Below are positions 1 to 64,000 of a stretch of DNA of 64,000 nucleotides, piece by piece (position 1 is the first letter of the stretch; each line of letters begins with the position of its first letter). A program made the translations under genes and the position numbers. The stretch lies in assembly GCA_029706075.1 (NCBI GenBank), contig JAINUG010000176.1:806001-870000 (forward strand), read 5' to 3'. The notes under the pieces are model-generated. The model made no database searches. It saw only the letters and a list, made by a program, of their open reading frames with translations, and was not told the origin of the DNA. The stretch is from Aldrovandia affinis (taxonomy: Eukaryota; Chordata; Actinopteri; Notacanthiformes; Halosauridae).

Positions 1-217
1 GTACAAAGGAGTTTTTAAATGTGAAAGGGGGTATATAGAAACAATATATTTTTAAAGATCTTTATTTAGAAATAGTATTTTATCAACATTGTTTGGGCTC
101 AGTCTGTTCTTCTGTTTCTCGAATACCTGAAATGAAATGACAAGGTTATTTAGCACACACTTTATAATAACCATGCTCTAACTCAGGCATTGGAATCCAC
201 TACCTGGCCAGCCTTAT

Positions 218-658
218 CTTGAAAAAGTCCAAAGAAGGGCAACTAAACTGATACCTGGTATGAAAGGTAAAAGTTATGATGATAGACTTAAGGCACTCAA
301 TCTATTTAAACTTAGCAAATGGAGACTTAGGGGGAATTTGATTGAGGTTTTTAAATTACTAAAAGGGATTAACAAAGTAAAATACCAAAGATTTTTTAAG
401 ATAAGTGGGGTCAGCAGAACAAGAGGCCACAGGTGGAAATTAGTTAAAGGCAAATTTCGAACAGATATTCTGACGTTTTTCTTTACACAGAGAGTTGTCA
501 ATGCCTGGAACAGCTTGCCAAGTCAGGTAGTAGAGGCAGAAACGCTTGGGCTATTCAAGTCCAGGCTAGATGTAGTACTAGATACTCTTTAGATTAGGAC
601 ATGATGAGCCTAGATGGGCCGAACGGCCCGTTCTCATCATTATGTATTCTTATGTTCT
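218..658 (+). mobile_element. CR1-clade LINE, 3' end with RT C-terminus
   Basis: An open frame to 592 encodes the end of a CR1-type reverse transcriptase ORF (KVQRRATKLIPGMKGK, then VVNAWNSLPSQVVEAETLG). The short 3' tail around GATGGGCCGAACGGCC follows. The same protein segment occurs on the minus strand at 58105..58410, so these are copies of one family. Confidence 0.85.
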
Positions 659-968
659 TAAATTCCTAAAAGGGATTAACAAAGTAAAATACCAAAGATT
701 TTTTAAGATAAGTGGGGTCAGCAGAACAAGAGGCCACAGGTGGAAATTAGTTAAAGGCTAATTCTGCACAGATATTAGGACGTTTTTCTTTACCCAGAGA
801 GTTGTCAATGCCTGGAACACCTTACCAGGTTGGGTAGTAGAGGCAGAAACACTTGGGCTATTCAAGTCCAGGCTAGATGTAGTACTAGATACTCTTTAGA
901 TTAGGACATGATGAGCCTAGATGGGCCGAACGGCCTGTTCTCGTCATTATGCATTCTTATGTTCTTAT
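659..968 (+). mobile_element. CR1 3' end, second tandem copy
   Basis: It repeats bases equivalent to 357..655, including the tail, directly after the first copy. A stop replaces one Lys codon (GGCTAA near 757), so it is a dead fragment. The arrangement could be a second target-site insertion or a local duplication. Confidence 0.85.
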
Positions 969-1345
969 CCGCTCGTATGGCACAGATGTTGCTGGGATTC
1001 CCAGGTATACCTGTGCCAGCTTGTACAGATGGGGGAAGACCCCACATTTTTTTTCCCCAGTAGCCTATGGGGTCCTCTCCTCTGGCCAGGTAATCATCAG
1101 CCAGGTAGTGCTGGACTTAACCTGTAGCGTCCGCTGTGGCACTATGGACTCTTTGGGTTTCACTAACCCTGGTGTCCAACAGCGACCAGAGGTTGTCATC
1201 CTCAGAATTTCCCTGTAAATAAATAAATGTCCTTTTATAAGACTTTTTTTTTCTACAGAAGAATGTAACAAAGAATAAGAAGTCATTAAAATCATTAGTC
1301 ATTAAAAATAATAAACCTTTGAATGATCTGACTAACTGGTACCAG
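969..1345 (+). other. Intergenic, nothing recognised
   Basis: No coding exon, RNA gene or recognisable repeat end was seen here. Confidence 0.5.
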
Positions 1346-1510
1346 GGGCCTCATTTATAAAGCATGCTTACGCACAGATTGGATCTTAGAATGTGCGTAC
1401 GCTCAAATCCACGCCAAAGTTCAGATTTATAAAAACGGTCTTTGATGTGGAAAAGTACTCCACGTCAGGTTCCAACTTGGCGTACGCACGTTTCCTTGTG
1501 GCAATGTTGG

Positions 1511-1945
1511 AGTACTGCAGGTATTTGTGGTCTCGTCTCTTCTCTGTTCTGACCCCTCGCTGGTGGAACGACCTTCCGCAATCGGTCAGGACCGTGGAAT
1601 CACTTGCGATCTTCCACAAGAGACTCAAAACCCACCTTTTCAGACTCCACTACCACTGAATCTTCTACATTTAGTTAATTGTCATCACCATTGCCTACTT
1701 GCTCAACACTATATACCCCTGCTTACTCCATTACATTTTTTATTTATTTTTTGTATTTACTAACCTTTTCCTTCCCAGAGTTACAGGTATGGTATGCAGC
1801 TGCCTGCAATGATGTCTATCGCTGTATTACTGCACTGATCTCTTGTGCGAACTGTGATTGTTCTTACCATGTATTTATGTACATCTTGTAAGTCGCTCTG
1901 GATAAGAGCGTCTGCTAAATGCTTCAAATGTAAATGTAATGTAAA
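1511..1945 (+). mobile_element. L2-clade LINE, 3' end
   Basis: It encodes the end of an L2 RT ORF (LFSVLTPRWWNDLPQSVR) followed by the standard fish L2 3' tail (GTCGCTCTGGATAAGAGCG, TCTGCTAAATG) and AATGTA repeats. The 3' UTR is closely similar to 63590..63940. Confidence 0.9.
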
Positions 1946-2299
1946 ATGTATTCAGAAATCTAAGAGCGCCAACATGTCGTCTGCTGTCTAATTGTTTCCT
2001 CATTATTGTTATTATTATTAGTAGTAGTAGTAGATGCTATTGTAGTTGTATTACCTGATTGAACACATTGCTTAGGCTATACGTAATGGTTTGCACAATA
2101 AAGTTATTAATAAATGAAAACAACATAAGCTAGGCTACTAAAACAAAACAAAAACACACATTGGTTTTCCAAAAATGCCCCAATTAGCATAATTGACACA
2201 TCCTTGAATGAAATGTATTTAATGTACATATTAGGGTTCCACACGTGTAAAACATTTCGGTCAATCTATAGGCTATAAAATGTCCAATAATGCAGTGGT

Positions 2300-3257
2300 T
2301 TGCAAGATGCAGCATTGGCACTTCTCGAAGATATTTCCAACCACGCAATAAGAAGGGAACAAGTTATTAGAGATCGGGCAGACTTCTTTGCGCATGATGA
2401 CAAATGGCTGATAAGCAAGTACTGTTTGCCGAGAGCTATGCTATTAGGGCTTTGTGCCCAGATGAGCCTGAATTTACAGAGACGCACCAACTGCAACCAG
2501 GCCATACCCGTTGAGGTGCAATTGTTATTCGTCCTTGGGTTTCTGGCTACAGGAACATTCCAAAGAGAAATTGGTGACCGGTCAGGCATATCCCAGCCAT
2601 CGGTTAGTATAATTATGCCAGCTGTACTTCGAGGCATCATTCGTTTGTCCCCTCAGTACATAAAGTTTCCTTACACTGCTGAGGAGCTGCAGAATGTGAA
2701 AGAGGATTTTGTGCGCACAACAGGATACCCCAACGTCATAGGTGCAATAAATTGCACTCACGTTGCCATACGGGCATCCCATGCAAATGAGTATGTATAT
2801 GTTAACAGGAAGAATTATCACTCAATGAATGTGCAATGCCCATATGCCAATTCTAAACGCCGCTGCAAGATGACAAGGGTCGACGCACGATTCCTTCATT
2901 GTGAGTAATTGCAGTGTGGGGAATCGTCTAGAGGCTGGAGCAGGTGGAGACGGTTGGTTTCTAAGTAAATCACTTTTTTCTTTGTACTTTGCCGCTTTTT
3001 TGCTTCTTAATGTACATAAAATAATTATCTCTACACAATCAGGTGACAGAGGTTATCCTCTGAGGCCATGGCTTCTTACCCCCATAGTGCACCCACAGAC
3101 AGCCGAAGAAGCCCACTTTAACACAGCTCATGCCTGCGCACGGTCAGTAATGGAGCGCACTATCAGGATGTTAAAGGGAAGGTGGTGGTGTCTGGATGCA
3201 TCAGGAGGGAGGCTGCTGTATGAGCTGCGCACAATTTCAAGATCATTTGTGATTTAG
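2300..3257 (+). pseudogene. HARBI1-like DDE transposase, broken
   Basis: Residues such as QREIGDRSGISQPSVS, the DDE block NVIGAINCTHVAI (Asp replaced by Asn) and, downstream, DRGYPLRPWLLTPI and ARSVMERTIRMLKGRW are the successive blocks of Harbinger transposases. Between them (about 2840-3040) the frame is lost: TGA replaces Trp in the ARWxGSTHDSF block, and an intron-like stretch ends at CAG/GTGACAGAGG. At least two inactivating changes are present. Confidence 0.85.
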
Positions 3258-3260
3258 AGA

Positions 3261-3689
3261 TTTCACATCTGGGGGAGTGGCGTACTCAAGTTTTTTGTGC
3301 ATACGTTCATTTTCTCTGAATCATCTCTGAATCATCTCTTTGAAACAAAATAAAACAAACACAATCCCCAAAAATAGTCAGTACTGAAAATAAGAGACAA
3401 AGCAGCATTGTTACTTTGCCCCCCACCCCATCACCCACCCAAAATCAAAATAATTAACTGAAATACACATCCACAAAGCAGAACAAGGGTTACACCAAGG
3501 GGTTATGTTCAAGATAACCTATAGTCTACTGTGCTATAGCTCTTAATTTGACTATCCATTCAACTAGGCTCATGACAAAACATTTACTCCCAATTCCTCC
3601 ACATTTTGTCCATCACCCAAATCATTAAATTGTGTATTATGCAGTCTTAACCTAAATGTAATTTCTTCCAATGACTAGATCCTTTGATG
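3261..3689. other. Intergenic, nothing recognised
   Basis: Moderately AT-rich with a C-rich patch near 3420. No gene or repeat end was identified. It could hold the missing right part of the Harbinger element. Confidence 0.4.
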
Positions 3690-4357
3690 AGATTGTGTAA
3701 ACTTAACTTTGAACATACATGGTCGTGCAGCAGCAGTAGGCCTCACAGAAGCAGCAGTAGCAATGGTGGCAGCAGCAGCAGCACCACCACCCTCTGCATT
3801 TGAATCCAGTGAATACTTTGTCCTCAGATGTCTCAACATGGATGAGGTATTGTTACAATACTTCAATACAGAAGTGCACTGGATACACCTCACCTCATCC
3901 GGGGATATGAACTCAAAATAGTCCCATGCCCTAGACCTAGGTCTCTTGGGTCTTTGGGTCTTGGGACCTTGGGTCTACCCTCCATAATCTAGCTTATATC
4001 TGTCTATCTAATATATCTCACAATTTCTCCTCTACAGCTAATTAATTATCAAATACTCTCAAAGAAACTCAAATATCTCAGTAATTTTCTTAAATATCGC
4101 TCTCTGTCTCACAAACGACAACTCAACAAACTCAGACGCACTATGCATTCAAAGATTTTGAGCTTTCGCTCCATTTTTAAAACATTTTGATGTTCGACAA
4201 ATCAACCATGATGTTCAGCACCTTGATCTTGACGTTCCACACATCAATCACGTGACTGTACCATTTTGAAACGCTGCTCGGAACATTGTATAGAATCTGC
4301 AAATGCCGAAACGATCGATACAGTTTCAAGCTTCTGTGTCGAAATTTCCATCCCTAG
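3690..4357 (-). mobile_element. hAT-type element, 5' end with BED zinc-finger exon
   Basis: Read on the minus strand, a terminus-like CTAGGGATGGAAATTTC near 4357 leads to a frame encoding R-P-R-S-R-A-WDYFEFISPDEVRC, then CTSVLKYCNNTSSMLRHLR: a BED zinc finger typical of the first exon of hAT transposases. The last zinc ligand (expected His) is Tyr, and a one-base shift separates the likely start codon near 3983 from the finger. A GCA/GCC-rich stretch follows (poly-Ala). The other terminus was not found. Confidence 0.7.
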
Positions 4358-6424
4358 TTTTTGGATTGAACTTGGATTGTTTTGAGGACCCCGCTTTGTG
4401 TATCGACTTGGACTGTTTGAGGAACTGTATTGTATTTCGACCCTGGATGACGGACTAAGACAAAGATAAGGATTGTGGACTGTTTGTTTGTTTTCTTGAT
4501 TAACCCACCCTTTTATGTGTTTTTAAAAATATTAATGGACACTACAATATATAAAAATACTATATTCGAAAAAATATCTTTAAAAAAAAAAATATATATT
4601 TTATAATTAATTTAATAATTTTAATATTTAAAAATAATATTTTTTCAGGGAAACATCTGAGGTTTGTCTGCACATTACTGTGTATTATGTTAACACATGC
4701 TTATATAATATATGCGTATATTCAAATGTCAAAATTATTGTTCTCTCCACTGTCTTGAGAAGAAGATGGGTTTTTAATATCATTATAAATCACTTTGGTT
4801 AACAAATACACATCCTGAAAGAGCAGTTTAGCTGTCCTTTTGTGAGAGCAGAAAATGCTTTCAGGTGAACAGGAACAAATAGCAGGGATAACTGGGATAA
4901 ATTGCTTTTAGACTCAGCTGTAAAATAAAATGCAAGGCCATGTATTGATTATGATACCAGCTACCTCTTGACCATGGACCGGAAAACATTCAATTATTCC
5001 CTGTAGGCCTAGTGATGTCATCCATATCTTGGGTGTGTGCATGTCTAAGAACCAGTACACTGCAAAAAAACATAATGCTGCTTATAATGTTTACTTACAA
5101 TCCATTAAGCAGACTAATGGCAATGATTACTTTAGTTAAAAAAAGAGAGAAGAGCAGAGGAAAAGGAGAGGACGAATGTACTGTATATGGTGTTCAATTA
5201 TGGTGATGAATGACCCTCTCAGATGCGGTCAGGTCTGAATGGCTGTGCCATTTTATGGCAACATGTGTAACATGCAGCTGCCTGACCCCTCCTGCCACTG
5301 AGCTCAGAATTAATCCTCCTTGTGGTTTTGCTGCACTTCACACTTGGATCCTCTGCTGTCTGCTGCCAGAGTGCATCCTTTCCAGTGACCTCACTGTTAG
5401 GCCCTACCAGTGACATCACCCCTTGGGCTGACCGAGTGTGTCGGTCCTTTGTGATGTATGTGTGTGTCATCTGGTCCATGGCAATCAAAATAAAAGTCCT
5501 AAGGTTTTCAGCACAGCATTCTGTCTGATTAAGTGTTTAAAAGTCCTGCTTGATGTGGTGTCCTACATATAAGAGGACATAAAGTACATGATATTTTAGA
5601 AGCCGTACTTGAATCAAAGAGGCTTATACCATGGTTTTAGGAGGATGTTTCTGTCTGATATGACCATACAACTAATCTACACTAACCTGCATACATTGCA
5701 GATGATTTCAATCTCAACTCTCTGTTGAGTTGCGGCTTCAGCTGTTGTTGATGGTGATAATGATGAGGGTAATGAGGAGGAGGAGACCTTCACTGTTTTC
5801 CTTTCCCCCGGGATGCCCCCTGACATTTGATGCCTGCGGGCCTGTTGTAATGAACAGCGAGGCGTCTCAAGCAGTGTGCTACACATTGAAAAGCAGGGCT
5901 CCCCACTGTCACCCGCCCATCTGCCACCCACTGTGCAGAGACGGCCGAGTCTACACTGGCCCTTTCAATGGTTTGACACGTCTCTCTTGAAGAACCCACT
6001 AAACAAGGCCAGTTCATGTGTTAAACCAGCCATGCTTATTTATGTGTTGTTAGTTATGTGTGCACACTGATGCGGACAAGCCTGTCGGTACTCTTTTCGG
6101 CATGTCCCCCTCAGCTACTCTTGTCAGAGGTTAAAAATGGATGTCTCTTTATCAGGTTCATGCTCTGTACATTATAATTGAAGCGATTAAAAATGCAGAG
6201 CTCTTTCTTTATTTCTGTTCCTGATCTAGGGATTCAGTATACAAAAACTGTGAAAAATTGTGGGATATACTCTTTTTATTTGAAAGGTTATGTGCCTGGA
6301 CTTCCCTATAACTGAAAATGTATCATTCAGCTGAAATCACAGATATGATTTTGCCAAGACATGATAAAACACTCTCTAATAAATGTCCCTGGGTTAAAAA
6401 TATCCATTGCCTAGTCTGTTCCTA
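4358..6424. other. Intergenic, AT-rich then unremarkable
   Basis: 4540..4640 is extremely AT-rich. 5000..6100 holds several short open frames on both strands, none with recognisable domains or splice context. A GAGGAG-rich patch lies at about 5765-5790. Confidence 0.5.
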
Positions 6425-6740
6425 AGGACTTTTACTGTAGTAGTGAAATACACCAACTTACTGGATTTTAATTTACAGTAAATTACTGGCAGCTGTGTTC
6501 CCTGGCAGTTACTGTGATTTCTACAGTACCCTTACTGTATGTAATATTTACAGACTTTTACTGTAGTAGTGAAATACACCAACTTACTGTATTTATATTA
6601 ATTCACAGCAAATTACTCGTAGCTGTGTTCCCTGGCAGTTACTGTATTTTCTACAGCACCTTTACTATAGGGAAATCTTACAGAATTTTACTGTTGTAGT
6701 GAAATACACTAACATACTGCATTTATCTGAATTTACATAT
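6425..6740 (+). repeat. Satellite-like tandem repeat, ~126-130 bp unit, ~2.5 copies
   Basis: The motif TTTACTGTAGTAGTGAAATA recurs at 6431, 6557 and (diverged) 6687, each followed by similar TTACTGTA-rich sequence and GCTGTGTTCCCTGGCAGTTA. The period is 126 then 130 bp. No coding potential. Confidence 0.85.
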
Positions 6741-7336
6741 AGCTAGCAAGTCATTTTCTCATCAAAAGACATACAGAACCACTTATTTACAAGTAAAGAA
6801 AAAAAGAAACCGCAATAACAATAAAATAACTTGTTTATTCAGTAACAACCAATTACCCAAATAACAGTTTATATCCCTAGGCTGTCCGTATACAAAATCT
6901 GTGTGAAAGGGATCATAATCATGTAAGAAAACATACATAAACATTATGTGTTGGTCAACAAAGTATACAGACTACATTTACAACATTTTCCATATGGGTA
7001 GCACAAGAGTGAAAATAAAACAAACCCGGCAAAGAAAACCAGAGATGGAAAGAATAGAAAGTAGAAGTAGTAGTCTGAACCAAGTATTTGTTCCAACCAT
7101 TTACTAAACCAGCTGATGTTCACTAATTAGCTCTCCTAGCTGATTGTTGGTCAGTTAAATGGGTGGAACAAAACTACAAAACTTTTTTCCACAAAACTAA
7201 TGTTCACTGGTCTGAATTGAATCAGTATGCCATTTAGGCATAGAAACTGGCATTTCACAAGCAAGGGATTAATGCAACAGGCATATTATTAACTAGAACT
7301 AGTCCAACTCAAAATACATAAGCTTCTTCAAGAGAC
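6741..7336. other. Intergenic, nothing recognised
   Basis: AT-rich single-copy-looking sequence without a recognisable gene or repeat terminus. Confidence 0.5.
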
Positions 7337-7339
7337 ATG

Positions 7340-7476
7340 AGGATTCACCGAAACAGGATTCACCGAGACAGGATTCACCGAGACAGGATTCACCGAGACA
7401 GGAGTCACAGAGACAGGATTCACCGAGACAGGAGTCACAGAGACAGGATTCACCGAGACAGGAGTCACCGAGACTG
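7340..7476 (+). repeat. 15-bp minisatellite (GACAGGATTCACCGA)
   Basis: About nine units of a 15-bp repeat with two alternating variants (GATTCACCGA and GAGTCACAGA). The period is a multiple of three, which gives an incidental open frame of repeated R-I/S-H-R-D. I do not regard it as a gene. Confidence 0.9.
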
Positions 7477-7724
7477 CTGTCACAGTTTTACCTTGTTCGG
7501 CTCGCTGGAGGGCGCTTGATCATGTGATGGTCTGTTTTCTTTTGTTTTGCTTGAGGAATCATTGTCATTTCCGCCATCCTTATATGGTCTTTTGTCGGTG
7601 AGTTGTCCGATCACTTTCAGCTGAGGGTTATCAGTGTTAATTCCGCCTCTTATTTAAGGTCTGTGTTTCCCTCATATAAACGCTTCTGTGTAAACCATTG
7701 TTACACTCTAGGCGGTACTACGAA

Positions 7725-7920
7725 CTAAGGTATTAGTTTTCCACCCTGTGGTCTCTCTAAGGTATTAGTTTTCCACCCTGTGGTCTCTCAGTTAAAGAGA
7801 GAAGGTACTTCTAATTATCTCATTTAAAGGTTTAGCATTACCACTCTGTGGTTGCCTTTTAGGAGGAATTATCCTATCCTAACTAAAGGTTTTATGCTCG
7901 CCACTTTGGTGGTGTTTCCT
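7725..7920 (+). repeat. Degenerate 32-bp tandem repeat
   Basis: CTAAGGTATTAGTTTTCCAC plus CCTGTGGTCTCT occurs exactly at 7725 and 7757. Diverged units (TTTAGCATTACCACTCTGTG and a CGCCACTTTGGTGG version) follow to about 7920. The block sits in a T-rich stretch (7560-8230) that ends with AATAAA and could be an old LTR-like sequence, though I cannot show its ends. Confidence 0.65.
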
Positions 7921-8866
7921 TTCGAGATTCATTCTTTGTTTATTGGGCTAAAATTCCCCAGAGCTAAAGTCTCTAAAGTCATTTTAGTTTCTTACCTCTT
8001 CGTTGAAGAGTTCTCGCCCTTATTGGGTTGTTTTCTGTTGATTTATTTTCCGTGGACTTTTTGTGCCCGGAGTGTTCTTTTCTTTGTCTTTCCATTTTTC
8101 CCCCGCTCCCTAATCTGTTCGCAGACTTAGTGGCTGATCACTCTTGGTCAGCTTTTAGATATTCGTGAAATCTGCATGTGGCTCTTCCACCCTTGATCCA
8201 CACTACAACTGCAAGACAAAATAAAAACACAATATTCTGGTCAGAGGTTTGTGATCCATAACAATAAAATACGGTTAAACAAAACAGTCTGTGAAGTTAG
8301 GAATAAACTAGTTGTAAGGAATGTTAACTCTTAAGTTCATTCGTCCACTTTTCTAAATCTAAAAATAGGGTGACCCAACACAAAAACAACAATATTTCTC
8401 TAAAATGGTAAAACCTATGTGCATGTGAATACCATGAAATTAAAACTGACTGCCTGTACTTTTGTCTCATGTTCATCTTTTGATCTCAAATACAAATGCC
8501 TTGAGTGTATAGCAGAAAATAACACATTTCACTCTAGGGGATACTTACATCCTGAGAGAACTTGTATTTTAAAAATATCTAAGAAAATATTTGGATCCAG
8601 TGAAAGTATTTAAATAAATCCAAAGGAATGTATTTTAAAATACTTCTAATATGTATTCAAATCTAAAAAGAAAAAAAACACATCTGGTGTGCATGCACTC
8701 ACTGATTTAAACAAAGTCCCACTCAAAATCCATCAGCTTCCAAAGAAGCGAGGAGACATGAGGGTTGACAGACGCAGGCTTCTTTTGGACGTCCAGTCGT
8801 CCAGTCTTTCTGGACACCACCTTCTGCTTGCTGGCAGACAGAATTCAAGAAAAACAACACAATATT

Positions 8867-8893
8867 CAGAGAGAGAGAGAGAGAGAGAGAGTA
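8867..8893 (+). repeat. GA microsatellite
   Basis: About 13 GA units. The surrounding 8230-9195 shows no recognisable gene. Confidence 0.95.
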
Positions 8894-9195
8894 AGAGAAA
8901 GAGCGTGCATGCAGCCTCTTCGTACTCATAATTGAAGTTATAGTAACATGCGAAGACAGCAGCAAGCCCAGAGATGAATGTTGGCTGTGACCCCTCGCAT
9001 ATCACTTGTCCTTCAATGCTGACCATCCAACGTCCTTTACCCAGAGTTTCACCTGTAACCAAAGACCAATCATACATTTAAAATGCATCTTGGAGAGGAA
9101 CATTTCCATCAATGCAGGCTTAATTCTGAGATATGAATGACTGTGTATCTCAAATGAGAATCAGGCCCAAGACGCTCACTAACGCTATCTTTTTC

Positions 9196-9275
9196 AGGGT
9201 GTCTGCAGGTATCAGAGATTAAATTTAATACTTTTTAAGACCCTTTTAAGACCAAATATAAAGAAATTTAAGACC
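9196..9275 (+). repeat. Dispersed fish repeat terminus, candidate
   Basis: CAGGGTGTCTGCAGGTATC followed by TTTTTAAGACC-type repeats resembles one end of a common fish non-autonomous DNA element. The partner end was not identified. Confidence 0.4.
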
Positions 9276-9774
9276 GATTTCAGGTAAGTATGACAAGTAA
9301 GTATAAAGGGAGTTTGGTTTATCTAGAATACGCATTTTCCCAACAGTTAAGTGTAGCAGGTAAGCATAAAGGTAAGTATATTAGGTTCACCGTAGAGGTA
9401 AGCTTTACTATAGGTTGGCTTAGAGTTTTATTGGCTATCAAAACTTTAGATTCTGCTGCAGAAGACCTTGACAAATTCTGACAATAAATAAATGAATAAA
9501 TAAAATCAGATACAATGCATATGTTGAAATTTTCTTGGGCTGCCCCTTAGACTGCCACAATACATATCATAAATGTATAAGTGGCATATACGGTATTACC
9601 TGAAACATAAACAAGTAAGGGGTGCTTTAGGAACTATTGGTACCTAACATCTGGACCGTATACTGTCTTTCTTTCTGAGTTTGCAGAGTTTTTATCAAGC
9701 TTTGCAACTATGGCAGATAAAGTTGGAGATTTCAACATACTGTACATATAGGTAATGACAGTGACCCTTTAGGA

Positions 9775-10448
9775 TTGACTTTTGCAGCTATTATTGACTC
9801 TGTTGGTGTTATTCAAAATATGTCTGAACCAACCCACTGCCACAACCATACCTTAGACTTAGTTTTATCCTATGGTATCGATGTCGAGAATATCATTGTG
9901 TCTCCCCATAATCCTGTAATATCAGATCACTTTTTGATTACTTTCGAAATTCAGGTAAATATTCCTATTAAATCGGAACCTAGATACTATTCCAGCCACT
10001 CTATAAATTCATTGACGGCTTCAAAATGTATAAACATACTTCCCGAATCGTTAGTATCAAGTCAGGACCCAAATAGCTTTTTGTCAATTGATCATCAAAC
10101 AGATACGGTAAATCATATTTTACGGAATACATATTATACCAGAATAAAAACAACCTAAGATTTCTATTTAACACGGTAGCTAAACTGACAAAAAATCTGT
10201 CTTCAGATTACAGTAGTTATCCTTCTAACTATAATTCTAATGACTTCATGAACTCGTTTACTGATAAGATTGAGACAATCAGAGAACAAATTATGAAAAT
10301 GAGTCCAATATCTAGCACTCCTACTCCTGAGATGGTACAGGGCTATCAGGAGCAGGGTTGCATTGAGACCCTTGAGTTTTTCACTCAATTGGATCTGGAC
10401 AAATTTAGCAAACTGGTTATGTCCTCCAAATCATCTGGCGTCTGTTAG
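9775..10448 (+). pseudogene. L2-clade LINE endonuclease C-terminus and linker, broken
   Basis: HNHTLDLVLSYG and ISDHFLITFE are the end of an apurinic-type (EEP) endonuclease, in which the SDH motif carries the catalytic His. The upstream GDFNI block is visible in another frame near 9730. Several stops and shifts follow, so it is non-functional. Confidence 0.8.
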
Positions 10449-10604
10449 ACCCCATACCAACAAAGCTTATTAAAGAGCTTTTGCCTGTGCTAGGCCAGCC
10501 CATGTCAGATATCGTAAATACATCCCTATTATTGGGTTGTGTACCTAAGTCTTTAAAAGTGGCAGTAATCAAGCCTCTCCTAAAGAAACCAAATCTTGAT
10601 CCTG

Positions 10605-11468
10605 TGACTGATACGCAGATTGGACCCAAACGCAGGACACTGACACAGAGGATTAGATAAGGTGAGGGTATTTATTATATACAGGGACTGGGGTAGGGAA
10701 ATGATGGTGAGGGCAGACGAAGGAGGCAGGCAGGCTAGGAAGTGGGCAGGCAGGCAGGCAAGGAAGCGGGCAGGCAGGCCAGGAAGCGGGCAGGCCGAGA
10801 AGCTGCCTGGCAGGCAGGCAAGCAGGGAAGCTGGCTGGCAGGCAGGGAAGCAGGGAAGCTGCCTGGCAGGCAGGGAAGCTGGCTGGTAGGCAGGCAAGCA
10901 GGGAAGCTGGCTTGCAGGCAGGCAAGCAGGGAAGCTGGCTTGTAGGCAGGGCAGGGAAGATGGCTGGCAGGTAGGGGAGCTGGCTTGTAGGCAGGTAAGC
11001 TGGCAGGCAAGGAAGTGGGCTGGCTGGTCCGTGGGAAGGCAGGCAGGATGGCAAATGAATAAACGAACAAAACAGGCGGGCAAGAAGTAAACCTAAACAC
11101 GGGGAAAAAAGGAAAACACATATAAACCGATGAAGAAAATAAACACGGAAGAAATCATGGCTAGGAAGAGGTCAAGAGTCTAGTAGCTACCACTGAAGTA
11201 GAGACAGAACGATCTGATGAGGAATGAAGGAGAAACCGGGGTTGATATACACTGCAGGGCTGATGATAATTGATGGCAGGTGAGTAGACAGCGCAGGTGT
11301 TACAGATCTATTGTAATCAGGGAGGGAGCCAGAGAATGCAGAGCAGGAAGCTGCGCCCACATCACACACAGACAAACACAACAGGGAGAACAGGAACACA
11401 GGGAAAAGGGAAGGGAAAAACGCGAGGAAACATAAAAAAATAACAAAGTTGCAGTAATAACCATAACA
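10605..11468 (-). mobile_element. Solo-LTR-like insertion with 5-bp target duplication
   Basis: 864 bp with terminal TG...CA, flanked on both sides by TCCTG (10600..10604 and 11469..11473). It lies inside the LINE codon series LDP/VNLKNYRPIS. On the minus strand it carries a TATA-like GTGTATATC, a polyadenylation-type AATAAA near its 3' end and a T/C-rich U3-like stretch. No internal gag/pol is present, so it is a solo LTR or a minimal element. It contains a CAGG-rich minisatellite. Confidence 0.75.
10715..11050 (+). repeat. GGCAGGCA/GGGAAGCTGGCT minisatellite
   Basis: Degenerate tandem GGCAGGCAAGCAGGGAAGCT-type units inside the solo LTR. It is open in several frames (Leu-Pro-Ala-Cys repeats on the minus strand) only because it lacks stop trinucleotides. 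Confidence 0.9.
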
Positions 11469-11636
11469 TCCTGTTAATCTGAAGAACTATAGGCCCATTT
11501 CAAATCTTACCTTTTTGTCAATTTTTTTTTAGAAATCTGTAGCTCAACAATTAACTGCTTTCCTAAAAACTAGTAATCTGTATGAAACTACAATCAGGTT
11601 TTAGACCAAACCATTGTACTGAGACAGCACTTATTA

Positions 11637-13494
11637 CATTACATTTTTTTTTTTACATTATAGGCATTTGGCAGACGCTCTTATCCAGAGCGACGTACAA
11701 CAAAGTGTTAACCGTAGTCAAGAACAGTTTAGCTGAAAGCCACCCTAGTGGGAAGTACAATTCCTGGGTGCTAGGAGCAACCACATAGTTAAACTAGGAC
11801 CCTGTAGGTAAATTTGTAGCCACAATTCAGAGGTAGCAGTAAAGCACTCAATGCAGGAAATAATGCCTAAGCCTAATACAATACATAAACAAGTAGACGT
11901 GTAAACTAAGTGACTATGTCCCTAAATTAACAAAAACCGGACTATGGGGAGAGGTGCACCCTGAAGAGGTGAGTCTTCAGTCGACGCTGAAGGTGGCCAG
12001 GGTCTCAGCTGTTCTGACTTCCACCGGAAGGTCATTCCACCATCGTGGAGCCAGAACCGACAGGAGACGTGACCGGGAAGCGCAGGTGCGGAGGGGAGGT
12101 GCTAGGCGTCCTGAGGTAGCAGAACGGAGAGGTCTGGCAGGTGTGTAGGGTTTGAAGATCTTGGTGAGGTATGTTGGGGCTGATCCCTTGACTGCCTGGT
12201 ATGCTAGGACCAATGTCTTGAATTTGATGCGAGCTATAACAGGCAGCCAGTGGAGGGTAGTGAGCAGGGGGTGACATGGGAGTGTCGAGGAAGGTTGTAG
12301 ATCAGACGGGCCGCAGCGTTCTGGATGAGTTGCAGGGTCTGATGGCAGATGCGGGAAGGCCAGCCAGGAGCGAGTTGCAGTAGTCCAAGCGGGACAGTAC
12401 CATTGCTTGGACCAGGAGCTGGGTAGAGTACGTGGTAAGGAAGGGACGGATCCTCCTGATGTTATACAGGAAGAATCTGCACGCCCGGCTTACCGCTGCA
12501 ATGTTCATTGATAGGGACAGCCTGTTGTCCATCACCACACCGAGATTCTTCGCGCAGGGTGATGATGTCACCAGGGTGTCACCTAGAGAAATGGAGAAAT
12601 CAAGGTGGGGAGAGTTTAGGGCAGGAATGAAGATTAGCTCCGTTTTACCTGGGTTGAGCTTTAGGTGGTGACTGTCCATCCAGCTCTGAATGACCCCCAG
12701 GCAAGCAGCGATGCGGGTAGAGACCTGAGTGTCTGATGGGAGAAGGAGAGAAAGAGTTGAGTGTCATCAGCATAACAATGGTAAGATAAGCCGTGGGCAG
12801 AGATTACAGAGCCAAGGGAGCGGGTGTACAGGGAGAAGAGAAGGGGACCGAGGACTGAGCCCTGTGGAACCCGGTGGGGAGGGAGCAAGGCGGTGATACT
12901 TTACCAGCCCAGGCAACCTGGAAGGAGCGACCGGAGAGGTAGGACTCGATCCAGGCGAGGGCTGTACCGCAGATCCCTGTTGCTGCCAGGAGGACAGGAG
13001 GATGGAGTGCTCCACAGTGTCGAAGGCAGCTGAGAGATCAAGCAGGATCAGGATGGAGGAGAGGGAGGCGGCTCGTGCGGTGTGAAGAGCTTCATTGACC
13101 GAGAGGAGAGCGGTTTCTGTTGAGTGGCCAGGTCTGAAGCCGGACTGGTAGGGGTCCAGCAGGTTATTTTCTGTAAGGAAAGCAGAGAGTTGGTGAGATA
13201 CCGCTCTTTCGAGGGTTTTAGACAGGAAGGGGAGGAGGGATACTGGGCGATAATTCTGGATAACTGAGGGGTCTAGAGTGGGTTTTTTCAGCAGAGGGGT
13301 GATATGGGCCCTTTTGAAGGGCGAGGGGAAACAACCAGAGGACAGGGAGGAGTTCACAAGGGAGGTGACAAACGGGAGGATGTCAGGTGTGATCGCCTGG
13401 AGGAGGGATGAAGGGATAGGGTCGAGGGCACAAGTGGTAGGGCGGTGGGAGAGGAGGAGGTGGGAAATATCAGAGTCTGAGAAATGTTTTAAAT
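11637..13494 (-). mobile_element. L2-clade LINE, 5'-truncated, inserted in the plus-strand LINE
   Basis: It is flanked by TTATTA on both sides (11631..11636 and 13495..13500), exactly where the plus-strand LINE frame breaks. Its 3' tail (reverse complement of GCATTTGGCAGACGCTCTTA) lies at 11665..11695. RT blocks run from 13490 down to 11977. Confidence 0.9.
11977..13490 (-). pseudogene. L2-clade reverse transcriptase, frameshifted
   Basis: In order on the minus strand: [68 protein letters not shown] (13525..12767 frame), then [20 protein letters not shown] and CYADDTQLF (12888..12661), the C-terminal RLDYCNSLLAGLP (12679..12302) and PRWWNDLPVEVRTAETLATF (12213..11977). The catalytic YADD is intact, but frameshifts join the pieces, so it is dead. 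Confidence 0.9.
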
Positions 13495-13551
13495 TTATTA
13501 AGTGTAAATGACTTACTGTTAGCATCAGATACTGGTTGTGTTTCTATTCTA

Positions 13552-14005
13552 GTGTTCCTTGACATAAGTGCTGCTTTTGACACTATTGACCACCAGATTC
13601 TCCTTCACAGGCTAGAGAACCTGGTTGGTTTGCGTGGACGGGCACTCTCATGGTTTAAATCATACTTATCAGACAGGTTTCAATTTGTGCAATTAGATCA
13701 AGAGTTCTCTGACTACTCTCAGGTTAAATATGGTATTCCATACATATTTGTATGAAACCAGGTGAAATACTTCAACTCACTCAATTAAAGGCTTGTATCT
13801 TTGATATAAAGAATTGGATGACAGTCAATTTCCTGCTTTTGAATTCAGATAAAACAGAGATGATGGTTTTGGGCCCCAAAAAATTAAGGAACAAGTTGGA
13901 TCTGCAGTTAAATGCAGGTGATTGCATAGTTGCATCAAGTCTAATGGTCAAGAACCTTGGTTTTATTATTGATCAGGATCTTACATTTGACACTCATATT
14001 CATTC
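13552..14005 (+). pseudogene. L2-clade RT palm and thumb, part of the split LINE
   Basis: [20 protein letters not shown] and [16 protein letters not shown], then LLLNSDKTEMMVLGPKKL. The [12 protein letters not shown] and YADD region expected between them is deleted (the sequence jumps at about 13740), so the catalytic centre is lost. Confidence 0.85.
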
Positions 14006-14475
14006 AAGCTTTATTTATACTCAAAATTACACAGAGTAGTTTACACTCATTTGCAGCATCGTCGAGTAATTTACATAATAATAATTCACATCAAGAATCA
14101 ATATTACAAGAGAAGAAAAAAGAAACAACAACAAAAATAAATTAATAAATTAATAATTCAAACAATTAAAAAAAAAAGTTTCAGAAAATTTAAAGATTTA
14201 AAACAAATTAAAACAATTACAAATTGTGGTGACCTGCTTGGTCACCAATGTTCTAAACCGACCCATGGACACTAGAGTACCTAGTTTCAATGTACCCTGC
14301 ATGGCATTCCATGAGTCAGGGGCACAGAAGCTAAAGGCAGACCTACCAAGTTCAGAACAAGCTCTAGGCACTTTAAGTGTAAGCCAATCATTGGACCGTG
14401 TACCATAGGGTCCAGAGGTCCATTACAATAATGAAGTGATATAATTTGGACAATCCCTAATTATGGCTTTATTAA
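14006..14475 (-). mobile_element. LINE 3' fragment inserted in the L2 LINE, family unclear
   Basis: It interrupts the RT thumb between DTHI and [11 protein letters not shown]. It begins with TTTATTTATACTC and has AT-rich sequence to 14225. Its right half reads on the minus strand like the degraded end of a non-LTR RT ORF plus 3' UTR. The assignment is tentative. Confidence 0.5.
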
Positions 14476-15280
14476 AAGCCAATATTAAAAACACTTCCAG
14501 AGTAGCCTTCTTTCACCTAAGAAACATAGCTAAAATTCGGCACATTCTGTCATTAGAGGATGCAAAAACCTTGATGCATGCTTTTGTCGCATCGAGGCTA
14601 GACTATTGTAATGCCTTATTATCTGGCTCCTCTAGTAGCTCTCTTAAGAGTGTTTAACTAGGACAGAATACAGCAGCACGTATTTTGACTAGATCCAAGA
14701 AGTATGAGCACATTACTCCTGTGTTAGCATCACTACACTGGCTTCCTGTTAAATGTCGGGCTGATTATAAAGTACTGTTGCTAACTTTTAAAGCAGTGAC
14801 TGGACTTGCACCTATATATCTGACCAAAATGATTGCCCCTTATAAGCCGACACGACTGCTTCGTTCACAAGAAGCCGGCCATCTATTACTCCCTAGAATT
14901 TTGAAAAGCACAGCTGGTGGTAGAGCCTTCTCTTTTACATTACATTACATTACATTATAGGCATTTAGCAGACGCTCTTATCCAGAGGGACTTACAGTTT
15001 ACATTTCTTTACAATCCATTTATACAGCTGGATATTAACTGAAGCAATTCAGGTTAAGTACCTTGCTCAAGGGTACAACGGCAGTGTCCCACCTGGGGAT
15101 TGAACCTGCAACCTTAACGTTACAAGCCCAGTTCCCTAACCATTATACCACACTGCCTGCCACAGAGCTCCTCTGTTATGGAACGGTTTACCAAAGCATG
15201 TTAAGGATTCGGACACATATTCAATTTTTAAGTCTAGATTAAAAACATATCTTTTCAGCCTAGCCTACTGCCAAACATAG
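14476..15280 (+). pseudogene. L2-clade RT C-terminus, split by a SINE
   Basis: [59 protein letters not shown] and LLRSQEAGHLLLPRI end at a SINE insertion. The frame resumes with [14 protein letters not shown]-type coding from 15163. A stop (TAA at about 14656) also breaks it. Confidence 0.85.
14935..15162 (-). mobile_element. tRNA-derived SINE with L2-type tail
   Basis: On the minus strand it starts GTGGTATAATGGTTAGGGAA (tRNA-like A-box region), then GGTTGCAGGTTCAATCCCC (B box), and ends with the fish L2-shared tail AAGTCCCTCTGGATAAGAGC, TCTGCTAAATG and AATGTAATGTA repeats. It splits the RT C-terminal codons. Confidence 0.9.
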
Positions 15281-15895
15281 TCTAGGTGGAGAGATGGAGA
15301 AGGCCATGCCCTAGTGTCTTATGGAGTGAGAAACTTTCCATACTTTATCCTTGACCGGGTGTGGATGGTTTGGAACTCTCTTGGCTGCGTGTATTCTCTG
15401 TCCCTCTCCTAATAGGTATGCTGCCATAGCTTACACCTGTTGGGGCTATCTGTATATTTCCTATGCTTGTGCTCCCCTGCTCTTACATAATGCTACTGGC
15501 TATAGCACTGCTTTATTCTCTGACTGCATGTTCTCTTCTGCACCTGCCCCCGAGCCCTAGATCCTGCGAGAAGTGTGAGCTGCCCCCATCAACCCTCACC
15601 CCCACGCCTACCCCAGTTCCTGGATCTGGACCCCCTTCACATGGCTTAGCCCCCCCCACTGACTACCTAACTCAGGAGGCGCAAAGTCATTCAGCCCTGT
15701 GCCGGCCAGAAGAGGAGGCGCCCCCCCTTTTTAGTCTGGTTCCTCCCAAGGTTTCTCCCTATCAAGGGAGTTTTTCCTTGCCACTGTTGCCTTTAGGCTT
15801 GCTTTTGGGGGGGTCTAGGCCTTGGTTCCCCCTCTGTTAAGCGTTTTGTGACAATTATATTGTGAAAAGCGCTATACAAATAAAATTGATTTGAT
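15281..15895 (+). other. 3' UTR of the L2-clade LINE
   Basis: C-rich sequence followed by TTTAGTCTGGTTCCTCCCAA, CAAGGGAGTTTTTCC and a terminal AAAGCGCTATACAAATAAAA, the usual end of this fish LINE family. Short open frames here are incidental. Confidence 0.75.
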
Positions 15896-16169
15896 TTGAC
15901 TTTAAAAATCCATCCTATCCCATGGAACATAGTGTTTTGCTTTTATTTTCTTGAGAGTGGTTTGATCTGTTTGAAAACGGTCTTAGCAGAGATGTGGTCA
16001 GTGATCATTCCACACCGACTTTACAACATTTATCTCTCTCCTTCCACATGTTGATGAGAGAGGGAGACAGAGACAGTCAGAGAGAAAAGACCAGCGGCTG
16101 CCTAAGCTTTCCATTTTCTAATTTTCCTGTGTCGGATTTCCACTTCAGGTGTTCGCTCCCAGGTGATCA

Positions 16170-16206
16170 ATGAAAGAAGCCATGCCAGTCCTCTCTGCAG
16201 GCACAG
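16170..16206 (+). CDS. mpp3: MPP3 exon 1, coding start
   Basis: Two in-frame ATGs occur, at 16170 and 16182. The second gives MPVLSAGTG, which agrees with the known MPP3 start MPVLS; the first adds MKEA. The exon ends at a GTAAG donor at 16207 after one base of a Gly codon (phase 1). An AG just upstream (16147-16148) could be an acceptor for a 5' UTR exon segment. I saw no convincing core promoter nearby. Confidence 0.85.
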
Positions 16207-19200
16207 GTAAGATCTATCACACCTTAGCGAGTAAAGGGGCTGATGAGGCTTTGATTAATTGTTTGTATTTTGTGTTACAGTGTTATAGAGCTACAGTGTA
16301 CCGGACTATCAAAGCAGCAGCACTGATAAACACCTCAGAGATTAATGTGACACAAGCTGTTTATTTTCTGGCTTATCTTTTAAACTTGTATTTTGAATAT
16401 TCAATATATACTGAACATCTGTTATAGTTACAAGATCCTTGAGCTCAGTGACCTCCATGAGAATATTATCACCTCAATGATAGGGCACTGATGCTGCCTG
16501 CATTTTGCAATATGCATGGGTTTATGATGTTGAAATGAAAGCTATTTTTCACACAGTTGTGCCAGTGGAACTTATTAAGGTCCATGAGGTAAGGTCCATA
16601 TTAAGGTAATTCAGAGATTCCTGGAAATTCATGATGATTTGTGAGGGCTCATTTGTTAGTGAGGAGGACTTGCCTAGCTGACTGTGTTATTTTGTGTCCA
16701 GTTAGCAAAATGGAACAACATCCCCCATTATCACATTTGAATGGAATGGCATTTAGCAATATGTTACAGAAATATCAAGATTTATTGCTATACAACAAAA
16801 ATACAGTGTATGTGTAGGTTTTTTTAACAAGATAATTAGTAACTTTACAATGGTATAACATAATTTAGAGCACAGCCAGAAGGTAGTGAGGCATTGTAAT
16901 GATGGGGGGAAAAGAAAATTCAATAGGGATAAGTGATCAGACAAAAAGATCACCTCTTAACCCAAATGCAGGCATTATGTCAGTGGTGGGCCGTCAGGGC
17001 CTGCAAGGCCTTCTCTGCTGGCCTAAAAAATATCTGAATCACAGACTGATGTTAATTATATTTTGTCCATGAATACTTATTAAATAATTCCAAATGGTCT
17101 GTTCGCTTCCTTTCATAGCTGTTCCCCTGGTTGCGCTGCATCCAGACGTGTATTTTCATATTAAAGCATTTAACCAATCACATTTCAGCCATCATTTGTT
17201 GCCAGGGTCAAATAAATCTGCCTGGAGGCCTTCACAATCCGTTCTGCAGGCCCTGTAGCATAAAATAAGTGTTGATCAAACTGTTGCTTCAACCAATCAG
17301 ATTTTGAGTTGGGGACACGAAGGCCTTCTAGAAGGCCTAGGTAACGTCAGCGTATTCACACCCTTTGATTGGATAGTCAGAGAGTCTGACTATGATGTAA
17401 TGTGATTGGTTAAATGCTTTAATATGAAAATACACGTCTGGACGCCGCGCAACCAGGGGAACAGCTATGAAAGGAAGCGAACAGACCATTTGGAATTATT
17501 TAATAAGTATTCATGGACAAAATATAATTAACATCAGTCTGTGATTCAGACATTTGAGCGGACATTTTCAGCCCTAAAGCGAATTAAAATGTATGCCAGA
17601 AATACGACAGGGCAGGCTCGACTTTCAGCATTAGCTTCGATGGTGATAGAAAAGGACTTCTTGATGGAACTGAAACACACGGATAATCTGTACGACAGAG
17701 TAATTTAACTCTTTTTGAGGAAAGAAAGGAGGATGGATTTTGTGTACAAATAATAAGGATTTTTGGTGAGTAAAATGTTGCTATTTTCCTAAATAATATT
17801 GCAATTTTATGAGGTTATTATTATTGATGCTTTTTTATGTGTGTCACAGCTGTAGCACCCCGGGTTTGTTTCTTCAGTAAAGGCATTTATTCGGGATACA
17901 TGAGTTATCTATCTGCGATGCAACGGCAACGGGTGTCTGTTCGGTTTGTTTTTACACTTTGTTTATTTATCTTTCTTCAGTCATGTTTCATGAGAGAGAA
18001 TGACAGCGATAGAGACGAGAGAGAATGACAGCGATAGTTAGAAGCGTGAGATAATTAGTGATTAGTAGTGTTAGTAACTTAATCTAAATCCCTAATGTTA
18101 GTAGATTAGTTGGTTAGTACTATATACATCTAACTAATATATACAAAGTGTAATTAGAAAGTAAGAAGGAAGTAAAATGAGATTAGAAACGAAGACGGAA
18201 AAACCGAAACAGAATTTCCCCAAGTGCATGACAGAACGAGAATGAAACATGACTGAAGAAAGATAAATAAACAAAGTGCAAAAACAAACCGAACAGACAC
18301 TCAAAACATAACAATAAGATGGCTTTTATAGCCATAAAATAGTTATTGAGGGGTGGATTGATTCAGACGGAGCACTACTGAAGGCCTAGGTGTGAAATGC
18401 ACGGCCCGCCACTGCATTATGTACTACACATATGAACAGATAGGGCAGATATGTGTTAAATACTCCATCATACATGCTTTGTGGATGTTCTGTGGTTTAC
18501 ATGACTCTGAGATGAAACCGTTCCATAAACGACTATTTGATATGCAATCTGTATTCAACTAAACAGTTTGAGGGCTCTAGTTTTGGGAACACAATGGCAA
18601 AAACACACCTGGACAGTAATGTAATTGCTAGTTTCGCCTGTCACGAATTGAATATTTTTCTCTAAGGCAAGTTGTTCATTAAACAATTGTTTGAAATACA
18701 ATCTGTATTCAACTAAGCAGTTCAACGTGTTTGAGCTTTGCACTTGTAAGGAATGGTTAAACAGCGAGAGAATTCTGAAGTTGTTGAGCAGGGGCAATGG
18801 ATATTACTTAATAAAAGAATAACATAATGGATATATTTTGTTATGCAGGACAACAAGTCAAAATGCAGGACATTTGGTCACCCTATGCAGAGCATCACAA
18901 GTGCATCAAGTTAATTTAGAAAATAAACATCTTTTAATATATGTGGCTTTTATGAAAGTATATCAAAGCCACACATCTTTTCCTCTTCCTCCTCCTGGAC
19001 TATGAGTTTGAGAAAAGCATGCTTTTCTCAGTAGGAGACAGTGCACATTCAATTTAGTTTAGTATTGCCGCATGATATGACAACCTTACTCTTTGCAAGC
19101 CATGGCGCTTGCTCTTCATTAGACATTAGACAAAAAATAACTAAATTGCCAGTTTGCTATGGCAAAGGTATTAAATGGAAAAAACGGATGATCTCATTGG

Positions 19201-22200
19201 CCATAATGAATTAAACCCTCACAACTCCCACAGGTAAATTATTATTCTTAAACTAACCTCTTTTACAACTGTGTTGCAGGTGCACTACCATCTCTTGTCA
19301 CAAAACTACTGTAATGTAATTACTGGACAACAATATGCCTCTGTCCTGGATTAGCGCTGCTGTCGGCGCATTGCACTTTGACAATGAAACTCAAGCGTCA
19401 AATGTCATTATCATGGCATTTATAAACATATTTTTATTGCCTATAATTAATATATTCATGGGATATATAAACTCTGTGAGTCCTTGACAAAATGGTTGAC
19501 TTAAAGATAAGATATTGATGCTCTTGGCCACTTGGGCCATCAACAGATGTCTGTCCCATTCCCAAAAAAGTTGACTGGAGACCCGGAGATTTGTTGTTTG
19601 TATCACACAGGACTACATGAAACGCTGGCCCTGCTGACCTCTCAGCTCCGCCCAGATGCCAACCATAAGGAAGACATGGTCTTCCTGAAGGAAGTTTTCA
19701 GTGAGAAAAGCCTTGGCTTCCTGATGAAGGTATGACACTACTGAGACTGGGTTCTGTCGCACAGCACTTCCTTGCATTCAGAGCTCATGACTCCAGCAGG
19801 CGTCATGGAAAGTGAAGTTTGTCACAGTATCCATAAAGAGAACGCAGAATGGCAATGCCAAAACTGCTAAATCAGCATTCTGATGGTCTGTCCACACTCG
19901 TATTGGCTTTCACATAGGCCTACTGTATTTTGAAAAAGGGCATATTAGCCAAAAAGTTGATTTGTGCATAATAAGACAACAGAGACAAAAAGATTTTTTG
20001 AGTTATTTATTCATTTAACATACTCTATGAAAAATAATCATGTTACAGAAGGAATCAGGATATGTAAGAATGATCTTACAGTGTAGCAGATAGGTTCTTT
20101 TACAATGTCCTGTGTGATACAGATCCATGAAAAGCTGCGACAGTATGAGCGCCAGAGCCCAACGCCCATTCTGCACAGCGCCTCCTCTCTGGCAGAGGAT
20201 GTAAGTATACTACCACAGGCATCTTCAACTTTACTGTCATGAATGGCCAAAGTAATAATTAGGTACTAAAATTAGAGAAGCCCTTCATGATTCATGGCAG
20301 AACAGGCTGGTATAAATGTAGGGACATAACTATTAGATTCAGAGCCTTGGAACTCTTAAATATTCATTTTAAAATTCCCCACAATTATTTCATTTTTTGA
20401 TGTTCTCTTGTAGTTTACTTAATTGTGGAAGGCGGTTTAATGAAAGATGATTAACGGCCACGCCTACTGGCAGGGCAGCTAGGGCACACAGCTGTGCAGA
20501 ATGATCTAATTGTATCTGTGTGCTTAAAACTGCTCTGCTCTCTTAGTAGGTGGCTGGAACATGGAAGCTGTAAGAGAGAACTGTGGCGCAAAATAATTTA
20601 AAACCTGAAAAGTTTGTGTGTGTGAATGTCTAGTGTTTTGCTAAAAGGTGCTTTTGGTTTAGTTTGTTATTTTGATTTATTGTTTTTAACCGGAACCCAT
20701 AATTTTGTATTATTTATATAGTTTTGGTTCTCTCTCTCTCCCTCCCTGTCCTTGTGGGAGAGAAAATAAAATCCGGTCCGCAGACCAATAACTCCATTCC
20801 CTGCATCCTGCTGTTCTGTTTCAATACAGGTTGTGTCGCGTGGCCTGTGACAGTAATCTAAAGCCAATGGGATTCTGGGTAAAAGGGACAAAAAACTATG
20901 TGATTGATGTTCCTGAAACATACAAGGACCCTCTCTATATACTACTCCAATGATCTTACCCTATATCTGAAATTATTTAGGAGAAAGAAAGCTTTGAAAC
21001 CAAATACTTTATTCATTCCTTTGGCAGATTGTCTGCATCAGACAGTTTCTGGGGGAAAACAGCACAACACCGTCATCATGGTTTCCTTAGCCAATTTGGC
21101 TTCAATTTAGTTGCAACTGAAAGCACTGATGTAAGGAAGGACTTTTTAATGAGACTCCTGGTCATGGGTAGTCATATCCATGCCTGTAGAAAATGTGACT
21201 TTGGGATATTTATTTTCTGCTGTGGGTTTGCTTTCAATTTTATGCAACCTCCATCCACCTATATATTCTACAGTGGCTGGTGTCCAGAGTGTCAGTCTAA
21301 TGTAATTTGACAACTTTTTGGTAATTCCTCCGCTGAGGGGCAGGAGAGTATGTTTGTGAGCTGACAATATTATAGTCCAATTTTCTGTCTTCAGCCCACA
21401 CACATTCTAAGCAGCCAATGCCCTATTGAATATTCATACACAGTGTTTTTTTCAGTCAACTCTTGATATGCATATACTCAGATCTATAATGCCATTATGC
21501 ATTTAGCAGAGTCTGTATACATATAACAAGTTGGTAAATTTAGTAAAGAAATTCTGATCACATTTTAAGCATTTTTTGCAATTTGTAGCTATCTGAATTA
21601 ACTTTCTGTCCTCTCTATATACACTACCGGTCAAAAGCTTTAGAACACCTCCATTTTTACACCTCCAAATTTATGCAGTTTAATGTTTCAATGTACTCTG
21701 AAATTAAAGCATAGAACAAATAAACAATTGTCCAATAAAAAAGAAATCATGGAATCGTTTTGTTTAACAAAATGCAATCAACATTTTTGACTCATCAAAG
21801 TAGCCACCTTTTGCAGATATAACAGCCGAACACACTCTTTCTACAATCAAATATTGTTCGGAAAGTTCTTCCCAACACTGTTGCAGAAGTTCCCACAAAT
21901 GTGTTGGACTTGTAGGTTGCTTTGCTTTCACCCTTCTGTCCAGTTCATCCCAAACCAGCTCAATGGGGTTTAAGTTTGGTGACAGTGCTGGCCATTCCAT
22001 GATTTGAAGCCTACCGTCTTGTTCTTTTCTTTTAACGTAGTTCTGACATAGCCTGGAGGTATGTTTTGGGTCACTACCTTGCTGTAGGATGAACCCCTGA
22101 CCAACTAGGCATAGACCAGAGGGTATTGCATGGCACTGCAAAATGCTGTGGTAGCCCTTTTGGTTCAGGGTGCCAGTCACTCTGTGCAAGTCGCCGACTC

Positions 22201-25200
22201 TGGATCCAGAAAAAGAGCCCCAGACCATCACGCTTCCTCGTCGATGTTTGACAGTTGGTGTCACACACTGAGGAACCATCCTTTCACCTACTCAACGGCG
22301 TACAAAACCCCTGTGTGATGAACCGAAGATTTCAAATTTTGATTCATCCGTCGATAAGACTTTAAGTCTTCAGTAGTCCACTGGTGGTGCTTCATGGCTC
22401 AGGCAAGCCTCTTTTTCTTATTTTGCCATCTTAGCAATGGCTTTCTTATTGCCACTCGACCTGTCAAACCTGCAGCTCAAAGTCTTCTCTTCACAGTTGG
22501 AACTGAGACTTCCTTACTTTGACCAGTGTTAAGCTGTGCTTGAAGCTGTTGTCCTGTGAGCCGCCTATCACGGAAGCTGTTGACTCTCAGAAACATGTTT
22601 TCTGATTTTGTTGTGGCTTTGGGTCTGCCAGACCTTCCTGTCAGAGTTTCCTCCAGTTTCCAAGTGCCTTTTGATGGTGTCACTGACACCTTGGCCTTCT
22701 TTGCAATTTCTCTAAAGGAAAGACCTACACTTTTGAGGGTTATAATGGTCTGTCTGTCTTTCTTTGTTAATTGCCTTTTTCTCACCATTATGATAACAAT
22801 ATACTACTCCCTGCAGTGCAATATTGTCCAAATAATGCTTCAGAGGGTGTAGTAACACAATCTATTCCAACACTGCTTTTATACAGACAGAGGGTTTGTA
22901 AGTAATCAACAAAAGTTGACACCTGTAGGAATTCTTTGCATCAACTTTCAAGGCTTTATAACTTTATATACATTATTTTTCAGTTTTTGGTAACCTAAAC
23001 TATTTTTTTTTACCTCTGGCAGTTTACTGCTTACCTTTGTACCATTTCAGGTTATTCACTGGACTTGAACTGCTTAAATTTCAGTATGAACTGGAAAAAT
23101 GGGGGTGTTCTAAAACTTTTGACCAGTAGTGTAGTTCACATACAAGCTGATCTGAGGTCAGTTCCAAGCAGTGAGCCATTGTGTTCAGTGTGATTTTTTC
23201 CCTTTGACTGACTCATTACTCAATCACAAATTATTTAATCAAGTGTTTTAGCCTTGCATGTCTGTAATATGGTTGTGGAGGGCGTCAGTCTTGGCAACAT
23301 GGGAGTGGCAGGGTTGCCTTTGTTTTCCCATGCTGTGGAGGCCTTTGGAATAGTGAAACTTTCCGGGGGCAGGTTTGGCCCTCTCGCAGGGTTTGAGAGT
23401 GTGACCTGTTGCCCAGAAGGTTGTTTCAAAGGCCATAATTGATTTAATTATTATTTAATTGGTGTTTATTTTGTGTGGAGGGTAAGTGATTATTCACTTA
23501 CATGTTTGTGTTTGAGAATGTGAGTGGATGTGAATTGTCAATTGTTTAGTGATTGTGATTGGATGTGTGAGTGATAGACCGGTGATTGCCTCACAAGTCC
23601 CACCTGAGCCAGGCAGAAAGTAAGCCTATTTAAGAGCAGGTGGGGTGAGTGGGGGATCAGTTAGTCTTGTCATGTCATTCATGTGTGTGTATTGAGAGAT
23701 GTTAGTCTTGTCATTTACGCGAGCGTGTGTGCGTGTGCACGCACATCTTGTATGATGTAGTGTTGTCTTTGTGTGTGTTCCCTGCAAGGGGGTTTCTGTG
23801 TCGGAGGACATGAAGTCTGTGTAGTCTGTGTTGAGTTTTGTGTGCGTTTGTCTAGAGCAGGGGTGGGCAGTTCCGGTCCTGGAGGGCCGGTGTGTGTGTG
23901 CAGGTTTTTGTTTCTACCAATTACCCTGGCTCAATTAGCTAATTAGTTGGATGCGCCAATGCTGGTTCTCTTGTAGATTGTTCTCTTGTAGGGAACACAA
24001 GAACAGTCTTTAGCTGTCACTCATGCCTTATCAAGAAATTTAGCTGAAATGTCAGATCACGTAAATGATTGGGGCTAATTCAATAATTAAGAGCAGAAGT
24101 TGGCATGAAATCCAGAAATTGATACGGCCCTCCTTGCCCACCCCTGGTCTAGAGTGACTGATTAGAATGCTTCCTGTGTGTCTGGGAAAGAGAGAGAGAG
24201 GGCACACTGAAATAGTGTCTGCCTCTCTCCCTCGGTATGATTGGTAGAGAACTCGCACTCGGGCAGTGGAGAGTGTTTCTGGACAACGTCCCGAGAGCTC
24301 TCACTGAAAGAGTGGAGAGTGTCTTGGGGATGGTTGTCAGAGAACTCTCACTGTGATGAGTGGCGATGGTGTCTGAGTGTCCAGGTTGAAAAGAGAACTT
24401 GGACTGAAAAGTTCGTGTCTCTGTGTGGATGGGTTTGGGAAGCATTCGGAAAGTCACTGAATATGTGTGTACCTGGTGAGGTTAGAGTGGAACTCTGGAC
24501 TGAAGAGGCGCGGTGTCCTGTTGATATGTGTGATGAGTGTGCATAGGGACAGTGCGTAGAGTTCTACCCTGTCCCGTGAAGTGTCGATACGTGTTAAATG
24601 TGTATGCATGTAAGCGGTGTGGAAAGCCGCTGATTGTCTGTTTGTTGTGTGTTCCCCGAAAGGAGATTTCCCCCTCGGAGGAGGTGGGCTTTCATGTAGT
24701 TTTGTTTATTTCAGTTTGTTATTTTAGTAAATAGTTTTTGCCCGAAACCTTCGCAGCAAGTAGGGGGAAGACTTTGTGTTTGTGTTTGTTTTATTTAACC
24801 TGCTCTCCCACCGTTTCGCTCTCCCGCGTCTGGGAGAGAGGCGGAAAAAATAAAGATCCGTTCGGTAGACCGACAAACCCCACTCCTCTGCCAGTTCTTA
24901 CCATCGGCTGCTCTGCTCCAGTCCAGGGATTGTCCCATGGCATGTGACAATGGTATAATACTAAAAAATGGAAACAACATAAGGATTTCCTTCTTATGTT
25001 TAGAATATTTTTTGCAAAAAGAATACTAAAATATGGACTATGTTTATTTCTCTTTCAAAATGTGCTAAATTATAATCCAGGTCCTTCAACTCCAGAAAGG
25101 CTGAGTCCAGTACAAGCCAGTGTACCTGTCTATATACCTGGAGTGACAGTGCTGTGATTGACAGGTGGCAGAGGAGCTGCAGAGTGGACCAATGAGCAGT

Positions 25201-25274
25201 GATGAAAAGGAACTTCTGCAGCTGCTGACATCACCTCACCTCAAGGTAATGCTATGTTGACAGACAGACAGACA

Positions 25275-25321
<47 letters not shown>

Positions 25322-28300
25322 ACAGACACAATTCCTTTCAGCAACTCACAGGCATGTGGATTAGGACCAAACAATGATGTTCCAGAAGGCTGAATTAATA
25401 TTATTTTAAATTATTCCACTATCATTCCTTATTTTTATTTCCTCAAAGCTCTTTTTTGGGTTTTGTCAAAATCAGTTTGAAATTAATTAAACTGTGATGC
25501 AATTAAATTTAGAAAATGTACAAGCACAAGAATAATGGCATTCTATGACCTTAGGCTCTCTCCTATACATTTTGGGGAGCATTTTCCAACTCGCTTGACA
25601 AAAGAGAAGGGACTCTCCCTCTTTCTCTCGGGGGGTCTAGTGGAAGGGGTCCCATGTGTTGAGTCATGGCACAAATGTAAGTGCAGGGTAGCAGTATTTC
25701 TTTCCCATGGGTTAGTGTAAATGTCCACTCTACTGGGGAGGAGCCTCATTTAAGGTCTGTTGGAGTTCTTAGTGTCATGCTGTATCAATTTGATTTAGTG
25801 GATGCATAGAGGACTAAACATCCTCTGCATGCCTAGATCAGTTCTACTTATTTCCAGCAGCATAATACTAAACTAGTGAGGGCCTCCCTTCTACCTGTTG
25901 GGTTCTCTGATCACCATTTAATCATGGCTCAACTCTCTCCTGCCCCCGGCAGGCTTCTTGCTGGAAGTTCTATGTGGAGCTCTTACAAGATGCTGCCTTT
26001 GTTTGAAGAGTTCTGGGGTAGATATATTTTATTTTATTTTATTTCTTTAACCTTTATTTAACCAGGAAAAAGCCCATTGAGATACAATTTATTTTTCAAG
26101 GGAGACCTGGCCAAGAAAGGCCGCAGAGCAGCATTTAAAAGTTACGCTAACACACATATGACAATACAATACATTAAAACATCTTGCAAGACACCTATAC
26201 TGCTCAAGGGAATTAAGGGAACACTTAATCATCACAGTATAACACCAAGTCAATTAAACTTCAGGGATATCGATCTGTCCAGTTAGGAAGCGTAAACAAT
26301 TGTGAATCAATTTTACCTGCTTTGGTGCAAATGAAAGTGACAACAGGTGGACAGGAGAGGCAACAGCAAGACAACCCCCAAAAAGTAAATGGTTTTGCAG
26401 GTGGTGGCCATAGACCATTTATCTCTCCTTATCCTTCCTGACTGATTTTTCTCTAGTTTTGCATTTTACTAGTGCCCTTGTCACTACTGGTAGCATGAGG
26501 CGGTACCTGCAGCCCATTCAGGTTGCACAGGTAGTCCAGCTCCTCCAGGATGACACATCCATAAGTGCCGTTGGCAGGTTCGCTATTGGCGCCCCGTAAT
26601 CTTCACAGATAATGTGACAGACGTGAAAGAGTCTGAAGATGCCGTGGCGAACGTTATGCTGCCTGCAACATCATCCAGCATGACAGGTTTGGCGGTGGGT
26701 CAGTGATGGTCTGGGGAGGCATATCCTTGGAGGGCCGCACAAACCTCCACATGCTAGCCAACGGTACCCTGACTGCTGTTAGGTACCGGGATAAAATCCT
26801 CAGACCCATTGTCAGACCTTACGCTGGTGCAGTGGGCCCTGGGTTCTTCCTGGTGCAGGACAATGCCCAGCCTCATGTGGCCAGAGTGTGTAGGCAGTTC
26901 CTGGATGACGAAGGCATTGATGCCATTGACTGGCCCTCACGTTCCCCAGACCTGAATCCAATTGAGCACGTCTGGGACGTTATGTATCGTTGCATCCGCC
27001 ACCGCCAAGTAGCACCACAGACTGTCCAGGAGCTCACTGATGCCCTGATCCAGGTCTGGGAGAAGATCTCCCAGGACACCATCTGTCGTCTCATCAGGAG
27101 CATGCCCAGACATTGTCGGGAGTGTATCCAGGCACATGGGGGCCATACACATTACTGAGCCACATTATGAGTTGTCGTGATGAAATTCACACAAGTTGGA
27201 TCAGCCTGTGATCTAAATTTTTCACTTAGATTTTCGGTGTGATTTTGAATCCAGCCCTCAATGGGTTAATGATTTTGGTTTCCATTGACCGTTCTTACGT
27301 CATTTTGTTCTCGACGAAGTACACAATGTAATCAGTAAAGATTTTCAACTTGAATATTTCGTTCATCGAGATCCGCGATGTGTGATTTAAGTGTTCCCTT
27401 AAATTCTTTGAGCAGTACTTAAAGAATCCGGCCTATGGGAAACATCTACACACTTAAGGACATCTGCAACCAGGGTCATGAACTCCCTAAGTGGTACCAG
27501 CACCTCTAACTGGAGAACATTTTGTAAGGTGTTCCATGTCGTGGGTGCACAATATGAAAAGGCAGTTTTTCCTAATGTGGTAACAACCCTGGGGACTTTT
27601 AAAAGCAGCAGCCTGCTAGACCGTGTTTGGTAACTACTAATTGCAAAGTTAAGGAGGCTAAAAAGGTAACTGGGCAATTTGCACAGGATTGCCTTGTAGA
27701 TAAAAACACACAAATATAACTGTCTACGTGTAGCTAGAGAAGGCCATTCCACCATTTCATATAAACTACAATGATGGGTGGATGATCTGGCATTTGTGAT
27801 AAAGTGCAATGCTGCATGGTAGACAGAATCTAGTTTTCCCAGCAGAGATAATGCTGCATGCATGTACAACAAATCCCCATAGTCAATCACAGATAAAAAG
27901 GTGGCTTGAACAAGTTTATTTCTAACTTCAGAGGGGAAACAGGACAGGACGAAAACAAAAACCTAATTTTGGCCTAAGTTTCTTTAAAAGCTTGTCTATA
28001 TGTACATTGAAAGCCAACTTATCGTCCATCCATATACCAAGATACTTATAACATGTTACCCTTTCAATAGCTGCCCCCTTTAGTGTGACAAGGCCAAGAT
28101 TCTCTAAAATCTGAGAGTGAGCTCTAGTGAAGGTCATGAATTTGGTTTTCTGGGTATTTAAAATGAATTTGAGCCTATGCAGGGAAGTTTGCAATGATTT
28201 AAATGCAACCTGGAGCACTGTGTCATCTGCATAAAGATGAAACTTGGCTGGATGCATTCTGTTTCTTAGGTCATTTATAAAAATAGAGAATAAAACCGGT

Positions 28301-31300
28301 GCCAAGATCGAGCCCTGGGGTACACCTCTAGTAATCTCAAGAAAGTTAGACTTGTAATTATCTGCATAAACACATTGGGATCTATCGGTGAGATAGTTTC
28401 TGAACCAGTTTACAGCCCCATCACTAAGACCAACAGTAATTAGTCTGAGCAGCAGTAACTCTTGGTTGACTGAGTCAAAAGCCTTTGATCAATCAACAAA
28501 CAATGCAGCACAATGTTGTTTTTTATCAAGTGAGTTCATAATGTCACTGGCCACCAACATAGCTGCTGTTGTGGTACTGTGTCCAGCCCTAAAACCAGAC
28601 TGAATCTCACTAAATATGTTGTTTCCAAGTAAAAACTGCTTTAACTGAACATTTACAAATGATTCAAGGACTTTAGCTAGAATAGAAGTTTGGAAATGGG
28701 GCAGTAATTATCTACATTTGAGGGGTCCCCAACTTTCAATAGAGGTAGAACATATGCTGCCTTCCATACTTTGGGAATACAGTTTGTCGCGAGGCTCAAG
28801 TTAAAAATATAGGTAATAGGCCCTGCAATAAGCTTAGCAGCCACCTTTAAAAAGTAAGGATCCAGGTTATCAGGTCCTGCAGACTTTTTAAGGTCTATAT
28901 CTTTGAATGCTTTACAGACCTCAGCAAGAGTGATATACTTGAAGCTAAAGGGGTTCTCTAGCAAGGCTGACTCAGAACTCATTGTGACAGAGTTTACATT
29001 GTTTACATCGGAAACATCTGGATCCACAGCATTATCAAAGAGTGATCCAGCTAATATAAAATTCCTGTTAAAAATCTTAACAATATCAATCAATCTTTAT
29101 TTTTGTATAGCGCCATTTATACACAGTGCTTCACAATTGGAATTTTCCAGAGGGAATACAAAAACCAGAAAACCATTGGAGCCAATGTGGGAGACTGGAA
29201 AATTATTCCCTGACCCCTTAGAAGGCGGTCGAGATGAACTCCTGGAAAATGGTGGGATACAGAGAAAAACAAAACAAATAGTCCTTGAGGCTAATGAGGC
29301 TTAACAGACCACCGGAAGGGCATTCTAAGTGTAGGGGTGGGGTGGACCTCATCCCTCCAGATACCAGGGCAGGGCGGGGGATGGAACCAGCAGCTAGGGC
29401 CAGCGGCATCCGGCTAACACACGGCAGGGGTGGGGGGTTGACTCTGGGGCAGGTGAGCTCCGGGCAGGTGCCACGAAGCCGGGGAGAAAAGACGAAAGGT
29501 GCAATTATGACTATGACAAATATCACACCGGATCAGGGGAAAGAGTAGAGTGATAACACTTTTGCACCAGCAGAAGTAATCTAGGGCAGCATAACTAATT
29601 AGGTGAGTGGCACAGGGAGCACGCAGCCTTGAGGGCACTCAGAAACCATCTCACCACATCATCAGCAGTCCTGATAGGGGCAGATCATCACTTATGATTG
29701 GTGACAGTAAGGAGAGCTCATTGCACCAGAAGGCTCTATTGCTACGCCCCCTCCACATCTGCACCTAATGACTATAAGAGAGACTAAAGAGATGTGTTTT
29801 TAATCTAGACTTGAAAATTGAGACCGTGTCTGACTCCTTTAAAGAGACGGGTAGACCGTTCCACAGTAAAGGAGCTCTATAGGAGAAAGCTCTGCCACCT
29901 GCTGTATTTTTTTATATTCTAGGGACTACCAAGTTGCCTGCATCTTGTGAACGAAGCGAACGTGGGGGATTGTAGGTATGAAGTAGATCCGTCAAATAAG
30001 AGGGTGCAAGTCCATGCAACACCTTATAAGTTAAGAGGAGTACCTTATAGTCTAAACGATCATTTATAGGAAGCCAGTGAAGTGACGCTAACACAGGACT
30101 AATGTGCTCATACTTCTTTGTTCTAGTCAGGATCCTTGCAGCAGCATTCTATACGAGTTGTAGGCTCCTGAGTGAGGTATTGGAACAGCCAGACAGTAAT
30201 GCATTGCAATAATCTAATCTAGATGCAACAAAGGCATGTACCAATTTTTCTGCATCTATTAATGACAGGAAGCCCCTAATTTTGGCAATATTCCTCAAGT
30301 GAAAAAAAGCTACTCTGGAAATGTTTTTGATGTGACTATCAAATGAGAGACCAGGATCTATAGTAACACCAAGGTCTTTTACCACCAAACTTGCAGCAAC
30401 AGAGCAACCATCCAGATTAAGAGATAAATCAGATAACCCTCTTCTGAGGTTTTTGGGCCCCAAGACCAACATCTCTGTTTTATCAGTATTCAACAATAGA
30501 AAATTATCTGACATCCAGTCTTTTATGTCTTTAAAACAGGCCTCCAACTGTTCGAATTGTCCTTCACCAGGTTTCATTGATAAGTATAATTGTGTGTTAT
30601 CTGCGTAGCAGTGAAAATGTACGCCATGTTTACGAATGACATCACCAAGTGGCAACATGTAAAGGAAGAACAATAATGGCCCCAAAACAGAACCTTGAGG
30701 GACACTGTATTCCACCTTGATGAGAGCAGAGGGCTCATCATTTAACTGCACAAATTGATACCTATCTGACAGGTAGGATTTAAACCAGGAGATTGCCTGT
30801 CCACGCAGTCCAATTAGGTTTTCAAGTCTGCTGAGAAGAGTTTGGTGGTCTATTGTGTCAAACGCAGCACTTAAGTCCAAAAGCACAAGAATAGAGACAC
30901 ATCCACGGTCAGCTGATATCAGTAAGTCATTGACAACTTTAATAAGAGCAGTCTCAGTGCTATAGTGTTGCCTAAATCCTGACTGAAAAGTTTCATAGAT
31001 GTCATTTGATATCAGGAATGAAGTCAGTCTCTGAGCTACAGCTTTCTCTAGAATTTTTGAAAGAAAAGAAAGATTAGAAATTAGCCTGTAGTTACTGAGA
31101 TTTTCTGGGTCAAGGTATGGTTTCTTTAAAAGTGACTTAATTACTGCCACTTTTTGAGAATATCAGCTTTGTCTTTGACTTCCTCAGAATCAATGACTAG
31201 ATGGTCAGGGAGGCCAGAGGAAACATTGGAGCCTGACACAGATTTTATGAGTTTCCAGAATTTGGAAGGATTATTAAGGTTCTCTGTGACATTCTTCAAA

Positions 31301-34300
31301 TAGAAATCTGACTTTGATTTCCTGATCATTCCAGTGCACTTGTTTCTCAAGGCTCTAAAAGAAGACCAATCAGCAGGTATATTAAACTGTCTTGCTTTGG
31401 CCCAAGCAATGTTTCACTGTCTGATTAGGTTTGATAAGTTATCTGAGAACCATGGATTGTCCCTTCCCCTGATCCTGAATTTCTTTACAGGGGTATGTTT
31501 ATCACAAATGGACATTAAAATATTTTAAAAATAATCCAAGGCAAGGTCAACATCAGGTATCAATTTGGTTTGCTCAATCCCACTATGGTACACATCATGC
31601 AAAAAGGCTTGTACATCAAAGTGTTTAGAAAACCTCTTATAAATAAAATGAGGTTTCACTTTTGGGAGTTTTACATTCCTCACACAAGCAATTACACAAT
31701 AATCACTGGCATCATTACAGAAAATCCCAATAGAATTATACTCTTAGTTCTGTCTATAAAATGAGATGGATCATTTGGAACACAAGGATTGCTCACATTC
31801 GGATCTTCTGCCAACAGGACATTCTTCAGTGGAGGCTAGAAGAGTTCTAGGGGACCTTGAGCTCCTAATGAGGGAGCCTTATTTTTGGGCAGGTGGGGGG
31901 GAAAGCTTTATAGTGTAGCCTGTATAAAGGTGAGGAACATCAGTGCTTTGCAGGGGGTCAAGGGACACCAGTGGTAGGAATTTTTTGTTGAGCCAAGGCA
32001 CCTTAGGTGGAGGGTGCTGTACAGGCTTCCCAAGCCTAAGAGGACAGGGATGCAGTGGAGGATAATCCACGAGGCCCTGGCAACAAACAGGCAACTGTCC
32101 CACTTTAACCCAGGGGTGGGGGAGGGGTGTCTGTTTTGCTCACTGTCAGAGACTGTTCCTTGTGCTTTTTATGCCTGTGCATTTTTTATCACGCTTTTAT
32201 TGCAGCAAATCTGAGTAAAGGTTTACTCTGTGGAGTGGTTAATTTTGGGGCCCAATACTTGTTAAGGCATCAGGCCAAGTGTGTTTTGTTAATTCTTTAT
32301 TTGGTCAGGCTAAACCAACGATCTGGGTAGCACAGCAGAAACAGGTATGAGGTAGTGGGTGTACTGACCCTGGGATTTTGTTTAAGGGGTTTGTCTCTGC
32401 ACGCCTTAGGGAAGAGTATGTGTACTACAGACTGGTTAATAATATTGAGGCTTTTCAGAGCATGTGGTGTCTGGGAGAGGCTTTGTGTTTTGCTGATGAG
32501 GAGGGAATGGATATATGTTTGTAATGTATGTGTGTGGGGCTGTTTGGGATTGTTTTTTACATTTCCTTAGGGTTATATTGTGGTTTATGCAATAGTGACC
32601 ATTTGTGGGTTTGGTTTGGTGGAGTGGGCAGGGGGGTATGTTTTGACTGGCGGGGGGCTTGACTCTATGTGATTAGGATGAGAGGATCTAAGAGGATATC
32701 AACAGAGCATCAAAAGTCAGTCTCTGTCTCACATGCACTTTTGTTTTCTGCAATCTTTCCAGGCTGTCTTCACTGTGCATGACACAGTTGCTCAGAAGAA
32801 CTTTGATCCTGTTCTGCCCCCACTGCCAGATGACCTGGAAGATGACCTGGATGAGGAGTCAGTGAAGATTGTGCGGTTGGTGAAGAATAAGGAGCCCCTG
32901 GTGAGTAACAGTGTGCAGGGACATGATGAGCAGTCCTTAGTGAATAACAGTGTTTAGGGACATGGTGAGGAGCCCCTAGTGAGTCACAGTGTTCAGGGAC
33001 ATGGTGAGGGGCCCTTAGTGAGTAACAGTTTTCAGGGACATGGTGAAGAGTCCTTAGTAACAGTATTCAGGGACATGGTGAAGAGTGTTCAGGGCCATGG
33101 TGAGGAGCCCCTAGTGAGTCACAGTGTTCAGGGACATGGTGAAGGGTCCTTAGTAAGTAACAGTTGTCAGGGACATGGTGAAGTGTCCTTAGTGAGTAAC
33201 AGTGTGCAGGGACATGATGAGGAGTCCTTAGTGAATCACAGTCTTCAGGGGCATGGTGAGGGGCCTTTAGTGAGTCACAGTGTTCAGGGACATGGTGAAA
33301 AGTCCTTAGTGAGTAACAGTGTTCAGGGACATGATGAAGAGCCCCTGGTGAGTAACAGTGTGCAGGGATATACTGTAGATATGATGTGGAGCCCCTAGTA
33401 AATGACAGTGTGCAGGGATATAGTGAGGAGCCCCTGTCCCCACATTGAAGGTCAGCTGGATTCAGATACTTTGCAGTGACATAACATGTCTGTATTTTAT
33501 TTTGAGGTGGGACTCATGATGCCAATCAGTCAGTCTTTGTTAGGAACTGTTCCCTTTCCTATATAAAGCCACAGAGGCAAAATGGAACAGCAAAGAGTAG
33601 AGGAAGCTTAAGCTGCTTTAGATATTTAGACCATTTTATTGACTGAGGAATGTACCACATATAATGATGTGAGTTGCATGAACCTGTTTGATGGAGTTAT
33701 CCATTCCCACTATGTCTTCCCCAGGGGGCTACCATCCGCCGTGACGAGACCACAGGGGTAGTGATCGTGGCCCGCATCATGAGGGGAGGGGCTGCTGACA
33801 GGAGTGGTGAGTTACCCAGGAAACGGAATAGATCAGAGCCAATCAGAACCGGGATAGGGTCTGACATGGATAGCTCGGCCTTCTCCCCATTGAGATTAGG
33901 TCAGATGTTTAGATCACCTTCGGATACCTTTTCATACTCATTAGTTGACCCCAGGTTGGGAACTACTGCTTTAGATTTTGGACCACCAAAACTGATCCCT
34001 GATCAGTTTCATATTTATTTACATAATGCTTAGGGTTAGGATTTAGTGAAATCATCCTGGAACTGCTGGTGGACACAGAAAAGTCCCAGACCCTTACGCA
34101 GACCCCCCTTCAAATGAAATAGAAAACCCTTAGCAAGAATGTGAAGTGAAATATGAGAACGTATATGAGATAGGATACCAAGACATCTGCATGCAGAGCC
34201 TAGTGAGAGGAAAAGTAGTGCCATCATATGGACTAAATTTGACAGAAAGTTGGGCCCACTGATAAAATGAAATTGATCAACCACAACAGCTGCTTGAGAC

Positions 34301-37300
34301 AGGGAGGGTCTAGCCAGTGTGCTTCCATCAGACAGACAAGAACAACAGTCTGGAGAGCTGATCGCTGCTGTAGCCATGGATATATTATCTATGCACAGGG
34401 GATGAACAATGTGTCTGCGATTGTGCATGACAGTTTGTTGTTTATGGACACTCCCACACCAGGTTCCTCCCTCCTCTTGCCAGAGATGAATGGGGATTAC
34501 ATATTTTATTGATCGGCCATTGACTTCCACTCTCTTTTTACTGTTGTGTTCACTTAGGGAAAACAATAAGTAGCAGCCTACAATGTGTAATGTGACGGGA
34601 TGTGATGCCAGGCTGGTGCTATAGTTGAGTGTGCTGAGCTGTTCTGACCACTCCAGTCATTTAGCACATTCATATGTATTGCTTTAATCACAAGGGCCTG
34701 CAGCCCTAATGCTCCCAGTGGAGCTTTAGGTTTTGAAAGTGCCACAGGGCCTCAGGGAAGTCAGATGACCAGATGCAGAGCATTAGTGAGTGAGAGCACA
34801 GTAGCGTTCCCGTTTAGCCGTTGAAGCAGCCGAAAGCTTAGGGACACATCGGTCAGAGTCACACTATCTCTGCCGCCCCCTAGGTCTGGTGCATGTGGGC
34901 GATGAGCTCCGGGAAGTCAACGGTATCTCCATCGTCCGCAAGAGACCTGACGAAATCAGCCAGCTCTTGGTATGGAAGATATCCCTGTTATTTTTGAGCT
35001 ATGAAAACACTGTTTATATGTTGAATTTATGTTTTGTAATTCAGGCAGTGGTGGGCCGTCAGGGCCTGCAAGGCCTTCTCTGCTGGCCTAAAAAATATCT
35101 GAATCACAGACTGATGTCAATTATATTTTTTCCATGAATACTTAAATACTTAAATAATTCCAAATGGTCTGTCCGCTTCCTTTCATAGCTTTTCTGGTTG
35201 CGCTGCTTCCAGACGTGTATTTTCATATTAAAGCATTTAACCAATCACATTTCAGCCATCATTTGTTGCCAGGGTCAAATAAATCTGCCTGGAGGCCTTC
35301 ACAATCAGTTCTGCAGGCCCTGTAGCATAAAATAAGTGTTGATCAAACTGTTGCTTCAACCAATCAGATTTTGAGTTGGGGACACGAAGGCCTTCTAGAA
35401 GGCCTAGGTAACGTCAGCGTATTCACACCCTTTGATTGGATAGTCAGAGAGTGTCTGACTATGATGTAATGTGATTGGTTAAATGCTTTAATATGAAAAT
35501 ACACGTCTGGAAGCAGCGCAATCAGGGGAAAAGCTATGAAAGGAAGCGGACAGACCATTTGGAATTATTTAATAAGTATTCATGGACAAAATATAATTAA
35601 CATCAGTCTGTGATTCAGACATTTGAGTGGACATTTTCAGCCTAAAGCGAATTAAAACTTATGCCAGAAATACAACAGGGCAGGCTCGACTTTCAGCATT
35701 AGCTTCGATGGCGATAGAAAAGGACTTCTTGATGGAACTGAAACACACGGATAATCTGTACGACAGAGTAATTGAACTCTTTTTGAGGAAAGAAAGGGGG
35801 ATGGATTTTGTGTACAAATAATAAGGATTTTTGGTGAGTAAAATGTTGCTATTTTCCTAAATAATATTGCAATTTTATGAGGTTATTATTGATGATTTTT
35901 TATGTGTGTCGCAGCTGTAGCACCCCAGGTTTGTTTCTTCAGTAAAGGCATTTATTCTGGATACACGAGTTATCTATCTTCGATGCAACGGCAACGGGTG
36001 TCTGTTCGGTTTGTTTTTGCACTTTGTTTATTTATCTTTCTTCAGTCATGTTTCATTCTCGTTCTGTTCCACGTCTGTCATTGTTCCTGTTCGAGTTCCT
36101 CTCCTTGTCTTGTCATGCACTTCGGGAAATTCTATGTTTCATTTTTTTAGGGAGGAGGAGGAACGCATAAAGAAATCTACATGCAAATAAAGCGGAACGT
36201 GAGAAGTGTACAGAGATAGGACGAGAGAGAATGACAGCGATAGTTAGAAGCATGAGATAATTAGTGATTAGTAGTGTTAGTAACTTAATCTAAATCCCTA
36301 ATGTTAGTAGATTAGTTGGTTAGTACTATATACATCTAACTAATATATACAAAGTGTAATTAGAAAGTAAGAAGGAAGTAAAACGAGATTAAAAACGAAG
36401 ACGGAAAAACCGAAACATAGAATTTCCCGAAGTGCATGACAGAACGAGAATGAAACATGACTGAAGAAAGATAAATAAACAAAGTGCAAAAACAAACCGA
36501 ACAGACACTCAAAACATAACAATAAAATGGCTTTTATAGCCATAAAATGGTTATTGAGGGGTGGATTGATTCAGACGGAGCACTACTGAAGGCCTAGGTG
36601 TGAAATGCACGGCCCGCCACTGAATTCAGGTGGGAGCACCAAGAATGTAAATAAACTATTGAATAGGTACAATTTTAAGGGTGTGGGTGCAGGGAAATAA
36701 TAATTAAAATGAAGCTGATAATGTCACTTCTCTGTGTTTCAGTCCCAATCTCAAGGTTCTATTACTTTAAAAATCATCCCAGCGATCAAAGAAGAGGACA
36801 GACTGAAGGAAAGCAAGGTGAATGGATCATGTGTGAGTTTGTGTGCGTAGATGTGCCTGTGCGTGTTTAGACGTGTGTGTGAGTGTGTGAACGTGGAGGC
36901 GATAGTGATTAAGTCATCTATAACACAAATGGTTCTGGCTTCAACAAACCTTGCCACATGTTGTCTCTCTAGGTATACATGAGGGCCCTGTTTGACTACA
37001 TCCCTGCTGAGGACAAGGCCACGCCCTGCCAGGAGGCAGGACTTCCTTTCAGTCGTGGGGACATCCTGCAGGTGGTGAGCCAGGATGACCCCACCTGGTG
37101 GCAGGCTAAGAGGCTAGGGGACAGCAACCTGCGGGCCGGGCTCATCCCTTCAAAACAGTTCCAGGAGAGGTAGGAATACATGTTATCTCAGCAAGTCAGC
37201 ATGGAAATATAGCTCTGCTTTTATGATAAGCTATAGTTATGTCTTCATGAATGAGGCTTCATGGACCCCAAAAGTGGGTAGAGCTATCCCAACTTTTTTT

Positions 37301-40300
37301 TAGGTTCTTATGGTTGATAGCATATAGTAGCCCCACCCATTATGGGGTTCATGAAGCTTCGCTCTCCCTTCACTTGTTGTAGAATCATATCCTTTTCCTC
37401 TTCAAACAGATCTACAGAAGTACATTTATCTCGTTACTAACTATTACCTGCTAGGCAATGTAATTATTTTTTGCAATTGTTTATTCATACTGTCACACTA
37501 ACAAATGTGGGTCGCTAATTGTTCACATTTTCACACCAGACTGAGGACAGTATTTGAAAATGACTGGTACACCCTCTATATGTAAGCAAATGGTGCATCA
37601 GCTAAATGACAAGTGTTTTATTATTTCAATGCCATTAAACCAAGCAGCTAAATAAATCTGTCAGTCAAACATGTCTCAGAGCATACTGTAGGAGGACCTT
37701 TGAATTTCTCCAAACCCTCACAACACGGAGAGAAATGTGGCAGCCTATGCCACTAAAATGATTTATACCAAACTAGTTTTAGTTATGCTGATTTGGGGTC
37801 AGCTGGAGAAGGAAGAGGAAGAAAACAGCTACAGTAATCCATTCATGCACTGGTTCCTGTCATTTCAGAGATAAGCCTGACCCTTAGCATAAAGGTCAGC
37901 TGTGCTTATTCTTGTCCTCATCTCTCATTTTACCAATATTCATGTGCATATTTTCTCAGACGACTGGCTCACAGGATAAAAATGGGAACACTTCAACACC
38001 CCAAGTCCCCCAAAAAACAGTTTTGTAAGTTTATATTTTCATTGTTGGTACTATCAAACTGTTCATCCTCACTATTTGGATTAGCAGAGTGGTGTAGTAT
38101 CAGTGTTAATGGTATAGATATTAGAATTTTCATTAGTAGAATTTTATGAAGTGGTGTAGCATTCATGTTAATAGTATAATACTATAATAGAGTAACATTG
38201 TTGATTCGAATAGTGTTACTGAATTATTGTTCCTGTAACATCCATATTCCAGTGTTCTGGCATTAGTATGGTTAACTGCTTCAGTGCCATTTAAAAAGAG
38301 GCACAGAAATAAATTCTAAATGTAAATGTATTTTGTGTCTAATCCAGATGATCATTAAGACAGGAGTAAAACACTGAAGTTAAAAAGGAAGATTAATTCA
38401 AACTAAACGTTGGCTTAAAAGGGAAAGGGGTGTCAAATGGTTTTTGTGGTTTCCTTTCAATCAGCAGCCAATTTAAGCCTCGGAAACAAGTTGTGTAGAC
38501 TCTAGTCAATTAATGACTTCAATGAATCACTTAAGTGCTGGAAGACACCACAAACCAGCAGACACTGTAGCCCCCCAGGACTGGAGTCTTACCCCTGGGT
38601 TAAAACAAGATCCAGGTGAATAAGGGCACTGGCCTTATTTCACCTTTTTTATTGGGCGTCTTGTGTGGAAGGCCAGGCCCTTGAAATGGCTAGGTGAGTG
38701 TTTAATGTTGCGGTGGTGCTTTATAGTACTTAATCCGTTGGTGATCTGTTTATGCTGAGCCAATTGAAGGCAAAGGGTTTAACAATATGTCAGCTAGCCC
38801 ATCGATGCCATGGAGTGCTACAACCACAAATTAATCTCCCTCTACTGAACCCCAACCTTCTTCAATGGCTCGGACCAGGCTAGATGTGATGTCACAGTGT
38901 GGGGGTTCCGGGGGAATTAAAATTTGAAATGAAAAAACCCAAGCGAATTAGCTTTCTGATTGGTATGAATGTCATTTGGGCGATGTAACAGTTTGGCAAC
39001 ATAAATTTGATCTGCACAGACGTGATCATTTTGTGACTAATTAGACTGATAAGACCACGGGGAGGGCCGGCCCTGTGTTTTATTTCACCAATGCCCACTG
39101 CCCCGTTGAAGGGGAAGCCCTTTGCCTTGGGGCTGTTTGTTACAGCTGTATGCTTTCTCTCTCCTCACTGCTAACACCAGATGACCAGAGCTGTGACAGA
39201 GGTGGGTACATCATCACAAAGAATGCATGCTTCTCATACAGAGATGCTCATTGTCTTTACTAAGATACAAAGATAGCCCAGCACTCTGCTCTGTTCTGGT
39301 GGCATTCCTGTGAGCATTAAGCAATACCATATGTCGAACCTCTAAGCACATTTAACTCACATTTAACCATATGTCGCTAGCCAATCCCAGGTTATTTCAT
39401 TTTGTGGCTAAACAGTCTTATCATAGTGACTGTTTTAGTTTCAACTACAGTTATATTTTGACTACAGTAAATGTCAATTTCAGGATGTGTTTTATCAATA
39501 CAGTACAATACAATACAATCCTCTGTATGTTTTGGCGATTCCTGGCCATGAAAGGATTCGGAAAATGTTGAGTTGTTGGTAATTGAGAGAGGCCTCTGAG
39601 CTCTATTCTCCTGAGGGTGGATCAGTCCCCAGGCGTGTTCCCTCTGGCCTCTAAACTGTAATCCCACCAGCTGTCGGCTGACAAGGCCAGAATTGAGATG
39701 GACTAATCTCCACTCTCTGAGCATCCCCAGGACAAGGAGTCCGATACGTACAGCAGGGTATAGCAGCTCACATGCTGATCCAAAAAGACTGCTACCAGGA
39801 GACGATAGTCACCTTCTTCCTCTCTTCCTCCTTCTTCTCCTTGTCTTGTTCACTCCCCTCTCTTCCTCTCCATCCTTCATTTTCATCCTCTTCCTTTGCT
39901 TATTGAAATATTTACACAATGAGAAAACAAACATTTGTGAAACACAAGAGAACCACTATTGATTTTGTTGTTTTGACTGCTGCTCTTAGTGCACAATTGT
40001 TCTATTTATCATGAGGGATTTTGTGTTATTCAGTGCAATAACTCTTGTTGGAGCGGTTTTGGTTGACAGCTTGTGAGCCCATATCAAATGCATTTCAGAC
40101 AATTTTTTATTAAAGTCTTTCAGATTTCTCTCAAATCTCTCAAGCAGTCTGGGCTGGCTGATGATACAGAAGATGAATACAGAAGCTTGTTAACCCTCTG
40201 AGGTCCGTGCTAAGCTTAGAGAAGGTTTGTGATTTTGGCGTGGTCTGATATTTATCTCAATTTCATCAACTTAACACACACTTACTCCAAAGTGTTTGAT

Positions 40301-43300
40301 ATTTTTATTTGAAGGACAATCACAGCTACATTTATATGCCATCAATAGTTTGGTCAGTATCATTTGCAGCTTGTAAATAGATCTACAAACACACAAGTTA
40401 TAAAGAGTACATTTTTCTGCCGTCACAAACGTTGTGAAAGCACACACTAAACTATAGTGACGAATTGTTTTGCCAATGTGCATTTGTTCATCAAGGTCTT
40501 GGTTATGTAAGGGTGTGAAAATAGTTTAGCACATATGAGATCTAAATAGCTAAAAACCTGTTTTTATCAGAACTGGTCACATTGGGAGGGCTATATGCTA
40601 ATTTACTGAATATTCATGATCCACACCTGAAAGATCTGTCAGATGGGCCATCTCTCTCTCTAAAAGGCCATCAGACAAAGACATCTTGCAGACTACGCAT
40701 TTCTTGCGACCAACAGAAGCCAGTTTGCCAACATCCAGAGTCTGTTTGGCAGTGGGCACAGGCACATGATCAAAAGTAGCCCGTTTTCTGGGTTTAAGAT
40801 ATTTATCTTTAAACGTCTGTAGGAAAACGAAAGCAAAATCCGTGTCTGCGAAGACACGGAAAGACATAAACAAAAAAAACAAAATAACCAACGATCAGGA
40901 ACAAACAAAACGTATCCAAAATCTCAGAATAAACTAAACGCTGGGAATCTAAACAACAATAAGCACACAAACAAACAAGTTCTCGAGAGTCAAGAAACAT
41001 TAATCACAATAGGTATTATCAAGCTAAGCTAGATAATGTCCAAGCACCGAAACAGAATGCCAGCTGGTTAAATATCCTCCCGTTAATTATTCACAGCAGT
41101 CCGCATTGATTCTGATTGTTTCCGTATAGCGTCACAAGACGCGGAATTCATATATTTTGGCCCCACGCCCCTCCCCGAGACTAGCACCTAGTTACCATGT
41201 CAATAGAAGGGGGACGGTACTAACAGGTAAAAAAGAGAGGAAAAGGCAAGGTTTACTTTTGGTCTAATTAACCTAATTAAAAAAATCTCATATTATTTTC
41301 CAGTGCTCAAATCTGAAAGTCACGATTCTAAGGTTTCTGTTTCTGCCGCGTGTGTATGATAAAATCTCGCGACGTTAGAAATAGTAATATACTTTTATTG
41401 CTGCTGGGATCATCTGCGATCCCGTCGACCTCAGGGGGTTAAAGTGTTCCTCAATGTGCTGAAGTCCCAAAGATTGTTGACATTGCCAGGAACTGGCACA
41501 GAAAACAACCTCTCCAACTTCAGAATGAACGTGTGATACTGTGTGCAGTGTGATTGTGTGCATTTTAACTTAATTTGGGGATGGACATATTACACCTACC
41601 CATACAGTCCCAAAAGGTTCTCCCATTGAGTCTATGGCAACAGAATATAACCACAACAGCAGGATTTTTATTTTAGTTTTAGTTTTCCTCAGACAGGTCA
41701 ATAAATTAATCTTCCTTATCACCAGTAAGAAATTGGCAATTTAAAAAATAAATAAATAAAGAGTCAAACTAAGGACTTGGTGAAGTAAATGCCACTACAG
41801 CATTGTAGTGTGTTTTGCTCATATTTACTTCCCAAATTCAAATTACACCCCCTCCCCACTCCAAACATATCATTGGTGGTAGCCCATCTGCCTGGCATTT
41901 CTGATTGGCTCAAGAATGCCTGAGGAGTGTTCAGGATTCAACATGCAGGATCTTGACAAGATGTAGCCTATCCTGTTATCTCCTCTTCACTTTAAATTAC
42001 CCTAATAGCCTTGACCGCTCAGGAAGTTTGCATGGTGGAATAGAGCTCAGTGTCCAGTTATATATGTATATATATATGCCATTTAGTAGACGCTTTTATC
42101 CAAAGCGACTTACAGTAGTGAATGCATACATTTTTCAGTATATGTGGTCCCAGTGGGAATTGAACCCACAAGTTTATCCCTTTGTTTTGAGTGTTTTATA
42201 TCAGCCATCACATAGGCTGTGGGCCTCAGTAGCCTTTCTGAATCCACTCTCATCCACTCTGCCTGTCCTCACCTTTGCTCGCCAACTCTCTCCAGACCCC
42301 TTCACTCTGTGACAGTGTCTTCCAGGTCTCTCACCCTCTGTTAATCCCCTCTTCTCCCTGCTTGCTTTCCTACAGAGGACTGTGACTGTGAGGGCTATTT
42401 CAATGGACAGTACATAGGTGAGACCACGCATGCCTATTCAGCTTTGCCAATCGTCCCTGCCAATCGCAGCTGGGCCATATATGGTGCAAGAGCCACTGTA
42501 TGTTGGCATGGTGTGCTGAGGGTTGCATTGCCTGGGGGTGGGTGGGTTTACGTTGGACAGAGTGAATGTCAAGAGGGGAGGGGCATGCCATTGGTCATCA
42601 ACCATCAATCACAGAATAGTTCAGCTTCTTAAAGGTGACTAGGGCCCAGATCTGTCTCTGACCTTCAAATCTGTACTGAAAAACTGAAAAAAACTAAACA
42701 AGCTTGCTGGATTAACGAATACCATTTCTCAAAGAGAGAAGGTGCTGTCTTTCACACCCACGACTCTTCAAGAGAATGTATATTCTTTTAAAAACTTTTG
42801 AAATTGAGAATAGGGTGTTAAATATTCTGTATAGTAATTCCATTTTGGACATAGCTTGGTCATTGTTACATGCCCAGATATGTTTCCTTTAGTATTCTCC
42901 AGATTACAAGGGTAAAAGTTACATCATTCAGTGCAATGGTGCCCATGCATATGACCATAATGAATCTGGTAAGTGTCTAAATGCACATTTAGGAAACTAA
43001 TGTTCACTACGAAAACAAAAATGGTTTGCGTCAACATAAACATTGTTGGTCATATTCTATCCAGAATGTACTGTATCTCAACATTTCCCGCCATCTGTTT
43101 TTGCCTGTTGATCACACTTCCTTTCCTAATGTGACAATTCAATTCCTTGCTCTGACCTGTAACTCCAGGGGATTATTGAAATCATGTGAATATGGAATGA
43201 TCTAAACACAACTGGATTTCAAATGTTCTATCAACTGGAAAAAATGAACTGCCTGAATTGGAGTAGTATCCTTTCATGCCACATGTCAATCTTTGCAACC

Positions 43301-46300
43301 AGAAAAATGATGCTATAAAATTGTCAACTTAATCAAGAAAAACATTGTGAAGATGTGAAGTCAAATGCAAATTTGTTGTGAGGGAAATCTGAAGTACTAA
43401 ATTATACTAGAGGGGTTAGTAGATAGCTTCTCAGATTAAATCATATACAAAGAAAATACATAACCGGCTGAATTACAAAATATGGACATGCACATTAATT
43501 TAGAAATACTTAGTCAGTGACAAACCAAAATTGCAAGTGGCAGAATATTGTAGGCAGCTGAAACTGTATCCCATAATAAAACCCTAAATTTATGCTTGTA
43601 CTATCACTGAGCAATGGCAAAGACTGTAATTGGGAGACAGAGTTAATGGCGTAACTTTAATGATAGGAATAATATGATTATTAAAATTATTATACCTGAC
43701 CCAGCAGTGTTTAGATCATCTAAAGCTACACTGCTTGTGGCTGTGGGAGCTCATGCCTTTGCTTTCATGCCCAGGGGCCCTCAGGGGCCATGCTTTGGAT
43801 GCATCGCACACTCAACCCAGCACGTGTTTCCTTTGTTCCCTCACATTAGAAGCATAAGGCTAGTTGTGTAATGGTCTAATACTGGTTATAGTTTCTCCAA
43901 AGTGTAAACCAGTCGCGCCTTCCGGTGGCCAGGCTTTTTCATGGGAGTTTTATTCAGGTACTGTCCCAGTTTTTCCCTGGCATAAGCAAAGCGTCATTTG
44001 TCCTATTTTTTATGCTATGCTCTCGTTTCAAGATGCACTGAAGTCAAAGTAAAGTCCTCATGTTGCTTTGCTGCAGTGTGGGGGCTATAGTGCTTTGATG
44101 TGCCAATGCAATAAATGTGTTTGCAACTGTGGCCCCTTATAAACTTGGGAAAAAAGTGATTCAGATTTTGAAACCATTCATGTTGAAACCAGAGCAAAGC
44201 CTTGGCTGAAAGAGAAAAGGTGCTTTTATGTTAAGCTGTTGCAGAAGCAGCCTAATTTACTTACTCAGGATATCTAAAATAAATATATTTTGTAACATAT
44301 CACCTTGTGGAAAAGGTTTTGAACACAGTTGTTAGCAAGTACTTGTTAGATGTCATGGTTGAAGTGGGCTGCCATTTCTTGGAGAATATTGGCAGGACGG
44401 GGGTAATCTTTGTGGTAAAACTATCCCCCCAGCACTGGCAGTTAATTTCTCTCACAGATAACTTGGTTACCCAATACTATTATACTCTTATCTTGCTGGG
44501 TTTGATGCTGTGTCCTTTTTTATTAAACTTGGCCCTGTGGTTTGTTTTGATTTCTATTAGTGCAAAAATGGGGTTTGTTAATAACATTGTGCACCAAACA
44601 TTCTACATGCCAAAACCTAAACTGAAGACAACAGCCAACAAGGTATTTGTGTATTTTTTTTGTTTTGGGACAGTGGTCTGCATGGTTATTTGAACCTTAT
44701 TATTTATCAATCACATGACTGCCTATCTGTCTGTCTGTCAGCTGGCCTAAGGCGAAGTTTCCGTCTGAGCCGGAAGGACCGGCAGGGATCTCCGGGAGAG
44801 ACCTGTGCCCAGGAGTCCAACGAGTCAGAGTTCCTGACTTATGAGGAAGTGACGCGGTATCAGCACCAGTCCAATGAAAGACCCCGTCTAGTGGTGCTGA
44901 TTGGTAAGACGCCCTAGCGTCTGCCCTTAGTGATTCCCATACTTTTTTGTAGTTCTATACACATCTACCAACATGCTGTCTGATACATATCTACCATCAT
45001 GCTGTCCTATACAATCTACCAGCATGCTGTTCTATACACATCTACCTGCATGCTGTACTATACACATCTACCATCGTGCTGTCCCATACACCTCTGCCAA
45101 CATGCTGTCTGATACATATCTACCATCGTGCTGTCCTATACACATCTAGCTACATTTAGTCCTATACTTATTGTCGGAATAGTGAAATTTGAATAAAAAT
45201 AGTCTATTCCCTGAATCCAGGAGCCTTAACAATCAAATGCCCTTGTTTAAAGTTGAATACTGAACACAAGTGGTATTGTATATGTATATGTATTAAAACC
45301 CCTCACTTATCCTCCATGTAAAATATATTTATTTGATTTAATATAATAATTACTAAACAGGATGCCAATTATCAATGAAATCACCAAATTCATTGATAGG
45401 CAGAGCAATCTGGTGGATCAACCTTCATCAAAATATACAACTCACAATTAAATTAAAATTGACAGCTGCTTTATTAAGTTACAACAGTTAGACAAAGACA
45501 GAATATTCAGCGTCCAATCTACATATGTACACATGTTGACCTCCACTTTCAATCTGGTGGGCCATAATTATTTTCTCCATGATCCATATTTTCCAGCTCA
45601 TAGGTAGAACCCTGAAATTGTGCTATGTGACATAGGTTTGTAAGTTTGGTGTGCTGATCTAATATGGACTGCACTGGCTGCCAAAGCTACATACCTAAGT
45701 GCTCTGGTTTCATTCACAGAGCAATGATGGCCCCATGCCTGTCCATGAGCATCCAGTTTAGGCCGGGCCACATTCTGTCTGCCTGTGCAAGATGACCAAA
45801 ATGCACCTCCACGACAATATCTACCTACATGCTGTCCAATACACATCTACCTACATGCTGTCTGATACATACAGTGAGCACCATAATTCATTGGACAGTG
45901 ACACATTTTTTGTTATTTTGGTTCTGTACTCTAGCACTTTGAGTATGATACAATGACAATGAGCTGAGGGTATTTTCATCCATATCGGATGAACCGTTTA
46001 GAAATGACAGCACCTTTCGTACATGGTCCCCCTATTTAGAAATCAAGATTTAGACAGCTTTCATCTGTCACTCTCTCTCCATATATTTATTTATTTATTT
46101 ATTTATTTGACAGGGTATATGTATGGTAGATTCAGTTTAATATACATTGTCCACTTCCAGCTTTTGTCACATTTTATGTTGAGATGAATTGATTCAGTTT
46201 CGATGAGAGCAGTATTGACAAGTGACTCTAAGGTGTGAGTGACACTGACAAAGTTAGGTCTTTGATTCAGATTTTCTGCCATTACAGGCTCCCTGGGTGC

Positions 46301-46368
46301 CCGGATCAATGAGCTTAAACAGAAGGTGATTGCAGAGAATCCACATCGCTACGGTGTGGCTGTTCCAC
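16170..46368 (+). CDS. mpp3: MPP3 orthologue (MAGUK p55 scaffold), partial gene, 14 coding exons found
   Basis: Membrane-associated guanylate-kinase scaffold of the p55/MPP family. Family members organise polarity and junction complexes at the plasma membrane by binding partners through L27, PDZ, SH3 and GUK domains; they are not active kinases. Spliced exons are 16170..16206, 19611..19729, 20123..20200, 25165..25245, 32763..32900, 33725..33806, 34884..34969, 36743..36817, 36973..37169, 37960..38024, 39181..39201, 42376..42417, 44742..44903 and 46288..46368. All junctions are GT/AG and the phases agree, giving about 417 residues from the ATG at 16182. Rough domains: L27N 9-60, L27C 68-120, PDZ 137-218, SH3 229-295, HOOK 296-380, GUK from about 385. 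Segments such as [16 protein letters not shown] and QQ-free stretches like CDCEGY match MPP3 as I remember it better than MPP7 or MPP2. The end of GUK and the stop codon are not in the part I could identify. Confidence 0.95.
16981..18414 (+). mobile_element. hAT element copy A (MPP3 intron 1), 8-bp TSD
   Basis: 1434 bp with termini CAGTGGTGGGCCGT and ACGGCCCGCCACTG, flanked by CATTATGT at 16973..16980 and 18415..18422. It contains the end of a hAT transposase ([20 protein letters not shown], about 17570..17710, with a TAA in place of a Glu codon). Two internal hairpins are present: arms 17034..17183 with 17401..17550, and about 17933..17990 with 18243..18300. Copy B lies at 35046..36622. Confidence 0.93.
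18423..19610. other. MPP3 intron 1, remainder
   Basis: Non-coding. A short sequence near 18850..18890 (GCAGGACATTTGGTCACCCT) looks like a terminus of a dispersed DNA repeat, but its partner was not found. Confidence 0.5.
19611..19729 (+). CDS. mpp3: MPP3 exon 2 (L27N domain)
   Basis: Acceptor CACACAG, donor GTATGA. It encodes 40 residues starting GLHETLALL and ending GFLMK, with the first Gly split with exon 1. This is the first L27 helix bundle, used for hetero-dimerisation with other L27 scaffolds. It ends in phase 0. Confidence 0.95.
20123..20200 (+). CDS. mpp3: MPP3 exon 3 (end of L27N, linker)
   Basis: 78 nt, phase 0 to 0, acceptor ACAG and donor GTAAGT. It encodes 26 residues from IHEKLRQYE to SSLAED, the conserved MPP segment (IHEKLRYYERQSP in mammalian MPP3). 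Confidence 0.95.
20424..20852 (+). mobile_element. Solo-LTR-like repeat (MPP3 intron 3)
   Basis: Starts TGTGGAAGG, ends GGCCTGTGACA. It has a CT-rich tract, then GAGAGAAAATAAAATCCGGT (polyadenylation-like), then ~80 bp to the end. The 3' third is arranged like 24720..24952: CT-rich, AATAAA, GGTCCGCAGACC or GTTCGGTAGACC, CATGTGACA. Flanking 5-mers TTAAT and GTAAT match at four positions. Confidence 0.55.
21622..23131 (-). mobile_element. Tc1/mariner element (MPP3 intron 3)
   Basis: 1510 bp between TA dinucleotides. Ends are CACTACCGGTCAAAAGCTTT and AAAACTTTTGACCAGTAGTG, the standard fish Tc1 termini. The transposase is on the minus strand. Confidence 0.95.
21764..22788 (-). pseudogene. Tc1 transposase, inactive
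   Basis: The N-terminal HTH reads [20 protein letters not shown] and [10 protein letters not shown]. The first catalytic Asp is in STDESKF (around 22345). The second motif reads [10 protein letters not shown] where the family has QDNDPKH, so Asp is replaced by Gly. The Glu is in [15 protein letters not shown] stop/frame change also separates the N-terminal and C-terminal frames (22279 to 22477). Confidence 0.92.
23474..24952 (+). mobile_element. Long solo-LTR-like sequence (MPP3 intron 3)
   Basis: GT-rich sequence with a TATA-like CCTATTTAAGAGCAGGTG at about 23625, three repeats of an AGTGGAGAGTGT-type motif (24260-24370), then GGAAAAAATAAAGATCCGTT near 24845 and a CATGTGACA end at 24952. 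The end is arranged like the LTR-like repeat at 20424..20852. The exact left boundary is uncertain. A hAT MITE is nested inside. Confidence 0.45.
23858..24146 (+). mobile_element. hAT-type MITE, 289 bp, 8-bp TSD
   Basis: Termini CAGGGGTGGGCAGTTCCGG and CTTGCCCACCCCTG, flanked by GTCTAGAG on both sides (23850..23857 and 24147..24154). Non-coding. Confidence 0.95.
25165..25245 (+). CDS. mpp3: MPP3 exon 4 (L27C, first half)
   Basis: 81 nt, phase 0 to 0, acceptor ACAG and donor GTAATG. It encodes 27 residues from VAEELQSG to LTSPHLK, the start of the second L27 domain. A CA-repeat begins about 12 bases past the donor. Confidence 0.95.
25258..25330 (+). repeat. GACA/CA microsatellite beside MPP3 exon 4
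   Basis: (GACA)4 passes into a long (CA)n run starting 12 bases after the exon 4 splice donor. CA-rich intron starts can bind hnRNP L-type splicing regulators; whether that matters here is inference. Confidence 0.95.
26200..27415 (+). mobile_element. Tc1-like element inserted in the LINE 3' end
   Basis: 1216 bp between TA dinucleotides. Termini CTGCTCAAGGGAATTAAGGG and CCTTAAATTCTTTGAGCAG are inverted repeats. It contains a transposase with an internal deletion. Confidence 0.9.
26494..27158 (+). pseudogene. Tc1-like transposase with internal deletion
   Basis: The start [20 protein letters not shown] (HTH) runs to about 26585, then jumps to WRPVIFTD, so roughly the HTH-2 and linker part is missing. 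The segment after that carries a TGA for Trp (near 26635). The C-terminal frame from 26703 is open: [22 protein letters not shown] (second Asp), [12 protein letters not shown] (Glu), to QAHGGHTHY and stop. Confidence 0.9.
27418..29093 (-). pseudogene. Non-LTR reverse transcriptase of the outer LINE
   Basis: Blocks in order on the minus strand: [18 protein letters not shown] and [20 protein letters not shown] (RT fingers), [14 protein letters not shown] and [10 protein letters not shown] (intact YADD), [14 protein letters not shown], then the C-terminal [12 protein letters not shown] and [20 protein letters not shown]. The pieces are in different frames with stops between, so it is not functional. 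Confidence 0.88.
29085..31150 (-). mobile_element. L2-clade LINE inserted in the outer LINE
   Basis: The 3' end at 29085 carries AATCAATC repeats and the AAATAAAGATTG-type tail next to a GCGC-containing end. The RT ORF runs 31150..30149 with a C-terminal continuation at 30094..29912, then a ~700-bp 3' UTR. It is 5'-truncated inside RT, at the point where the outer LINE's linker frame is cut. Confidence 0.9.
29912..31150 (-). pseudogene. L2-clade RT, 333-codon open segment, catalytic Asp lost
   Basis: [76 protein letters not shown] and [11 protein letters not shown], where the second Asp of YADD is Asn. It ends [13 protein letters not shown], then after a stop [19 protein letters not shown]. 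It is the same family as the split plus-strand LINE at 9.6-15.9 kb. Confidence 0.92.
31141..31350 (-). pseudogene. Outer LINE linker between endonuclease and RT
   Basis: [18 protein letters not shown] and [15 protein letters not shown] are typical of the segment just before RT in CR1/Rex-type LINEs. The frame continues with [14 protein letters not shown] at 29085, showing that the L2 insertion separates them. Further degraded endonuclease-linker sequence reaches about 31800. Confidence 0.8.
31990..32240 (+). pseudogene. Tx1/L1-type LINE end with RT zinc-binding domain
   Basis: [37 protein letters not shown] is the zinc-binding (zf-RVT) segment near the C-terminus of Tx1/L1-type ORF2 proteins. 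Only this end is present, with frame changes. The region to about 32560 may be the rest of the element. Confidence 0.7.
32763..32900 (+). CDS. mpp3: MPP3 exon 5 (L27C second half, PDZ start)
   Basis: 138 nt, phase 0 to 0, acceptor TTCCAG and donor GTGAGT. It encodes 46 residues from [20 protein letters not shown] through an acidic stretch to VKNKEPL. The final bases of this exon and its donor are the repeat unit of the minisatellite that follows immediately. Confidence 0.95.
32891..33436 (+). repeat. 39-bp minisatellite made of the MPP3 exon 5/intron 5 junction
   Basis: About 14 units. The unit is GAGCCCCTG/GTGAGTAACAG plus TGTTCAGGGACATGGTGAG, so each unit contains the last nine exon bases and a donor-like GTGAGT. 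Spacing is exactly 39 bp at 32901, 32940, 32979 and 33018. The frame of exon 5 stays open into the array until TAG at 32955..32957. An exact copy of the true junction recurs at 33341..33353. Confidence 0.95.
33725..33806 (+). CDS. mpp3: MPP3 exon 6 (PDZ core)
   Basis: 82 nt, phase 0 to 1. It encodes [11 protein letters not shown] then [14 protein letters not shown]. With EPL from exon 5 this makes the PLGA version of the PDZ carboxylate-binding loop. The donor GTGAGT is at 33807. Confidence 0.95.
33807..34883 (+). other. MPP3 intron 6
   Basis: No recognisable repeat terminus or other gene. The open frame at 34566..34036 (minus) has no domain I recognise. Confidence 0.5.
34884..34969 (+). CDS. 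mpp3: MPP3 exon 7 (PDZ)
   Basis: 86 nt, phase 1 to 0, acceptor CCCTAG and donor GTATGG. It encodes [14 protein letters not shown] and [10 protein letters not shown], the conserved PDZ beta4/alpha2 region. Confidence 0.95.
35046..36622 (+). mobile_element. hAT element copy B (MPP3 intron 7), perfect 8-bp TSD
   Basis: 1577 bp, flanked by AATTCAGG at 35038..35045 and 36623..36630, with the same termini as copy A. The difference in length is mostly a ~140-bp segment (about 36054..36200) missing in copy A. The hairpin arms are 35099..35250 with 35470..35619, and about 35999..36070 with 36437..36508. Confidence 0.95.
35627..35821 (+). pseudogene. hAT transposase C-terminal exon (dimerisation region)
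   Basis: [35 protein letters not shown] and [15 protein letters not shown]. This is the conserved hAT C-terminal dimerisation segment of ZMYM/DUF4371-type transposases, ending in TAA. It is the only transposase part kept in the element, so the element cannot move by itself. Confidence 0.85.
36743..36817 (+). CDS. mpp3: MPP3 exon 8 (end of PDZ)
   Basis: 75 nt, phase 0 to 0, acceptor TTTCAG and donor GTGAAT. It encodes [20 protein letters not shown] to KESK, the last PDZ strand and the linker to SH3. Confidence 0.95.
36831..36890 (+). repeat. GT-rich microsatellite after MPP3 exon 8
   Basis: Irregular GTGTGTG and GTGCGTG runs just past the exon 8 donor. Confidence 0.75.
36973..37169 (+). CDS. 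mpp3: MPP3 exon 9 (SH3 domain)
   Basis: 197 nt, phase 0 to 2, acceptor CTCTAG and donor GTAGGA. It encodes 65 residues from [14 protein letters not shown] to [30 protein letters not shown] and GLIPS mark an MPP-type SH3 domain. Confidence 0.97.
37253..37360 (+). repeat. Short foldback repeat (MITE candidate)
   Basis: GAGGCTTCATGGACCCCA with AGTGGGTAGAGCT is matched in inverted orientation by AGCCCCACCCATTATGGGGT, TCATGAAGCTTC. Arms are about 33 bp and the total is 108 bp. It lies in MPP3 intron 9. Confidence 0.7.
37960..38024 (+). CDS. mpp3: MPP3 exon 10 (HOOK region)
   Basis: 65 nt, phase 2 to 1, acceptor TCTCAG and donor GTAAGT. It encodes [13 protein letters not shown] and ends PKKQF plus one T. 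It cannot join exon 12 directly: T+AG would make a stop. This implies an extra exon between them. Confidence 0.85.
38025..39180 (+). other. MPP3 intron 10
   Basis: No repeat terminus recognised. A pyrimidine-rich stretch (GCTTTCTCTCTCCTCACTGC) precedes the microexon acceptor, a strong polypyrimidine tract for a very short exon. Confidence 0.6.
39181..39201 (+). CDS. mpp3: MPP3 exon 11, 21-nt microexon
   Basis: Acceptor ACACCAG, donor GTGGGT. Two bases complete Tyr from exon 10, six codons follow (D Q S C D R), and the last base begins the Glu completed by exon 12. The joined peptide is [15 protein letters not shown]. As I recall it, mammalian MPP3 has YDQPCDKETCDCEGY at this place, so this exon both restores the frame and supplies the expected residues. 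Confidence 0.88.
40194..41438 (-). mobile_element. piggyBac-type element with TTAA target (MPP3 intron 11)
   Basis: 1245 bp between TTAA sites (40190..40193 and 41439..41442). Termini CCCTCTGAGGTC and GACCTCAGGGGG are inverted repeats. On the minus strand a degraded frame (about 40891..40600) contains [13 protein letters not shown] and GRKKCVVCK, which resembles the C-terminal cysteine-rich tail of piggyBac transposases. The rest of the transposase is missing or unrecognisable. Confidence 0.75.
42066..42185 (-). mobile_element. SINE with L2-type tail, truncated
   Basis: The tail GCCATTTAGTAGACGCTTTT, ATCCAAAGCGACTTACA is the reverse complement of the fish L2/SINE end. Upstream on the minus strand is GTGGGTTCAATTCCCAC, a tRNA-like B box. 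The left border is an (AT)n run. Confidence 0.85.
42376..42417 (+). CDS. mpp3: MPP3 exon 12 (HOOK region)
   Basis: 42 nt, phase 1 to 1, acceptor CTACAG and donor GTGAGA. It encodes [13 protein letters not shown]. The cysteine/acidic motif is typical of MPP3. Confidence 0.9.
   Translation, partial: RTVTVRAISMDST
42418..44741 (+). other. MPP3 intron 12
   Basis: Mostly unremarkable AT-rich intron sequence. The open frame at 44307..44693 contains hydrophobic stretches but no domain or splice context, so I do not call it. Confidence 0.5.
44742..44903 (+). CDS. mpp3: MPP3 exon 13 (basic HOOK, GUK entry)
   Basis: 162 nt, phase 1 to 1, acceptor CTGTCAG and donor GTAAGA. It encodes [13 protein letters not shown] (the polybasic protein-4.1-binding type motif of p55 proteins), then [12 protein letters not shown] and ERPRLVVLI, the first strand of the guanylate-kinase-like domain. 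Confidence 0.96.
44955..45168 (+). repeat. 26-bp minisatellite, first block
   Basis: Units like ACATCTACCAACATGCTGTC, TGATAC repeat about eight times. The array is interrupted and resumes at 45822. Confidence 0.92.
45169..45821 (+). mobile_element. Insertion inside the 26-bp minisatellite, type unknown
   Basis: ~650 bp of unrelated sequence separates two blocks of the same minisatellite. Its ends are ATTGTCGGAATAG and CCACGACAAT, giving a 7-bp inverted match (ATTGTCG/CGACAAT) with internal TG...CA. No clear target duplication and no coding domain were seen. Confidence 0.5.
45822..45873 (+). repeat. 26-bp minisatellite, second block
   Basis: Two more units (ATCTACCTACATGCTGTC) of the array at 44955. 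Confidence 0.9.
46288..46368 (+). CDS. mpp3: MPP3 exon 14 (GUK P-loop region); last exon found
   Basis: 81 nt, phase 1 to 1, acceptor TTACAG and donor GTGAGT at 46369. It encodes [14 protein letters not shown] and [12 protein letters not shown]. The P-loop is degenerate (GSLGAR, not GxxGxGK), as usual in MAGUK pseudokinases. The next exon (expected to start HTTR) was not recognised in the remaining 17.6 kb. Confidence 0.93.
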
Positions 46369-46695
46369 GTGAGTCCTGTCCTGGTACCACATAAGAGTCA
46401 CAGCATTTCCCAGCTCCCAACACCCACTTCCGCATTACAGGGGAACAGGAATTCAGGGCTTTGATTCAGAGCATCACATTGCATTCACAAAGGCAGCATC
46501 TCTCAGTTCATAGCACCCCCTGCAGCACTACAAATTAGTGGGAACAGTGAGGCTTTGAATCGAAATTTGCTTACACAAGACAGAACTGAAAGACTGAAAG
46601 AATTGACTTCCTCTTGCATTTTTGTGTCTGTGCCTAAATAGTCTACATCACTATTAACTCATAAGTAGGTAACTGTAGGACATCATACAAAGAAC
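46369..46695 (+). other. Start of MPP3 intron 14
   Basis: No repeat terminus or exon recognised. This intron would extend beyond the window if the next exon lies outside it. Confidence 0.5.
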
Positions 46696-47311
46696 CAGGG
46701 GCATCGCTAGACCCTGGCTTAAGGGGCTTAAGTCCAGATGTTTTCTGAATAGACCCGAATACTTTTTGGTCCGAAAAGTCTATGTTGATAATTTCGATTT
46801 CATGGTTTATGAGCCATTTACTGATACACAACAATACAATATTTAGTTCAATGAATAATACCCCAGCCCATCCCCCTCCCCACGAATCAATGCTGACAGA
46901 TCTCTCAACGGACTGCTTCTTGAGATGAGCAAGTGTTTTTCAGCAGGAATGACAGCACAAAAAAAGTAATCAAATTTCAAACATATTTGATATATGCATT
47001 GTCTCTCAATGTCCTGAATTGTGCAGAGCCTTGGTGTGAAAGCCCCAGTCATATAGTGTAAAAGCTAGTTACATCAACATAATGAAGAAGGTAGGTAATA
47101 ATGGTTGAAACACTGAGTAGTGTATAAATTGAATGCACAAGTAAATTAGCAGCCAGAATATCGGGCTATGGGTGTTGGCTGTTATCTTGCTAGCTATGAT
47201 GCAGCCTATCAATGCTAGCTAAATTTGCTATCACAGATAGGCAACTTTTGAACAGTTAGCCTGTGTGTGTGTGTGTGGGGGGTTCGAGACGAGAGTACCT
47301 ATAACTAGCCT

Positions 47312-47911
47312 ATGTACGTTACATTGCCATCTCGAACATTAAACTTCATTGAACTTTTACACGTTATTGGCAAGTTCAACAAAACTGTTGCACAAAAAAT
47401 ATCAGACAATCCCAGAAATGTGAAGTATACTAACCATGATATACAGAACGAGTTAATTGAAATTATGGCGCAAATAAGTAGTGAAATAGAGGAAGCTGGA
47501 CTGTTTGCATTGATAGTCGATGAAAGTAAGGATGGCAGCAAAAAATAACAGGTGTCTGTGGTGGCATGCTATTTGCACAATGATGTTGCACTGGAAGAAT
47601 TCCTACATTTCACTCCAGCCGATGGATTAGACGCTGATTCGCTTTTAAAAACAATCGAACTGACACTTAATAAATGCAACATTGACCACAATACATGCGT
47701 TGCTCAATCCTATGATGGCGCAGCCGTTATGTCAGGCTGTCACAACGGTGTAGCAGATAAATTCAGAAAAGATGTCCCACAGGCACTGTATATCCATCGT
47801 CTAAATCTTGTTTTGGTGGACTGCGTTAAAAAGCGGCAGCAGAGTTCTTTGAATCAGTGCAGGTGCTGTACAATTTTTTTTCGGGCTCCGTCCCTCATGA
47901 TCTTTTCCTAA
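47312..47911 (+). pseudogene. hAT (ZMYM1/DUF4371-like) transposase fragment
   Basis: LHVIGKFNKTVAQKISDNPR, EEAGLFALIVDESKDGSKK, then after a stop VVACYLHNDVALEEFLHF, THAT IS followed by NTCVAQSYDGAAVMSGCHNG (the conserved AQSYDGAAVMSG block) and HRLNLVLVD. The VDES block holds a catalytic-type Asp. The fragment stops shortly after HRLNLVL. Confidence 0.88.
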
Positions 47912-47967
47912 AAAACTAAAAGAAATTGAGCCCCCGTTGATGTTGCAATGAGTGAGATGGTCTAAGC

Positions 47968-48285
47968 CAGGGGTCGGCAACCCGCGGCTCCGGAGCCGCA
48001 TGCGGCTCTTTCATCCTTATGCTGCGGCTCCGCGTGGCTTGGGAAAATAAATTATAAGTATCCAATTGAAGTGTATTTTATTTGTAGTTCTAAATTTCCT
48101 CGCGCACGCAAGTATTTTTTCGCGTTGCACCCCCCCGTCGACAGAAAATGGGGCGCCGTTTACGTGGCTCGCACCGGGTGCTGGCAACCCACGCTACGCC
48201 ACTGGCGGCTGGGCTGCCAGTGTTTTCTTTTCCGTGGAAACCGGGTCCAAATGGCTCTTTGAGTGTTAAAGGTTGCCGACCCCTG
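47968..48285 (+). mobile_element. hAT-type MITE, 318 bp, 8-bp TSD
   Basis: Termini CAGGGGTCGGCAACCCGCGG and GGTTGCCGACCCCTG, flanked by GTCTAAGC at 47960..47967 and 48286..48293. GC-rich with CpG; non-coding. Confidence 0.95.
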
Positions 48286-48551
48286 GTCTAAGCAGTGGTT
48301 ATCTGTCATGTTGTGGCAATGTTTTCCTGGCTATTGCTATTGAGGGTCTGGGTCATTGTATTCATTTTTGAGTGCGTGAGATGGTAGTACACAGGGGCGT
48401 AGCACACAATTCTGGGCCCTATACATATGCAGCCTTGTGGGCCCCCTTCCCCTCTTGATCCATGACTCTCACGCATCTTTAGAATTTTTGTTTTATTGAA
48501 TCAACAACTATACACATGAATCTGTAGTGGTTATTAGGGTAATCGCTAATT

Positions 48552-48834
48552 AACTGCTTATACCACATTTCAACAAATAATTAGTAAGATCAGTAAGATT
48601 CTCTGGCCATAGTCCTGGGTCCTCTGGCAAATACCCTTCTGCATTCCCCTCACTTTTTTCCACTTCCTCCTCTGTCTTCTCCTCATCCTTCTCACTACCC
48701 TCAGAGCAACCTTCATTTTCCTTGCTCTCTTCACCTCCATCATCCTCTTCACTAGCCCTACTGCTACTCTCTGCCTTGATCACATCTTCTTCCTGCTCAC
48801 TCTCTGCTACAAGGACAGGCCCTTCTACAAGCAT
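48552..48834 (-). pseudogene. hAT transposase second exon (acidic linker, DPxLWP motif)
   Basis: A long Glu/Ser-rich stretch is followed by DPGLWPENLTDLTNYLLKCG, which resembles the DPAxWP motif that precedes the TTF-type zinc finger in this family. A donor-like GTATAAG follows. The acidic run is low complexity, so only the end is informative. Confidence 0.6.
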
Positions 48835-49236
48835 GAAGCATACAGGATTGCTATTAGCCTCTTAACCTGCTTATAATATACAATGAAACAGGCTACAGGC
48901 TAGATTCTGCTTAATTTACCAGCTAACTATCATATTGTAGCTAGCTACGTTAGCTTGTCTTGTTATAGAACTGGATCAAATGAGTCTTCAAAAACAAAGT
49001 TTCAATGCATTTCACCATCACCAGTAGTATGTTTGCCCGCATTTGTGATTGCTTTCAGCCTGTAGCTAGAGTGAAACTGAAATGAGATTAATCGCGATTT
49101 TAAAAAAATGAACGCGTTATCCATTTGAAATTAATCGCATGCGTTAACGTGTTAACGTTGACAGTCCTAGTTCAATCGAAACAATGTACCGATATTAGCT
49201 TAAACCACTCTTAAACAGTGTTAGCAAGTTGCTTAC

Positions 49237-49342
49237 CTTTCTTTTGAAAGAAATTAGTGAGCAGTTGTTTTCCCTCAGTTTGTCTTTTTTCTCTTTCTTT
49301 TATTTTTTTATACCCCGACTTCACTTTCTTCTGGAAAGACAT
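49237..49342 (-). pseudogene. hAT transposase first exon (basic N-terminus)
   Basis: Starts MSFQKKVKSGYKKIKERE and ends LLTNFFQKK before a GTAAGC donor. The basic SGxxKRK-like start followed by a short FF motif is typical of exon 1 in ZMYM/DUF4371 hAT transposases. Confidence 0.7.
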
Positions 49343-50752
49343 GATTGACTGAAACTAGTCAGTGTGATTAGCCGTGTTTGGGGACGAATCTTATTGTAGG
49401 TATGTTACAAAAATTTGAGATGTTATAAATCTCCATATTGACCCCTATTGTTTTTCAATGATCTTGAAACAAAAGCTGTGATTCAATAACATAAATGCCC
49501 ATAACTTTCTTAAAAATAAAGATAATTGCATGACATTTTCAGTAATTACAGATTGAAGCATTCTAAAAAAGATATATCTTAATTTGAATTATTTGAAATG
49601 ACATTACATAATCAATTAATCACATAATTACATGTTGTGGACACGCCGAGACACGGCAAAAACCACGGCAGGCAGTGAGCATTTGGGCAAAGATATCTCA
49701 CATTCCGGGTCAAAAATATCACATTTCGCATCGACAGATTTCAATGAAATTTCAATATTGCGATATGTCATTTTGAAAGCACTGAACACGAGTCTATCTC
49801 TGAAGTGTAGCGTATGACCAAACCGAGCAATGATTAATGAAATTTCGGCAACAAGATGGGGGATCGAGTTTTCAACTACGTTATATCGCAGACATATGGT
49901 AGACAGCCCTTGAAAAGCCTGCATTTTTGGGGTACGGCCATAGTCTCTCGTAATCGCTCGCACAGGGACACAAGCACATCTAGACTGTCGCTGCGCACGG
50001 GAATTGTAACGTACCTACTTATATAATTTAGTAATGACACTAATTACTTAGAAATTTTAAATTGCAGACAGATTTTTTTTTTTTTTCATTCCAGGCTTTT
50101 CAAGGGCCCTCCCCCGCTTGGGGCCCTGGGTAGTCAGTCCCCCTTTTCCCCCTGCTACGACGCCCCTGGTAGTACATAAGCTAAATCAATGCATAGCATG
50201 CTTGTTGTAGTAGCCAAGCTGTGATATCTGACCAGATGGTTTAAACATTATCAAAACGCCCAAAACGACATACCCAAAAGTAAATTAAAGTAATGTAGCC
50301 TTCAAAAGATAGCCTCTGAATTTTTGAATTGCAAAACAGTCAGTCTGCGCGCTGGCACTGTGACCTGCACGGGTGTCATAAATTTCATGAGAACCAAAAA
50401 TGAACTCACAACCATAAAGAACCCCTAGAGCATAAAGCACCCATGAACCAAAACCAAAATGTTCTGGCGCTGCCCCTGTTCATAGAACAAAAGTTACCTG
50501 CTGTGCAATTTTGCTAACACTAGCTACAGTAGCTGGCTAAAGCTAGATAGCTACGGAATATAGCTAATAAATGATGTTCACACTTTCCATTGCCCCATGA
50601 TGTGTGTGTGTGTTATCAATTACGCATATAATTCCATGGGATGACCATATGGGATATGTGATAATGTACAAGAAGTTACTGGCTGGAAAATGATTCTTCA
50701 TAAATCAAACACTTAACTTTTTCTATTGTAGGTGGACATAAGAGAAAAGCGC

Positions 50753-50945
50753 AGCAGGCAGGGATAGTCAGCAGCAGGCAGGGACATAGGGAACAGGACA
50801 GTCACAGCAGCAGGCGGGGACAGAGGATAGGGAACAGGACAGTCACAGCAGCAGGCGGGGACAGAGGATACAGGACAGTCACCACAGCAGCAAGCAGGGA
50901 AGGAGGAAACAGGACAACCACAGCAGCAGGCAAGGACTGAGGAAA
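50753..50945 (+). repeat. ~40-bp minisatellite (ACAGGACAGTCACAGCAGCA)
   Basis: Units containing ACAGGACAGTCACAGCAGCA plus GGCGGGGACAGAGGAT recur at 50793, 50834 and 50870, with diverged flanking units. It gives incidental open frames on the minus strand. Confidence 0.85.
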
Positions 50946-51379
50946 ATGTGAAACAGTGACCGAGGAGACAGAACAGTATGTGTAGCGGATGAGCTCTGGT
51001 ACGTGAGTGTCCGCTACAGAAAGTGACGTGGATAAGAGTGTGATTGGTTCCTGGAGTTAGAGACATGAGTCTCTAGCTCAGCGAGCTAAATCGCTCTCTT
51101 GTCACGTCGAGATCCCTCAGTTCGAAACTTGCTGCGGGCAGAACCAACTCCATTACATATGCAGCTGGATCTGGGGCTGGAGTAGACTTCAGAATGAAAG
51201 AAATTGACCCAAAACAACCAAAACTAGTGGAGACCAATTTGGCTTGCAAAAATGAGCTTTCCAGTACCGCTGGTTCGAACAATTCAACTGGCTTGAATAC
51301 CCCGTCAAAATAAGTTATACAGTCTGTTTTGCATGCAGACATTTTGGGAGGCAGCAAACAATAAATAATAGGGTTGCGT

Positions 51380-52135
51380 TGTTAAATCCTGGCTTCTCAA
51401 ACTGGAAGAGAGCTCTTGATACATACAGAGAGCACAAACATGCAGTTGTGCACAAGGCCAGCATGGTATCCTGGGCTTATTGCAGTGCAGTGCATGGGGA
51501 TGTCAAAAAGCAATTACATGCTGCAAGTGTTCATGAAATCAACAAAAGACGCAAGTACCTGCGTCACATTACCACTGTTGCTATCTACTTAGGAAAGCAA
51601 AAAACACATTCCGTGGACATTTTGAAGTTGACTTGACCGAAAATAGAGGAATGCATTTAATTGAATGTATGGATTTACTCACCAAATTTTACCAGCTTTT
51701 ACAGAAATACAATGGGCTTTCTCCGTCGTCTCAAAATGAGATTATACAAAGTAGCACAGAAGAAGTAACCAACAATATAACTGAAATGAAAACATCCAGA
51801 ATGTATGCAGTCATGGCTGATGAGGCTAGGGACAAAAGTACAGAACAATTGTGAGTCTGCGTACGTTACGTGGTCCCAGACAGTGGAAAAAGTAACCAAA
51901 CATTTTCTTGGATTCAATGCGTTAAAATTCTTTAATGCAGAGTCAATCACTGAATCAATTCTGCACACTTTAACAGTACATGGCATTGAAGATGTACAAT
52001 GTGTGGCACAAGCGTATTATGGGGCTTTGTTAATGAGTGGCGATGCCGGTGAAGTGCAAGCCTGTTTTCAGACTCATCACCCAGATGTAGTATATGTGCA
52101 CTGCTATGCACATTGTAACACCATGAGAGGTAGTT
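51380..52135 (+). pseudogene. hAT transposase, N-terminal part, frameshifted
   Basis: NPGFSNWKRALDTYREHKHA is the TTF-type zinc-finger region (G-F-x-N-W-K...H). NKRRKYLRHITTVAIYLGKQ follows, then after a shift LLQKYNGLSPSSQNEIIQ and YAVMADEARDKSTEQL (the D-E catalytic-type block), and HHPDVVYVHCYAH in a further frame. Confidence 0.88.
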
Positions 52136-52775
52136 GAGGGCAGATATGTCCCTATCCAATGGCTGCAGTTGGGACTACAACTACAAAATGGCGGCCACCG
52201 GAAGAACTACATTCCCCAGAGCCTGGGTGAGAGAAGGTGCAGCTGAAAGTGATCAAGAACAGTGATTGCCTCATGGAAGGCCTATACACCGATTAGCCAC
52301 AACATTAAAACCACCTGCCTAATATTGTGTATGTAACCCGCCGAGGCCATTGAACCTGGCAGTTAACTAATGAAGTTAGTGACTACGCCACTCTCATTTA
52401 ACAGGTGAGAGATCCTGACCTGGTAAGTACTTCCCTGCTCAAGGAGGTTCAATTAAATGAACTTAGACAGAGGCTGTAATACATAAAATACAAAATATAT
52501 TTATTCGTCTCTTGTCTTGGTTGTCAATTTTTGTAGAGACTCACTGGAGACAGAGCATGGGGATACACAGACACCATATACTGGCAGGCACAAAACAAAT
52601 TAACTACCAAGAAACCAACTGAAAAGGCGAGGGACTACTTCCCGTACTAGAACAGGGAAAAAGGGGGGGAGGAAGGAGCAAGGCCCAGGAGACCACTCAC
52701 CTGCAGGAGCATACAAGGTCTGAGCCAGCATTAAGGGGGCAGTACAAGGGATGGCGCTAGGGCGTCAATCTAGAG

Positions 52776-52978
52776 CACAGGTGTCAAACTCATTCCATCG
52801 AGGGCCGAGTGTATGCAGGTTTCTGTTGCAACCAATGCACTACACCAGGTGATTTCACTAATTAGCTCACTTCTTCAACTAAGGAGGGAACCTAATTGAA
52901 ATCACCTGGTGTAGTGCATTGGTTACAACAGAAACCTGCATACACTCGGCCCTCGATGGAATGAGTTTGACACCCCTG
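52776..52978 (+). mobile_element. Palindromic hAT MITE, 203 bp, 8-bp TSD
   Basis: Flanked by ATCTAGAG at 52768..52775 and 52979..52986. Nearly the whole element is an inverted repeat: AGGTGTCAAACTCATTCCAT pairs with ATGGAATGAGTTTGACACCC, continuing inward to ATTTCACT/CTAATTGAAAT. Confidence 0.96.
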
Positions 52979-53071
52979 ATCTAGAGGGATGGTGATTATC
53001 TCTATACACAGCAATTTAGCATACACCCTGCTATGGGAACTCTTTAGGGATATTGATTATCTTTACATTGA

Positions 53072-53235
53072 CATTTTAAGCATTTAGTAGACACTCTTAT
53101 CCAGAGCGACTTACAAGATGTGCATAGATACATGGTAGGAACAGTCATAGTTAGCGCACGACATCAGTGCAGTAATACAGCGATAGACATCATTGCAGGC
53201 ACCTGCGTACCATACCTGTCACACATGGGAAGGAA
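53072..53235 (-). mobile_element. L2 3' end
   Basis: AGCATTTAGTAGACACTCTT, ATCCAGAGCGACTTACAAGA is the reverse complement of the L2 tail, and the part up to 53220 (GCAGTAATACAGCGATAGAC) matches the 3' UTR of the L2 copies at 1511..1945 and 63590..63940. Confidence 0.9.
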
Positions 53236-54559
53236 AAGGTTAGTAATTCTTTTATTTTTTTTATTATAAAAATAAATAAATATATCTTTATACAATTTGT
53301 ATTTTTTTATCTTTATACACAGCAACTAGAATACACCCCACTATGGGCCCTCTTTAGGGGTTGTGATTATCTTCATGCACTGCAAAGGAAAGTACACCCC
53401 TCTAATGGGCAACCGAAACTAGGAGTGGAGGAAAAGCCAGGGGCTGGGACCCTAGTGTTCTACAAGAGCGCAGAGAATGGGGGCTGAAGAATTGCTTCGT
53501 TTCTCTCCTCAATTAAAACTCAGTTCGTTGCTGGTACTTGCAATTTCATTCAGGCAATAGAAGAGTCTTAAAACAGTTCCATTGGTGAAAGACAAGAGTT
53601 TCTTTATTCGTGCAGTGTAGCTTCTGATGGTATCAAGATCTCAAGTCTAACACACCATCATGTAAAAATGTCACAGGTTAAATACAGTATTAAACAAAAG
53701 GTGTCTGGCCAGGAGGAAAGGCTTCATGCATGTGTTAATTCCCTCCTTCCCCAGTTCCTGTTTCCTGGCTAGATCAATGACTCTTCAGACATTATAATTT
53801 CTATTCACCCAGGGTTGCTTTCCAATGGCTCTCGGCACCTGAGTCTCGGGGGAGATCTTGCATTTGGAAAAAGGGTACTTAACATCCAGGTGGAAACAGG
53901 ATGAGTATTGGGGATATACAGATTTTACTCGAGACATATTGCTTAAGGAAAATACCTAAATCTAACAGGGCCAAGGCTCCTATCTGGGACAAGGGGTAGG
54001 CAAGGGGGGTAAGCTGATTTTGGCAAAACAACTACTAACAAAAAGGTCAACCAAAATAATCAACACAATTGTGCTCTGCCTTACATTGGTGTCAACACTA
54101 TTTTAGCAGTGGGAAAACAGTGGTCAAAGTTGAAAGTGGTAACACGTAGGCTACAGGCAAATCCTAAAACAGACAAGCAAAGCTAGCTCAGTGCCGCCTC
54201 TGGCCATACTTCGAACATCACAATTACATTACACATACTTTAATTATTCATCTTAAAACCACAGCATTAGGGTGGAATACACCATCCCTTTAAACTAATC
54301 TGACTGATCTCAATAACTGTTATCAGAACATACAAAAATGGCATTGACAAAACACATGACTGATTTCATAAACATCATAAAACGTGCCACAATAAAGGAA
54401 TACATGACAATGATACAGCATGAAACACCCAAACATTTCACTAGTGTGGAGCACACAGCGCTAGTTTCCCTATGGTTATAAAGCATAAGGCACTGCGTTT
54501 TTATTTTAAATGATAGCGCATACCTTGTCTTAATGTAGCTACAGAGAGCATAGGCTACA
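53236..54559. other. Interior of the 3.5-kb insertion, nothing recognised
   Basis: AT-rich start, then sequence without domains or repeat ends that I recognise. 54801..55842 is likewise unassigned, although two similar segments (AATGCAACATACCG near 55490 and AATACAACATACCG near 55295, each followed by a T-T-G-C/T-AAGGC-G/A-AT string) suggest an old internal duplication of about 200 bp. Confidence 0.4.
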
Positions 54560-54800
54560 TGAATGAATGAATGAATGAAAATTTTATTTTGAACATGTTA
54601 GATATATAAAATATATATATATAAAACAAAATTGCAACAACAAAACAAATAAACAATAATACTAAGACATGTCCAAAAAGGAGTAGGAAGAAGTAAAAAC
54701 GTATCTAATCCTACCCCTTCTCCACTATTCAGCTAATTGCTAATCGTCAATTGACTTCCATATTTAATATTTACACATCTACCAAATAATAGAAATAAAC
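54560..54800 (-). mobile_element. LINE 3' end with (ATGA)n tail, family unclear
   Basis: GAATGAATGAATGAATGAAA, ATTTTATTTTGAACATGTTA followed by CAAAAAGGAGTAGGAAGAAG and CTAATCCTACCCCTTCT looks like the 3' end of a fish non-LTR element on the minus strand, with the tetranucleotide repeat as its tail. Only the 3' UTR type of sequence is seen. Confidence 0.55.
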
Positions 54801-55846
54801 ATATATCAATATATACATAGTGCGCCAGATACTGCAGCCGCGTCTACAGTGAAATAGGAGGATTATTTAATACAATAAAACACACAAAGGTATGCATGGA
54901 TACACCTTCAAACCCAAACATATCTTAAAACAACCATGGGCATGGACGCACCTGAGATTAGCTTGTTGCAGGCCTGAACCCTTGGCAGTGGCCAGCGAGG
55001 CCTATGAGGAATAGCACCGGTGCGCTGTTTACAAATGCAAAGTCACGTTACGAAGGCTATGTATCGTCAGGGACCATCGGTATACAACTTATCACTGCCA
55101 TTAGCTAATTAGGGTTATGCGAAGCATAAAGGATATAGTAGCAGAGCGATACATGCCTAACAAGCGTATTAAACATGAGATTGCAAACTGATCTCCCCTT
55201 CCCACAATGCAGCTGCTATAAGGCTAGGATGTGTTGTAACCTTTAGCGTCCACTTCCAAACCATGACTAGTATTAAGTTAAGACATATCATCAAAATACA
55301 ACATACCGCTTTGCAAGGCGATGAGTGTGCCCGCTGAGCGCTGCAAAAGCCGGCCACGGGAGACTGCTACCGGACCAACAATTGTAAGCTACAATGCACA
55401 GTTTTCGTCAGGGCATGTCTATCGCTAGGTTAAACAATAATTGCTGCAAAAGACTGCGTCAAGTCATACTGGAATTACATCACATCGAGAAAATGCAACA
55501 TACCGTTTTGTAAGGCAATATGTGCGCCCGCTGAACATATGCCAACCCAGGCAACTGCTAAGAGAAAGACGATTGCAACCATTAACGTATAGTTTTCGTC
55601 AGGGAATGTATATCGCTATACTAACCAGAATGAAGGAATGAATTAAGCCATACCGGGATTTGCCCTTCCAGCGAGGAATAACCAGCACAACTTCTTCCAG
55701 CGAGGATGAGAAACGCAGTGAGAGAACACCAAACAATACATTTGCGGGCTCCTTGATTCAAAAGGGAAGTGTATATTTAAAGGGCTGACCCAGCTCCAGG
55801 TAGGGGTGTGGCTGCGCACCATCACAGGTCATACCTGTTACATGTA

Positions 55847-56776
55847 GGTCCCCCTCGTGCCACCAAAACAGCTCTGATCCGTCGAGGCATGGACTCCACA
55901 AGACCTCTGAAGGTGTCCTGTGGTATCTGGCACCAAGACGTTAGCAGCAGATCCTTTAAGTCCTGTAAGTTGCGAAGTGATGCCTCCATGGATCGGATTG
56001 AGATCTGGGGAATTTGGATGCCAAGTCAACACCTTGAACTCTTTGTCATGTTCCTCAAAGCATTCCTGAACAATTTTTGCAGTGTGGCAGAGCGCATTAT
56101 CCTGCTGAAAGAGGCCACTGCCATCAGGGAATACCGTTGCTATGAAGGGGTGTACTTGGTCTGCAACAATGTTTAGGTAGGTGGTACGTGTCAAAGTAAC
56201 ATCCACATGAATGCCAGGACCCAAGGTTTCCCAGCAGAACATTGCCCAGAGCATCACACTGCCTCCGCCGACTTGCCTTCTTCCCATAGTGCATCCTGGT
56301 GCCATCTCTTCCCCAGGTAAACGACGCACACGCACCCAGCCATCCACATGATGTAAACAAAAACGTGATTCATCAGACTCATGTGCCCATTGTAGGCGCT
56401 TCCGGTGGTGGACAGGGGTCAGCATGGGCACTCTGACCGGTCTGCGGCTAAGCAGGCCCATGCGCAGCAAACTGCGATGCACTGTGTGTTCTGACACCTT
56501 TCTATCATAGCCAGCATGAACTTTGTCAGCAATTTGTGCTATAGTAGCTCTTCTGTGGGATCAGACCAGACGGGCTAGCCTTCGCTCCCCACGTGCATCA
56601 ATGAGCCTTGGGCGCCCATGACCCTGTCGCTGGTTCACCGGTTCTCCTTCCTTGGACCACTTTTGGTAGGTACTAACCACTGCATACCGGGAACACACCA
56701 CAAGACCTGCCGTTTTGGAGATGCTTTGACCCAGTCGTCTAGCCATCACAATTTGGCCCTTGTCAAAGTCGCTCAA
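55847..56776 (-). pseudogene. Tc1-like transposase, catalytic Glu deleted
   Basis: HTH start [18 protein letters not shown] and [19 protein letters not shown], then EHTVHRSLLRMGLLSRRPVR, first Asp in SDESRF, second in LFQQDNALCHTAK, then SPDLNPI followed at once by the SMEA..RNLQ block in another frame. The segment that normally carries the third catalytic residue (after NPI) is missing, with a frameshift. Confidence 0.92.
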
Positions 56777-57134
56777 TCCTTACGCTTGCCCATTTTTCCT
56801 GCTTCCAACACATCAACTTCAAGAACTGACTGTTCACTTGCTGCCTAATATATCCCACCCCTTGACAGGTGCCATTGTAACGAGATGATCAATGTTATTC
56901 ACTTCACCTGTCAGTGGTTTTAATGTTGTGGCTGATCAGTGTATATTTACTACAGGCAGGGACAAAGGGAGGGAAGCTGTGGGAAGAGGTTTTGTGTTTG
57001 TGGCCTAAAGAGTTAATCTTTTTTCCCCAAACCTTTTGACTGAATTAAATATTTTTCTTTTTGAAAACCTTGTTTGGCTGCATATCTTGTCATCTTTGCA
57101 TTACCCATGCCTGACAGTCGAGAGAACAACCTCT

Positions 57135-57657
57135 CATGCTGTCACGACATGAATTCAATTTAGTTTATGTCACATCTGTAAGGTTAAATATTAAAGAGGC
57201 CAGTGATTTTTTTTACACTTTAGAAACTGTCCATTCTTTCTTTAGTGTATCCCTGCTAAACCATCAGAAATTCGCCCATGTTCAAGTAGACCTCAGATTA
57301 CAACCTAACACATTGGCACAGTTATCTAACACTCGCTGGTCTTGCCAGATACGTGCTGTTAGAGCAAATGTAGCAAATTTTCCTGCAGTCATTCAATGCC
57401 TTCAAAGCACTCTGGGTTTGATGGTAAAGTTGCAGAAATTCTCCACATCATATTGTCTAATAATGTTGCAGACTTTTCTTGGAACAACCAAGGAGTTCCA
57501 TAAATATCTCCAAAGCAAAATTTTTGATTTGGCCCAAGCGGTGCATTTCAAAGAAGCTGTGAACAGGACATTGAGAGACAGGGTGTCCTTGAATCCATTG
57601 AGTAGGATGCTGTCATCAACCACTTCGCAAACATGCACAATAGAAGACACTCCCTGA
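57135..57657 (+). pseudogene. hAT transposase, middle part
   Basis: HEFNLVYVTSVRLNIKEASD, FFYTLETVHSFFSVS, LSNTRWSCQIRAVRAN (the conserved L-S-x-T-R-W block) continue the same transposase as 51380..52135. The C-terminal dimerisation region is absent before the CR1 element begins. Confidence 0.9.
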
Positions 57658-58104
57658 TTCCCCAGCCCCACCACAATAAAGTTGGCTAGAGTTTTTATTA
57701 CAGTGTTCGTAAAACATTCAGAAATGTGGTTGTCATGTATTTTGGGGAATGGTAGTTTATGCAACATGAGGTGTTTGGCTGCATAAAACTAATATTTCTT
57801 CATTGACAGCATGAATTCCCTGTTTATCAATAGCTAGGCTACTTAGTTAATTAACTCGGGGATGTTATGATCTGGGCTCATCATGTCCTAATCTAAAGAG
57901 TATCTAGTACTACATCTAGCCTGGACTTGAATAGCCCAAGCGTTTCTGCCTCTACTACCTGACCTGGCAAGCTGTTCCAGGCATTGACAACTCTCTGTGT
58001 AAAGAAAAACTTCCTAATATCTGTGCGGAATTTGCCTTTAACTAATTTCCACCCGTGGCGTCTTGTTCTGCTGACCCCACTTATCTTAAAAAATCTTTGG
58101 TATT

Positions 58105-58410
58105 TTACTTTGTTAACTCTTTTAGGAATTTAAAAACCTCAATCAAATCCCCCCTAAGTCTCCATTTGCTAAGTTTAAATAGATTGAGTGCCTTAAGTCT
58201 ATCATCATAACTTTTACCTTTCATACCAGGTATCAGTTTAGTTGCCCTTCTTTGGACTTTTTCAAGAGCTTCTATATCTTTCTTGTAGTGCGGTGCCCAG
58301 AACTGCACACAGTATTCTAAGTGCGGTCTGACAAAGGCATTATATAACATTAATATAACCTCCTTTGATTTATACTCAATACTTTTTGCTATGTATCTGC
58401 TGTAGCACAC
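58105..58410 (-). pseudogene. CR1 reverse transcriptase C-terminus
   Basis: MLYNAFVRPHLEYCVQFWAP, HYKKDIEALEKVQRRATKLI and GKSYDDRLKALNLFKLSKWR. Nearly identical to the frame at 260..592. The hAT insertion at 58453 separates it from the RT palm. Confidence 0.92.
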
Positions 58411-58452
58411 TGCTTTGATGCAGATAGGCTTTGATCAACTATAATTCCTAAG

Positions 58453-59240
58453 CAGTGATGGCAGTAACGCGTTACTTACTAACTGATTACTTAGTTACTT
58501 TTTCACACTCTAAGAGTAATCTAACGCGTTAATATTTCCAAACCAGTAATCAGATTAAAGTTACTTATCCAAGTGACTGTGCGTTACTATTGCGTTACTA
58601 CCTCATAACATAGGCAGAATGCAGTATTTTTGTCATTTTCGATAGTAAAAATATATCTTTTTCTTTTTCTTGCGGGGAGTGACGTCAGTGTGCGACAGGC
58701 AGCTCACGTTTTCAGCACGAGTTTACAGAAAACAAGCTCACGTGGATCAGCATGCGGCTCCACAAACGTAAACAAACGTACACAGAGACGTAAGAAACAA
58801 TGGAGGGGGGAGCGTTTTCGAGCTGGAAACACAGCCACTATTTTGAATTCATGTCAGCTAAGGACGAGAAGAATATCAATGTTCGTTGTACACTCTGTGC
58901 TGGCAAGAAAATATTATCCAGCGGCAAAAACACTACGTCTACTACACTACGAAAAGACTGGCTTTATTTTATAAAAACTATTTCAGGTAAATAGTATTTA
59001 AGTTATTTTTGTTATGTTATTTAATTATTGTGTGATTTGTTACTTTTTAAAATGCTTTTCCAATAAAGTGAGTATTTCAAAACCGGTTGTCATTTTTAAG
59101 TGAGCTATTGTAACTAAAAAGTAACTAGTAATCTAACTTAGTTACTTTTAAAAGCAAGTAATCAGTAAAGTAACTAGATTACTTTTTAAAGGAGTAATCA
59201 GTAATCAGATTACCTTTTCAAAGTAACTAAGACATCACTG
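58453..59240 (+). mobile_element. hAT element, 788 bp, keeps a BED-finger exon
   Basis: Flanked by TTCCTAAG (58445..58452) and TTCCTAAA (59241..59248), 7 of 8 matching. Ends CAGTGATGGCAGTAACGCGT and CTAAGACATCACTG. Both ends are rich in GTAACTAAGT-type motifs in inverted arrangement. It holds one transposase-type exon at 58800..58986. Confidence 0.92.
58800..58986 (+). pseudogene. hAT first exon with BED zinc finger
   Basis: MEGGAFSSWKHSHYFEFMSA, then NVRCTLCAGKKILSSGKNTT and STTLRK. CxxC is present, but the following His position of the BED finger reads Asp. A GTAAAT donor follows TTTCAG at 58987. Confidence 0.75.
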
Positions 59241-59354
59241 TTCCTAAATCCTTTTCAAATTGAACACCTACTAACTTTTCTCCTCCCATAAAATACTCCT
59301 GTCTAATGTTTTTATTTCCCACATGCATAACTTTACATTTAACAATATTGAACG

Positions 59355-60708
59355 TCATCTGCCATGTATATCTGCCCATTTTTGGATTTTGTTTAAATCA
59401 TCTTGGATTACTTTAGTCGATTCCAAACTGTTTGCCAAACCCCCAAGTTTAGTATCATCTGCAAATTTAACTATTTTGCTACTAATGTCCATATCAAGAT
59501 CATTTATGTAAATAAGGAAGAGCAGAGGTCCCAGCACCGATCCCTGCGGGACACCACTGCCCACAGCACCGAGGTCAGATTCGGCCCCACCTACTGTTAC
59601 TCTTTGTATTCGCCCCTTGCAGCCAATTTTGAACCCACTGTGAAACTACTCCTGCAATTCCTACTGAATTCATTTTAGCAATGAGCCTCTCATGTGGTAC
59701 CTTGTCAAATGCTTTCTGAAAGTCCAAATATATAATATCATAAGCCTGGTTCAGGTCAACACACTTTGTAGCCTCTTCGAAAAAGTCCAGGAGGTTTGTT
59801 AGGCATGACCTCCCTTTGAGAAATCCATGTTGGCTCTCCCTAAATACTATTATTTTTCAAGAATGATTCAAACTTATCCCTAATAATACATTCCAGCATT
59901 TTGCATGCGATGCAAGTTAAACTGACAGGCCTATAGTTCCCTGGGTCAGTACGGTCCCCCTTCTTATATATTGGAATTAAACTACCCTGCTTCCAGTCAT
60001 CTGGTATTTCTTCAGTGATTATGGATTGAATGAAAATATCTGTCAATGGTTTATATATAATTTCCCCAAGTTCTTTGAGTACTCTGGGATATATGCCATC
60101 CGGGCCTGCTGCCTTATTTGTCTTAAGTTTTTGTAGTTTTTGTAGTACTTCTACGTCCCTTATTTCAAAGTCCTCCAAAACATTCTGTACCTTGTCTATA
60201 CATTTAGCCATATTTATAACCTCTTCTCTAGTAAAGCTCTCCACAAAGTAACTGTTTAGTGTGTTTGCAATATCCTTATTATTATAAACCAAAGTTCCTT
60301 CCTTATTCCTAATGCACTTAAACTCATCCTTAACTTTCCTTTTTCTACTACAATTTTTAAAATGCTTCTTAGGATTACTTTTTGCATCTTGGGAAGATTT
60401 TATTTCAAACCGCCTTTTAGGTGATATTATTTCCTTTTTAGCCTTAGCCCGCATATTACAATAATCTAACGTTTCTCTCTCTGAGTTATCCTTTTATATA
60501 CTCTGTACAGTTTCTTTTGCCTCAAAATCTCCCATAAAGATTTAGTCATCCACTGGGGAGACAGTTTTTTCATCCTATTTTTCCTTACTTTGGGGATGAA
60601 TTTACACTGTACATCTACAATAACCCTTTTAAATATAGTCAATTTTTCATTCACAGTTCTGCAATCTAGAAGTTTTACCCAATCTATATTACTTAAATTC
60701 TCTCTCAT
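59355..60708 (-). pseudogene. CR1 reverse transcriptase, N-terminal and palm parts
   Basis: Linker MRENLSNIDWVKLLDCRTVN (60708..60466), then TNKAAGPDGIYPRVLKELGE, PDDWKQGSLIPIYKKGDRTD, GNYRPVSLTCIACKMLECII (60454..59840), a degraded stretch, and [20 protein letters not shown] with KFADDTKLGG (59564..59355). FADD is intact, but at least two frame breaks are present. Confidence 0.93.
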
Positions 60709-60762
60709 TTTATTAAAGTCCGCTCGTCTAAAATTAAAAATTCGAGAGTTAGAGGTCTTAAC

Positions 60763-61404
60763 TTAACTTCTTAACTTGCCAAAAATATAAAAAAGAACTG
60801 CACTGTGGTCACTTGCTCCTAGTGGTTCTCTTACCTCTGTGCTGCAAATTCTATCAGGATTGTTACACAAAACCAGATCCAGTATTGATTTCCCTCTCGT
60901 AGGCTGAGTAACAGACTGTACCAAAAAGCAGTCATTGACCATATCTAAAAACTCCTCTTCACATTTGCCCTGACCTGTCACAATCTCCCAATTAATAGAG
61001 GGGTAATTTAAGTTGCCAATTATTATCGTCTCTCCTTCAGCACAGATTTGTTTTATGTTACCAAAGAGCGTACTATTTATGTTACTGTCTGAAGCTGGAG
61101 GTCTATAGCATACTCCTATATTAAGGCCCTTCTCACGATCTCCCAATAATCTAATCCAGATGTCCTCACAAGAAACTAATGAGTTTATACCTGGAATTTC
61201 CTGCACATTAAGATTGTCTTTCACATATAGGGCCACTCCCCCTCCTCTTTTATTAGTTATATCCTTCCTAAACAGTTTGGACCCCTCTACATTATATTCC
61301 TCCCCATCCACTGCGCCAAGCCATGTCTCAGTAATCCCAACAATGTCATAACCCCCATTCAACATGACAGCCTCCAGTTTTTTATGCTTCTCGCATTTAA
61401 ACAC
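60763..61404 (-). pseudogene. CR1 endonuclease (EEP/APE type)
   Basis: GITETWLGAVDGEEYNVEGS, GGGVALYVKDNLNV, IGVCYRPPASDSNIN, IIIGNLNYPSINWE and ASDHSAVLFYI. The family has GDLNYPxI; here the catalytic Asp is Asn. The true start (LKLMCLNARSIKN) is in the neighbouring frame at about 61440..61380, so a shift precedes this frame. Confidence 0.93.
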
Positions 61405-61624
61405 ATGAGCTTCAGAGCCTTACTCACACTTACGTTGTCCTTCCCCTCCACACCTGAGTGTGCCGAACCACCTCTATTCACATTATGATCTAAAAAATCT
61501 TTATTAATGATATCCTCAGATTTATTATACTCCGCCCTGGTATCTTCCATCTGGGCAGTCTGTACCTCCCTATCCATAATACTACTGCTACTAATTTCCC
61601 TCCCTGCCCCCCCAGTCCCTAGTT

Positions 61625-62050
61625 TAAATATTCCTCCGCTACCCTAAGCATATGCTGGCCCAATGCATCTGTACCCCTCCGGTTCAAGTGTAACCTGTCC
61701 CGCTTGTACAGGTCACCCCTGTTCCAAAAGGAGTCCCAGTGCTCCATAAACCTGTACCCCTCTTTCTTGCACCAGGTTTGTAGCCACGTGTTAAATCTCC
61801 ATATAAAATTCTGCTTGCCTTTGCTAGCACGTGGTACTGGCAGAATTCCAGAGAAGACAACCGTGGAGGTTCTGCCCCTTAACTTTGTTACTAATTCTAT
61901 AAATTTGTCCTGCAGAACCTCAAACCCACCCTTACCTACAGTATGTCATTGGTTCCAACATGGACCATGACCACTGGATCCACCCCTGCTCTGGCCAGGA
62001 GCTTGTTCGCATGTTCCAGGAGATCTCCAACCTGACCACCAGGCAGGCAA
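61625..62050 (-). pseudogene. CR1 ORF1 with SGNH/GDSL-type esterase domain, broken
   Basis: GGQVGDLLEHANKLLARAGV then VVMVHVGTNDI (the GTND block), and after a stop KFIELVTKLRGRTSTVVFSG, FMEHWDSFWNRGDLYKRDRL and HLNRRGTDALG (the D-x-x-H catalytic block). This order is that of the esterase domain known in CR1 ORF1 proteins. The nucleophile-Ser block lies upstream and is not visible. Confidence 0.85.
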
Positions 62051-62450
62051 CATGCCATGCCTACATTTACATATACGTATAGCCAGGGTTGGGTTGTAAT
62101 GGAATACATGTAACGGCGTTACGTAATCAGAATACAAAAATCAAGTAACTGTATTCAGCTCGCGTTACATTTGAAAAACGAGTAATCTGAATACAGTTAC
62201 TTTAATAAACCTGAAGTGAATACATTTTGGATTACTTCTTGGAATTCTTGGTGGAACGTTTTCCTTACAAACATTAATGAGCTGATATTCATTACTAAAG
62301 TTACAACATGAAATTATCACGCCTACATGATTATCATCACACAGCTCACGAAAACTACAGCCGCTGCACAGAACCAAAAAACTGTGTTAAAAAAAATGCA
62401 TTTAAAAAAAAGCGCGCTCCCACACTCAGAAAAACATTGATAGGGACAAG

Positions 62451-62613
62451 ATGGAAGAAAAGTCAGCTTTTAGTTTGTGGCGTTATCGACACAATTTCCA
62501 GTTTAAAGAAGAACATGGGAAAAATCTGTCGGTCCAGTGTACCTTGTGTCTTCCAGGAATAAAGATACTGTCGGCATCAAAGGACTTGACTTGAATCTTA
62601 AAAAGCACTTGGA
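62451..62613 (+). pseudogene. hAT first exon with BED zinc finger, frameshifted
   Basis: MEEKSAFSLWRYRHNFQFKE, then LSVQCTLCLPGIKILSASKD, a TGA, and in the shifted frame LNLKKHLE before a GTAAGTC donor. It is a homologue of the BED exon at 58800..58986. The two missing bases at the break explain the frame change. Confidence 0.75.
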
Positions 62614-63300
62614 GTAAGTCGAGGTTAGCTAACCTTCAGTTTAATGAACACAGTTCTGCAGTAATTTGCTGTTACCTGACCTTAGCCTACGGTTTGAGGC
62701 ATCGCATTAACTGCTCTGCTAATTTTATACTGCTTTCTTTATTGTTGAAACGATGACATTTTATTTTATTCTTTTTATTTTTCCCAGTTTTCTCCCAATT
62801 TGGTAGACAATTGTACTCTACTATACGTCAATTACGTTATGCACTGCCGAGCATTCGCCGCTACACAGCCCGCCAACACTGGCACTTTTCTAAGCCATAT
62901 CCCTTACAAGTCGCTGTTATTCCAGTGCCAAAAAAGTTTCAAAAGTTATGACATTGTTTCAGATGCTGTGTTTGAGTTATGCTCATGATGAGCCATCAAA
63001 ACAGTAAAATAACTTGCCTTTCAATATCCCTTTGCTTTTTATTATGATTAATTTTGAATCTGTCCATTCTAATTCCATAACATGTTAATGACGATGACTA
63101 CAACAAAAAATGCAGATACAATGTTGCATATATTTAGCTAAATTGACATCTCAAATTTATTAGTATTTATTATTAAATGAACAGAAGCTGACCTGACCTC
63201 AACACAGTGGAAAGTTGAACATGACATCCTTTTTCAAAGTGTAATGCATAATAACTATTTAAATGTATTACTGATCAAATAAAAAAGTGAACATGGCGTG
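62614..63300 (+). other. Interior of the hAT element, non-coding
   Basis: No exon recognised. A TGAACATGGCGTGTGCAAAAGTTTGAGCACCC string near 63290-63321 looks like a Tc1-type terminus remnant without a partner. Confidence 0.4.
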
Positions 63301-63589
63301 TGCAAAAGTTTGAGCACCCTTTTAGTACTAAGTAGCACCACCTTTGGCTATATAACAGCTTCCCAATGTCTCCTATACCCCAAAACATACCCATCTGTGA
63401 TGGAAAAAGTAAGTAATCCAAAAGTATTCTAAAAGTAATCTGATTACGTTACTTTTTTTGAGACATGTAACTGTATTTGTATCGGATTACTTTCAGAGCC
63501 GTGTAATCAGTATTCAGGCACTAATTACATTTACAAAGTAACCCTCCCAACCCTGCGTATAGCCTAATTTTACAATATCGCGTGGTGGT

Positions 63590-63940
63590 CAGCAGGCTCA
63601 GCCCCGAATGTTTGAAAATACATTTCACTACCACTGAGTTCTGTACATCTAGCCAATTGTCATCACCACTGCCTACTTGTTTAATACTTTTTGTATATGT
63701 ATACTTGTTTACTCCTTCAAAAATGTTTAAAAAAAAAAGGTTACTAACCTTTTCCTTTCCAGTGTTACAGGTATGGTATGCAGCTGCCAACAAGAATGTC
63801 TATTGCTGTATTACTGCACTGATCTTTTGCGCAAACAATGATTGTTCTTACCATGTATTAATGCACATCTTGGAAGTTGCTCTGTATAAGAGCATGTGCT
63901 AAATGCTTAAAATGTAAAATGTAATGTAATGTAAATGTAA
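63590..63940 (+). mobile_element. L2 3' end
   Basis: Shares with 1640..1945 the strings GTTACAGGTATGGTATGCAG, CTGTATTACTGCACTGATCT and the tail TCTGTATAAGAGCATGTGCT, AAATGCTTAAAATG with AATGTA repeats. Confidence 0.92.
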
Positions 63941-64000
63941 AAGTCAATGGATGCCCCTACTAAGAGCATTGTATCAATTACAAGTAGTGAACAAAAAAAT

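Follow-up and report, generated by a model that had tools for sequence, protein, structure and literature searches.

A 39-bp minisatellite straddling a splice donor of an mpp3-like gene in Aldrovandia affinis

An mpp3-like MAGUK gene of the halosaur Aldrovandia affinis carries a 39-bp minisatellite laid directly across the end of one of its exons. This array is very probably a boundary-spanning minisatellite of the 'mirage' type, in which the original donor at 32900/32901 would be the one used and the copies would be removed as intron. Judged from sequence comparison, the array originated from the junction and its copies have weakened as donors; from these observations we infer its donor use, its timing and its mechanism of growth.

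The array and the exon edge

The gene lies on the + strand of the window, by which we mean the whole 64,000-nucleotide stretch that was analysed (C846:806001-870000 of a 1.22-Gb genome; positions below are those of the window unless another contig is named). Its name, mpp3, follows the initial annotation and is provisional. Thirteen exon pieces were placed between ~19.6 and 46.4 kb, and each of them has a collinear match in an ohnologue located on contig C335. Searching Pfam with the mpp3-like query identified L27 (5.6e-15), PDZ (1.9e-13) and SH3_2 (9.8e-9) domains, indicating that the MAGUK p55 (MPP) domain set is present, and the best PDB relatives of the protein were MAGUK p55 members 5 and 7. 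The exon bearing the array, numbered exon 5 in the initial annotation, is joined to the next at EPL/GAT, between residues 73 and 74 of the typed query. Pfam places the PDZ domain at residues 66-140, confirming that the junction falls within this domain, at a site which we presume to be the ligand loop.

Wrap-around alignment resolved the array (Table 1) into 12 full and 2 damaged units, with a part unit at each end. Only 11 bp of it are exonic and 535 bp are intronic, with unit 1 straddling the exon end. In Tandem Repeats Finder (TRF) the 39-bp period gave two rows, one scoring 252 (32890-33085) and one scoring 374 (33084-33368), with further rows representing multiples and part units, while the top score at period >=10 in 200 dinucleotide shuffles of the window was 60. 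An array of about 14 units with this period, as first proposed for the exon end, is thus well above what shuffled sequence produces. When the genome was searched with the array, using a program that skips very common words, a single place in the 1.22 Gb was found.

Table 1. Features of the array and its surroundings (window positions; donors are written exon/intron)
Feature	Position	Strand	Details and basis
mpp3-like exon (exon 5 of the initial annotation)	32763..32900	+	46 codons, end KNKEPL, phase 0; collinear with C335
39-bp minisatellite, 14 units and 2 part units	32890..33435	+	TRF, wrap-around alignment, shuffles
True donor CTG/GTGAGT	32901..32906	+	6.28, U1 duplex -10.8 kcal/mol; 6.76 with 24-donor matrix
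Intron, 824 bp (535 bp array)	32901..33724	+	exon placement and array alignment
Proposed in-frame alternative donor TTA/GTGAAT, poor	32940..32945	+	-2.18 general matrix; -2.66 own matrix, rank 24 of 67 GTs
In-frame TAG	32955..32957	+	translation; included in transcripts that use any donor beyond it
Second-register donor-like ATG/GTGAGG	first at 32965..32970; also 33004, 33100, 33256	+	past TAG
Donor of unit 33339 (first 30 bases as in unit 1)	33348..33353	+	alignment, donor scoring
Next exon, PDZ domain continues, starts GAT	33725..33806	+	exon placement and Pfam

An in-register GT was found in 12 of the 14 units (GTGAGT in eight, GTAAGT in one, GTGAAT in two and GTAAAT in one), consistent with the earlier statement that most units keep a GTGAGT-like donor, and was lost from the damaged units at 33048 and 33080. 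Pairwise identity among the 12 full units averaged 0.83 (range 0.72-0.97). Units 1 and 33339 are 0.95 identical and share 30 consecutive bases (32892-32921 and 33339-33368); an exact copy of the true junction had been annotated at 33341..33353, and such a copy does exist, although its extent was stated too short. These two units are also the only full ones with G at position -1, the other 10 of the 12 sharing an A, a pattern read from the units of one allele. The array is known from one assembly and could in principle be an artefact of it, a reading that we regard as scarcely credible: the full units differ from each other and occupy one place in a 2.08-Mb contig, whereas units produced by stuttering during assembly should be almost the same.

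To place the junction among its relatives, protein searches of the genome were used, and at least five MPP-family genes in which an exon ends here were identified (on C846, C335, C225, C1778 and C102). In all five the donor directly follows PL, indicating that the intron predates these MPP duplications. The C335 ohnologue has a single donor here, its junction reading GAGCCCCTG on the exon side and GTTAGTCACAG on the intron side, and the last 9 exon bases, GAGCCCCTG ("EPL"), are present at both the C846 and the C335 junctions. No such array was found in the 742-bp C335 intron, where the sole TRF row was a 10-bp repeat of 1.9 copies (score 31), and the array showed no similarity to that intron (top local match 11 bases, score 17, against a shuffle mean of 19.5). 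Because GAGCCCCTG stands at the C335 junction and the intron position is common to five paralogues, the junction came first and the intronic copies second. On this comparison the intronic copies are derived from a genuine exon edge, not the reverse, which upholds the original proposal of amplification from a true junction.

Intron position +7 is C in four units and in the C335, C225 and C102 donors, and A in unit 1 and in C1778, suggesting that unit 1 has perhaps not kept the founder sequence intact. The simplest history would be one in which a mutated copy was amplified while a few units kept the older sequence. We propose that a ~39-bp segment of the mpp3-like gene, comprising the last ~11 exon and ~28 intron bases, underwent tandem duplication, the simplest timing being after the split from the ohnologue, and that the array would then have grown by slippage or unequal exchange, mainly from a copy in which the -1 G had already become A. 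An older array might once have been present in the C335 copy and later lost, which makes this timing provisional.

Donor strength of the copies

Donors were scored with two tables, a general donor matrix (together with U1 pairing) and our own matrix built from 24 donors of these MPP genes, one member of which (C1778 44083, CGT/GTGTAC) is possibly misplaced. With the general matrix the true donor ranked top, tied only with 33348; the four ATG/GTGAGG sites scored 4.99 and the other in-register copies between -2.18 and 2.94. With the 24-donor matrix the true donor and 33348 again led and the four ATG/GTGAGG sites came next (6.21). An earlier matrix of 17 donors had placed ATG/GTGAGG (6.42) above the true donor (5.39), so their order is sensitive to the few donors in the table. 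With the ATG/GTGAGG sites and 33348 scoring near or equal to the first donor, it is not secure that this donor alone is used. Translation placed the in-frame TAG that had been predicted to limit donors past 32957, and all sites beyond that position read it; the four ATG/GTGAGG sites would additionally shift the frame. Any extra splicing should therefore be unproductive.

One reading of these copies is that several of them are real donors, producing mpp3 isoforms with inserts in what we presume to be the PDZ ligand loop. The human IFI6 (6-16) minisatellite, in work attributed to Turri in 1995, reportedly gives multiple splice donors. Like the array described here, it places additional donors behind an exon; two of its downstream repeat units are reported to be used (PMC4526556), whereas the copies in the mpp3-like gene are mostly weak and putative. 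Retention of GT in register in 12 of the 14 units and a period that is a multiple of 3 are compatible with such isoforms. We nonetheless consider this reading very improbable, as 32940, the one in-register site that precedes the stop, is poor in both tables, inserts from sites past 32957 contain a stop, and the -1 base is A in 10 of the 12 full units compared with G in 23 of the 24 family donors. The initial annotation had envisaged the 32940 site as an alternative donor adding 13 codons. It does precede the in-frame TAG, but with scores of -2.18, -2.91 (17-donor matrix) and -2.66 it is too weak, and the 13-codon isoform was rejected. Nor was the wider notion of competing donors that generate in-frame isoforms borne out: 32940 is weak, 10 of the 12 full units lack the -1 G, and 33348 lies past the TAG.

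A further possibility is that the ATG/GTGAGG sites and 33348 divert transcripts to stop-bearing products, such that the length of the array sets the dose of mpp3. Their scores are in keeping with this (4.99 and 6.21 for the four ATG/GTGAGG sites; 33348 equal to the true donor at 6.28 and 6.76). However, the fuller 24-donor matrix puts the true donor first, the ohnologue on C335 has no such array, length variation is without support in a single assembly, and the donor positions are not specially conserved within the unit. In the latter comparison the donor motif ranked 14 of 39 windows, and selection on this motif inside the array was ruled out. Control of dose by array length is thus, in our estimation, very unlikely. 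An extended version, in which A in place of G at -1 was in addition retained for taming the in-register copies and the MPP family was repeatedly tuned by boundary arrays (in one case at the homologous intron's acceptor), appears highly improbable.

Overall, the array is most likely inert intron behind one used donor. The spliceosome would keep the outermost, original donor at 32900/32901 and the array copies would be spliced out with the intron. If 33348 or an ATG/GTGAGG site were used now and then, the resulting transcripts would contain a stop and are expected to be degraded; some unproductive splicing of this kind from the copies may occur.

Possible seeding of arrays by splice junctions

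An origin from a junction raises the question of whether minisatellites of this genome start preferentially at splice junctions, which seems unlikely. Two other arrays at boundaries of MPP-family genes, at an acceptor (C102) and at a donor (C225), are in favour of it, as is the excess of triple AGGTGAGT matches over the reversed word (1748 vs 453). In contrast, the strongest donor word, AGGTAAGT, gave 229 vs 238, and a permuted word, AGTGAGGT, gave 995 vs 428. These triple-word counts are of overlapping matches, not of arrays; by our own count, the matches listed (to C224:268257) comprise 9 distinct arrays for AGGTGAGT, beside what appears to be a satellite family, and 10 for the permuted word, 2 for the reversed word and 0 for AGGTAAGT. 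As a single word, AGGTGAGT was not commoner than its reverse (50371 vs 53958). A genome-wide preference of minisatellites for donors was rejected on the AGGTAAGT and permuted-word counts, despite the 1748 vs 453.

Junctions were also compared directly with the positions of arrays. The comparison covered 40 junctions, those of the exons that could be located in C335, C1778 and C225; C102 is represented by short loci only. Of these 40, 1 lay inside an array, against 0.91 expected under random shifts (P 0.46), and 2 lay within 15 bp of an array, against 1.04 expected (P 0.30). The window's 16 junctions, which include the array under study, were left out of this count for that reason; adding them gave 2 of 56 in arrays against 1.53 expected. 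An AG/GT check found 11 of the 56 junction coordinates to be one or two bases off, and the overlaps were unchanged. The expected value of 0.91 in 40 suggests that ~2% of junctions in this minisatellite-rich genome would lie in arrays by chance. In the five genes this intron has nine junctions besides the one described here; with a rate of ~2.3% for each, ~0.2 further arrays are expected among them, and the presence of one at the homologous intron is a mild coincidence, noted post hoc.

Comparison with known repeats and other arrays

Lancelets and humans have both yielded repeats that copy an exon boundary, to which the mpp3-like array adds an apparent fish case. In the amphioxus Adh3 and globin genes (BflGb6 and BflGb9), minisatellite-like 'mirages' span exon-intron boundaries at either the 5′ or the 3′ side, and they are described as length-unstable, with splicing undisturbed according to RT-PCR and Adh3 data (PMC3087553). 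Troponin C and PGBD5 were added as mirage genes in another paper (PMC3902484), and the Adh and TnC mirages are described as being without aberrant mRNAs (PMC3087553, PMC3902484). The BflGb6 units are 81-100% identical, with array ends that escape homogenisation. The unit described here likewise spans an exon-intron boundary, carries copies of the splice signal in many repeats (GT in register in 12 of 14) and traces to a genuine boundary, as indicated by the single C335 junction and the intron common to five paralogues. Differences are also apparent: haplotype instability and RT-PCR were shown for the amphioxus mirages, whereas the present array is known from genome sequence and lies in a presumed vertebrate gene; and the BflGb6 units measure 150-160 bp in 6 and 3 copies, compared with 39 bp and 14 units here.

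Human counterparts are not limited to IFI6. A paper by Lievers from 2001 reportedly links, in its title, the VNTR of CBS to reduced CBS activity. The 31-bp unit of this VNTR (c.1444_1467+7) runs from exon 13 into intron 13 with the start of the donor inside it, much as in the mpp3-like gene, and it is present in 16-21 units and varies between people, unlike an array seen in one assembly (PMC2630376, PMC1395315). Internal tandem repeats of human segmental duplications also have units averaging ~30 bp, lie at boundaries and can alter splicing; they were found via recent paralogues and transcripts, whereas ours was found in the genome only (PMC2812944). In seabream, the growth hormone gene (GH) has intron minisatellites of varying number, and the passage cited does not state that they span junctions (PMC3045353). 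Among the matches listed in a search of titles and abstracts of the open-licence literature, we recognised no boundary-spanning case in a fish. The array falls into one class with the mirages of amphioxus and the human IFI6 and CBS repeats. Since paralogues give the direction of change for its exonic portion, it provides a clear case of a minisatellite begun at a splice junction, apparently in a fish, and offers a natural test of how a single donor is chosen by the spliceosome when some twelve close copies lie beside it.

Several other repeats were observed in the course of this analysis. The paralogue on C102 (L024:966-1521) has a 66-bp array of 8.5 copies lying across the homologous intron's acceptor; it contains eight acceptor copies, the last 30 intron bases of which are identical, and all 7 of the 7 upstream copies reach a stop within 30 codons. 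On C225 (L026-L039, reverse strand), a 96-bp array of 2.6 copies at 42852-43097 begins with the preceding exon's donor (AAG/GTGAGG). Both of these paralogues we take to be mpp7-like. A third paralogue, on C1778 (L011-L015), has a 51-bp array at 39281-39490 that stops 10 bp short of a PDZ exon.

Elsewhere, a satellite of ~47 bp with AGGTGAGT in each unit was found on C23, C24, C78 and C128 (and on C205 by spacing only). Within the window, a 15-bp array of 9 copies at 7340-7474 would translate to a five-residue repeat in several frames, and an open frame at 26637-27155 has several relatives in the C1778 piece and presumably resembles a Tc1/mariner transposase. Finally, a 26-bp array of 7.8 copies at 44954-45155 begins ~50 bp past the probable end of a guanylate-kinase-region exon.
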